In this document: piece by piece, positions 1 through 40,343 of the stretch
Numbering within the stretch: the stretch's first letter is position 1
Layout of the letters: each line of letters begins with the position of its first letter
NCBI GenBank assembly: GCA_001820785.1
Contig: MHQW01000032.1
Coordinates: 73,385 to 113,727, forward strand
DNA from: Candidatus Sungbacteria bacterium RIFCSPLOWO2_02_FULL_51_17
GTDB lineage: Bacteria; Patescibacteriota; Minisyncoccia; Sungbacterales; GWA2-42-14
Length of the DNA: 40,343 nucleotides
Direction of reading: 5' to 3'
Program-made: the position numbers and the translations under genes
Notes under the pieces: generated by a model
Database searches by the model: none
The model's input: the letters and a program-made list of their open reading frames with translations, nothing else
Told to the model about the DNA's origin: nothing

Positions 1-395
1 TGACCGACTGGCAACAGCCGTTCGCCGTTCTTCTCACTCAGTGTGTTGGAAGCTCAAGCATTCATGAAACGGTCTATGAAGATCGCTTTGGCTATATTGA
101 TGATCTTAAAAAAATGGGTGCACGCATGGATATCGCGGCAAAATGCTTGGGAAATTTACCTTGCCGATTTCAAGGAAAAATGTATAATCACAGCTGCCTT
201 ATTGAGGGTCCGACGCCGTTGCGGCCTGCCACCATTGAAATGCGCGATATTCGCGCCGGCATGGCGCATATCGTTGCGGCGCTCGTCGCCGAAGGCGAGT
301 CACATATTTCCGGTGTTGAGCATATTGATCGCGGATACGAAAATATTGACGGACGTTTGCGGGCGATCGGCGCCGATATCACGCGCGTATCGTAA
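1..395 (+). CDS. murA: UDP-N-acetylglucosamine 1-carboxyvinyltransferase, C-terminal part (5' end outside window)
   Basis: This is the last roughly 130 residues of MurA, which transfers enolpyruvate from PEP to UDP-GlcNAc in the first committed step of peptidoglycan synthesis in the cytoplasm. The frame is open from base 3 with no start, so the gene enters from the left. Family signatures are visible in order: TDWQQPF near the left edge, IHETVYEDRFGY, the block DIRAGMAHIVAALVAEG, then IDRGYENI and the terminal GADITRV. The catalytic Cys loop lies upstream, outside the window. The gene ends at TAA 393-395 and is followed 49 bases later by mreB, so two cell-wall genes are adjacent and co-directional. 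The family call is secure; the N-terminal half cannot be assessed. Confidence 0.95.
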   Translation, partial: TDWQQPFAVLLTQCVGSSSIHETVYEDRFGYIDDLKKMGARMDIAAKCLGNLPCRFQGKMYNHSCLIEGPTPLRPATIEMRDIRAGMAHIVAALVAEGESHISGVEHIDRGYENIDGRLRAIGADITRVS

Positions 396-444
396 TACGC
401 GACCTCTCATCCACAAACACATACACTAGTAACAGCGTATACTC

Positions 445-1452
445 ATGTTTATAAAAAAGATCGGCATTGACCTTGGAACGGCAAACACGCTTGTCTATGT
501 CCCCGGGCGCGGGGTTGTTATCAATGAGCCGTCGGTGGTCGCCGTTTCTACCGAAGACAACAAGGTTCTTGCGGTAGGCGTTGAGGCGCGCCAAATGATC
601 GGCAAGACGCCCGACTCTATCATCGCGTACCGGCCCATGAAGGACGGTGTCATCGCCGATTACCGTGTGACTGAGGCGATGCTTCGGTATTTCATAAATA
701 AGGCGACGGGGAAATTTCGCCTGCGAAAACCCGAGGTTATGGTTTCGGTGCCCGCGGGTGTTACTTCCACCGAGCGAAGGGCCGTCGTGGAAGCCGCGCT
801 GAATGCTGGCGCAAAGGCGGCATTTGTTGTAAAAGAGCCGGTGCTCGCGGCAATTGGCGCCGGCATTCCCATCAATGAGCCCGTAGGGCACATGATCGTT
901 GATATCGGAGGCGGCACGACCGATGTTGCGGTTATTTCGCTTGGTGGGATCGTTGCGGCAAATTCGGTGAAAGTTGCGGGCAACAAATTTGATCAGGCAA
1001 TATCGGATTACATCAAAAAGCATTATAACCTCGCCATTGGAGATCGGACCGCCGAGGAGGTAAAGATAAAGATTGGGTCGGCTATTCCGCTTGACGATAC
1101 TATTTCCATGGAGATAAAAGGCCGCGACCTTATGACGGGTTTGCCGCGAACGATTGAAATTTTTACGACCGAGGTGACGGAGGCGATATCATATGAATTG
1201 GATGAAGTCATTCGCGCGATAAAAAAGGTCTTGCATGACACGCCGCCAGAACTTGCGGCTGACATCATTGAGCGCGGCATCGTCATGTCGGGAGGATCAT
1301 CGCTTCTTCGCAACATCGGGGAGTTGGTGCTTCAGGAAACGGGTGTTCCCGCGCATATCGCTGATGAGGCCCTGTTGTGTGTTGCTAAGGGGACGGGCAT
1401 CGCTCTTGAGCATTTGGATGTATATAAAAGAAGCATTTCATCTAAGCGATAG
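445..1452 (+). CDS. mreB: Rod shape-determining protein MreB (first paralogue)
   Basis: This is an actin-like ATPase that polymerises under the membrane and guides the elongation machinery. The 335 residues are full length for MreB. The phosphate-1 loop GIDLGTANTLVYV is at about residues 7-19, the phosphate-2 motif VDIGGGTTDVAVIS at about 152-165, and the adenosine motif MSGGSSLLRNIG at about 280-291. The N-terminus MFIKKIGIDLGT fits the family. It follows murA and ends just before a bidirectional terminator. No Shine-Dalgarno is visible; TATACT (438-443) lies one base before the ATG. A second, diverged mreB lies at 21531 with mreC and mreD, so this is the stand-alone copy. Whether the two form mixed filaments cannot be told from sequence. 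Confidence 0.96.
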   Translation: MFIKKIGIDLGTANTLVYVPGRGVVINEPSVVAVSTEDNKVLAVGVEARQMIGKTPDSIIAYRPMKDGVIADYRVTEAMLRYFINKATGKFRLRKPEVMVSVPAGVTSTERRAVVEAALNAGAKAAFVVKEPVLAAIGAGIPINEPVGHMIVDIGGGTTDVAVISLGGIVAANSVKVAGNKFDQAISDYIKKHYNLAIGDRTAEEVKIKIGSAIPLDDTISMEIKGRDLMTGLPRTIEIFTTEVTEAISYELDEVIRAIKKVLHDTPPELAADIIERGIVMSGGSSLLRNIGELVLQETGVPAHIADEALLCVAKGTGIALEHLDVYKRSISSKR

Positions 1453-1494
1453 ACAGGCATTCCGGTGTGTGTGATGACACGCACGTGTCTATAT

Positions 1495-1520
1495 AAAAAA
1501 CCGCTATTGGCGGTTTTTTT
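1495..1520. terminator. Bidirectional intrinsic terminator between mreB and the minus-strand membrane protein
   Basis: Stem CCGC (1501-1504) / GCGG (1510-1513) with loop TATTG, extended by A6 on the left and T7 on the right, so either strand ends in a U-tract. The stop codon of the minus-strand gene (1504-1506) lies inside the hairpin. Confidence 0.8.
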
Positions 1521-2133
1521 CTAGCAAGTGTCTTAATGCTTTGATGTCTTCATCCGAATACTTCTCTAGGCGCCATTCGGGATTGCTATTGTGGTAGTGC
1601 CCTTTGCGAAGGAACGAGAATGCTTTTCGCATGGCGGTGGGCGCCTGGCCGAAAAAGTAGGATAATGGCCCACGATTTTCAATACCTCCGACCAGACACC
1701 CAATAAGGCCCATGAGGGCAAAAACGAACGTTCCAAAAAAGAACATCGAGTGCAAGAAAATACCCGCAAGAATGGTTCCGGCAAGAGGGGCCGCAACTAG
1801 CATGATGCCGGCGCTCACCATCCCAGCGCCTTTCCAAAACATACTCTGGTGCCAGCGTACTGCTTCGGGTGCCAAGGCCTCTATCTCCTCTACGGTAAGA
1901 TTTCGGTCAAGCCCGAGCATTCTTGCCCACTGGTTCATCGCGTCTGCAAAAAGGATAGCACGCCTGCGCTCTGCTGTGGCGGATGCGTACAGAACCTGCT
2001 TCTGATGTTTGTCGGCGATCTCGGTGAGTACGGCATCCCGTACATTCGTTTTAACAAGGCGTTGATCCATGTCGTGGGGTTCCTCGCGTGTGCCGATAAC
2101 AGCCGTTTTTATAAAGGTTTCCTGATTTGGCAT
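1504..2133 (-). CDS. Hypothetical membrane protein with two transmembrane segments
   Basis: I do not recognise a family. From the chosen start the protein has about 209 residues: a hydrophilic, helix-rich N-terminal half containing MDQRLVKTNVRD and AERRRAILFADAMNQWARMLG, then two adjacent hydrophobic segments (around GAGMVSAGIMLVAAPLAGTIL and MFFFGTFVFALMGLIGCLVGG), and a charged cytoplasmic-looking tail. The frame is open upstream to 2193, but a good promoter (TTGACA / TATATC) occupies 2162-2190, so those codons cannot all be transcribed. I therefore start at ATG 2133. A later ATG at 2070 is better placed behind GAGGA (2081-2085) and is a real alternative. It is monocistronic, convergent with mreB and divergent from holB. 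Confidence 0.7.
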   Translation of the reverse strand: MPNQETFIKTAVIGTREEPHDMDQRLVKTNVRDAVLTEIADKHQKQVLYASATAERRRAILFADAMNQWARMLGLDRNLTVEEIEALAPEAVRWHQSMFWKGAGMVSAGIMLVAAPLAGTILAGIFLHSMFFFGTFVFALMGLIGCLVGGIENRGPLSYFFGQAPTAMRKAFSFLRKGHYHNSNPEWRLEKYSDEDIKALRHLLEKNRQ

Positions 2134-2161
2134 GAATACCAAGTGTAAAGGTTCATGAATA

Positions 2162-2190
2162 GATATAGCATTAACCATTTTTTTTGTCAA
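2162..2190 (-). promoter_or_regulatory. Sigma70-type promoter for the minus-strand membrane protein
   Basis: On the minus strand TTGACA (2185-2190) is followed after exactly 17 bases by TATATC (2162-2167). Transcription would start near 2155, about 20 bases before ATG 2133. It lies inside the N-terminal extension of the open frame and so helps decide the start. Confidence 0.75.
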
Positions 2191-2380
2191 CATTGCATTT
2201 TTAGAAAAATATGGTCAACCTCTTATCATGTGGTGTCTTAATGAAAAATGATCAATCGGTTAAAAAACGTTAAGATAGCATTCGCTGTGCTTTGTCGCTG
2301 GTAATGGGTGGTATGTATGCGGGACTCCATATGCCTGTTGCAGGTATTCTGCTGGCACGCTTCCGTTTCTGCAATACATT

Positions 2381-2389
2381 TGATATAGT
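2381..2389 (+). promoter_or_regulatory. Extended -10 promoter of holB, positioned for a leaderless transcript
   Basis: TGATATAGT is an extended -10 (TG, one base, TATAGT at 2384-2389). Its end is 6 bases before ATG 2396, so the first transcribed base would be at or next to the start codon. No -35 box and no Shine-Dalgarno are visible. Confidence 0.6.
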
Positions 2390-2395
2390 AGAGCC

Positions 2396-3388
2396 ATGAT
2401 TTTTGGCCATGAGCGGCAGATAGCATATCTTCGCAAAGTCCTTCAGGTATCCCGCACGGGGCACGCCTATCTTTTTTCGGGGCCTGACATGGTGGGAAAA
2501 CGGACCATTGCTATGGAATGGGTCCGATTGTTTTTCTGTAAGGCGCCCGATGTCGCGGCATTTCAGTCGTGCGGCACGTGTGTCCCGTGTCTTGCCATTA
2601 CCAGTCAGAGTCACCCCGACGTCATTATGGTATCCCCCTCGCGTCCCCTGGTGGGGGACCCAAAAAAGGAGATCGGTATTGATACCGTTCGCGAGATAAA
2701 ACGTCTTGCATCCTTTACTCCTCATGAGGGAGGGCGCCGTTTGTTTCTCATTGATGAGGCGGAATTTTTACGCGAGGAATCGCAGAACAGCTTGCTGAAA
2801 CTTCTTGAGGAACCTGCGCTCGGCACCGTGTTTATTCTTATAACGGATACTCCGGGGGTGTTATTACCGACCATCCTTTCGCGGGTGGTGCCGATATCGT
2901 TTACTCCGCTTTCCGACGCGCGCATGCGGATGGTCGCCGAGCAATTGCTGAACGGGCGTCATGCGTCTGCAAAACGAGCAATTGCACAGGATGTTTGGAA
3001 GGAGGCCGAAGACCTTTCGCGCATGGCCGCCGGCAGGCCGGGATTCATTGTTCGTGCCGTCACTGACGCATCATTTTTTGAAACGGAAAAGAAAGCGCAG
3101 AAACTTGTTGCCGAGCTCTTGGAGGAAGGGATCGTGGCGTGTCTTCTGCGTGGAGAGGCGCTTGCAAAAGACCGCGACGCCTTCCGGCACTTTTCCGATC
3201 GTTTTTTGACGTGTTCCCGCAGAGCGTTGTTGCAAGGCCCCGGGCCTCGCGTATCCCGCGCACTGAAGGCGGCGCTTGATATCCGATTTGCGGCATTGCA
3301 CACGAACGCAAGCACGCGTCTTGCCGCCGATGCATTATTCTTACACTGGCACCTTCGGGATGCGAATGCCGCAAGGCTACCATCATAA
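2396..3388 (+). CDS. holB: DNA polymerase III delta-prime subunit (clamp loader)
   Basis: Subunit of the clamp loader that opens the sliding clamp at primed DNA. The 330 residues start FGHERQIAYLRKVL, typical of delta-prime and gamma/tau N-termini. A degenerate P-loop GPDMVGKRT is at about residues 29-37. It is followed by a zinc-type cysteine set (C48, then CGTCVPC at about 59-65), the Walker B-like LFLIDEAE and the conserved SLLKLLEEP. The sensor-1 region reads SRVVP instead of the SRC arginine-finger motif usual in active partners. The imperfect P-loop suits delta-prime, which is usually not an ATPase. The start is set by the extended -10 placed 6 bases before the ATG. The C-terminal third is the poorly conserved collar domain. 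Confidence 0.9.
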   Translation: MIFGHERQIAYLRKVLQVSRTGHAYLFSGPDMVGKRTIAMEWVRLFFCKAPDVAAFQSCGTCVPCLAITSQSHPDVIMVSPSRPLVGDPKKEIGIDTVREIKRLASFTPHEGGRRLFLIDEAEFLREESQNSLLKLLEEPALGTVFILITDTPGVLLPTILSRVVPISFTPLSDARMRMVAEQLLNGRHASAKRAIAQDVWKEAEDLSRMAAGRPGFIVRAVTDASFFETEKKAQKLVAELLEEGIVACLLRGEALAKDRDAFRHFSDRFLTCSRRALLQGPGPRVSRALKAALDIRFAALHTNASTRLAADALFLHWHLRDANAARLPS

Positions 3389-3457
3389 TGGAGTGGGTGC
3401 GGCGCGGTGGTGTATGATCGGGTGCATCCATTCCGTTGGTCATACTCTGATACTATT

Positions 3458-4570
3458 ATGAAACAATTTGGCATTATCATCGGCATATTTTTCGCGATCG
3501 CGGTTCTTGTGATCGTGGTGCTTCCATTTTTTCTTGGCTATTCACCGGGAGGGCCGGGAACCAACGATGGTTCCTCGGATGGTCCGGCACCGGCTGATCG
3601 CCCGAAAAGCAGTGTGGGCATTTTTCGGTCCGGAAACGGCGGGCGCGACTGGGAAGAAAAGAACACGAGCGAGGGAGACGACATCGCCAAATACCAGATA
3701 CTGCATTTTGCCATTCACCCGTTCAGCTCAAGCGTGATATTTGCCGGAATGAAGAGCGGCGGATTGTGGCGGACGGAAAATAACGGGGATTCCTGGCAGA
3801 AGATACAGGACCCGAACGGAGCGCTTCGCGGGGATTCTTCGGTTTATCGGGTCATATTCAATACCAACAATCCTCAAGAGGTATATCTTGCCGTCTTTCA
3901 GCAAAATCGCGGACGCGTGCTCAAATCCGAAGATCGTGGCAGTTCGTTTCGCGAAGTATACCAGACGCCGGTTGAACGGTTCGGGGTATTTGACGGTTTC
4001 GTTGATGCGTCAGGGGTTCTCTATATTGTAACGGGGCAGGGCGGGTTCTTCTCGTCCCATGACGGCGGGGATTCGTGGCGCGTTGTGCGCTGGTTTCGGG
4101 ACGGCATTGTGCGCTTGGTGGTTGACCCCAGAAACGAATCGCGCCTATTCGTGTTTACTGAAAAGGGAAGCATATTCAGGTCGGAGGATAAAGGCGGATT
4201 TTGGGTTGATATGACCGATGCCCTGTCGCAGTTTGAGGGCGCGTTGAAGTATCAAAAACTGCTCATTGACCCGGCGGACTCAACCCTGTATCTTGCGTCC
4301 GCCTACGGACTTCTCACCTCAATTGATGGCGGGAACCACTGGGTTGCGCCTTCCCTTATTATTCCGCCCGAGGCGCTTCCCATTCTTGCGGTTGCGCGAA
4401 GCCCCTTTGACGAGCAGATGCTCTACCTTGCCGCCTCTACACAATTATACGCATCGTCCGATCGCGGCATCAGCTGGTCGGTCATCTCTTCGCCCACGGG
4501 AGCCCGCATAGTTGACATGGTGCCCGATCCGCAAAGCCGCGATGTCTTTTTTGCGGTATTGGCGAAGTAA
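3458..4570 (+). CDS. Membrane-anchored beta-propeller with Asp-box (BNR) repeats
   Basis: About 371 residues. One N-terminal transmembrane anchor (residues about 4-26) is followed by a Gly/Pro/Asp-rich linker (about 28-48) and then an extracytoplasmic propeller. At least seven Asp-box turns of the form S/T-x-D/N-x-G-x-x-W/F are visible: SGNGGRDW, TENNGDSW, SEDRGSSF, SHDGGDSW, SEDKGGFW, SIDGGNHW and SSDRGISW. This is the architecture of sortilin/Ycf48/photosystem-assembly-like propellers. No sialidase catalytic residues are apparent, so I infer a binding or scaffolding role at the cell surface rather than an enzyme. The frame is open from 3407, but the hydrophobic anchor begins at MKQFGII. TGATACTAT ends one base before that ATG. 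Confidence 0.85.
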   Translation: MKQFGIIIGIFFAIAVLVIVVLPFFLGYSPGGPGTNDGSSDGPAPADRPKSSVGIFRSGNGGRDWEEKNTSEGDDIAKYQILHFAIHPFSSSVIFAGMKSGGLWRTENNGDSWQKIQDPNGALRGDSSVYRVIFNTNNPQEVYLAVFQQNRGRVLKSEDRGSSFREVYQTPVERFGVFDGFVDASGVLYIVTGQGGFFSSHDGGDSWRVVRWFRDGIVRLVVDPRNESRLFVFTEKGSIFRSEDKGGFWVDMTDALSQFEGALKYQKLLIDPADSTLYLASAYGLLTSIDGGNHWVAPSLIIPPEALPILAVARSPFDEQMLYLAASTQLYASSDRGISWSVISSPTGARIVDMVPDPQSRDVFFAVLAK

Positions 4571-4622
4571 TGTTCGTGCCGGACGGATCGGTCCGGTGCT
4601 GGGCGCGTATCACATATTTTTT

Positions 4623-5165
4623 ATGAACACCCTAAAAGAAAAACTAGACAGCGTGCTTGAGTATTTGAAAGGAGATATAGTGGGGCTTCGCACAGGCCGG
4701 GCAACACCCGCATTGGTTGAAGATATTATGGTTGACTATTATGGGGCGAAAACGCCCATAAAAGCGCTTGCGTCACTATCAACGCCCGAGCCGCGGCAGA
4801 TCTTGATACAGCCGTGGGACAAGGGAGCGCTCCAGCCGATTGAGAAGGCGATACAGGCATCACAGCTCGGCCTTAACCCCGTTGTTGACGGTCAAGGGAT
4901 CCGCCTGAACCTTCCACAATTGACGGAGGAGCGCAAAAAAGATCTCGTAAAAGTGCTTAAGCAGAAAATGGAGGAGAGTCGCATCGCGATACGAAAAATC
5001 CGCGAGGAGGTACTGCGGGAGAGCGACGAAAAGGAAAAGAGAAAAGAGATCTCGGAGGATGAAAAATTCCGTACGAAGCAGGATGTGCAAAAAAGCGTTG
5101 ACGAGGCGAATAAAAAAATTGAGGACATCGGCTGCCAGAAGGAGCATGACATCATGACGGGATAG
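4623..5165 (+). CDS. frr: Ribosome recycling factor
   Basis: RRF works with EF-G to split post-termination ribosomes. The 180-residue protein is close to the usual 185. The diagnostic N-terminal stretch VGLRTGRATPALVEDIMVDYYG is present at about residues 20-41 (split: VGLRTGRATPAL, then VEDIMVDYYG). It is followed by TPEPRQILIQPWDK, IEKAIQASQLGLNPV, GIRLNLPQLTEERRK-like LPQLTEERKKDLVK, and the C-terminal helix with DVQKSVDEANKKIEDI. The chosen ATG follows an A/T-rich stretch (TATCACATATTTTTT) without a Shine-Dalgarno. It follows the propeller gene by 52 bases and precedes the EamA permease by 29 bases. Confidence 0.95.
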   Translation: MNTLKEKLDSVLEYLKGDIVGLRTGRATPALVEDIMVDYYGAKTPIKALASLSTPEPRQILIQPWDKGALQPIEKAIQASQLGLNPVVDGQGIRLNLPQLTEERKKDLVKVLKQKMEESRIAIRKIREEVLRESDEKEKRKEISEDEKFRTKQDVQKSVDEANKKIEDIGCQKEHDIMTG

Positions 5166-5194
5166 CGGCGTTGCCGTTTTGCGGCGGCATACTC

Positions 5195-6043
5195 ATGAAT
5201 ATACTTTTACCCTTATGTGCGGCGGTCTTGCAGGCGGCCTCGTTCACTCTTGATAAGGCGATCCTTTCTCTCAAAAGGGTCGGGTTCATTTCGTACACCG
5301 GCGCGAGTTTTCCTCTGGTGTTCATCATTACCGGGGTCATTTTTTTTATCGTGCGGCCCGAATTATCGGTTGGCATGTTTGGAAGTGGTCGCTGGGCGCT
5401 TATCGTTCTTTCGGTTGTGGGAAGCGCTATTTCTAACCTCTTGTATTATCGGGCGCTCAAAAATGACGCTCTCCAGGAAATTCAAGCGCTTGATCTTCTG
5501 CAGGCGATACCGGTCATTCTTGTTTCAAGCATTTTTTTCTCCGATGAGCGGAATCCGTATCTGGTGTTTCCCGCTCTTGCGGCGGCTCTTGCGGTCGTGT
5601 GGTCGCACTGGGATCACCATCGGATACGGATCGCAAAAAAGACCCTTCCCTACGTGCTATGGTCGTTGGCCATCGCCCCTTTGAGCGCCCCGATATCAAG
5701 GGCGCTTCTTTTGGTGTGGAGCCCCGTATCGCTTGAACTTGTGCGCGCGGCAGGCATGGCGCTCATCTTTCTTCCGTTCACGCTCCGCTCATACCGGACG
5801 CTTTCCTTTACGGCGTGGCGGCTTATCATAGTGACGAACATGTTGACCGCGGTCGCCTGGATCCTTTTTTATGCAAGTTATCAGCGATCGGGCATCGTGT
5901 ATACGGTACTGCTTTTTTCATTACAGCCGATACTCGTGTATTTTGCCTCTTTGTTTATTCTGAAAGAGAGGGCGCACCGGAAGAAGATTGCTGCATTTGG
6001 GATTATTCTTATATCTATCATTTTTGCTCAGATAATGGCATAA
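5195..6043 (+). CDS. EamA/DMT-superfamily permease
   Basis: An integral membrane protein of about 282 residues with roughly ten hydrophobic segments in two repeats of five, the layout of drug/metabolite transporters. The N-terminal half contains the characteristic GSAISNLLYYRALKNDALQEIQALD-type end of TM3/TM4 (residues about 76-100). The second half ends with ILVYFASLFILKERAHRKKIAAFGIILI, the family's last-helix signature. The substrate cannot be inferred. The frame is open from TTG 5171, but ATG 5195 begins directly with the first hydrophobic helix. It shares the upstream string ATACTC with mreB at 445. It sits between frr and the broken MFS gene. Confidence 0.85.
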   Translation: MNILLPLCAAVLQAASFTLDKAILSLKRVGFISYTGASFPLVFIITGVIFFIVRPELSVGMFGSGRWALIVLSVVGSAISNLLYYRALKNDALQEIQALDLLQAIPVILVSSIFFSDERNPYLVFPALAAALAVVWSHWDHHRIRIAKKTLPYVLWSLAIAPLSAPISRALLLVWSPVSLELVRAAGMALIFLPFTLRSYRTLSFTAWRLIIVTNMLTAVAWILFYASYQRSGIVYTVLLFSLQPILVYFASLFILKERAHRKKIAAFGIILISIIFAQIMA

Positions 6044-6049
6044 AAAGTT

Positions 6050-7262
6050 ATGCGCCCACTTTATCGTCGGAGCGTTTATAGCGAAATTCATACATTGAGC
6101 TTGCTCGGCTTTCTTTTTGGTGTAGTGTACGGGATGTTTTCCTTGGCATTGCCGATTCTTTCGGATGGCATTTTTAGCACCATAGGATGGATTGGCATTG
6201 TCTTTGCAATACCAGAACTTTTTGGAGTTTTTGCCGACGTGCCAATTGGCGCTTTCGCAAGTCATTTTGGCCGGCGGCGAGCGATTCTTTTGTCAGGGAC
6301 TCTCCTGGCCGCTTCCGCCGCGCTATTTATGATCTTCCGTAGTCCTCTGATTTTTTTGGTTTTACTGATTTTTTATGAACTTGCCACCCAGCTTTTCATT
6401 ATTCCAGCAGATGCTGAAGCTATGGCGTTGACGCCCAATACACATGCCGGACGCATAAACGGCATGATAGAGGGGTTGCATAATTTTGGCTATTCTTTGG
6501 GTCCGATCGCGGTCGGCGTTGCAATGTTTTTTGGCATGAGAGCGGTTTTTGCTGTTATATTCGGCATTTCGGTTCTGCTGGTGCTGACGAGTGTACGCTT
6601 TTCATCCGGTCTGCGGCCTCATGAATCCTTTCGTAGATCTTTCTTGGATGTTTTGAAAAAGGACCATGTTTTCCAGAAAAGTTTTCATGAATTTCTCCTT
6701 TTGCGATTCAAGGGGGTGTTTCTCGTTTTTGCATTTTTTATTTTTGCATTTCATTGGGGTTTTATTGCTATTGCCGAACCGCTGTATACAAAAGCATTGG
6801 GACTGAGCGAGTTGGCAATCGGACTGGTGTATGCAGGATTTACCCTTCCGATTCTGTTTATAGGAATAATTGCCGGAAAGTTTATTGATCGTAATGGGGG
6901 GGGGCAGAACAGTATTGGCTACAGGAATTTTTTTGATGGCAATATCAACCATAGGATTTGGTGTATTTGAAAATGTCGGTGCGCTTTTTATCCTGTCTAT
7001 CATTGCCGGAATTGGTGATGCACTACTGCTCCCCGCCGGCATGGCGGGGCTGGATACGCTTTCCTCTTATCATGCTAAAGAGCATATTTCTGGCATTAAA
7101 ACTTTTGCCGAGAGCGCCGGATATTTTTTAGGACCCATTGCCGTTGGAGTACTTGGAACCTTTTTTGGACTTCGGAATTCTTTTCTTGCCATTGGGATCC
7201 TGTTGATGATTTTTTCTGTGATGGCGATAGCGATGCCATATGAATCTCGCCAACGATCATAA
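6050..7262 (+). pseudogene. MFS permease interrupted by a +1 frameshift at a G9 tract
   Basis: A major facilitator of about 403 residues if read continuously. The first frame (6050 to the tract) holds roughly eight hydrophobic segments, including the A-like motif region FADVPIGAFASHFGRRRAIL at about residues 60-80. It reaches IGIIAGKFIDRNGGG at the tract. The second frame continues directly as RTVLATGIFLMAISTIGFGVF, the equivalent motif of the second half, to the stop at 7262. The break is at nine G residues, 6896-6904. With 8 (or 11) G the whole gene is one frame. As it stands translation ends at 6970 with a short non-family tail. The substrate is unknown. Possible explanations are a phase-variable switch, a real mutation, or a homopolymer error. 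Confidence 0.85.
6896..6904 (+). repeat. G9 homopolymer at the MFS frame break
   Basis: Nine consecutive G inside the MFS coding region, just after codons for FIDRN. It is one of only two G runs longer than six in the window, and both sit on frame breaks. Eight or eleven G would restore the frame. Confidence 0.9.
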
Positions 7263-7273
7263 ATTTTTAGCCA

Positions 7274-8005
7274 ATGAAAAAAAGACGGCTTGATGACATA
7301 TTGGTGGAGCGCGGTCTTATCGCCAAAAAGGAAGAGGCGTTTGTTGTGGTGACCGAAGGTCGCGTGTTTGTTGACGGCCAGAAGGCCGTCTCTCCCGGGC
7401 AGGCGGTCGGGATGAACGCTAAGATCGCGGTGCGCGATGAGCGGCAATATGTCGGCCGGGGCGCCTATAAGCTTGCGGCCGCAGTGAAGGAGTTTAAGCC
7501 GCATATTTCAGGCGCGGTGTGCGCCGACATAGGTGCCGCCACTGGAGGATTTACCGAAGTATTGCTTGAGAATGGTGCCGCAAAGGTGTATGCGATAGAC
7601 ACGGCAAAAGGCAAGCTTGATCAAAAGATACGCGAACACCCCCGCGTTGTAGTGATGGAGGAGACGAACGCGCTGTTTCTTGCGTCCTTGCCCGAACGGG
7701 TTGATTTGGTTACGATAGACGTATCATTCACCTCGTTACGGCTGATATTTTCTGTTCTCAAAAAATTTCTGAAACAGGATGCGCGCGTTATAGGATTGTT
7801 TAAGCCGCAGTACGAGGTTCCAAAACGGGCGTTGAAGCATGGTGTGGTGCGGGATGAAGGCGAGCGCAGAGAGGCACTTGAAGCGTTTGTCGGGTGGGCG
7901 GAGGCGGGCGGCTGGAATATTCTTGGAACCATGACGTCTCCCATTCGCGGTTCCGAGGGTAACATTGAATATCTTGTATATGCGTGTGTTCGCGTCGGTA
8001 AGTAA
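7274..8005 (+). CDS. tlyA: TlyA-family 2'-O-ribose rRNA methyltransferase (S4 plus FtsJ-like domains)
   Basis: 243 residues. The S4 RNA-binding domain occupies about 4-62 (RLDDILVERGLIAKKEEA, then VFVDGQKAVSPGQAV). The FtsJ-like methyltransferase follows, opening with the SAM motif ADIGAATGGFTEVLLENGA at about 86-104. The family blocks VVVMEETNALFL, DLVTIDVSFTSLRLI and the catalytic-region LFKPQYEVPK are present. TlyA methylates ribose in rRNA; the haemolysin name of the family is historical. It starts 11 bases after the MFS stop, and no Shine-Dalgarno is visible. The stop at 8005 lies 28 bases before rseP. The family call is secure; the exact rRNA target is not shown. Confidence 0.9.
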   Translation: MKKRRLDDILVERGLIAKKEEAFVVVTEGRVFVDGQKAVSPGQAVGMNAKIAVRDERQYVGRGAYKLAAAVKEFKPHISGAVCADIGAATGGFTEVLLENGAAKVYAIDTAKGKLDQKIREHPRVVVMEETNALFLASLPERVDLVTIDVSFTSLRLIFSVLKKFLKQDARVIGLFKPQYEVPKRALKHGVVRDEGERREALEAFVGWAEAGGWNILGTMTSPIRGSEGNIEYLVYACVRVGK

Positions 8006-8033
8006 TGCTATGGAAAATAGGTAAGAAAGCAGT

Positions 8034-9119
8034 ATGGGTATCGCGATTGTCGGTTTCATCATCCTTATCGCATCATTGGTCCTCGTTCATGAATGGGGCC
8101 ATTTTTGGGTGGCGCGAAAGCTCAAGATAAAGGTGGAGGAGTTCGGGTTCGGGTTTCCTCCCCGTCTTTTTGGTATTCGCAAAAAGGGGATTTTCTATTC
8201 CTTCAATCTGTTCCCCATAGGCGGATTCGTGCGGATCTTTGGGGAGCAGGGCGAGGGAGCGGGTAGTCCGGATAGTTTTATTTCGCGCCCCGCGTGGCAG
8301 CGTTTTATGGTCATCGTCGCAGGGGTCTTCATGAATCTCGTTCTTGCCTGGGCATTTTTTTCTTTCGGCAGTTTTCTTGGCGTTCCGGCAGCCCTTGATG
8401 ATGACAGCGCGGGGGCAAACGTGCGGGATGTTGCTATCACCGTTATTGACGTTGCTCCAGAGTCGCCCGCGGGGCGCGCCGGAGTTCAGTTCGGGGATAT
8501 CGTTCTGGGTCTTGCGGTAGGCGACGATGAGAAGACAGTTGAGACCGTTGATGATATTCAGGAATTTACGGCAGGACATCTCGGCATGGACATGACGATC
8601 GCTGTTAGACGCGGAGGTCAGGATCTTATGTTTACGGTCGTGCCGCGGCAACATCCGCCCGAAGGCGAGGGGCCCGTCGGTGTAGCACTTTCCCGTGTTG
8701 GCATTTTACAAGTTCCGTGGTATAAGGCGCTGTGGGTCGGGCTTCAGCAGACCTGGTTTTCGCTTACCTCTGTTGTGATCGGTATGGTCGCACTTTTCAC
8801 CGATCTTTTTTCAACGGGAAAAATATCTGCTGATGTATCGGGGCCGGTGGGCATTTTTCGGGTGGCGGGACAGGCGTGGGCGCTCGGCCTTTCATATTTT
8901 TTACAGCTTGCCGCAGTTCTTTCAGTCAATCTTGCGGTGTTGAATGCCCTGCCGTTTCCCGCGCTTGACGGTGGAAGAATTCTTTTTCTCGCGATAGAAA
9001 AGATTCGCGGAAGCAGGGTGGATCAAAAAATGGAGCACATGGCGCATGCCGTCGGATTCATCCTTCTCATCGTACTTATGGTTGCGATCACGTATCGCGA
9101 TATTGTGAAATTGTTTTAA
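8034..9119 (+). CDS. rseP: Site-2 (M50) intramembrane metalloprotease, RseP/RasP type
   Basis: 361 residues. The zinc site HEWGH is in the first transmembrane helix (about residues 19-23), followed by the membrane re-entrant region FGFPPRLFGIRKKGIFYSF (FGFGFPPRL, then FPIGGFVRIFGE). A single PDZ domain is in the middle (about 135-210, with ESPAGRAGVQFGDIVLG). The third zinc ligand is in LNALPFPALDGGR near residue 310. These enzymes cut membrane-anchored substrates, such as anti-sigma factors or signal-peptide remnants, within the bilayer. No anti-sigma or sigma gene is next to it here. A faint AGGT lies upstream of the ATG. It is convergent with the SemiSWEET gene and ends before a strong shared hairpin. 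Confidence 0.93.
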   Translation: MGIAIVGFIILIASLVLVHEWGHFWVARKLKIKVEEFGFGFPPRLFGIRKKGIFYSFNLFPIGGFVRIFGEQGEGAGSPDSFISRPAWQRFMVIVAGVFMNLVLAWAFFSFGSFLGVPAALDDDSAGANVRDVAITVIDVAPESPAGRAGVQFGDIVLGLAVGDDEKTVETVDDIQEFTAGHLGMDMTIAVRRGGQDLMFTVVPRQHPPEGEGPVGVALSRVGILQVPWYKALWVGLQQTWFSLTSVVIGMVALFTDLFSTGKISADVSGPVGIFRVAGQAWALGLSYFLQLAAVLSVNLAVLNALPFPALDGGRILFLAIEKIRGSRVDQKMEHMAHAVGFILLIVLMVAITYRDIVKLF

Positions 9120-9146
9120 CGAGATGCGCGCCGCGCATGTATCGTA

Positions 9147-9180
9147 GATAAAATACCCGGCGCACGCCGGGTATTTTATC
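9147..9180. terminator. Bidirectional terminator between rseP and the SemiSWEET gene
   Basis: Perfect 15-bp stem 9147-9161 / 9166-9180 with loop GCAC, GC-rich at the tip and A/T-rich at the base, so each strand ends in a T-rich arm. The SemiSWEET stop (9176-9178) is inside the hairpin. Confidence 0.85.
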
Positions 9181-9432
9181 TGAACGAGAGTGCCGTGCTG
9201 ATTACCAGGGCGTAGACGATGATGGACAAGAGTGAAGACGATACAATGGGCGGATCACGATGGAATGCGCCATATATAAGCCATATGAGTGAGGAGAATA
9301 TGAGTAATCCCCACGTTAGCACTGATACGCCCTCGGAACTTTTTTTGAGGAGTACATTGCCGCTATCTGGGGGATTGGTGTGAGTGAGCCGAAAATACCG
9401 TTTGCAAGTGCAACGCCATCAAGGAATTTCAT
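9176..9432 (-). pseudogene. SemiSWEET (MtN3-like) sugar transporter interrupted at an A7 tract
   Basis: When read through one added A, the gene gives about 85 residues, the normal SemiSWEET length, with three hydrophobic helices. Helix 1 holds the hallmark proline-glutamine motif (LTPIPQIAAMY), followed by SSKKSSEGVS and helices WGLLIFSSLIWLIYGAF and SLLSIIVYALVISTAL. In the sequence as given the frame shifts at seven A on the coding strand (T7 at 9340-9346 on the plus strand). Translation then runs VPRAYQC to a stop at about 9316. Eight A would restore it. SemiSWEETs dimerise and carry sugars down a gradient. The start at 9432 is chosen because the hydrophobic helix follows directly; the open frame continues to 9504. 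Confidence 0.82.
9340..9346 (-). repeat. A7 homopolymer (coding strand) at the SemiSWEET frame break
   Basis: Seven T on the plus strand, seven A in the sense strand. Eight would place the downstream helices 2 and 3 in frame with helix 1. Confidence 0.85.
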
Positions 9433-9529
9433 GCGTGAATGAGTTGGCGCACCATTTTCCGCGTGGTGCTTTCGTATGTGCAGATGGGACAGAGCGTGCT
9501 TCATGGTCTATAAAAAATGCCATATCCTA

Positions 9530-9552
9530 TGTTATGCTATATTCATTATAGC
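9530..9552 (+). promoter_or_regulatory. Candidate extended -10 overlapped by an inverted repeat, upstream of the FAD oxidoreductase
   Basis: TGTTATGCT (9530-9538) resembles an extended -10. It overlaps the inverted repeat GCTATA (9536-9541) / TATAGC (9547-9552) with a 5-base centre, which could be an operator. No convincing -35 is seen. The rest of 9433-9610 shows no other gene. Confidence 0.35.
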
Positions 9553-9610
9553 CGTCCCGGCAGAGGGGCGCAAAGGCGGTGGCGCGGGCATAGGAATGCG
9601 CACAGTGTTT

Positions 9611-10849
9611 ATGAAATACGACTACGTTATTATTGGGGGAGGTATTGCGGGCACGACTGCGGCCGAGACCATCCGCGAGCATGATCATGCCGCATCCATT
9701 CTTATTATCGCAAGCGAATCGCATCCGCTCTATTCCCGGGTGCTTCTTCCAAACTATATTAAGGAGCGCATCGTGCGCGAGCAGGTTTTTTTGCGGAAAA
9801 ACACGGATTACGACGAGAAGAATATCAGTGTATTTTTCGGGGAGGAGGCCGGAGCGTTGAACGTTGCAAAGAAGGAAATACTTCTTAAAAACGGTTCCCG
9901 CATTTCCTATGCCAAGCTTTTACTGGCAATGGGAGGCGCGCCTCTGCCGTGGATTGTTCACGGGAGGGAGCTTGGCGTGGTGTACCGTATGCAGACGCTT
10001 GAGGATGCCGATGCCATTCTTCGTGATATAAAGACCGCTACCAGCGCGGTCGTGGTCGGCGGCGGGTTTATCGCGCTGGAGTTTCTGCAGGCGTTCTCGT
10101 TTCATAAGGTGCCGGTTGCCCTTGTATGTCGGGATGTCGGGATATTTGGTGATGCGCTTGACGAAGTTGGGCACCGCTTGCTGCGAAGGGCGTTTGATAA
10201 GTATCATGTGGCGCTCGCTTGTGATGATGAACCGATAGCGCTTCTTGCCGCAGACGAGAAAAAACCGCGGAGAATGCTTACGCGCATGAATCGCGAACTT
10301 CCTTTTGATATGATCGGTGTCGGTATCGGAGTTGGCCGCAACATGGATTTTGCAAGGGGTGCGGGTATTGAGACGGGTGCCAGTGGCATCATCACGAATG
10401 AATATCTTGAGACAAACGAGGAAGGCGTGTTTGCGGCCGGTGACATTGCGGAATATTATGACGTTATCTTTGAGAAGCACCTCGGTTCGGGGAACTGGAC
10501 GAACGCGTTCCTGCAGGGAAAGATCGCGGGGCTGAACATGGTCGGACAAAAGACCCCATACAGGAATATAAGTGCGTATTCCATACAGTGTCTTGGTCTG
10601 CATATAACCCAGATTGGCATGATGCCCCAGGGCGTGGAGGGGATCACCGCGGTGTCCCGCGTGGACGAAAAGGACTCGCGCTATGAGCGGTTTTTCCTCC
10701 AAGAAGAGCGCATCATTGGTGCCGTCATTATCAACCTATTCAAGGATCGGCCGGTCATCGGGCGCCTTATTGAGGGCAAGGTACGCGTTGGCGCGCATGT
10801 TTCGGAGTTACGCATGATGGATTTTGATCTTAATTCCTTGCTTGGGTAA
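9611..10849 (+). CDS. FAD/NAD(P)-dependent pyridine nucleotide-disulfide oxidoreductase family protein
   Basis: About 412 residues. The N-terminal FAD Rossmann motif YVIIGGGIAGTTAAE is at about residues 5-19. The second, NAD(P)-binding Rossmann motif AVVVGGGFIALEFLQAF is near residue 150, and the second FAD contact is EGVFAAGDIAEYYD near residue 270. The early motif PLYSRVLLPNYI and the lack of a redox CxxC in the FAD domain are typical of the rubredoxin/ferredoxin reductase and NirB/NoxA-like group rather than of glutathione reductase or TrxB. It probably passes electrons from NAD(P)H to an acceptor that is not evident here. The open frame extends upstream to 9476; ATG 9611 is chosen because the dinucleotide fold begins at its second residue. 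It precedes the DsbA-TrxB block by 97 bases. Confidence 0.85.
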   Translation: MKYDYVIIGGGIAGTTAAETIREHDHAASILIIASESHPLYSRVLLPNYIKERIVREQVFLRKNTDYDEKNISVFFGEEAGALNVAKKEILLKNGSRISYAKLLLAMGGAPLPWIVHGRELGVVYRMQTLEDADAILRDIKTATSAVVVGGGFIALEFLQAFSFHKVPVALVCRDVGIFGDALDEVGHRLLRRAFDKYHVALACDDEPIALLAADEKKPRRMLTRMNRELPFDMIGVGIGVGRNMDFARGAGIETGASGIITNEYLETNEEGVFAAGDIAEYYDVIFEKHLGSGNWTNAFLQGKIAGLNMVGQKTPYRNISAYSIQCLGLHITQIGMMPQGVEGITAVSRVDEKDSRYERFFLQEERIIGAVIINLFKDRPVIGRLIEGKVRVGAHVSELRMMDFDLNSLLG

Positions 10850-10868
10850 TCTACGGCGCGCCGGTTGA

Positions 10869-10897
10869 TTGATTTTGATATGTTCCTTTGCTATGAT
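10869..10897 (+). promoter_or_regulatory. Sigma70-type promoter of the thiol-redox operon
   Basis: TTGATT (10869-10874), 17-base spacer, TATGAT (10892-10897). A start near 10904 gives a leader of about 43 bases to the DsbA-like ATG at 10947. The leader ends in an A/T-rich stretch without a Shine-Dalgarno. Confidence 0.65.
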
Positions 10898-10946
10898 TGA
10901 CCGATAGTACGCGACATACCTATATACACATTAATTAAATATTTTT

Positions 10947-11741
10947 ATGGAACCATCACACGAAGCGTTTTCAGAACAGCACGAAAACAATGCAGACACG
11001 AACACGGTGCCCGCCTCCGCCGCGTCAATACAAAATTTTTCAGTCCCCGGTTCTATCATTGTCGCAGGCATCATCATAGGCCTTGCGATCGTGTATTCCG
11101 GCGGGGACTTTGGCGGCGGCGCGCCCGTACCAACGCCGGTGCCGCAAGCAGGAGATCAGGGCGCTGTCGTTGATCCCAAGACATTGTACACCGACAAGGA
11201 CGCAACCCTGGGAGACCCCGCCGCGCTAGTGACATTCATTGAATTTTCTGACTTTCAATGTCCATTTTGCGGGAAATTTTTCCGCGAAACGGAGGGTCAG
11301 CTTATTGATGCCTATGTAAAAACAGGCAAGGTGCGGTTTGTCTATAAACACTTCGCCTTTTTGGGACAGGAATCGCAGTGGGCGGGAGAGGCGGCGGAGT
11401 GTGCCGGAGAGCAAGGGAAATTCTGGGAGTACCACGACTTTCTTTTCAACCACATGTGGGATACGTATTACGGGCAAGGAAAACAAGGAGAGAATATTGG
11501 CGCCTTGTCAAAGGAGAATCTGAAAAAATTCGGGAAACAGCTTGGGCTTGACTCGGGACGATTTGACGCGTGCATTGACGCCGGCGCGTATGCTGATAAA
11601 GTTTCCAAGGACACGGCTTTGGGGCGCGCGAATAGCGTGTCGGGAACGCCGAGTTCGTTCGTGAACGGGAAAATGCTCGTAGGCGCCCAGCCCTATTCAC
11701 AATTTTCAACGCTTATTGAAGAGGCGCTTAAGACAAAGTAG
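10947..11741 (+). CDS. Membrane-anchored DsbA-like thiol-disulfide oxidoreductase
   Basis: 264 residues: a short cytoplasmic, acidic and Ala-rich N-terminus, one transmembrane anchor (about 33-50), a Pro/Gly linker, then a thioredoxin-fold domain facing outward. The catalytic CPFC is at residues 105-108 within FSDFQCPFCGKFF. The helical insertion and the cis-proline loop (VSGTPSSFVNG, about 233) match the DsbA/BdbD Thioredoxin_4 group. Two further cysteines (in AAECAGEQ and FDACIDAG) may form a structural disulfide. It should introduce or rearrange disulfides in exported proteins. It is the first gene of a tight run: the glutaredoxin-like gene starts 5 bases after its stop. Whether it oxidises or isomerises is not decidable; no DsbB or VKOR partner is in the window. 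Confidence 0.93.
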   Translation: MEPSHEAFSEQHENNADTNTVPASAASIQNFSVPGSIIVAGIIIGLAIVYSGGDFGGGAPVPTPVPQAGDQGAVVDPKTLYTDKDATLGDPAALVTFIEFSDFQCPFCGKFFRETEGQLIDAYVKTGKVRFVYKHFAFLGQESQWAGEAAECAGEQGKFWEYHDFLFNHMWDTYYGQGKQGENIGALSKENLKKFGKQLGLDSGRFDACIDAGAYADKVSKDTALGRANSVSGTPSSFVNGKMLVGAQPYSQFSTLIEEALKTK

Positions 11742-11746
11742 CTACG

Positions 11747-12013
11747 ATGAGTACCGGGGATCCGAACCAGCGCGAGATCACTGTCTATACGGCGCCATAT
11801 TGCGTGTTATGTGAGATGGTGAAGGAGTATCTCCAGAGGCATGGAGTAGAGTTCGCCGAAGTGAATGTTTCCCAGGATTCTATTTCGCGCCAACGCATGG
11901 TCGCGGGCTCCGGGCAGGAGGGCGTGCCCGTTGTGGAGATCAACGGAGTCATGATCGTGGGTTTTGATAAGGAAAAACTTGCCGATATTCTGGGGTTTCG
12001 CACCGATGATTAA
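11747..12013 (+). CDS. Glutaredoxin/NrdH-like small redox protein
   Basis: 88 residues with a single thioredoxin-fold domain and no signal peptide, so cytoplasmic. The redox motif CVLC is at residues 19-22 in YTAPYCVLCEMVKEYL. The conserved VNVSQD is followed by the cis-proline GVPVVEINGVMIVGFDKEKL, the layout of glutaredoxin/NrdH proteins. Without glutathione enzymes in view, the thioredoxin reductase at 13893 is the likely electron donor, as for NrdH; this is inference. The stop overlaps the next start by 8 bases (ATGATTAA), so the two are probably translationally coupled. Confidence 0.9.
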   Translation: MSTGDPNQREITVYTAPYCVLCEMVKEYLQRHGVEFAEVNVSQDSISRQRMVAGSGQEGVPVVEINGVMIVGFDKEKLADILGFRTDD

Positions 12014-12542
12014 GAAGCATAAGACCATAGTTGTATGTGCCGGTCTTGCCGTTGTTCTTGGCGCGGGAGTTTTTTTGTACCTTGGCGCATCAGGAATATC
12101 AATCGCCGGTACGATGTATCGCGAAGAGCCGCGCGCGATGTTCTCCGATATTGACGGCAACCTTGTGAACCTCAATGATGTGCATGGCAAGCCCACCATT
12201 ATATACTCATGGGCAAGCGCATCCGAGGGCTCGCGCCAGCAACTTACCGATATGGCAAATATTAAGACAAAGTATGGAGATCTGGTGAACAGTATCGCAA
12301 TAAACAGGGGCGAGGAGGTCGGGGCGGTCCGCGCGTTTGTGGAGTCGGCAGGGGCCGCCGGGCGCCTTACTATTCTTCTTGATCCGCAGAATTCGTTTTA
12401 TATCGTGACCCAGGGAGCCAATGCTCACGAGACCTATTTTGTGAACCATCGGGGAGGCATTACGGGGCGTGTCAATCGGGCGGTGACCTTTTCGGAGATG
12501 GAGGAGGGTCTTCGCAACACGGATCCCGGGGTGTTTAAATAA
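12006..12542 (+). CDS. TlpA/ResA-like thioredoxin-fold protein lacking the redox cysteines
   Basis: 178 residues: one N-terminal transmembrane segment (about 8-30), then an extracytoplasmic thioredoxin-like domain with the TlpA layout. RAMFSDIDGNLVNLNDVHGKPTIIYSWA corresponds to the 'D..G..v.L.d..GK..ll.FWA' entry of the family (residues about 44-70). Where active relatives carry WCxxC, this one reads W69-A-S-A-S, and the only cysteine is in the membrane segment. A later block LTILLDPQNSFYIVTQGANAHETYFVNHRGGITGRV matches the family's second half, with no cis-proline visible (AHETYFV). It cannot do disulfide chemistry by itself. It may be a binding or scaffold partner of the DsbA-like protein in the same operon. 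It overlaps the preceding gene. Confidence 0.75.
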   Translation: MIKKHKTIVVCAGLAVVLGAGVFLYLGASGISIAGTMYREEPRAMFSDIDGNLVNLNDVHGKPTIIYSWASASEGSRQQLTDMANIKTKYGDLVNSIAINRGEEVGAVRAFVESAGAAGRLTILLDPQNSFYIVTQGANAHETYFVNHRGGITGRVNRAVTFSEMEEGLRNTDPGVFK

Positions 12543-12567
12543 GAGAATATACGATAGTATTATTATT

Positions 12568-13131
12568 ATGAACCAGGAAAGAATACAGCAGGTCCAGCAG
12601 GCGCGGAAACATAGATTCTTTAAGCGTGTCTTCGTGTGGGTTGTTGTTGCGGCTGTGGTCATCGGAGGGGCCTACGTGTTTCTGCGGTATCTTTCGCATC
12701 GTAACGAAACACTGCCCGGCGTGGTGTATGCCGATCAGGGGCAGGACCATGTAACGCTGGAAGAGCCGCGCGGGCCGTACAACTCTAACCCGCCGACATC
12801 GGGCCCTCATCTTGCAGGCCCCGCTCCGTGGGGCGTGTATCGCGATTCGCTCCCCGATCGGCAATTGATACATAACCTTGAGCACGGTGGCGTGTGGATT
12901 TCCTATAAGCCCGGTATTTCAGAGGAGCTTATAAAAAAATTGGAGGGGTTCTCAAAAAAATACGGGTCAAAAGTCATTGTAGCCCCGCGCGAGCAGAATG
13001 ATTCTGACATAGCGCTTGCGGTATGGACACGCCTTGAGAAATTCAGTGTTGCCGAGTATTCCGACGCGCGCGTTGATACCTTCATACGCCGGCTTCGCAA
13101 CAAGACCGGCCCGGAGCCGCTTGCGATGTAA
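12568..13131 (+). CDS. DUF3105 family membrane-anchored protein
   Basis: 187 residues. One transmembrane segment (about 22-40) follows a basic N-terminus, so the bulk is probably outside the membrane. The DUF3105 core is clear: YNSNPPTSGPH at about 71-81, GPAPWGVY, then QLIHNLEHGGVWISY at about 98-112. The invariant histidines (SGPH, HNLEHGG) suggest a metal or catalytic site, but no function is established that I can cite. It lies 25 bases after the TlpA-like gene and 16 before the methyltransferase-like gene, so the redox operon context is the only functional hint. TAGTAT (12555-12560) ends 7 bases before the ATG and could provide an internal leaderless start. Confidence 0.85.
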   Translation: MNQERIQQVQQARKHRFFKRVFVWVVVAAVVIGGAYVFLRYLSHRNETLPGVVYADQGQDHVTLEEPRGPYNSNPPTSGPHLAGPAPWGVYRDSLPDRQLIHNLEHGGVWISYKPGISEELIKKLEGFSKKYGSKVIVAPREQNDSDIALAVWTRLEKFSVAEYSDARVDTFIRRLRNKTGPEPLAM

Positions 13132-13147
13132 ACACACGGAGAACTAT

Positions 13148-13880
13148 ATGGAACATTTCGCGCGTAGCGAGAAATTAGTGACCCAGGAGTTATGGCAGGC
13201 AAGAGGATGGGTGAATCAAGAGATGTTTGATGAAGGGCGCCGTCTTATGGTATATGCCCGGAGCGGATTCCCCCTGTCTGAAGAAGTGCAAAAACGAAAA
13301 AAAGCCCTTGAAGTTGCAGGACCGACGGCAGGAGGATATCGTTTTCATGAGACAGATCCGGTGGTTGGTCCCCGGCGGATTGATCTTTCCTTTGGGAAAA
13401 AACTGATCGTTTCAAACCTGTATCCTGGTGTGCCGAATTTTCTGCCGGGGAAGCAAGCAACCATTGAGGGGGGGGGCAAACCTTATTACCGACTCACGAG
13501 CGCTTTCGGTTAAAGAGGGCGCTGTGGATATAGTATACTGCTCATGTCTTGGGGAGATTCATCCGGCTGGCGTGCGCGATCTGGAGGAATCCGAATATGC
13601 CACAGAGGTTCCTAGGCAGGAAAAAGAGCGGGCGCGGACCTTGGGCGGAGAAAATATATTAGAACGCAATCTGAAGCTTCGGGAAGATGCCTTGAGAGAA
13701 GTATGGCGCATTCTTCCTCTCGGGGGGATGCTGGTGTGGCAGGGAGGCAAGGTTCACGATGTAGGAGTTGCGTGTGAGCTCGGGTTTACCATTTTGCAGC
13801 GTGAAGAAGTATTTTATAACGATGGTCTTAGTAGCACGCACAACCTCGTTTTTATAAAAGAGCAGGCACGTAATAAATAA
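13148..13880 (+). pseudogene. Methyltransferase-like gene interrupted by a +1 frameshift at a second G9 tract
   Basis: Restored, the product has about 243 residues. The first frame starts at ATG 13148 behind GGAG (13139-13142), a proper Shine-Dalgarno. It carries KKLIVSNLYPGVPNFLPGKQ (a degenerate SAM-fold first strand) and reaches ATIEGGG at the tract. The second frame continues ANLITDSRALS, VDIVYCSCLGEIHP (like methyltransferase motifs II-IV) and ALREVWRILPLGGMLVWQGG (like motif VI). The glycine-rich motif I is weak, so activity is uncertain. The break is at nine G, 13468-13476, and eight or eleven would give one frame. As read, the product ends at 13513 after KPYYRLTSAFG. It is co-directional and tightly spaced with DUF3105 and trxB. 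Confidence 0.75.
13468..13476 (+). repeat. G9 homopolymer at the methyltransferase-like frame break
   Basis: Nine G just after the ATIE codons. It has the same length and the same required correction as the tract in the MFS gene at 6896-6904. Confidence 0.9.
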
Positions 13881-13892
13881 CATTATAATAGT

Positions 13893-14855
13893 ATGTACGA
13901 CGTTATCATTATTGGTGGGGGGCCGGCGGGGTGCGCGGCCGCGGTCTATACGGCGCGAAAACGCTTGAAGACCTTGCTTATCGCAGAGTCGTTTGGTGGA
14001 CAATCCATCGTATCCGACGATATTCAGAATTGGATCGGTGAGGCGCACATTTCCGGGTTTGATCTTGCGAAAAAATTTGAGGCGCACGTTCGGGCATTTT
14101 CTGATATGGTTGAGATACGGATGGAGCGCGCGGTTGCCGTTCGCGGTATTTCGTGCACCGAAGACCGCGGATGCGATTATGAAGTTGAGACCGACAAGGG
14201 CGTGAAGTACCAGGGAAAGGCGGTCATTTTGGGGGCAGGGGCACGCAGACGAAAGCTCGGCATTCCCGGGGAGGAGCAATTCAACGGCAAGGGAGTCGCA
14301 TACTGCTCTACCTGTGACGCGCCGCTATTTTCGGGAAAAGAGGTTGCCGTTATTGGTGGCGGAAATGCGGGACTTGAGGCGGTCATTGATCTTTTCCCGT
14401 ACGCAAGCAAGGTATACCTTCTTGAGTTCGGCGAGGCGTTGAAGGGTGACCAGGTAACGCAGGAAGAGATACGGAAAAACCCGAAAGCCGAGATCATCAT
14501 GAACGCCCAGACCAAAGAGGTGGTAGGGGATGCATTTGTGACGGGCCTTACGTACACGGATAGAAAAACAAATGAAGAAAAACTTCTTCCGGTGCAGGGG
14601 GTATTCGTTGAGATCGGGTCTGTTCCCAACTCGGAGATGGTAAAGGGATTGGTGGACCTTGACACATATGGCCAGGTCGTTATTGATTCAAAACACGCCT
14701 CAACGTCGCAGCCGGGCATTTTTGCCGCAGGAGACATCACTGACGATCCATATAAACAAAACAACATCTCGGCGGGAGACGCGGTAAAAGCGGCACTTGG
14801 CGCGTATAATTATTTGTTGAAACGGGAGAAACAAAGTCCTGCGGCGGAAAAATAA
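13893..14855 (+). CDS. trxB: Thioredoxin reductase
   Basis: 320 residues, standard length for the low-molecular-weight enzyme. FAD motif DVIIIGGGPAGCAAAVYTAR is at residues 3-22. The redox pair CSTC is at 138-141 in VAYCSTCDAPLF, followed by the NADPH fold VAVIGGGNAGLEAVIDL near 153. The second FAD contact is GIFAAGDITDDPYKQ near 284. It reduces thioredoxin- or glutaredoxin-like partners with NADPH; the CxxC protein at 11747 in the same run is the obvious candidate. Residues of the NADPH 2'-phosphate site (usually HRRDxxR) read LEFGEAL here, so cofactor preference may differ. The ATG is preceded by TATAAT (13884-13889) with 3 bases between. It ends in a 12-bp hairpin. Confidence 0.95.
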   Translation: MYDVIIIGGGPAGCAAAVYTARKRLKTLLIAESFGGQSIVSDDIQNWIGEAHISGFDLAKKFEAHVRAFSDMVEIRMERAVAVRGISCTEDRGCDYEVETDKGVKYQGKAVILGAGARRRKLGIPGEEQFNGKGVAYCSTCDAPLFSGKEVAVIGGGNAGLEAVIDLFPYASKVYLLEFGEALKGDQVTQEEIRKNPKAEIIMNAQTKEVVGDAFVTGLTYTDRKTNEEKLLPVQGVFVEIGSVPNSEMVKGLVDLDTYGQVVIDSKHASTSQPGIFAAGDITDDPYKQNNISAGDAVKAALGAYNYLLKREKQSPAAEK

Positions 14856-14882
14856 TATCCACACAAATGAGTGGATATTATT
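14851..14882. terminator. Bidirectional hairpin between trxB and a convergent small gene
   Basis: Perfect 12-bp stem 14851-14862 / 14871-14882 with an 8-base loop. Both arms are A/T-rich at the base. The trxB stop is inside the left arm and the stop of the convergent gene overlaps the right arm. There is no classical T run, so efficiency is uncertain. Confidence 0.65.
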
Positions 14883-15180
14883 AGCGTTTTTCGACTCCAA
14901 ATTTTGAAAAACCGCGGGACGTTAGTGCGAAACACAGTTCGTCTATTCCCATCTTCAAGTTGGTGCACCTCACGGCTTTTTCAATGCATCCTTCGTTTTC
15001 GGCATTCGTAATACCTTCCAGCACCTCTTTGGTGTCAAATCCAGTGACCCCCTCTTGTTCTAATATGCGCATGATAGCTTGCCATTCAAATCGCGCGTCG
15101 CAATTGTTATTTTTTCCCATGAGGCGAGGGAGTTCTTCAGAAAGGTTGACGGGGGCTTTTGGACCAGGTTTTAGGGCCAT
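14881..15180 (-). CDS. Hypothetical small protein
   Basis: 99 residues, not recognised. It is soluble, with no membrane segment or signal peptide. The N-terminus is basic and proline-rich (MALKPGPKAPVNLSEELPRLMG), followed by a mixed helical region with four cysteines (CDARFEW, EGCIEKAVRCTN, ELCFALTS). The cysteine spacing does not make an obvious zinc site. AGGGG lies 8 bases before the ATG on the minus strand, a plausible Shine-Dalgarno that fixes the start. It is convergent with trxB and divergent from the glutamate dehydrogenase gene, 49 bases apart. Confidence 0.7.
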   Translation of the reverse strand: MALKPGPKAPVNLSEELPRLMGKNNNCDARFEWQAIMRILEQEGVTGFDTKEVLEGITNAENEGCIEKAVRCTNLKMGIDELCFALTSRGFSKFGVEKR

Positions 15181-15217
15181 ATGTTTGTTCCCCTGAGAGC
15201 TACTAGCTTCTTATCAT

Positions 15218-15226
15218 TGATATTAT
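15218..15226 (+). promoter_or_regulatory. Extended -10-like element abutting the glutamate dehydrogenase start
   Basis: TGATATTAT (TG at 15218-15219, TATTAT 15221-15226) ends 3 bases before ATG 15230. No Shine-Dalgarno is present. Confidence 0.45.
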
Positions 15227-15229
15227 ATT

Positions 15230-16507
15230 ATGTCAAGCTTTCTCCAAAATACGAATACCCTCATTGATCATGCGGCGGCGCTAGTAGGAGTTGATGCAGC
15301 GATGCTTGCCGCACTGAAAAAACCTGCTCGCGTCATTGAGGTTGGGCTTTCGGTCGCCATGGATGACGGGACCAAGAAAACATTTCCCGCCTGGCGCGTC
15401 CAGCACTCGGATGCCGTCGGCCCTTTTAAGGGCGGTATCCGCTTTCATCCGGATGCGAACCTTGATGAGGTGTCGGCGCTTGCCTCTCTCATGACGTGGA
15501 AGTGTTCCCTTATGGGCATTCCGTTTGGAGGCGCGAAGGGTGCAGTCCGTGTAAACCCGCGCGAACTTTCGCGGGGCGAGGTTGAGCGTGTGTCGCGGGC
15601 ATATGTGCGTGCCATTGCGGATGCTATCGGTCCCGAAAAAGATATTCCGGCCCCCGACGTGAATACAGACAGTCAGATCATGGCCTGGATGGTGGACGAG
15701 TATTCGCATGCGCGGGGGTATTTCGTGCCGGGCGCTTTTACGGGAAAGCCGATTGAACTGGAGGGTTCCCAGGGGCGTGAGGTCGCTACCGCTTTCGGCG
15801 GATTCGTAACGCTTCGCGAATATTTAAAACAGGCAAGTGATCTTTCTCTTGCCTCGGGCGACGTGACTGTTGCCATTCAGGGGGTCGGCAATGTGGGTGG
15901 ACATCTCGCCGAAATGCTTCACCAAGGCGGTTTCAAGGTTGTAGCGCTTTCCGATTCAAAGGGCGGATTGTATAATCCTGATGGCCTAAACGTCGCCACG
16001 CTCTTGGAGGAGAAAAAAACGAAAAGCAATGCCCCTCTTTCAGATATGAGAGAGGCCGCCGACAAAAAGATCACGAATAAGGAGCTACTGGAACTTGATG
16101 TAGAGGTTCTGGTTCCGGCAGCGCTTGAGGCGCAGATCACCGAGAAGAATGCCGATGCCGTACGGGCTATTGTGGTGGTTGAAATGGCCAACGGGCCGAT
16201 AACGGCCGCCGGAGAGGAGGCACTGATACAAAAGGGGATTGAGGTGATCCCCGATATTCTTGCAAACGGTGGCGGAGTCGTCGGCTCCTATTTTGAATGG
16301 GTGCAAAATCTTCAGCGCTTTTACTGGGAGGAGGCGGAGGTGTTGGAAAAAATTGATAAGGTCGTAACGGCGGCATTTCACGGTGTCATGCGCATGAAAA
16401 AAGAGCATGATATGACGTGGCGCGAGGCGGCGTACGCTAAGGCGATTGCGCGCGTTGTGCGGGCCATGGAACTTCGGGGGAGGCGTGAGGAGGGAGCGCC
16501 ATTATAA
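15230..16507 (+). CDS. gdhA: Glutamate dehydrogenase (Glu/Leu/Phe/Val dehydrogenase family)
   Basis: 425 residues, the length of the hexameric NAD(P)-dependent enzyme, which interconverts glutamate with 2-oxoglutarate and ammonia. The substrate-binding GPFKGGIRFHPD is at about 64-75, the catalytic lysine block MGIPFGGAKGAVRVNPRELS at about 95-114, and APDVNTDSQIMAWMVDEYS at about 143-161. The nucleotide fold VAIQGVGNVGGHLAEML is near residue 213, with the C-terminal ILANGGGVVGSYFEWVQN at about 342-359. An aspartate-free GxGxxG-D pattern (ALSDSKGG) follows; cofactor choice is not decided from this. It links nitrogen and carbon metabolism in a small genome that also keeps GAPDH nearby. Confidence 0.94.
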   Translation: MSSFLQNTNTLIDHAAALVGVDAAMLAALKKPARVIEVGLSVAMDDGTKKTFPAWRVQHSDAVGPFKGGIRFHPDANLDEVSALASLMTWKCSLMGIPFGGAKGAVRVNPRELSRGEVERVSRAYVRAIADAIGPEKDIPAPDVNTDSQIMAWMVDEYSHARGYFVPGAFTGKPIELEGSQGREVATAFGGFVTLREYLKQASDLSLASGDVTVAIQGVGNVGGHLAEMLHQGGFKVVALSDSKGGLYNPDGLNVATLLEEKKTKSNAPLSDMREAADKKITNKELLELDVEVLVPAALEAQITEKNADAVRAIVVVEMANGPITAAGEEALIQKGIEVIPDILANGGGVVGSYFEWVQNLQRFYWEEAEVLEKIDKVVTAAFHGVMRMKKEHDMTWREAAYAKAIARVVRAMELRGRREEGAPL

Positions 16508-16527
16508 AAGGCCTCGCGGGGAGGCCT
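16506..16527 (-). terminator. Intrinsic terminator for the small minus-strand membrane protein
   Basis: Stem AGGCCTC (16509-16515) / GAGGCCT (16521-16527). Read on the minus strand it is followed by TTTTATAAT, a U-tract. It overlaps the end of gdhA, which could also use the hairpin but has no T run on the plus strand. Confidence 0.7.
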
Positions 16528-16533
16528 GTGTCA

Positions 16534-16752
16534 TCATCTGTTGCTTATCAAGGAGAAGAACGCACCGATAAGTCCCACCGGAATACCAAGCGCTATGCCG
16601 TCTACGACCGTACCCAGCACCCAGTGAACGTTCAATGGAATGATGGGGTGCGTGGGGGGACCGAAGATTGCCCCAAGGACGATACCAAAAACAGTGAAGA
16701 AAAAGAGAAATCCCGCAAATCCAGCAAGCCAAGCATCAAAAAATTTCCTCAT
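16534..16752 (-). CDS. Small two-helix membrane protein
   Basis: 72 residues, not recognised. A short basic and aromatic N-terminus (MRKFFDAWLAG) leads into helix 1 (FAGFLFFFTVFGIVLGAIFG). A Pro-rich loop (PPTHPIIPLNVHW) follows, then helix 2 (VDGIALGIPVGLIGAFFSLIS). GGAGG lies 10 bases before the ATG on the minus strand (16763-16767), supporting the start. It diverges from the GAPDH leader region and ends in a clear intrinsic terminator, so it is monocistronic. The function is unknown. Confidence 0.75.
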   Translation of the reverse strand: MRKFFDAWLAGFAGFLFFFTVFGIVLGAIFGPPTHPIIPLNVHWVLGTVVDGIALGIPVGLIGAFFSLISNR

Positions 16753-16776
16753 GGTATCGGTTCCTCCGTGACGAAT

Positions 16777-16823
16777 GTGCTATACTGTATGTATACAAGA
16801 GAGGGGTTGGAGTCAACCCTCCC
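16777..16823 (+). promoter_or_regulatory. Extended -10 promoter and leader hairpin upstream of the GAPDH N-terminal mimic
   Basis: TGCTATACT (TG at 16778-16779, TATACT 16781-16786) is a good extended -10. It is followed at 16799-16822 by a hairpin, GAGGG-TTG pairing with CAACCCTC around one bulged G. The hairpin sits between the probable start site and ATG 16844. Confidence 0.5.
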
Positions 16824-16843
16824 TATCAACATAATTTTTTATC

Positions 16844-16933
16844 ATGACAAAAGTAGCGATCAACGGGTTTGGGCGCACACCCCTTTGCCTATTTTTTAAT
16901 GGTCGGGTGCGAGTTGTGTATAGCCAGCTGTAA
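16844..16933 (+). CDS. 29-codon ORF beginning with a GAPDH N-terminus (decayed paralogue or leader peptide)
   Basis: The ORF begins MTKVAINGFGR, the classical GAPDH opening, and then continues TPLCLFFNGRVRVVYSQL to TAA with no further GAPDH similarity. It lies 20 bases upstream of the complete gap gene, which itself begins MINVAINGFGR. The shared VAINGFGR is encoded with several different synonymous codons, so this is not a recent direct copy. It has its own upstream extended -10 and hairpin. It could be the 5' stump of an older second gap gene after an internal deletion, or a translated leader that influences gap expression. No Shine-Dalgarno is visible. Confidence 0.55.
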   Translation: MTKVAINGFGRTPLCLFFNGRVRVVYSQL

Positions 16934-16953
16934 TTCTTTTTCATTTCTTTATT

Positions 16954-17961
16954 ATGATCAATGTAGCAATCAATGGTTTCGGGCGTATCGGCAGGTCATT
17001 TTTTCGGCTTGCTTTCGGTTCGCCGGACATTCAGATAGTTGCGGTCAACGATCTTACGGATCCGGCAACGCTTGCTTATCTTCTTACCTATGATAGCGCG
17101 TACGGGCGGTATGCAAAAAAAGTTGAGGCATTCGCCGAGCATTTTGCGGTTGACGGCGCGGAGGTAAAAATATTCGCGGAACGGGAGCCGCAAAAACTTC
17201 CGTGGAAGGATCTCGGAGTTGATGTGGTGGTGGAGTCAACCGGTTTTTATACTGACGCCGCAAAAGCGCGAGTGCATCTTGATGCCGGAGCGAAACACGT
17301 TGTCATTACGGCACCTGCCTCGGGCGAGCTTGATACGGCGCTTGTCGGAGTGAACGATGAAAAATTCATAGGCGGATGCGGCCCCATTACCTCTAACGCT
17401 TCATGTACGACGAATGCGTCAGCACCCGTCATGGCGATTTTACGGGAACATTTCGGTATTCAAAAAGCGTTTTTGCAGACGGTGCATGGCTATACCGCGA
17501 CTCAAAAACTTGTTGACGGGCCGGATCCGAAAGATATGCGCCGGGGGCGCGCGGCCGCCGTGAACATCGTACCCTCTTCTACGGGAGCGGCAGAATCGGT
17601 CATCAAAGTCATTCCAGAACTAGAGGGAATCTTTGACGGTATTGCGATACGCGTCCCCGTCATTACCGGGTCCTTGGTGATGATAACCGCGCTTCTTTCC
17701 CAAAAAACAACCGCCGCGGAAATAAATGATGTGTTTCGTCGCGCGGCGCTAGAGCCGCGCTGGTCAAAGTCGGTGAAGGTCACGGAAGACCAAGTGGTCT
17801 CAACCGATATTATTGGCGAGCCGTACGGGGCGGTAGTTGACCTTGGCTTTACAAAGGTGGTGGATGGAGATCTTGCGACCGTGTATTCCTGGTACGACAA
17901 CGAGTTCGGGTATACGACCACACTTGTGGAGCATGTGAGAAGGGTTGCGAAAGCGCTGTAA
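16954..17961 (+). CDS. gap: Glyceraldehyde-3-phosphate dehydrogenase, type I
   Basis: 335 residues, standard length. It oxidises glyceraldehyde-3-phosphate to 1,3-bisphosphoglycerate with NAD(P) in glycolysis. The Rossmann entry VAINGFGRIGRSFFRLAF is at residues 3-20 and the catalytic cysteine is in SNASCTTN (about 148-155). HGYTATQKLVDGP, with the phosphate-site RRGRAAAVNIVPSSTGAA, follows. The C-terminal YDNEFGYTTTLVEHV is at about 312-326. The nucleotide-specificity position after the second strand reads VNDLTD, an aspartate typical of NAD preference. It is preceded by the GAPDH-like mini-ORF and followed by a bidirectional terminator. No other glycolytic gene is adjacent. Confidence 0.96.
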   Translation: MINVAINGFGRIGRSFFRLAFGSPDIQIVAVNDLTDPATLAYLLTYDSAYGRYAKKVEAFAEHFAVDGAEVKIFAEREPQKLPWKDLGVDVVVESTGFYTDAAKARVHLDAGAKHVVITAPASGELDTALVGVNDEKFIGGCGPITSNASCTTNASAPVMAILREHFGIQKAFLQTVHGYTATQKLVDGPDPKDMRRGRAAAVNIVPSSTGAAESVIKVIPELEGIFDGIAIRVPVITGSLVMITALLSQKTTAAEINDVFRRAALEPRWSKSVKVTEDQVVSTDIIGEPYGAVVDLGFTKVVDGDLATVYSWYDNEFGYTTTLVEHVRRVAKAL

Positions 17962-17967
17962 AAATGT

Positions 17968-17990
17968 AAAAAGCCCATTCAGGGCTTTTT
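17968..17990. terminator. Bidirectional intrinsic terminator after gap
   Basis: Stem AAAAAGCCC (17968-17976) / GGGCTTTTT (17982-17990), loop ATTCA. It serves gap on the plus strand and the convergent membrane gene on the minus strand, whose stop overlaps the right arm. Confidence 0.85.
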
Positions 17991-18364
17991 CAATTGGCGT
18001 AGAGTTGCCAGTAATTCCATCCGGTGGCGATGATATACATCGCATTTAGTGACCACAGAGGCCATGGGTGTGCCAGCAATCGGCATAGCGCATAGGATGA
18101 GACAAGCATGATCGGTTTTTGAACGATCACTGTTGGCCAGAAACCGAGGATGCCAAAGAGCGTCTTTGCGATCGGGTTGTTCTCAACCACTGGGCCATAC
18201 TGTGAGACGGCAACCCAGGTGCTGTGAACATCAAGCACTTGCAGGAGCGCGAGTAGTATATAGAGTGCGGCAGGTGGCACGATGCCGTTAAGCGTTTCTT
18301 TCCGGATCATCAGAACCCCGGCCATAGTGATTACTATGAGAAGTCCAAGCAGGATTCCGAACAT
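17990..18364 (-). CDS. Hypothetical polytopic membrane protein (DUF5658-like)
   Basis: About 124 residues with roughly three to four hydrophobic segments. The middle shows LQVLDVHSTWVAV, then VVENNPIAKTLFGILG. A 'LD-x-x-x-T ... E-x-NP' signature of this kind is seen in DUF5658-type small membrane proteins; I hold that assignment as tentative. The open frame reaches 18409 but would overlap the upstream gene by 43 bases. ATG 18364 comes two bases after that gene's TAG (TAGCCATG), which suggests termination-reinitiation coupling and is the start chosen. The two genes are therefore one transcript from the promoter at 18799-18827. Confidence 0.65.
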   Translation of the reverse strand: MFGILLGLLIVITMAGVLMIRKETLNGIVPPAALYILLALLQVLDVHSTWVAVSQYGPVVENNPIAKTLFGILGFWPTVIVQKPIMLVSSYALCRLLAHPWPLWSLNAMYIIATGWNYWQLYAN

Positions 18365-18366
18365 GG

Positions 18367-18771
18367 CTAGTGTGGTTTTTCGTGAACAGGATTTGGCGAA
18401 ACCAGACACGCATATTGTCCCGCCTCAACATAGATGCACTCTTCTCCGATGAGGCGCGCGATCTCGGCAAGTTTCGCCAGAAGTTTCGGAATGCGCTCCG
18501 GTCCGGCAAATGACACGCGGTATTGGACACACTCGTCATATACTGGTTCGTCGGACCCGTTTTTCCACAGGCCGAATTGTGGCACCAGGGTCGTGGTGTA
18601 CGCCCCATACTCGGCGAAAAGAAAGCGATGCAGAAGTTCTTTTGCGGTGATGCCGTCACATCGCTGAAGGAGCTTATAGGACGGGATGAAAAAAATCGCT
18701 GGGCGCCCAAGGTCGGTGAGCACATAGGACGCATCCGGCATTTCAAACTGCTGCCATTTGTTTTCGCGCAC
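18367..18771 (-). CDS. Hypothetical soluble protein
   Basis: 134 residues, not recognised. It is a mixed alpha/beta-looking protein without membrane segments. Notable stretches are GITAKELLHRFLFAEYGAYTTT, VQYRVSFAGPERIPKLLAKLAEIARLIGEE and CIYVEAGQYACLVSP near the C-terminus. The start is GTG 18771, about 20 bases downstream of the predicted transcription start; ATG 18741 is an alternative. It is followed two bases later by the membrane protein at 18364. The promoter TTGACA / TATCAT with a 17-base spacer is one of the best in the window, so expression may be high. Confidence 0.65.
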   Translation of the reverse strand: MRENKWQQFEMPDASYVLTDLGRPAIFFIPSYKLLQRCDGITAKELLHRFLFAEYGAYTTTLVPQFGLWKNGSDEPVYDECVQYRVSFAGPERIPKLLAKLAEIARLIGEECIYVEAGQYACLVSPNPVHEKPH

Positions 18772-18798
18772 GTTCAGTCAAGGAGCAATTGATAATGC

Positions 18799-18827
18799 AT
18801 GATAACATGGTTTTTTTATTATGTCAA
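18799..18827 (-). promoter_or_regulatory. Sigma70 promoter of the 18771-17990 gene pair
   Basis: Minus strand: TTGACA (18822-18827), spacer 17, TATCAT (18799-18804), with TG before the -10. The -35 box overlaps the last codons and stop of the upstream secreted-protein gene. Confidence 0.8.
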
Positions 18828-19220
18828 ATATTTTCGCGGGCAAGAAAAAATCCGCCTGGGGGCGGATACGACAGGATCGGCGGGCTTCTTTTTCCCCTCC
18901 CTCTCTTTTTCTTGTTTTTTGACCTCTTGATCTAATGCGATGTGCTCATCGGCAGTCATCCCTGATATGAGGCCATCCAATTGCCGGTTGCGCTTCAGGA
19001 GCTGAAGTGCCAATTCCTCTCTCTTTTCGGGGGTGAGCATTTCCTTTTCCTTATCAAAAAGATCATGAAATTCCATGTAGTCAAGGAATGCTTTCGCGAT
19101 TACCCGTATCTCATCCTCGGTGTAATTCCGTTTGTCTTGGGCCGGGAGGCCGGAAAAGATGACGATCCCGGCAATGATAGCAATTCCAATGAGGGCCAGA
19201 AGTATAAGCATTCTCGGCAT
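18819..19220 (-). CDS. Hypothetical membrane-anchored or secreted charged protein
   Basis: 133 residues. An N-terminal hydrophobic segment (MPRMLILLALIGIAIIAGIVIF) anchors or exports the protein. A highly charged, helix-rich region follows (YTEDEIRVIAKAFLDYMEFHDLFDKEKEMLTPEKREELALQLLKRNRQ, shown here in part as LTPEKREELALQLLKRNRQ). It shares the 'TPEKREELA / TPEERRKLA' wording with the exported coiled-coil protein at 19478-19975, so the two may be distant paralogues. A terminator-like hairpin (18851-18866 with six U after it) lies inside its last codons, before the stop at 18819, which is odd. It is driven by the promoter at 19251-19279; no Shine-Dalgarno is visible. Confidence 0.65.
   Translation of the reverse strand: MPRMLILLALIGIAIIAGIVIFSGLPAQDKRNYTEDEIRVIAKAFLDYMEFHDLFDKEKEMLTPEKREELALQLLKRNRQLDGLISGMTADEHIALDQEVKKQEKEREGKKKPADPVVSAPRRIFSCPRKYLT
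18845..18866 (-). terminator. Terminator-like hairpin inside the 3' end of the 18819-19220 gene
   Basis: Minus strand: TCCGCC (18861-18866) loop CCCA, GGCGGA (18851-18856), then TTTTTT (18845-18850). It lies 26 bases before the in-frame stop codon. Confidence 0.65.
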
Positions 19221-19250
19221 GTTTTCAGACGAAAAGAAGGGGCTGTAAAG

Positions 19251-19279
19251 TATATATCATTATTTTATGATACTGTCAA
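19251..19279 (-). promoter_or_regulatory. Sigma70 promoter of the 18819-19220 gene
   Basis: Minus strand: TTGACA (19274-19279), spacer 17, TATATA (19251-19256); a second reading gives TATACT two bases further. Start near 19243, about 22 bases before ATG 19220. Confidence 0.75.
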
Positions 19280-19337
19280 TATCTCGTAATGGTTCAATAG
19301 CCTGGAACTACCCCTGCTACTATGGGGTATATGGCAT

Positions 19338-19455
19338 ATAAAAAATGGCCAAGAGACGTGCTCTCGGCCATGCTAGCATCACCTATCACTAATTTGCTGA
19401 AGTGATATCACGAATAGCCATCAGCGTTCTGGTAAGAACCTCCTGCTGGCTATGT
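19338..19455 (-). ncRNA. Candidate small structured RNA ending in an intrinsic terminator
   Basis: No gene is present from 19221 to 19477. On the minus strand three hairpins follow one another. The first (about 19420-19455) has an inner stem GTTCT/AGAAC inside an outer CAGC/GCTG pairing. The second is TATCACT/AGTGATA (19384-19407). The third (ATGGCC and GAGA pairing across 19345-19371) is followed by TTTTTATA, a good terminator. The nearest upstream gene already has its own terminator at 19467-19494, so this second terminator needs another transcript. I find no clear promoter for it. It could instead be a back-up terminator with chance structure. Confidence 0.35.
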
Positions 19456-19465
19456 GCGGCATCAT

Positions 19466-19494
19466 TAAAAAAACGGCTCACTGTGGCGAGCCGT
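19466..19494 (-). terminator. Intrinsic terminator of the exported coiled-coil protein gene
   Basis: Minus strand: ACGGCTC (19488-19494) loop 8, GAGCCGT (19473-19479), then a run of T ending near 19466. The gene's TGA (19478-19480) is in the stem. Confidence 0.85.
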
Positions 19495-19975
19495 CCCTCT
19501 CTTCAAATCTGATACTGGCAAATTCTTCCAGAAGCGCCTTTTCCTTTTGGTTCAGCTTGTTTGCAAGTTTCCGCCGCTCTTCCGGAGTGAACGTCTTATA
19601 TTCCTCGGCTAAACTAGCGAACATCTTCAACATTTGTGCGGCAAAATCACGGATCTCCTCCTCCAATTTTGCGATATCGCTATCAGAGGTGGTGCGATCC
19701 GGTCCCGACATGAGGAACTCTACATCGCTTTTGGTGAAAAGCGGCGTATTTTGCTGCTCGCCATTCTTCATGGAGCGCGCCGCCTTCAAAACCGCGCGTT
19801 CCTGCACTTCCGCAAACTTTTGCATCCAGGCCTGCATTTCCGCAAGATCTTTTGCAAGTTCCTGAAGTGCTTCTTGTTCGCTCTGAATGCTCTGGGGCGC
19901 GCTTGTCTGGGCGGATCCTGCTGAAGTGAACGCCAGCAAAAGCGTTACTGCAAGAGCTGCAGAGAATGCCCTCAT
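19478..19975 (-). CDS. Exported coiled-coil protein, function unknown
   Basis: 165 residues. A classic signal peptide (MRAFSAALAVTLLLAFTSAGSAQ, with cleavage probably after the AQ/ASAQ-like site near residue 23) precedes an almost entirely helical, Glu/Ala/Lys-rich body. The body contains QSEQEALQELAKDLAEMQAWMQKF, an acidic segment with DIAKLEEEIRDFAAQM, and FTPEERRKLANKLNQKEKALLEEF near the end. No cysteines. AAGGAG lies 8 bases before the ATG, one of the clearest Shine-Dalgarno sequences in the window. It resembles the neighbour at 18819-19220 in the TPEERRKLA motif. It is probably a surface or periplasm-like helical protein. Confidence 0.7.
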   Translation of the reverse strand: MRAFSAALAVTLLLAFTSAGSAQTSAPQSIQSEQEALQELAKDLAEMQAWMQKFAEVQERAVLKAARSMKNGEQQNTPLFTKSDVEFLMSGPDRTTSDSDIAKLEEEIRDFAAQMLKMFASLAEEYKTFTPEERRKLANKLNQKEKALLEEFASIRFEERDGSPQ

Positions 19976-20119
19976 TTCAAACTCTCCTTTTCAAAAAACG
20001 ATCATGGGTTACAGGCAAAAGGTGGCATGACCACACATATTCTGTCAAGGGGTTTCCTTTTTTCGTTCTTTACTATAAAATCAAGCAACGGCAGTAGTTT
20101 TGTAAAGTGCTTACTGTAT

Positions 20120-21388
20120 ATGTTGCAGTCAAAACTTTTTGGGAAAACGCTCCGCGAGGGGCCAAAGGATGAAGTGTCCAGGAACGCCGATCTTCTGACG
20201 CGAGCCGGTTTTGTCGCAAAAGAAATGGCGGGGGTGTATTCATTTCTGCCGCTGGGGCTTCGCGTACTTTGGAATATCGCCGCTATTATCCGCAAGACAT
20301 TGAACGAAGAACTGAATGCACAGGAGGTGCTTATGCCAGCGCTCCACCCGATAGAGAACTATCAAAAAACGGGTCGGGACACCATAGATATTCTTTTCCA
20401 CACCGAGCTTGTTTCCGGCGGGCATCTGGTGCTCGGGCAAAGTCACGAAGAGATCGTGGTGCCACTCGCACAGCGCTTTATCTCTTCCTACCGCGACCTG
20501 CCGCTGGGGCTGTATCAGATACAGACAAAATTCCGCAACGAACTTCGCGCGAAGTCAGGACTTCTCCGCGGCCGCGAATTTCTCATGAAGGACCTGTATT
20601 CGTTTCATGCCACAGAGGAGGACTTTGATGCTTACTACGAGAAGGCAAAGACCGTGTATGCCAACATTTTTCAGCGCCTCGGACTTGGCGACATCACCTT
20701 TCTTACATTCGCATCGGGTGGAACATTTTCAAAATATTCCCATGAATTTCAGGCGCTCACCGACGCAGGAGAAGATATTGTGTATCTGTGCGAATCGTGC
20801 CACGTTGCCGTAAATGATGAGATCATCCAGGAGCAGGCCGCATGCCCCAAGTGCAACGCGCCTCGTGAAAAGTTGGTGGAGAAAAAGGCGATAGAGGTCG
20901 GAAACATTTTTCCGCTTAAGGGAAAATTCTCTGACGCATTCGGTCTTTCCTATACCGATGAAAAAGGCGCGGCGCGGTCAATTACGATGGGGTGCTACGG
21001 GATCGGTTTGAGCCGCGTGATGGGGGCGATCGTTGAGGTTCACCACGATGAAAAGGGCATGATGTGGCCGGAAGCCGTTGCACCGTTTGCAGTGCACCTT
21101 CTTGAGTTGTCCGGTAACACTGCGAATCTGGAGGTAAAGAAGGCATCGGAAAAATTGTACAAAGAATTTCTTGAAAAAGGCATTGCAGTATTATATGATG
21201 ACCGCGGCGATAAAACGCCCGGTCAGAAATTTGCCGACGCCGATCTTATCGGAATCCCATGGCGCGTTGTTATCTCTGAAAAGACCATTGCGGGAAAGAA
21301 GGTTGAGGTGAAAAAGCGAAGTGAGAAAGATGTGGTATTCATGACGGAAGAGCAGTTGTTGGAAAAAATTTCAGGTCTCACGCGCTAG
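20120..21388 (+). CDS. proS: Prolyl-tRNA synthetase, short form without the editing insertion
   Basis: About 422 residues, against about 570 in E. coli. Class II motif 1 lies around LMPALHPIENYQKTGR (residues about 72-87). Motif 2 is at FRNELRAKSGLLRGREFLMKD (about 138-158, split as FRNELRAKSGLL and RGREFLMKDLYSFH) and motif 3 at CYGIGLSRVMGAIVE near 290. The C-terminal anticodon domain contains YDDRGDKTPGQKFADADLIGIPWRVV. Between motifs 2 and 3, where many bacteria carry the roughly 180-residue INS editing domain, only a short segment with CESC and CPKC is found. The open frame reaches 20027; the family N-terminus (LQSKLFGKTLREGPKDEVSRNADLL) points to ATG 20120. TACTGT ends two bases before it. 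Confidence 0.93.
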   Translation: MLQSKLFGKTLREGPKDEVSRNADLLTRAGFVAKEMAGVYSFLPLGLRVLWNIAAIIRKTLNEELNAQEVLMPALHPIENYQKTGRDTIDILFHTELVSGGHLVLGQSHEEIVVPLAQRFISSYRDLPLGLYQIQTKFRNELRAKSGLLRGREFLMKDLYSFHATEEDFDAYYEKAKTVYANIFQRLGLGDITFLTFASGGTFSKYSHEFQALTDAGEDIVYLCESCHVAVNDEIIQEQAACPKCNAPREKLVEKKAIEVGNIFPLKGKFSDAFGLSYTDEKGAARSITMGCYGIGLSRVMGAIVEVHHDEKGMMWPEAVAPFAVHLLELSGNTANLEVKKASEKLYKEFLEKGIAVLYDDRGDKTPGQKFADADLIGIPWRVVISEKTIAGKKVEVKKRSEKDVVFMTEEQLLEKISGLTR

Positions 21389-21530
21389 CTTCTGGATACA
21401 TGCAAGTGTGCATGGTCTACGTCTATGCTTTTTGCTTTTATGAATGTGCGCATTGGGATTTGTTTAGAAATGAGAAATTTTCTCAAACCAACAAGAATGT
21501 GTGCGGGGCAGGCATCGGCATCTTACCACT
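21389..21530 (+). other. Intergenic region between proS and mreB2
   Basis: No gene seen. It holds a small A/T-rich hairpin, GAGAA/TTCTC (about 21471-21483), and no convincing -35/-10 pair. TTACCACT directly precedes ATG 21531. Confidence 0.4.
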
Positions 21531-22589
21531 ATGATAAATAAGGCATTGGGCATATTTTCAAAAGATATCGGTATTGATCTTGGCACGGCCAATACGCTTG
21601 TCTATGTCCGCGGCAAGGGGATCATCATCAATGAGCCATCGGTTGTTGCCGTAAATCAAAAGACCGGTCATATTGTCGCGATTGGGAATGAGGCAAAAAA
21701 AATGGTCGGGCGGACTCCCGCCTATATCACGGCAACACGTCCTCTTGTTGAGGGCGTTATTTCTGATTTTGAGGTGACCGAGGAGATGCTCCGGTATTTT
21801 ATTCAAAAAGTACACAAAGAAACATTCTCTCTTTTTCCCCGGCCGCGCGTTGTTATTGGTGTGCCATCTGAGGTGACCGAGGTGGAGCGTAGAGCCGTGG
21901 AGGATGCGGCGCGAAATGCCGGTGCGCGTGAGGTGTATTTGGTTGAGGAACCGATGGCGGCCGCGATAGGCGTCCGGCTTCCGGTTCAGGATGCAGTCGG
22001 CTCCATGATCGTTGATATCGGCGGTGGAACATCTGATATCGCTGTCATATCGCTTGGTGGTATTGTTGTGTCGCGAAATCTTCGCATTGCCGGTGATAAA
22101 TTGAACGAAGACATCATACGTTTCGCGCGGGACGAGCACAAGCTTTTGTTGGGCGAGCGCACCGCGGAAGATATTAAGATTGCGATCGGGTCGGCATACG
22201 AACTGCCGGAGCCGATGGAGGCGACCATGCGCGGCCGCGACCTTATTACGGGACTTCCGAAAGAAGTGGTGGTTGATGACTCCGAGATTCGCCGCGCGTT
22301 GCAACATTCCATCAGAACGCTTGTAAGTTCCATCAAGTCAACGGTTGAGGCAACGCCTCCGGAATTGGTTGCCGACATTATGCATCGGGGGATCGTGCTG
22401 ACGGGGGGCGGTGCACTCCTACGGGGACTTGCTGTGCTCATTGCCGAGGAGACGCGGATCCTCACGAAGGTCGCCGAAGACCCGTTGACGGCGGTCGTTC
22501 GGGGTACCGGCATTATCCTGGAAGATATAGACAAGCTTCGCGAAGTGCTCGTCGGCGATGATTTTCAGAAAGCGCCGCGGGTCGCATAA
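21531..22589 (+). CDS. mreB: Rod shape-determining protein MreB (second paralogue, elongasome operon copy)
   Basis: About 352 residues. It has the actin-fold motifs IGIDLGTANTLVYVRGKG (about 13-30), VDIGGGTSDIAVISLGG (about 162-178) and LTGGGALLRGLAVLIAEET (about 290-308). Canonical MreB features such as EEPMAAAIGVRLPV and GRDLITGLPKEV are intact. It is closer to textbook MreB than the copy at 445 (for example LTGGGALLRG against MSGGSSLLRN). It heads the run mreB-mreC-mreD-PBP2, the normal operon order for lateral wall growth. The frame is open from 21501 but ATG 21531 matches the family start. Its last codons overlap a possible mreC start. Confidence 0.97.
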   Translation: MINKALGIFSKDIGIDLGTANTLVYVRGKGIIINEPSVVAVNQKTGHIVAIGNEAKKMVGRTPAYITATRPLVEGVISDFEVTEEMLRYFIQKVHKETFSLFPRPRVVIGVPSEVTEVERRAVEDAARNAGAREVYLVEEPMAAAIGVRLPVQDAVGSMIVDIGGGTSDIAVISLGGIVVSRNLRIAGDKLNEDIIRFARDEHKLLLGERTAEDIKIAIGSAYELPEPMEATMRGRDLITGLPKEVVVDDSEIRRALQHSIRTLVSSIKSTVEATPPELVADIMHRGIVLTGGGALLRGLAVLIAEETRILTKVAEDPLTAVVRGTGIILEDIDKLREVLVGDDFQKAPRVA

Positions 22590-23418
22590 GCGATTCATAG
22601 CATCTGTCATGCGTTCGGCTCACTCTTCGCGGAATACATACATCGCAGTCATGATCGCAGGGGCGCTTTTTCTCCTCCTTTTTTTTAATGTCTGGGGTCT
22701 TGCCGGACTTGTTGGGGGTGGCATACTGCGGGCGGCAACGTCCGTTGCCGGACCGTTTGGCGCGCTGTCGGAGCGTATTACGGGGCTTGTAGTATCGGTG
22801 GTGAATATCGGGGGCGCGGCAGAAAATGCCAGGACGCTTCGCGACCTTCTGTCCGAACACGAACGCGATGATGCTAGGATCGGGGTCCTTGAGGAAGAGA
22901 ACGCTTTTTTGCGGATGTCGCTTCGCATGCAGGAGGCGCTTCCCGGCACAACGCTTGCGGCGCGCCAGGTCGGGTTTTTTCGTGACGGGCGCGACGAGTT
23001 CATAGTGCTTGATCGCGGTTCTCGCGACGGGGTTGCGGTTGGGCAATATGTTCTCATGGCCTCAAGTACCCTTGTCGGGAAGATCGTTGATGTTGGGGCG
23101 AGGCAGTCAAAAGCGGTCCTGATCTCCAGCCCCTCGCAGGTGTTTCAGGCATCCATTGTTGGCAAGGAGGCGGAAGTTATCAGCCGCGGGAATAATATCG
23201 GCGAGCTCGTCGTTGACTTTGTGCCGGTCTCTTCTGCCGCCGCCGTGGGCGATGTCATTGCGACGAACGCAAAAGAGGAACGGCTCGGCGCGGGGATCGG
23301 CATCGGGACCGTGGTGGAGGTTCGGGATATTGAGAGTAATGTTTTTCGGTATGTTCGCGCACGGTCGTTTTTTAATCCGAAACATCCCATGCCGCTGTTC
23401 ATACTTCTTTTCTTGTAG
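22558..23418 (+). CDS. mreC: Rod shape-determining protein MreC
   Basis: 286 residues from the longest start. A basic N-terminus (MIFRKRRGSHKR) is followed by one transmembrane helix (YIAVMIAGALFLLLFFNVWGLAGL, about residues 27-50). A coiled-coil region (LRDLLSEHERDDARIGVLEEENAFLRM, in part LEEENAFLRMSLRMQ) precedes two beta-domains with the family motifs QVGFFRDGRDEFIVLDRGSRDGVAVGQ and LGAGIGIGTVVEV near the end. It links MreB filaments to PBP2 outside the membrane. Start 22558 lies 32 bases inside mreB; ATG 22609 is a non-overlapping alternative. An 8-base T run (22679-22686) inside the gene is in frame, useful as a control for the broken genes elsewhere. Confidence 0.92.
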   Translation: MIFRKRRGSHKRFIASVMRSAHSSRNTYIAVMIAGALFLLLFFNVWGLAGLVGGGILRAATSVAGPFGALSERITGLVVSVVNIGGAAENARTLRDLLSEHERDDARIGVLEEENAFLRMSLRMQEALPGTTLAARQVGFFRDGRDEFIVLDRGSRDGVAVGQYVLMASSTLVGKIVDVGARQSKAVLISSPSQVFQASIVGKEAEVISRGNNIGELVVDFVPVSSAAAVGDVIATNAKEERLGAGIGIGTVVEVRDIESNVFRYVRARSFFNPKHPMPLFILLFL

Positions 23419-23421
23419 CAT

Positions 23422-23922
23422 ATGGGCAGGACCATTACCGCAGTACTACTGTTCGCCGTTCTGCTCTTTTTGGAGCTTACGGTGATCCCTCATTTTACGC
23501 TCTACGCGCCACCGCTCGCGATGGTATTTTTTATTATACGCATGTATCGGATGGATGCCATTGCTGGCGCCTATTATGCTCTTGTCTCTGGGGCGCTATA
23601 CGCGATACTTCACGGCGTGTCTTTTTCTTCGCTTCCGATATTTGCGGCTCTTGCCGCGGCGGCATGGCTTTTTCGGCAGGTTCTTACGCATCGCGGACCC
23701 CTGCATTTTTTTGTGTTCTTGGGATTAGAGCTCGTGGTTTGGCAGGCGGCGGATATCGTGCGCATTGCCGCCGCCGAGGGCCTTGATCAGCTTTTTTCCA
23801 TCGCCACCTCATCCGTGCGGTTTGTTGATGTCGCGTTTTCGCTTACCATTTTTTTCTTTGTGGCGGCACACATGTTCGCGCGGGAGTTTTTCGGCGTTCA
23901 AAGGACATCGCTTGGAGAATAA
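23422..23922 (+). CDS. mreD: Rod shape-determining membrane protein MreD
   Basis: 166 residues, nearly all hydrophobic, with about five helices: ITAVLLFAVLLFLELTVIPHF at the start, then PLAMVFFIIRMYRMDAIAGAYYALVSGALYAILHG (in part AGAYYALVSGALYAI), and a last helix FSLTIFFFVAAHMFAREFF. Low sequence conservation is normal for MreD; the call rests on size, topology and position between mreC (3 bases upstream) and PBP2 (30 bases downstream). It is part of the elongasome membrane core. Confidence 0.88.
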   Translation: MGRTITAVLLFAVLLFLELTVIPHFTLYAPPLAMVFFIIRMYRMDAIAGAYYALVSGALYAILHGVSFSSLPIFAALAAAAWLFRQVLTHRGPLHFFVFLGLELVVWQAADIVRIAAAEGLDQLFSIATSSVRFVDVAFSLTIFFFVAAHMFAREFFGVQRTSLGE

Positions 23923-23952
23923 CATGCGCGGGTGATACACGACACAACGATT

Positions 23953-25893
23953 ATGATGTTCAAACGGAAAAAAGTGTTGCATTCTTCCATTGATCCGGAT
24001 GAAATATTTGCGGATGCGGCAAATATCTCGGATTTTGCGCGGGAGCGTGGAGAAGGAAGTATGGAGCTTTCAATCGGTGCCAGGCCCTTCTCTCTTTTTG
24101 TGGGGGTTGTTATTGTTGTGTTGATCGTTATTGCGGCGCGCCTTGCGGTACTTCAGATATCCGAGGGCGCTACGTATGCGGCGCGCGCGCGGGAGAACCA
24201 GTATTACAGTATTTTGTCGGCGGCTCCACGCGGTATCATGTACGACGTGCACGGCATCCCCTTGGTCTCAAACGACCCGGCGTTTTCGCTTGTGATCCAG
24301 AAAAAAGCGCTTGCGGATACTGCCGCCAAGGAACGCTTGGTCAAGGAACTTGCCGCTCTTTCCGTTGTGTTTGAAGAAGGGTGGGATGAGGGCGGAGGGG
24401 AAGACAGTGTGAGCATTAGAACGATTGATCGCGCGGCAGCGCGCGAGATCATCGCAAATCCCGACCGGTTCCCCGGGGCAGAGGTAGAAGAGCGGTATGT
24501 GCGCGTGTATGCCTATCCCGAGGCGTTCGCGCATGTGCTTGGATATGTGGGAAAGATATCACAAAAAGAACGCAAGGAGCATCCGGACTACGCGCTGAAC
24601 GACGGTATTGGCAAGGATGGGGTTGAGGCATATTACGAGGACCTGCTACGTGGTGTGCACGGCGAAAAAGTTATACAGGTGAATGCCATGGGCACCGTTG
24701 AGCGCGAGCACTATTTCAAGCCGGCAGAATCGGGGGCAAACCTGCTTTTGAACATTGACGCCGATCTTCAGAAAAAAGCATATAGTGTGTTTCGCGCGCA
24801 TCTTGCTGCCTCGGGCAAACGCGCCGGCTCCGTTGTCATTTCCGATCCCCGCACCGGAGCTATTCGGGCGCTTGTCAGCATTCCGACGTATGATGCGAAT
24901 CTTTTTCAGCGTCCGCTTACCCAGAAGGATGTGGAGCGTCTTTTCCAGAATCCGCTTTTCCCGTTCTTCAATCGCGCGATCTCTGCGTCCTATCCGCCGG
25001 GTTCCACCATCAAGCCCTTGGAGGCGGCGGCAGTGGTTGATGAGAAGATACTGGATCCCCGGCATCAGATTTACGATGAGGGATTTATTGAAATTCCTAA
25101 TCCGTACCGGCCGGGGGAGAGCGCCATCTTTAGGGATTGGAAGGCGTTGGGATGGGTTGATCTTCGCCGTGCGATCGCACTATCTGCAAATGTCTATTTT
25201 TACACGGTCGGCGGCGGGTATAAGGATGTGAAGGGGCTTGGCATTGAGCGTCTGAAAAAGTATGCGGGACTTTTCGGATGGGGGGCCATTCTTGGTATTG
25301 ACCTTCATGGCGAGGCCGCGGGCATTTTCCCGGATCCTGCTTGGAAGGAGAAGAACCGTCCCGATGATCCCGTCTGGCGCGTCGGTGATACCTATAACTC
25401 GTCCATTGGACAGGGGGATGTGAACGTAACGCCTCTGCAGGTGAACATGGCAACAGCCGCTATCGCAAATTATGGGACGCTCTGGCGGCCGCGAGTGGTA
25501 TCCGCGGTGTTGGATGAGAATAAAGCGGTTGTGCAGGAGTTCGCCCCCGCGGTCATCCGGAAGGATTTTGTAAGCCGGGATGCGCTCAAGATCGTCCGCG
25601 AGGGCATGCGGATGGCCGTGACCGAAGGGTCGGCCCAGGGACTTGCCTATCTTCCCGTCACTATTGCGGGGAAAACGGGGACCGCTCAAACGGGGACCAT
25701 TGCAAAAAATCATGGATGGTTCACCGGTTTTGCGCCCTATGAAGATTCGGAACTTGCTATTACCGTCATGGTAGAGCAGGGGACCGGCGGCTCGGTAGAT
25801 GCGGTTCCGGTTGCCCGGGAAATTTTGGAATGGTATTTTACGCCAGGGATGCGTGATGCCCGCGAGGCCGTGGGGACCACTACTCCGGAGTGA
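23953..25893 (+). CDS. mrdA: Penicillin-binding protein 2 (class B transpeptidase of the elongasome)
   Basis: About 646 residues. A cytoplasmic N-terminus of about 45 residues leads to one transmembrane helix (FSLFVGVVIVVLIVIAARLAVLQ). The dimerisation/pedestal domain opens RENQYYSILSAAPRGIMYDVHGIPL and the transpeptidase domain follows. The active-site triads are complete: SxxK as PPGSTIKPLEA, SxN as ALSANVYFY, and KTG as IAGKTGTAQTG. The block GIGKDGVEAYYEDLLRG is typical of PBP2. It crosslinks new peptidoglycan with RodA during elongation; rodA is not in this window. The longest open frame begins at GTG 23932; ATG 23953 (or 23956) is preferred. The N-terminal tail is longer than usual and acidic (SIDPDEIFADAANISDF). 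Confidence 0.95.
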   Translation: MMFKRKKVLHSSIDPDEIFADAANISDFARERGEGSMELSIGARPFSLFVGVVIVVLIVIAARLAVLQISEGATYAARARENQYYSILSAAPRGIMYDVHGIPLVSNDPAFSLVIQKKALADTAAKERLVKELAALSVVFEEGWDEGGGEDSVSIRTIDRAAAREIIANPDRFPGAEVEERYVRVYAYPEAFAHVLGYVGKISQKERKEHPDYALNDGIGKDGVEAYYEDLLRGVHGEKVIQVNAMGTVEREHYFKPAESGANLLLNIDADLQKKAYSVFRAHLAASGKRAGSVVISDPRTGAIRALVSIPTYDANLFQRPLTQKDVERLFQNPLFPFFNRAISASYPPGSTIKPLEAAAVVDEKILDPRHQIYDEGFIEIPNPYRPGESAIFRDWKALGWVDLRRAIALSANVYFYTVGGGYKDVKGLGIERLKKYAGLFGWGAILGIDLHGEAAGIFPDPAWKEKNRPDDPVWRVGDTYNSSIGQGDVNVTPLQVNMATAAIANYGTLWRPRVVSAVLDENKAVVQEFAPAVIRKDFVSRDALKIVREGMRMAVTEGSAQGLAYLPVTIAGKTGTAQTGTIAKNHGWFTGFAPYEDSELAITVMVEQGTGGSVDAVPVAREILEWYFTPGMRDAREAVGTTTPE

Positions 25894-25919
25894 CCGGGGT
25901 GGCATGGGGACAATGGGTC

Positions 25920-25979
25920 TTGACGCGGAAAGGTATTCTTGCTAGTATTTCAACAATTTTGGAGGGCTTTTTGCCTCCA
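25920..25979 (+). promoter_or_regulatory. greA promoter with a hairpin at the start of its leader
   Basis: TTGACG (25920-25925), 17-base spacer, TAGTAT (25943-25948) with TG before it: a strong combined promoter. A 6-bp hairpin TGGAGG (25960-25965) / CCTCCA (25974-25979) begins within a few bases of the expected start site. It would cap the 5' end of the roughly 50-base leader. Confidence 0.75.
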
Positions 25980-26006
25980 GTGCGCTCATCATTAATATAT
26001 ATACAC

Positions 26007-26456
26007 GTGGAATACATTAGCGAAGAGGGATTGGAAAAACTGAAGGAGGAGTTAAACCGCCTCAAGACGGAGGAGCGAAAAGCAATTGCCGAACGGTTGG
26101 AATCCGCAAAGGCGCTCGGAGATCTTTCCGAGAACGCCGAATACGCGGAGGCAAAAGACGCACAGTCGTTAAATGAGGTGCGTGTTCAGGAACTTGAGGA
26201 GATGATACGGAATATCATTGTTATCAACCCCAAGGGGACAGACAAGGTGCAGGTCGGCTCAACCGTGGTGCTGGATCATGGCGGGAAGGAGGAGACATAC
26301 ACAATCGTTGGTTCCGAAGAGGCGTCCCCTGCCAACGGGAAAATTTCAAACGAGTCGCCGCTAGGGAAGGCATTCCTGGGGAAGAAGAAGGGTGATACGG
26401 TTGAGATAAAAACACCGGGTGGCGCAGTTGCCTATACGATCCGCGAGATCCGCTAG
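26007..26456 (+). CDS. greA: Transcription elongation factor GreA
   Basis: 149 residues starting at GTG 26007 (VEYISEEGLEKLKEELNRLKTEER). The N-terminal antiparallel coiled coil carries the signature AKALGDLSENAEYAEAKDAQ (about residues 34-53), whose tip acidic residues enter the RNA polymerase secondary channel to stimulate cleavage of backtracked RNA. The C-terminal FKBP-like domain contains VQVGSTVVLDHGG, EETYTIVGSEEASPANGKIS and the terminal GDTVEIKTPGG. The open frame extends to 25890 across the promoter, so the longer form is excluded. The gene is monocistronic between its own promoter and an intrinsic terminator. Confidence 0.94.
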   Translation: MEYISEEGLEKLKEELNRLKTEERKAIAERLESAKALGDLSENAEYAEAKDAQSLNEVRVQELEEMIRNIIVINPKGTDKVQVGSTVVLDHGGKEETYTIVGSEEASPANGKISNESPLGKAFLGKKKGDTVEIKTPGGAVAYTIREIR

Positions 26457-26474
26457 CAGTTTTTTCCGGAATTA

Positions 26475-26504
26475 AAACCCCGCCCTCTCTGGGGCGGGGT
26501 TTTT
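26475..26504 (+). terminator. Intrinsic terminator of greA (member of the CCCCGCC/GGCGGGG family)
   Basis: Stem CCCCGCCC (26478-26485) / GGGCGGGG (26492-26499), flanked by AAA and TTTTT. It also works on the minus strand for the convergent gene at 26509. Confidence 0.88.
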
Positions 26505-26508
26505 GTTG

Positions 26509-27016
26509 TTACCAGTGCATAATCATGGCGATCCAGCTTTCGTTCGGTTGCCAGAATATCTCGCTATCCCATCTTTCTGTATGTCTTTGAAGCACCATGT
26601 TGTGACGAAATAGAAGTTCGCGTACTGCTACGCTCGCCGTTGTGTATTCAAGCGTGATTCTCGACCCTTTGCTGCGAAGGTGTTCAAAGGTGCGCTTAGC
26701 GGCGCCACAAAGCCACTGTGGGTCGAAAGACATCTCTTTAGAGGTTTCCCGCTCTTCAAGTTGAGGAAGCTGAAGGTTGTGGGTATGAAAGTCCTTTTTC
26801 GGATAGAGGGCAACAATTATCAGGGAACATTCACCGCGTTCTGCACATATGGGAGCATGTGTATTCGGGCGAGTGATTGTTTCCTGGAACGCCCTCTTTT
26901 CTTCTTCTGCGCGCTTCGGCACCCTTTTTCTTCTGTGCCTCTTCCCGTTCTTGTTTGTGCTGGAGCGCCCAGTCCGTGAAGCTCCGAAGCTCTGCGCTGG
27001 TGAGTTCGATTGCCAT
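26509..27016 (-). pseudogene. Hypothetical gene, probably broken by a one-base shift
   Basis: Two minus-strand frames overlap and each looks real over only part of its length. The first (from ATG 27016) reads MAIELTSAELRSFTDWALQ, then a Lys/Glu/Arg-rich helix, and turns into unlikely sequence after RRRRKEG. The second looks natural from AEEEKRAFQETITRPN onward, through CSLIIVALYPKKDFHTH and WLCGAAKRTFEHLRSKGSRITLEYTTASVAVRELL (in part RSKGSRITLEYTTASVAVRE) to the stop at 26509. The switch lies in the repeat-rich stretch 26895-26914 (TTC repeats and T4 on the plus strand). Skipping one base would give one protein of about 168 residues. The family is unknown. Alternatively, two separate small genes overlap. 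Confidence 0.5.
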
Positions 27017-27045
27017 TGGTTTTTCATGTCAAAGGTGGTGACGAT

Positions 27046-27075
27046 AAAATATCACGATGCCGTGCGTAGTGTCAA
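27046..27075 (-). promoter_or_regulatory. Promoter of the minus-strand hypothetical gene at 27016
   Basis: Minus strand: TTGACA (27070-27075), spacer 18, TATTTT (27046-27051). Start near 27038, about 20 bases before the ATG. Confidence 0.55.
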
Positions 27076-27095
27076 TGGAATTCTCTTCTAGGGCA

Positions 27096-27104
27096 TGGTA
27101 CTAT
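27096..27104 (+). promoter_or_regulatory. Extended -10 promoter of lysS
   Basis: TGGTACTAT (TG 27096-27097, TACTAT 27099-27104), about 45 bases before the lysS ATG. No convincing -35. Confidence 0.5.
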
Positions 27105-27149
27105 TTTATCACATATCTCATGTAACGATGCTCGTAGAGGATTGCTTCC

Positions 27150-28628
27150 ATGACACTAGAAGATATCCGTGGTGAGCGGATAAAAAAACTTGAAACGCTT
27201 CGGGCTTCCGGGCACGACCCGTTTCCGGCAGACGTGAATGAGGGCATGCCGATCGCCGCGGTCTTGAAAAATTTTTCAAAGATCGCCAGAAGAAAGAAAC
27301 CCATTACCGTCGTGGGACGGCTTTTTGCCAAGCGCGGGCATGGGGGTTCTACGTTCGCGGATATCCGCCGGGGAGATGAAAAACTCCAGCTTTTTTTCAG
27401 CGAAGATGCACTCGGTGAGGCGTATCGGCTGTTTTCCGATACGGTTGACGTCGGGGATTTTCTTGAGATAGCCGGAACGCCCTTTACGACCAAGCGCGGC
27501 GAGCCGACACTTGCCGTTTCCCGGTGGAGAATGCTTGCGAAATCCCTGCGGCCGCTTCCGGAAAAATGGCGCGGATTGCAGGATGTGGAGGAGCGGTTTC
27601 GGAAGCGGTACCTTGATATGCTTATGAATGACGATGTGCGTCAGCGGTTTTACACGCGCTCTTTTTTGGTGCGTACCATCCGCACTTTTTTTGACAAAAC
27701 AGGATTTAACGAGTTTGAAACTCCAATATTACAGACAGTGGCGGGAGGAGCGCTTGCGCGGCCGTTCAAAACGCATCACCATGCTCTTGATATTGATCTG
27801 TATCTTCGCATAGCGAAGGAGCTTTTTTTAAAACGGTTGCTGGTCGGCGGTCTAGAGCGGATCTATGAGATCGGTAGAGATTTTCGTAATGAAGGTATTG
27901 ATGCGACGCACAATCCAGAATTTACTATGCTGGAAGCATACGCGGCATGGTGGGGTGAAGATAAGATGATGCAGTGTGTTGAAAAGTTGTTTGGCACCGT
28001 GGTGGGACAGCTAACGAGGGAGGGGCTTATGACGGGAGCAAAAGAATTTGAATATGACAAGAAAAAAATAGTCGCGAAAACGCCTTTCCCCAGAATCTCA
28101 TTTCTTGATCTTTTGCGTCAGCATGCTCTCATCGTAGATTACGATGGGGAGACGCGGGATTCAATGGCGTTGAGAGCAAGTCGTTTTGGCATAGAGACGG
28201 CACCGCATGAATCAAGAGGGAAAATTGCTGATGGGATATTTAAAAAAATTTGTCGGCCGCACATTATCAATCCGACATTTGTCGTCAATCATCCGCTTGA
28301 TATCTCGCCTCTGGCAAAAAAAATTGAAAAAGATTCCCACTATGTTCGCAGGTTTCAGTTGGTGGTTGCAGGACTTGAGATTGCAAATGGTTTTGCAGAA
28401 CTGAACGATCCGCTTGATCAGCAGGGGCGTTTTGAGGACCAGCAGAAGATGAGGGCCGGTGGCGAGGAGGATGCGCACCCGCTTGACGAGAGCTTTATTG
28501 AGGCGATGGAATATGGCATGCCGCCTGCAGCCGGCGTCGGTATTGGTATTGATCGTCTTGTTATGCTTTTTACGGACATGCATACTATAAAAGAGGTCAT
28601 CGCATTCCCTACCATGCGACCGAAGTAG
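27150..28628 (+). CDS. lysS: Lysyl-tRNA synthetase, class II
   Basis: 492 residues. The N-terminal OB-fold anticodon domain (about 50-140; ITVVGRLFAKRGHGGSTFADI) is followed by the class II catalytic core. Motif 2 is at RIYEIGRDFRNEGIDATHNPEFTMLE (about 236-261, split: YEIGRDFRNEGID, then HNPEFTMLE) and motif 3 at AGVGIGIDRLVMLFTD near 467. GLEIANGFAELNDPLDQQGRF is also typical. GAGGA lies 8 bases upstream of the ATG, a clear Shine-Dalgarno. It heads lysS-rdgB-serS, with 12 and 11 bases between genes. An 8-base A run (28316-28323) is in frame. Confidence 0.97.
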   Translation: MTLEDIRGERIKKLETLRASGHDPFPADVNEGMPIAAVLKNFSKIARRKKPITVVGRLFAKRGHGGSTFADIRRGDEKLQLFFSEDALGEAYRLFSDTVDVGDFLEIAGTPFTTKRGEPTLAVSRWRMLAKSLRPLPEKWRGLQDVEERFRKRYLDMLMNDDVRQRFYTRSFLVRTIRTFFDKTGFNEFETPILQTVAGGALARPFKTHHHALDIDLYLRIAKELFLKRLLVGGLERIYEIGRDFRNEGIDATHNPEFTMLEAYAAWWGEDKMMQCVEKLFGTVVGQLTREGLMTGAKEFEYDKKKIVAKTPFPRISFLDLLRQHALIVDYDGETRDSMALRASRFGIETAPHESRGKIADGIFKKICRPHIINPTFVVNHPLDISPLAKKIEKDSHYVRRFQLVVAGLEIANGFAELNDPLDQQGRFEDQQKMRAGGEEDAHPLDESFIEAMEYGMPPAAGVGIGIDRLVMLFTDMHTIKEVIAFPTMRPK

Positions 28629-28640
28629 GCGGATTCTTTT

Positions 28641-29243
28641 ATGAAAAAATTGCTTCTTGCATCCACCAATCCGGGAAAAATTGAGGAATATCGGCGCCTG
28701 CTCGGGCATCTTCCCATTGATGTCATATCGTTAAAAGATCAGGGGATCTCTATGGCGGTAGACGAGGATGGAAAGACGTTTGAAGACAATGCCATAAAAA
28801 AAGCGATCCTGTACCACTCCATCTCCGGTCTTCCGACACTTGCCGATGACGGAGGGATTGAGATAGATCACCTGCGAGGCGAGCCCGGCGTACTGTCGCG
28901 GCGATGGCCGGGGTATGAGGCGTCCGATGACGCCTTGATAGAGATGACGCTTGAACGAATGCGCGGCGTGCCGAAACAAAAGCGCACCGCCAAACTGCGC
29001 GTGGCGGTGGCGTTGGTATTTCCCGGAGAAGAAACGGTGTACACGGCCGAGGCAGAAAAGAAAGGTATTCTCGGCACCAAGCCCATACATCCCGTTGAAG
29101 GGTATCCGTATCGGTCGCTGTTTTATCTGCCGGAATTGAAAAAAAATTATAGCGAGCTTACACGCGACGAAGAACTTTCTTTGGCGCATCGCAAAGAAGC
29201 TCTGGACCGGCTCATGCCCGTGTTAAAAAAGAAGTTTCTCTGA
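28641..29243 (+). CDS. rdgB: Non-canonical purine NTP pyrophosphatase (RdgB/HAM1 family)
   Basis: 200 residues. It hydrolyses dITP, ITP and XTP to monophosphates so that deaminated purines are not incorporated. The N-terminal motif LLLASTNPGKIEEYRRLL (about 4-21) matches the family SxNxxKxxE substrate site. The acidic metal motif follows as DEDGKTFEDNAIKKA (about 41-55) and TLADDGGIEIDHLRGEPGVLSRRW (about 66-89, in part LADDGGIEIDHLRGEPG). The C-terminal catalytic-fold marker GYPYRSLFYLPELKKNYSEL is a diverged GYGFDPIF-like region, with tyrosine/arginine in place of the usual FDPIF. ALDRLMPVL ends the fold. The gene lies between lysS and serS. Confidence 0.88.
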   Translation: MKKLLLASTNPGKIEEYRRLLGHLPIDVISLKDQGISMAVDEDGKTFEDNAIKKAILYHSISGLPTLADDGGIEIDHLRGEPGVLSRRWPGYEASDDALIEMTLERMRGVPKQKRTAKLRVAVALVFPGEETVYTAEAEKKGILGTKPIHPVEGYPYRSLFYLPELKKNYSELTRDEELSLAHRKEALDRLMPVLKKKFL

Positions 29244-29254
29244 TATTTTTTGCC

Positions 29255-30574
29255 ATGTTAGACATCAAGCTTATTCGCGAAAAGCCCGAGTTCGTCAAGG
29301 CGGCTCTTAAGAAAAAAGGAGTGGATTTTGATGTGGATGCGTTGGTCGTGTTTGATGAAAAGCGAAGGAAAAAGATCCAGCAGGTTGACGAGGCGCGGGC
29401 GGAGCACAATGCCCTCTCTGCCGGGATCGCCGGAGCCGTGGGAAAAGAAAAAGAACGAAAGATCGCTGCATCAAAGAACTTGAAAACGGCCCTTGCCGAT
29501 GCGGAATTTGAGCTGAAAGCTCTTGATGAGGAGTTTCTTGATATCATGTATGGCATTCCGAATCTCCCCGCCGAAGATGTTCCCCAGGGGAAAGATGAGT
29601 CGGAGAACAAACCGATACGGACATGGGGCGAGCTCCCGTCGTTCTCGTTTGTCCCGAAAGATCACATGGCGCTCGGTGAAGCGCTTGATATCATTGATGT
29701 TGAGCGGGCGGCAAAGGTCACCGGGAGCAGGTTTAATTATTTGAAGGCGGAAGCCGCACTTCTTGAATTTGCCCTTGTACAGTTCGTGATGCAGGCGCTG
29801 ACGAATGCCGAGACGGTGCGGCATATCGCCGATGGAGTGGAAAGGGGGTATCAGCAAAAACCTTTTATTCCGGTGCTTCCTCCGGTCATGATCAGGCCCG
29901 AGATGTTCCGGAGGATGGCGCGGCTTACCTCCGCCGATAAGGATGAGCGGTACTATCTTCAGCAGGACGATATGTACCTTATCGGGAGCGCCGAACACAC
30001 GTTGGGGTCCATGCATGCCGACGAGATCATTTCCGAAGAGCATTTCCCGTTGCGCTATGTCGGGTTCTCAACAAGTTTTCGCAGGGAGGCGGGTTCCTAT
30101 GGCAAAGATGCCAGGGGCATTCTCCGGGTGCATCAGTTTGATAAAATAGAGCTTGAGTCGTTTTCTCTGCCGGAGTATTCCTTGAAAGAACACTACTTTT
30201 TCATTGCGGTACAGGAATATATTATGCAATTACTCATGCTACCGTATCGCGTGGTGCTTATTTGCACCGGGGATATGGGGCGTCCCAATGCGCGCCAAGT
30301 GGATATTGAGGCGTGGATGCCCGGGCAGAACATGTATCGCGAAACGCATACCGCCGACTACATGACGGATTATCAGGCGCGCCGCCTGAACACGAAGGTA
30401 AAGCGCTCGAACGGGGCGGTTGAGGTCGTCCACACCAACGACGCAACGGCGGTTGCTATCGGAAGGACGCTTATCGCCATTCTTGAAAACTATCAGCAGG
30501 AGGACGGATCGGTGCGCATCCCGGATGCAGTGAAGCCCTTCATGGGCGGCATCACCGAAATTCGCCGCATATGA
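29255..30574 (+). CDS. serS: Seryl-tRNA synthetase
   Basis: 439 residues. The N-terminal long coiled-coil arm that grips tRNA-Ser occupies about 1-110 (MLDIKLIREKPEFVKAALKKKG opening, then charged heptads). PNLPAEDVPQGKDESEN marks the arm-to-core hinge. The class II core contains GSRFNYLKAEAALLEFALVQF, LPPVMIRPEMF, and motif 2 with STSFRREAGSYGKDARGILRVHQFDKIE (about 271-297, in part FRREAGSYGKDARGILRVHQ). Motif 3 is VHTNDATAVAIGRTLIAILENYQ near 393. The usual 'SN..D.Q.RR' is replaced by MTDYQARRLNTKVK, a mild variation. It starts 11 bases after rdgB. Confidence 0.96.
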   Translation: MLDIKLIREKPEFVKAALKKKGVDFDVDALVVFDEKRRKKIQQVDEARAEHNALSAGIAGAVGKEKERKIAASKNLKTALADAEFELKALDEEFLDIMYGIPNLPAEDVPQGKDESENKPIRTWGELPSFSFVPKDHMALGEALDIIDVERAAKVTGSRFNYLKAEAALLEFALVQFVMQALTNAETVRHIADGVERGYQQKPFIPVLPPVMIRPEMFRRMARLTSADKDERYYLQQDDMYLIGSAEHTLGSMHADEIISEEHFPLRYVGFSTSFRREAGSYGKDARGILRVHQFDKIELESFSLPEYSLKEHYFFIAVQEYIMQLLMLPYRVVLICTGDMGRPNARQVDIEAWMPGQNMYRETHTADYMTDYQARRLNTKVKRSNGAVEVVHTNDATAVAIGRTLIAILENYQQEDGSVRIPDAVKPFMGGITEIRRI

Positions 30575-30661
30575 TCGTGTGCGCCGCCCGATCGGTAGTC
30601 GTTTTTTGTGATATTCAAAACCCCGCCCTTACAAGGCGGGTCGCATGTACAGAGCGTATAA

Positions 30662-30694
30662 ATAATATATGGAGGTTCAACCTCCATATATTAT
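30662..30694. repeat. Perfect 14-bp inverted repeat with TTCAA loop
   Basis: Arms 30662-30675 and 30681-30694. GGAGG sits next to the loop. There is no T run, so it is not a standard terminator. Confidence 0.8.
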
Positions 30695-30708
30695 ATGCGG
30701 CATGTGGT

Positions 30709-30740
30709 GCAAAACAAAATCCCGCCTTTTAAGGGCGGGG
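30709..30740 (-). terminator. Intrinsic terminator of the phosphoribosyltransferase gene
   Basis: Minus strand: CCCGCCCTT (30731-30739) pairs with AAGGCGGG (30721-30728), then TTTTGTTTT. It belongs to the recurrent CCCGCC/GGCGGG hairpin family of this window. Confidence 0.75.
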
Positions 30741-30746
30741 TTCTTA

Positions 30747-31148
30747 CTACTTTAATCGTCCACCTTTTTCCCAGGGAAATACGATCCACTCGTTCTCGTA
30801 TCTTTTTCTTCGTACCCACAGCATCGGCGTCACGATGCTTTGTTGGTAGTAAAAGAGCGTTACGATAGGATGTTCTGCGTAGTGGCAGAGCGATCTGCCG
30901 GAGTCGGCGATGTCATCTATGATAAGCGTTTTTTTGCTTTGTGGCGACATGACATAGGGGAGCTCCAGGGCGTGATGGAGAATTGTCGCCGGCACCAAGC
31001 CGCCCACGGGCGGGCCCCACACGCCGTCAAATTCACGCTTTCGGGGGAGAAGTGCCGGGATGACGACCCCATACATATCTGCAAGAAACTCGTTCCATGA
31101 GTACATTACGAGAACGCGCCGGCCCAGGGTCTTGGCGGCCGTTTTCAT
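30747..31148 (-). CDS. Type I phosphoribosyltransferase-like protein
   Basis: 133 residues. The PRPP-binding loop TLIIDDIADSGRSLCHY (about residues 73-89) matches the family's hydrophobic-DD-x-x-D/T-x-G-T/S signature. Upstream, FDGVWGPPVGGLVPATILHHAL corresponds to the PPi loop region of Gpt/xanthine-guanine PRTases. It may salvage a purine base or be a regulatory relative; the substrate cannot be told. The open frame extends to 31238, but ATG 31148 lies one base after the TAG of the upstream gene (TAGCATG). The extension would read antisense-like sequence, so the short form is chosen. It is translationally coupled to the secreted-protein gene upstream, an unexpected pairing. Confidence 0.8.
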   Translation of the reverse strand: MKTAAKTLGRRVLVMYSWNEFLADMYGVVIPALLPRKREFDGVWGPPVGGLVPATILHHALELPYVMSPQSKKTLIIDDIADSGRSLCHYAEHPIVTLFYYQQSIVTPMLWVRRKRYENEWIVFPWEKGGRLK

Positions 31149-31149
31149 G

Positions 31150-31626
31150 CTAGTAGCATCCCTGCGCAGATGCTTGCTCCGGATAGGCGGCTTTGATGAA
31201 AAGGCACCAGTCCTGGTACACCGCCGTGAGTTCGCCACCCGGCATCGGCTGCCATGGGGTGCTTGATGCGGCCGATTGGAGCGCGCCGTCTTTCCCGAGA
31301 TGGACGTGAAAGATGCCGTAATAGCCGTCCGCGATGTCTCCCGGGATGTTCTGTGCTACGATCGCGACATTGAACATGAGCACATCGCTCTCGCACTTTT
31401 CATCATTTTTTTTGTATACAGTGACGTTGAGTTTTGGGAAGTATGCGCGGGGAAATGTTTGTTCCGTGAACGTGGTGAGGGCCGGATAAATGGGCGCTCC
31501 ACATACGACATCTTGCTTGTCGGAGCGCTCCCCATGGGTGTCAGTGTAATCCTTTTGTGCTATGGCGGTGCCGGATGCGAAGAAAAGTGCGAGCGCCGTA
31601 AAGACCATGGTGCGGGCTATTGTCAT
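31150..31626 (-). CDS. Secreted protein with four cysteines, function unknown
   Basis: 158 residues. The signal peptide MTIARTMVFTALALFFASGTAIAQ ends with an AIA-Q cleavage-like site near residue 23. The mature part has cysteines at 42, 78, 141 and 157 and no others, a pattern consistent with two disulfides. It includes QTFPRAYFPKLNVTVY, VLMFNVAIVAQNIPGDIADGYYGIFHVHLGKDG (in part GDIADGYYGIFHVHLG) and QDWCLFIKAAYPEQ. I do not recognise the family. It is a plausible client of the DsbA-like protein at 10947. A 7-codon ORF behind AAGGAG lies just upstream on the minus strand (about 31634-31665). The gene overlaps nothing but is one base from the PRTase start. Confidence 0.75.
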   Translation of the reverse strand: MTIARTMVFTALALFFASGTAIAQKDYTDTHGERSDKQDVVCGAPIYPALTTFTEQTFPRAYFPKLNVTVYKKNDEKCESDVLMFNVAIVAQNIPGDIADGYYGIFHVHLGKDGALQSAASSTPWQPMPGGELTAVYQDWCLFIKAAYPEQASAQGCY

Positions 31627-31736
31627 GCGTTTTCAAGGTGAAATCGGTGAGTGCATGGTACTCCTTTTTGCCGGTCACCGCAAGATGTGGCTTAGTATGC
31701 CGCAAGCGCGATATTCTGGAGCGTCCCGACAGAATC

Positions 31737-31745
31737 TGCTATGCT
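31737..31745 (+). promoter_or_regulatory. Extended -10 promoter of alr
   Basis: TGCTATGCT (TG 31737-31738, TATGCT 31740-31745), about 43 bases before ATG 31788. The -35 region is weak. Confidence 0.45.
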
Positions 31746-31787
31746 GATGGCATCGGCAGGTATCCGATACAGAGGGATAACCTAATT

Positions 31788-32939
31788 ATGAGACACACAC
31801 ACGTTCGAACATGGATAGAAATATCCGAGAAATATCTGCATCACAATACCGGAGAGTTTTTTTCTCGCATTGGGCGGAAGGCCTTCATGATGGCGGTGGT
31901 AAAATCAAACGCCTACGGCCACGGGCTCGTGACGGTAGCGGACGCTTTGGGGTGGCATCCGGAGTTTAGGCGGCGCGGGTGGTTCGGCGTTGACTCCATT
32001 GTTGAGGCGTTGCGGCTTCGCAAGGAAGGAATAAAAAATCCTATGCTTGTTTTGGGGTTCACCTTGCCCGAGCGCTTGGCGGATGCCGCGCGCGCCGGAG
32101 TCATCGTTACGGTCTCAAATCGCGAATCACTGCGAGCGCTCCTGCGAAGTTTTCCGCGGCCGGCATTTCATATTAAAATAGATACCGGCATGCACCGGCA
32201 AGGTTTTTTTACGGCAGAAGTTCCCCACGTCATCTCATTTCTAAAAAAACATGCGCTTGTGCCCGATGGCATGTATACCCACTTTGCTATGGCGAAAGAC
32301 CGGGGATACCCTGCATACACCGCCATGCAGTTTAAGGATTTTATGAAAGCTATCGTACTTTTTAAGAACGCGGGATACTCGGCGCTGGTGCGCCATGCGG
32401 CCGCGACCGGAGGAGCGCTATTATTTCCCGAGACGCATCTTGATATGGTGCGGATTGGCATGGGGCTCTACGGATATCCGCCCTCCGTGGAGGCGGCGCT
32501 CAATCTTAATGCATCCGAGTTCGGTCTTTCGCCCATCAGCATGAAGCCCGTCATGACCTGGAAGACGGTGGTGGGAGAGACGCACGTCATTCCGGTCGGG
32601 TCCCCGGTCGGGTACGATCTTACGGAACGCGTGCGAAGGCGCACGAACATCGCCGTTCTGCCTATCGGGTATTGGCACGGATTTGATAGGGGACTTTCTG
32701 GGATCGGAGAGGTGCTTATCGGCGGTCGGCGAAGGAAGGTGCTGGGGCGCGTCTCCATGGACATGATAGTGGTTGATGGCACCGATGCGCCGGGTGCGCG
32801 TGTAGGAGATGTCGTCGTTCTTATCGGACGGCAAGGGAAAGGGGCGGTGTATGCCGATGAGATGGGCGGCAAGATCGGCACGTCCTGTTATGAGGTGCTT
32901 ACGCGAACAAACCCGCTCATACAGCGTGCGCTTATTTGA
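31788..32939 (+). CDS. alr: Alanine racemase
   Basis: 383 residues. It is PLP-dependent and makes D-alanine for peptidoglycan. The PLP lysine is K39 in AVVKSNAYGHG, exactly at the usual position. The barrel continues with HIKIDTGMHRQGF (about 128-140) and DMVRIGMGLYGYPP, whose arginine contacts the PLP pyridine. The second catalytic residue, the tyrosine of the family's GYxDG motif, appears at about 295 in IGYWHGFDRG, with tryptophan-histidine replacing the usual Ala/Gly-Asp. GRVSMDMIVVDG and VGDVVVLIGRQG complete the C-terminal domain. The open frame begins at 31620 but the family start is ATG 31788. It is divergent from the secreted protein and supports wall synthesis with MurA and PBP2. 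Confidence 0.94.
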   Translation: MRHTHVRTWIEISEKYLHHNTGEFFSRIGRKAFMMAVVKSNAYGHGLVTVADALGWHPEFRRRGWFGVDSIVEALRLRKEGIKNPMLVLGFTLPERLADAARAGVIVTVSNRESLRALLRSFPRPAFHIKIDTGMHRQGFFTAEVPHVISFLKKHALVPDGMYTHFAMAKDRGYPAYTAMQFKDFMKAIVLFKNAGYSALVRHAAATGGALLFPETHLDMVRIGMGLYGYPPSVEAALNLNASEFGLSPISMKPVMTWKTVVGETHVIPVGSPVGYDLTERVRRRTNIAVLPIGYWHGFDRGLSGIGEVLIGGRRRKVLGRVSMDMIVVDGTDAPGARVGDVVVLIGRQGKGAVYADEMGGKIGTSCYEVLTRTNPLIQRALI

Positions 32940-32963
32940 CGCCCTTCCCGTGCGCGCTACATT

Positions 32964-32992
32964 TTGATACTATATCGGAATAGCAGTATAAC
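32964..32992 (+). promoter_or_regulatory. Sigma70-type promoter of the cupredoxin gene
   Basis: TTGATA (32964-32969), spacer 17, TATAAC (32987-32992). The leader to ATG 33106 would be about 105 bases, unusually long for this window. Confidence 0.6.
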
Positions 32993-33105
32993 TGTTCGGA
33001 ATTCCACAGCAGAAATTCACTATGCGCAATCGGATGCCAGTTCCGTGTGGGGCGGCTTTTATGCCGGTCGTGCAGTGAACGCATGTATGGGATTTTGGAC
33101 TGTCA

Positions 33106-33618
33106 ATGAATATGGATATGAACCAGCAAGTCGGAGTGCCCCAGGGGGCATCATCAACTCATCGGTGGGTGCTGTGGGCGATCATCATTGTCGCGGCCGT
33201 TGCGGTCGCGTGGGGCGCGTATCAGTATCGGGGCGAGGAACCAATAGAAAATGATATTGAGATGATGGATGCGGATACCGGTATGATGGGGGGATCTGAA
33301 AATACCATACCAATGCATGCGAAGGTAACGGTGGAGGTCACCGATACAGGATTTTCACCCTCAACGGTCGTCATTCAGAAGGGCGACGAGGTTGAGTTCG
33401 TAAACAAGCGCGTGGTACCGGTATGGCCGGCGTCCGGCGCCCACCCGACGCACTTATTGTGCCCGGGGTTTGACTCTCTGAAGGGTCTTGCCACCGGCGA
33501 AACATACTCGTTCACATTTACCGAGGTGAGAGAGTGTCCGATGCATGACCACTTGGCCCCCGCATTCAAAGGGATGATATCGGTGAAAGAGGCATCCGCC
33601 ATGAAGGGAGGGCAATAG
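33106..33618 (+). CDS. Membrane-anchored cupredoxin-like copper protein
   Basis: 170 residues. A transmembrane anchor (about 21-38; WVLWAIIIVAAVAVAWGAY) is followed by an acidic, Met-rich linker (DIEMMDADTGMMGG). A cupredoxin domain starts at about 70 (VTVEVTDTGFSPSTVVIQKGDEVEFVN). Candidate type 1 copper ligands are a histidine in GAHPTHLLCPGFDS (H113 or H116), C144, H147 or H149 in ECPMHDHLAPAF, and M157 in FKGMISV. The order His, Cys, His, Met matches plastocyanin/azurin-like proteins, though the C-to-M spacing is longer than usual. It could carry electrons or bind copper outside the membrane; no oxidase is in the window. It ends at a terminator of the recurrent hairpin family. Confidence 0.85.
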   Translation: MNMDMNQQVGVPQGASSTHRWVLWAIIIVAAVAVAWGAYQYRGEEPIENDIEMMDADTGMMGGSENTIPMHAKVTVEVTDTGFSPSTVVIQKGDEVEFVNKRVVPVWPASGAHPTHLLCPGFDSLKGLATGETYSFTFTEVRECPMHDHLAPAFKGMISVKEASAMKGGQ

Positions 33619-33630
33619 GAGTATTCCGAT

Positions 33631-33661
33631 AAAAAACCCCGCCCGTAAAAGGCGGGGTTTT
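33631..33661 (+). terminator. Intrinsic terminator of the cupredoxin gene
   Basis: CCCCGCC (33637-33643) / GGCGGGG (33651-33657), loop CGTAAAA, flanked by AAA and TTTT. Confidence 0.88.
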
Positions 33662-33725
33662 ACTGTGATGAGAATGACACGCCTCGTGGTAGCACAAAGC
33701 AGTATTTTTCACTCTATACATACGG

Positions 33726-33752
33726 CCCGCCTTTTACGGGCGGGGTTTGTAT
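33726..33752. terminator. Hairpin of the same family at the end of the minus-strand degraded gene
   Basis: CCCGCC (33726-33731) / GGCGGG (33739-33744). T-rich sequence follows on the plus strand (GTTTGTATTT). It overlaps the 3' end of the minus-strand reading frame. Between the two hairpins (33662-33725) I see nothing else. Confidence 0.55.
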
Positions 33753-34215
33753 TTGACACGTGGTTTTCGGGCAAGTTTTTGCAGAAGGAACACGCTTCGG
33801 CCCGACACGCCATACGGCCGCCGTTTTTTCTTTATGGCTCGTTTTTCCGATTTCTGAATTTTTTTCATGCTATGAAATATATCGAAACCCAAAGATTTAA
33901 GCGCGGCATGCGGTGTAATAGCCCCGTGTGCCAAAGAGTTAAGTACGGCCGGGTCATCCTTCCCCTAATGCGCTAATTCCGGGATGAACATATCGGTTTT
34001 TGCAAGGCGCTCGGCTAGCGGTTCGGCATCTTTTTTGTCTGGTGTGATGTAAAAAATATTTCAATGGAAAGTTTCGGCAGGCCGGGAGCATGCCTTTCTG
34101 TTATTGCTTCCTCTACCTTTTGTATGAAGTCGGAGGGGTTTGCAACTTCAGCCGGTGGCACATTCGGAAAGGTATCAGCTGATGCAGATTTTAATGGTTG
34201 CTCATGTTCGTTCAT
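33734..34215 (-). pseudogene. Degraded small gene(s) downstream of uvrC
   Basis: The frame from ATG 34215 reads MNEHEQPLKSASADTF to GLPKLSIEIFF and then leaves a natural-looking sequence for a stop at 34015. One base off, the sequence continues YITPDKKDAEPLAERLAKTDMFIPELAH. The switch is at six T on the coding strand (A6 at 34051-34056); seven would join the frames. That frame reaches TAG at 33965-33967 and, still in frame, continues GKDDPAVLNSLAHGAITPHAALKSLGFDIFHS, then the basic MKKIQKSEKRAIKKKRRPY to 33734. Either this is one gene with a frameshift and a nonsense codon, or a shifted 83-residue protein followed by a separate basic protein of about 44-66 residues. The start lies three bases after the uvrC stop (TAGTATATG). 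The function is unknown. Confidence 0.55.
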
Positions 34216-34218
34216 ATA

Positions 34219-35550
34219 CTAATTCTTTTTGAACGCCAGTTCCCTTCTTTTGTGATGATATCGTTTTGCGAACCGGTGCGATTCATTTCTGATATTCTGG
34301 AAAAGATGCAACAGGTGCTCGGGCTGTTTTTTGAGCTCAATCGGCGCGCTCTCTTCTTCACTATACAACTCTTCCTTCCGTTTCGCGAGAGCCGTTACAA
34401 GCGGCCGTGCGGATCCTGCGGTCGCCGCGGTAGCGTGAACGACATCCATCGCCGCGTGCAATTGCGCGAGACCCCCATCAATGACGAGAATATCGGGACG
34501 GGGCCACTCACGGTGTTTTAGGCGCCGGGAAAGCACCTCGCGGATCATGGCGGGGTCGTTCGCTCCCGATACGGTCTTTATTCTAAAATGCCGGTAGCTT
34601 TTTTTGTCGGGGGCGTAGTAATTCCTCGGGCCACCTGCATTTTTTTTAATGAATACCACCATGGAGCCGACCGCATCTCGTCCCGAAATATTTGAAATAT
34701 CGTAGCCCTCAAGCCGCACGATCGTCCCTCGGACGCCGAGAAGACGCGACAACTCTTGCTCCATGTTGAACGCCGCCTTTTTTCGGATGTCGCGAAATGA
34801 CTGCGAAAGGACGTGGGCATGGGCAAATACGCGCTCAAGTCCGAAGAGCTCGTCACGGAACTTTGCCGCCTTCTCAAAGTGTTCGTTTTGTGCCGCCTCT
34901 CGCATTGCGCGCCGCGCCGCCTTCATCATGAAGCGCCCCCTGCCTCTAAGAACGCCTATAATAGAGGCAATATTTTTCTTATAACGCCGACGTTCCATGG
35001 CGTCTGTGGTGACAGGTTTTTTACAGCACACCCCAAGGCATCGCCCGATTTCGGCATTAAGACATGTTCTTGGGTGCGGCTTTTGGCAGGTACAGTAGGG
35101 GAACACTCCGCGAAGGGCTCGCAAGGTCGTTTTCAGTGCGGTGCCGTCGGTGAACGGGCCGATGTAGTCGGCCGTCCTTTGTTCCGGCATGCCGGCCTCT
35201 CTTTTCCGCGGTTGATGCGTTACATATATTTTCGGGAACGGTTCGCGCGTGATGGCAACGTAGAGATAGTTCTTATCGTCCCGCATGAGAACATTGTATT
35301 TCGGCGAATATTTTTTAATATGCTCGGCCTCGGCGATAAGCGCTTCAATGTCGGATGCCGTTTTTATGATAGTAAGCGCGCGTGTTTCGGTGAGAAGTTT
35401 TTCACTGCGAGCGGATTTTGGAGAGCGTGAAAAATAGAACGAAAGGCGCGATCGCAAATTCCCGGCTTTGCCGATATATAAGGGGGCTCTCTGCCGGTCG
35501 CGGAATATATAGATCCCGGGTGTTTTTGGTATGTGTAGAGGTTTTTTCAT
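34219..35550 (-). CDS. uvrC: Excinuclease ABC subunit C, short form
   Basis: 443 residues, against about 600 in most bacteria. The N-terminal GIY-YIG nuclease (GIYIFRDRQRAPLYIGKAGNLRSRLSFYF, residues about 12-40) makes the 3' incision. A cysteine cluster follows (YCTCQKPHPRTCLNAEIGRCLGVCC), then a UVR-like helix pair (AAQNEHFEKAAKFRDELFGLE). The RNase H-like nuclease with EGYDISNISGRDAVGSMVVF and DILVIDGGLAQLHAA makes the 5' incision. The protein ends soon after HRFAKRYHHKRREL and lacks the tandem helix-hairpin-helix domain. The start is supported by TGATATACT 12 bases upstream. uvrA lies 1.7 kb away on the other strand. An 8-base T run at 34640-34647 is in frame. Confidence 0.95.
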   Translation of the reverse strand: MKKPLHIPKTPGIYIFRDRQRAPLYIGKAGNLRSRLSFYFSRSPKSARSEKLLTETRALTIIKTASDIEALIAEAEHIKKYSPKYNVLMRDDKNYLYVAITREPFPKIYVTHQPRKREAGMPEQRTADYIGPFTDGTALKTTLRALRGVFPYCTCQKPHPRTCLNAEIGRCLGVCCKKPVTTDAMERRRYKKNIASIIGVLRGRGRFMMKAARRAMREAAQNEHFEKAAKFRDELFGLERVFAHAHVLSQSFRDIRKKAAFNMEQELSRLLGVRGTIVRLEGYDISNISGRDAVGSMVVFIKKNAGGPRNYYAPDKKSYRHFRIKTVSGANDPAMIREVLSRRLKHREWPRPDILVIDGGLAQLHAAMDVVHATAATAGSARPLVTALAKRKEELYSEEESAPIELKKQPEHLLHLFQNIRNESHRFAKRYHHKRRELAFKKN

Positions 35551-35562
35551 GGGTATGCAGTG

Positions 35563-35571
35563 AGTATATCA
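35563..35571 (-). promoter_or_regulatory. Extended -10 promoter of uvrC
   Basis: Minus strand TGATATACT, with TATACT at 35563-35568, ending 12 bases before ATG 35550. The preceding gene's terminator occupies the -35 region, so the extended -10 must suffice. Confidence 0.6.
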
Positions 35572-35582
35572 CGCCGTGTACG

Positions 35583-35604
35583 AAAAGAGCCCGCGTACGG
35601 GCTC
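35583..35604 (-). terminator. Intrinsic terminator of the small membrane protein gene
   Basis: Minus strand: GAGCCCG (35598-35604) / CGGGCTC (35587-35593), loop of 4, followed by TTTT (35583-35586). Confidence 0.8.
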
Positions 35605-35609
35605 GTGCG

Positions 35610-35933
35610 TCACACGGACCATTTGCCGGGTGATAATCTAATGAGGAGCGCGGTGAACACGGCTGCTGCGGCTCCTATGAGGACGCTAAGAATAATGATG
35701 AAGATATGAAGAAGCAGCATTGGCAATACTTCTCCGGACATCGTGAGGGCGCGCGACTCAAACAGCAGGACCTGTGTTAGGGTGACCCAGAAGAAGATCT
35801 TCCATGAGAAGAGTCCGACGGGTGGTGGAAAGCGGGGAAACACTTTGTATAGAAGGAATGTCGGGAGGGACATGATGCCCGCCAGAAGTATTGTATACAA
35901 CATGAGCTGTCCGAGGAGGGACGCCATCTCCAT
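35610..35933 (-). CDS. Hypothetical membrane protein with three hydrophobic segments
   Basis: About 107 residues from ATG 35933, or 123 from GTG 35981; not recognised. Three hydrophobic stretches are visible: GQLMLYTILLAGIMSLPTFLLY, FFWVTLTQVLLFES and MLLLHIFIIILSVLIGAAAAVFTALLI (in part IIILSVLIGAAAAVFTAL). A loop PRFPPPVGLFSWK lies between the first two. TACAAT on the minus strand (35959-35964) lies about 25 bases before ATG 35933 and inside the longer form, so I favour the shorter start. It ends in its own terminator, directly upstream of uvrC. Confidence 0.6.
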   Translation of the reverse strand: MEMASLLGQLMLYTILLAGIMSLPTFLLYKVFPRFPPPVGLFSWKIFFWVTLTQVLLFESRALTMSGEVLPMLLLHIFIIILSVLIGAAAAVFTALLIRLSPGKWSV

Positions 35934-36073
35934 GAGTTTATCGGAGGGTGGGAGAACTATTGTATTTGTGGCATGTTGCACCAGTCACGTCAAGATGTGG
36001 TGGAGGAAGCTTTTATTGTCGCCGCACTAAACATGTGGTACGGTGGTTCGCGGATCATTGACAGGGGATGCGG

Positions 36074-37114
36074 ATGAAAAACGGCATAGAATATCTGCTT
36101 GCACTGAACAAGCGGCATTCTGCGCTTTTTGATGCCATGCATTCCGAGCGTGCGCAGTACCGCGCTCTTCATAAGACGGAAATAGCGTTCATCAAGTGTA
36201 TGGATGGCCGGGTGCATGGCGCGGTCATGACGCGTACCCCGCTTGGCATCATTCAGCCATGGCGCAACCTTGGCGGTATGTTTGATATCGGGTGGTTCGG
36301 TTTCGCGCAGTCCATCAAGGAGTGGTTTGATTACGCCGTGAACCAAGGGCATGACTGTCTGGTGTTCGCCACGTACCATTTCGCCAAAGGAGACAGAGAA
36401 CGCGGATGTCGTGGGTTCCATTACGATATTGATGTCGCGCGGGAATCCACCAAAAAATTGAAAGACCAATTTGACCGCGTATTCCGCAGGCGCGGATTGT
36501 ACGCTATTCAATGCGGCATTGAGACCGATGAAGAGTCGTTCGTGTTGCATGGGGACGCGGGCGAGACGGTGTATCTGTCCGATCACGACAGGGGAACCGA
36601 TAGCGAGCTTAGTATGATGCTTTGCCGGTTGTATCCCAACATGCCGCATGGGGTGGTGAAAGATCTTCTGCGCCTTGTGCGGGGGAACATTGAACACTCG
36701 CGCGTGATACGTGCCATGAACCGTCCGGTCATTGATGTGGAACATCGCGAGTGGGTGCTTGCTGTCGGCCGGGGATTTGACTGGTTGCACGAAGTGAACA
36801 CGGCGCTCATCGTGGGGCCGTATGACCCGAATTTGGATGGCGCGATCAGAACGGCGGCAACCCTCATCAAGGGGAACATTGATGAGGGGAGAATTGATGT
36901 TTCTGCTCGTGGAGGCGTCGTGCTTCTTTCTTCAGCGCCGTATCGCGGCCTCACGGGTCCTGCGCGGTTTCTCGCCGCCGAGAAGGCAAAGTTTCTCAAC
37001 GCATTCGCATTAGAGGTCATACGGGAAGCCCCCGAGCTTCATGACCTTCTGCCTCGTCTGGAGGAGCTCACCGTGACGATGGATTATAATACCCGCCAGA
37101 TCGGCAGGGTGTAG
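36074..37114 (+). CDS. Carbonic anhydrase-like protein resembling the carboxysome-shell (CsoSCA, epsilon/beta-type) family
   Basis: 346 residues. FIKCMDGRVHG at residues 40-49 gives the beta-carbonic anhydrase zinc-Cys/Asp-Arg dyad pattern C42-x-D44-x-R46. The remaining zinc ligands would be H102 (FATYHFAKG) and C112 (RERGCRGFHYD). Their spacing of 10 is close to the 11 of CsoSCA and unlike the 3 of ordinary beta enzymes. A C-terminal region (EWVLAVGRGFDWLHEVNTALIVGPY, in part LAVGRGFDWLHEV; then ARGGVVLLSSAPYRGLTGPARF) lacks zinc ligands and could be the pseudo-domain known in CsoSCA. It would hydrate CO2 reversibly. No carboxysome or RuBisCO gene is present. ATG 36074 has AGGGG six bases upstream; ATG 36068 is the alternative. 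It has its own terminator. Confidence 0.65.
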   Translation: MKNGIEYLLALNKRHSALFDAMHSERAQYRALHKTEIAFIKCMDGRVHGAVMTRTPLGIIQPWRNLGGMFDIGWFGFAQSIKEWFDYAVNQGHDCLVFATYHFAKGDRERGCRGFHYDIDVARESTKKLKDQFDRVFRRRGLYAIQCGIETDEESFVLHGDAGETVYLSDHDRGTDSELSMMLCRLYPNMPHGVVKDLLRLVRGNIEHSRVIRAMNRPVIDVEHREWVLAVGRGFDWLHEVNTALIVGPYDPNLDGAIRTAATLIKGNIDEGRIDVSARGGVVLLSSAPYRGLTGPARFLAAEKAKFLNAFALEVIREAPELHDLLPRLEELTVTMDYNTRQIGRV

Positions 37115-37130
37115 ACACATGCAAAGATAT

Positions 37131-37153
37131 AGCGGCCACTAAGGCCGCTTTTT
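37131..37153 (+). terminator. Intrinsic terminator after the carbonic anhydrase-like gene
   Basis: AGCGGCC (37131-37137) / GGCCGCT (37143-37149), loop ACTAA, followed by TTTT. Confidence 0.9.
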
Positions 37154-37181
37154 GTTATCCGAGATGCGTTCTCTTGAACGA

Positions 37182-37248
37182 TTGATTTTTTGCTTTTTTT
37201 GGTGTATGATGACCCGAATAGATGGGTATTGTCGCCGGCGATGCCGGC
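37182..37248 (+). promoter_or_regulatory. uvrA promoter and leader hairpin
   Basis: TTGATT (37182-37187), spacer 17, TATGAT (37205-37210). The leader contains GCCGGC (37234-37239) / GCCGGC (37243-37248) with a 3-base loop, 18 bases before ATG 37267. I see no LexA-type operator. Confidence 0.65.
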
Positions 37249-37266
37249 TCATGCCACACTGTTTTC

Positions 37267-40131
37267 ATGAAAGATATTATAAAAATTTGTGGCGCACGGG
37301 TGCATAATCTCAAGGATATTGATGTTGATATTCCGAAAAATAAACTGGTCGTCATAACCGGTCTTTCGGGTTCCGGCAAGTCCTCTCTTGCGTTTGATAC
37401 CATCTATGCGGAGGCGGAGCGCCGCTTCGTGGAGTCGCTCTCAAGCTATGCCAGGCAGTTTTTGGGCATTCAGGACAAGCCCGATGTGGAAAAGATTGAA
37501 GGGCTTTCTCCCGCGATATCCATTGATCAAAAGTCCGTCTCAAAAAATCCGCGCTCAACGGTTGGCACTATCACGGAGATCTATGATTATCTCCGCATTT
37601 TATTTGCCCGCGCGGGAAAACCTTTTTGTCCGAAGTGCGGAAAGCCCATCGGCAGGCAGACCGTTGACCAGATCGTTGACCGCATTCAGTCGGGGCGAAA
37701 GGGTCAAGAGATCATGGTCGTTGCTCCCATGATTGCAGGAAAAAAGGGCGAGCACCGCGCTATCCTTGAGGAGGTTGGGCGGGCCGGTTTTCTGCGCGTG
37801 CGCATTGACGGCGAATTGTCATTGATAGATGACGCAAAACAAGCCGTATTGGATAAGAAAAAGAAACACTCCATAGAAGTGCTCGTTGACCGTTTTGTGA
37901 ATACGGCGGATATTGAGCGGTCGCGCGTCGCCGATTCCGTTGAGACCGCGCTCAAGGTCGGCAAAGGGGTGCTCGTCGTCTCATCCGGCGGGCATGATAC
38001 GGTCTATTCGGAAAAACTTTCGTGTGTCGCCTGCGGCATTGATCTTCTTGAGGTGGAACCACGAATCTTTTCATTCAACAGTCCGTATGGCGCGTGCCCC
38101 GACTGCACCGGGCTTGGGTCAAATCTTATGGTTGATCCCGCGCTCGTATTTCCGAACACGCGCCTGACCCTTGCCGAGGGCGCCATTAAGCCGTGGGCAA
38201 CGGCATCGCATCGGGTCGGCCGGCAGTCGTGGTATTGGTGGCTTTTGACGGATCTTTCGGAGCGCCATCGCTTCTCGCTTGACGTTCCGGTAGGCGAGCT
38301 TCCCGAGAAGATCACGAATATTATTTTATATGGCGAGGGGAAGAACGATGATGCCAAGGATGCGTTTGAGGGCGTCATTCCAAATCTCAAGCGGCGGTGG
38401 AAGGAGACGGATTCCGAATTTACGCGCGCGGAAATAGAAAAATACATGATTATTCAGACGTGCCCGGCATGTGCGGGAAAACGTTTGCGCCCGGAGGCGC
38501 TCGCGGTGAAAATTCTTGATAGGAACATCGCGGATGTTTCGGCGCTTTCCATTGAAGAGGCGAAAGTATTCATCGGCGGCGACCTTCAGAAGCACGCGCG
38601 AACGTCAAAAAAACTTGAGACCATAGCGCTTCCGCTTATAAAGGAAATAGTTCAGCGATTGAATTTTTTGATGGATGTGGGCCTGGAGTATCTTACCGTT
38701 GACCGGGAATCAACCTCGCTTTCCGGCGGGGAGGCCCAGCGGATACGTCTTGCAACCCAGATCGGTTCACAGCTTACGGGCATTCTGTACATTCTTGACG
38801 AGCCGTCCATCGGGCTTCATCAGCGCGATCAGGCCCGTTTGATAAAAACGCTGAAAGAACTTCGCGATCTCGGGAATACCGTCATTGTTGTGGAGCACGA
38901 TTCGCAGACGATGAAGGAATCCGACTGGATCATTGATTTGGGGCCCGGGGCCGGAAAGCACGGCGGGAAGATCATTTTTGCGGGCACCCCGAAAGAACTA
39001 TTGCAAGCGCGGACCCTTACCGGTGATTATGTGTCAGGCAGAAAAGTGGTTGATGCAAAACATGATATACGTGAGGGCGGCAGAAGTCACATTTCTTCGG
39101 AAGGATCACACGCGGCCGATCGCCGGTCATCGGATACGCGCTTTTTGACCATCACGGGCGCCGAAGAGCACAATCTTAAAAATATCACGGTGCGCGTTCC
39201 TCTCGGAAAGTTCGTCTCGGTGACGGGGGTCTCCGGCTCAGGCAAGTCGTCGCTCGTAAATGATATTTTGGCAAAGGCGCTTTTGGCGAAGTTTTACGGC
39301 GCGCATGTGATCCCGGGGCGCCACAAAGCGATCACCGGCGCCGAACATCTTGATAAGGCGGTCGTGGTGGATCAGTCGCCCATCGGAAGAACGCCCCGTT
39401 CAAATCCTGCGACGTATACGGGGGCCTTCGGGCATATCCGGAATATTTTTGCGGGTCTTCCCGAATCGCGTGCGCGGGGTTTTGATCCGGGCCGTTTCAG
39501 TTTCAACGTCAAGGGCGGGCGATGCGAGGCATGCGAAGGGCAGGGGGTGAAAAAAATAGAGATGTTCTTTCTGCCCGATGTCTATGTGGAGTGCGAGGAG
39601 TGCGGTGGCAAGCGCTATAACCGCGAAGCGCTTTCTATTGAGTACAAGGGACTTACCATATCGCAGGTGCTTGATCTTACGATAGAAGATGCGGTAGCAC
39701 TCTTTAAAAATGTTCCCGCGATAGACAGGACCCTTCGGGTGCTGGTGGATGTGGGGCTTGGGTACATGAAACTGGGACAGTCGGCGACGACCCTATCCGG
39801 GGGCGAGGCCCAGCGTATTAAGCTTGCCTCCGAACTTTCACGGAAAGACACGGGCCGTACGCTGTATATTCTTGATGAGCCGACGACGGGTCTTCACTTT
39901 GACGATATTCGCAAGTTGCTGGTGATCCTTCGGACGCTTGTTCAACGCGGGAATACGGTCCTTGTCATTGAACACAATCTTGATGTGATACGAAATAGCG
40001 ATTGGGTCATTGATCTTGGGCCCGAGGGCGGGGCAAAGGGCGGAACGCTTGTTGCCGAAGGAACGCCGGATGATATTGCCGATAGCAAAAGGTCTTATAC
40101 GGGGCAGTGGTTAAAAACATCATTTCAATAA
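37267..40131 (+). CDS. uvrA: Excinuclease ABC subunit A
   Basis: 954 residues, full length. It is the damage-recognition ATPase of nucleotide excision repair. There are two ABC modules: Walker [10 protein letters not shown] at about 32-40 with signature [14 protein letters not shown] near 483, and Walker [14 protein letters not shown] near 653 with signature [16 protein letters not shown] near 842. Three cysteine pairs or zinc modules are visible: CPKCGKP near 122, [18 protein letters not shown] with CPDCTGLG near 256-282, and [11 protein letters not shown] with [10 protein letters not shown] near 755-782. The signature-domain block [17 protein letters not shown] is intact. The open frame extends to 37222; ATG 37267 matches the family start [15 protein letters not shown]. 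Confidence 0.97.
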
Positions 40132-40137
40132 TATACT

Positions 40138-40343
40138 ATGGCAGAATTTCGCTCACAGAATGCCGGTGAGGTGCCGTTCCTGGAGCTGCTTTTGGTAACC
40201 GAAATGGATAGCGAGAAACTTATGCGTCTGAAAAGCAGGCCCGACCTTGTCGTTCGTGTGGAAAAGATCGGTGATCCGAAACATCTGGGAAATGCCATAG
40301 AGCGTCATGCAAGAGCCCGGGAAGAGTTCGGTCGGCTTCGGAA
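40138..40343 (+). CDS. Hypothetical protein, 5' part (runs off the window)
   Basis: 68 codons are visible, without a stop. The start is ATG 40138, six bases after the uvrA stop, with TATACT (40132-40137) touching the ATG and no Shine-Dalgarno. The sequence begins MAEFRSQNAGEVPFLELLL and then is helix-rich and charged: VTEMDSEKLMRLKSRPDLVVRVEKIGD, in part EKLMRLKSRPDLVVRVEK, followed by HARAREEFGRL. There is no signal peptide or membrane segment so far. I do not recognise it. Confidence 0.6.
   Translation, partial: MAEFRSQNAGEVPFLELLLVTEMDSEKLMRLKSRPDLVVRVEKIGDPKHLGNAIERHARAREEFGRLR

Follow-up and report, generated by a model that had tools for sequence, protein, structure and literature searches.

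A predicted CsoSCA2-type carbonic anhydrase gene outside carboxysome loci in a small Candidatus Sungbacteria genome, and its paralogue behind the ATP synthase genes

The stretch of DNA analysed here (the window; 40,343 nt) carries on its plus strand, at 36068-37114, an uninterrupted open reading frame of 348 amino acids counted from an alternative start at the ATG at 36068. The profile, model and alignment evidence given below points to a CsoSCA2 gene, one for a free carboxysome-type beta carbonic anhydrase, at 36074-37114 (346 amino acids from the likely start). A Shine-Dalgarno-like AGGGG can be read from the sequence at 36063-36067 (+), 6 nt before the ATG at 36074, and the start at 36074, as the original prediction had it, is therefore probably right. 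Residues are numbered here from 36068, so that C42, D44, R46, H102 and C112 of that prediction become C44, D46, R48, H104 and C114. The 5′ neighbours, uvrC and a 123-amino-acid ORF without a family match, lie on the minus strand and are transcribed divergently; 3′ of the gene, at 37131-37149 (+), a GC-rich stem with a T tail resembles an intrinsic terminator, and uvrA lies downstream. The orientation of the 5′ neighbours and the terminator-like hairpin make it probable that the gene is expressed on its own, which agrees with the earlier description of it as monocistronic with its own terminator. Elsewhere in the window, two MreB genes occur within 40 kb of this small genome (445-1452 and 21501-22589, the latter with mreC and a gene for a penicillin-binding protein after it), and a beta-propeller protein of the Sortilin/Vps10-like type (Pfam, E = 2.9e-22), here in a bacterium with a small genome, is encoded at 3407-4570.

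Single-sequence searches were uninformative and a profile was needed. Searches of Pfam, NCBIfam and PHROGs with the window protein gave no real match, a Cas_csx3 hit (E = 0.086) being rejected as noise, and the only sensible match in the PDB was an ordinary beta carbonic anhydrase, 3las (E = 0.46). As the protein alone also fell below the Pfam CsoSCA models, the evidence for its family comes from a profile built on 37 homologues drawn from whole genomes and from a structural model. The top five distinct sequences found by the profile in the PDB were all CsoSCA (E = 1.3e-16 to 1.1e-15), with an alignment running from C44 into the second half of the protein, and Pfam CsoSCA_cat matched 33 of the 37 profile members (E up to 1; best 1.2e-8). 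An AlphaFold model from the 37-homologue alignment had a mean pLDDT of 93.1 and a pTM of 0.90, an earlier model from three sequences having been poor (pLDDT 54). Its best Foldseek match was CsoSCA 8thm (E = 1.4e-17, TMq 0.74), with further CsoSCA matches to 2fgy (1.1e-15) and 9g4t (1.4e-15), and the next after these was an ordinary beta carbonic anhydrase at 1.4e-7, such enzymes scoring 1e-7 or worse. Sequence identity to CsoSCA was 17-20%. The model consists of one active and one zinc-less half, is matched by CsoSCA over its whole length, and shows no membrane anchor or extra domain in its 348 residues. Profile and fold comparison both place CsoSCA nearest among solved structures, in line with the CsoSCA likeness proposed in the original prediction, and we firmly assign the predicted protein to CsoSCA2, the non-carboxysomal CsoSCA.

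The catalytic residues were compared in an alignment of 42 rows that included two CsoSCA fragments, the CsoSCA numbering being taken from Cys173 of HnCsoSCA, whose zinc ligands are C173, H242 and C253 (PMC12646314). C44, D46, R48, H104, C114 and H226 align with C173, D175, R177, H242, C253 and H397 of HnCsoSCA, and ten invariant positions, these six catalytic ones among them, are kept in 42 of 42 rows; C-x-D-G-R, H104 and C114 are invariant in the 37 homologues. On this alignment, the codons at 36197-36211 (+; C44-M-D46-G-R48) specify the predicted zinc-ligand cysteine and the Asp-Arg dyad, and those at 36377-36379 (+; H104) and 36407-36409 (+; C114) the other two predicted ligands. The CsoSCA-like zinc site that had been proposed from C-x-D-x-R and a His and a Cys 10 residues apart is thus supported, as is its distinction from the HxxC of common beta enzymes, the motif being H104-x9-C114 and Pro_CA a far weaker match. 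The second half, described earlier as a zinc-less domain of similar size, appears in the model as a second alpha/beta half, and it is not inert because it holds the invariant H226 (codon 36743-36745, +), the equivalent of CsoSCA H397. We take H397 to be the residue that stabilizes the transition state in CsoSCA. In beta carbonic anhydrases this is done by a conserved Gln or His, which is absent from DabA (PMC13144422).

The genome (1.24 Mb in 49 contigs, 100% complete) offers no carboxysome in which such an enzyme could reside, since family searches of all of it, at the thresholds used, found no RuBisCO. These searches likewise gave no match to CsoSCA_C, to DabA (PF10070) or, among carbonic anhydrases, to the ordinary beta class (Pro_CA). 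The window ORFs scanned include no shell or RuBisCO gene, so the earlier statement that none is nearby holds. C44 lies 43 residues from the start where HnCsoSCA has C173, and the large N-terminal domain is therefore absent. CsoSCA2 is distinguished by an N-terminal region of only some 40 residues, with no hook domain, and by a gene outside any carboxysome locus; the N-terminal hook/RuBisCO-binding domain and cso locus of carboxysomal CsoSCA are both missing here.

The same genome carries a second complete CsoSCA2 copy (on G000:C23), 59-60% identical to the window copy. It stands last in the ATP synthase operon, after atpD and atpC and on their strand, and only 9 bp separate it from atpC (L003:1492-2811). 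All CsoSCA catalytic residues, the H397 equivalent included, are kept in both copies. In the tree the two are each other's closest relatives (support 100/98), from which it follows that the gene was duplicated in this lineage, one copy being part of the ATP synthase operon, the other solitary; the window copy has the longer branch (0.63 vs 0.35). The CsoSCA rows of this tree are fragments from the PDB profile search, which makes the depth of the CsoSCA/CsoSCA2 split rough, and the placement of four long rows (L067, L068, L098 and L099) is unsure. The atpC gene before the second copy encodes 79 amino acids and matches only the beta-sandwich domain, so this epsilon subunit seems to be without its C-terminal helical domain.

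CsoSCA2 is rare in the phylum: an even draw of 380 genomes contained it in 9, it occurred in 7 of 384 genomes from the class, and it was found in none of the five other genomes of the same family, nor were relatives found in viral contigs, phages or plasmids. The atpC-CsoSCA2 order on one strand occurs at two of 13 close Patescibacterial loci, the copy described above (G000) and one in another family of the phylum (G609, gap 118 bp), and at one more (G713) the gene points the opposite way, about 0.8 kb from an ATP synthase operon. Two of the 13 adjoin complex I/hydrogenase-like genes, the gene standing 104 bp before an Oxidored_q6 gene in G977 and behind a 49-kDa/30-kDa subunit gene in G878; the other eight, and the window copy itself, are not beside any membrane complex. 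Complex I/hydrogenase-like neighbours occur at L096, L099 and L046, and a divergent relative in G581 likewise lies behind such genes. In G581, too, two different carbonic anhydrase-like ORFs adjoin some kilobases from atpB (L080:4836-7413), one of 321 amino acids with an HxxC-like HKEC and one of 556 amino acids that is a distant CsoSCA2 relative with C-x-D-G-R. Among relatives of the Nitrosomonas MAG, all deeper loci with a full upstream flank have dabA, three antiporter-like genes and CsoSCA2 last, a dabA-dabB operon, and in a second clade the gene faces dab-type genes (L047, L050, L052) or adjoins hydrogenase-like genes (L046, L053, L054). A tandem CsoSCA2 pair ends the dab operon at G137:C7:70774-73015 (L018, L038). 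In some G055 relatives (G084, G136, G140, G161, G164) the matches are split or stop-interrupted, reflecting either decaying genes or assembly errors. The chance of two of 13 loci falling in the single post-atpC slot (about 1 in 1,100 each) is roughly 6e-5 uncorrected and about 0.01 once some 150 operons are taken into account; this rough estimate, on small counts chosen post hoc, is suggestive. By the starred branches the atp label changes at least three times on the tree, a scatter that may come from loss of a common arrangement.

Taken as a whole, the data are best explained, with good confidence, by a CsoSCA2 that acts in the cytoplasm as a zinc-dependent carbonic anhydrase of the beta class, and on sequence and model the window protein is very likely catalytic. 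It would be a single-chain pseudo-dimer, with C44, H104 and C114 of the first half as zinc ligands next to the D46-R48 dyad; the second half, which has no zinc, would complete this site with H226. The enzyme would interconvert CO2 with bicarbonate and a proton, free in the cytoplasm. If the ATP synthase of a fermenting cell possibly pumps protons, rapid hydration of CO2 would provide both protons and bicarbonate on demand. From the gene neighbourhoods we tentatively suggest a role in balancing CO2, bicarbonate and protons beside proton-motive membrane machines, with the window copy as a separately expressed, faster-evolving duplicate of the one in the ATP synthase operon. The host interaction that had also been raised found no support.

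One alternative is that CsoSCA2 is not a free housekeeping enzyme but binds proton-motive complexes, which regulate it (in this genome ATP synthase, in others DAB or hydrogenase-like complexes), local CO2 hydration feeding or draining membrane protons. Adjacency to complexes coupled to the proton-motive force recurs in separate lineages, and the 9-bp gap after atpC and the repeated changes of the atp label would fit this model; however, the lack of an anchor or extra domain in the model, the small post hoc counts and the solitary position of the window copy lead us to think it unlikely. Another possibility is that the CsoSCA fold has lost its catalysis or taken on a new task, such as sensing CO2/bicarbonate or hydrolysing CS2 or COS, CS2/COS hydrolases belonging to the beta carbonic anhydrase fold and appearing as weak matches (3vqj with the profile, 3ten with Foldseek). 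The faster evolution of the window copy would suit this, but the catalytic residues are kept in both copies and family-wide, and CsoSCA is clearly closer than the COS/CS2 hydrolases by profile and by fold, making it improbable. If the CsoSCA likeness were a misreading, the protein could be an ordinary beta carbonic anhydrase or of the DabA type, as C-x-D-x-R is common to all three and the 3las match is to an ordinary beta enzyme; both readings are refuted, as the E-values for CsoSCA are some ten orders of magnitude better than those for ordinary beta enzymes (profile and fold), there is no HxxC, Pro_CA reaches at best 0.089 in four of the 37 members, and none of the 37 matches DabA. Nor is the gene likely to come from a wrongly binned contig of a nitrifier or other bacterium: nitrosomonad relatives are 51-55% identical and the other genomes of the family lack it, but it is flanked by uvrC and uvrA, its contig is 113,727 bases long and carries ordinary core genes, and no sequence is closer to it in the tree than the second copy of this genome, so that contamination is very improbable indeed.

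We prefer the cytoplasmic carbonic anhydrase, and its recurrent neighbours (ATP synthase, DAB, hydrogenase-like) turn a CsoSCA2 of 'function unknown' into a testable idea, for which laboratory strains of Nitrosomonas carrying CsoSCA2 behind dabA-dabB provide a place to test the membrane link. A broader and decidedly speculative proposal, which we hold to be rather unlikely, is that CsoSCA2 is the soluble partner of DAB pumps, hydrogenase-like complexes and the Patescibacterial F-type ATP synthase, that it links the hydration of CO2 to the flow of protons, and that carboxysomes recruited their enzyme later from this more ancient arrangement. The membrane link, if true, would also bear on the origin of the carboxysome carbonic anhydrase.

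A free carboxysome-type anhydrase was rightly thought worth notice, though it is less novel than supposed, the kind having been published in 2022 as CsoSCA2, Patescibacteria included (PMC9164163), and again since (PMC11086599). These widespread proteins were named there, described as yet to be studied and surprisingly unstudied, and listed in Falkow-, Magasanik-, Moran-, Pace-, Staskawicz- and Uhrbacteria and in Nitrosomonas (PMC9164163). The second paper, from 2024, describes 'non-cso' CsoSCA sequences, one of them modelled, whose neighbours include genes for permeases and for NAD- or NiFe-hydrogenases (PMC11086599), and no activity assay is reported in the accessible parts of either. The window protein resembles these accounts, so far as available, in its short N-terminus, active and zinc-less halves, full set of active residues and position outside carboxysome loci; it differs in that a single small genome has two copies and that one of them is linked to an ATP synthase operon, neither point being mentioned in those parts, and the dabA-dabB linkage is not described there under the CsoSCA2 name. 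Literature searches on CsoSCA2, or on CsoSCA with ATP synthase operons, covering main texts, returned no report of a link, and the second copy ending the ATP synthase operon appears to be new, not having been found described elsewhere. With alpha-carboxysome CsoSCA (2FGY, 8THM, 9G4T) the window protein shares fold and catalytic residues, but it has no N-terminal hook/RuBisCO-binding region and a His-Cys spacing of 10 rather than 11. From the canonical beta carbonic anhydrase (PF00484), with which it has C-x-D-x-R and the core fold in common, it differs in H-x9-C for HxxC and in having a single active site for its two halves. DabA (PF10070), which belongs to the DAB pump for inorganic carbon and is the operon partner of CsoSCA2 in nitrosomonads, likewise has a Cys2His zinc site, an Asp-Arg dyad and two beta carbonic anhydrase-like domains; in it Leu replaces the His/Gln and there is no spontaneous CO2 hydration (PMC13144422), whereas the window protein, without a PF10070 match, keeps the His as H226.
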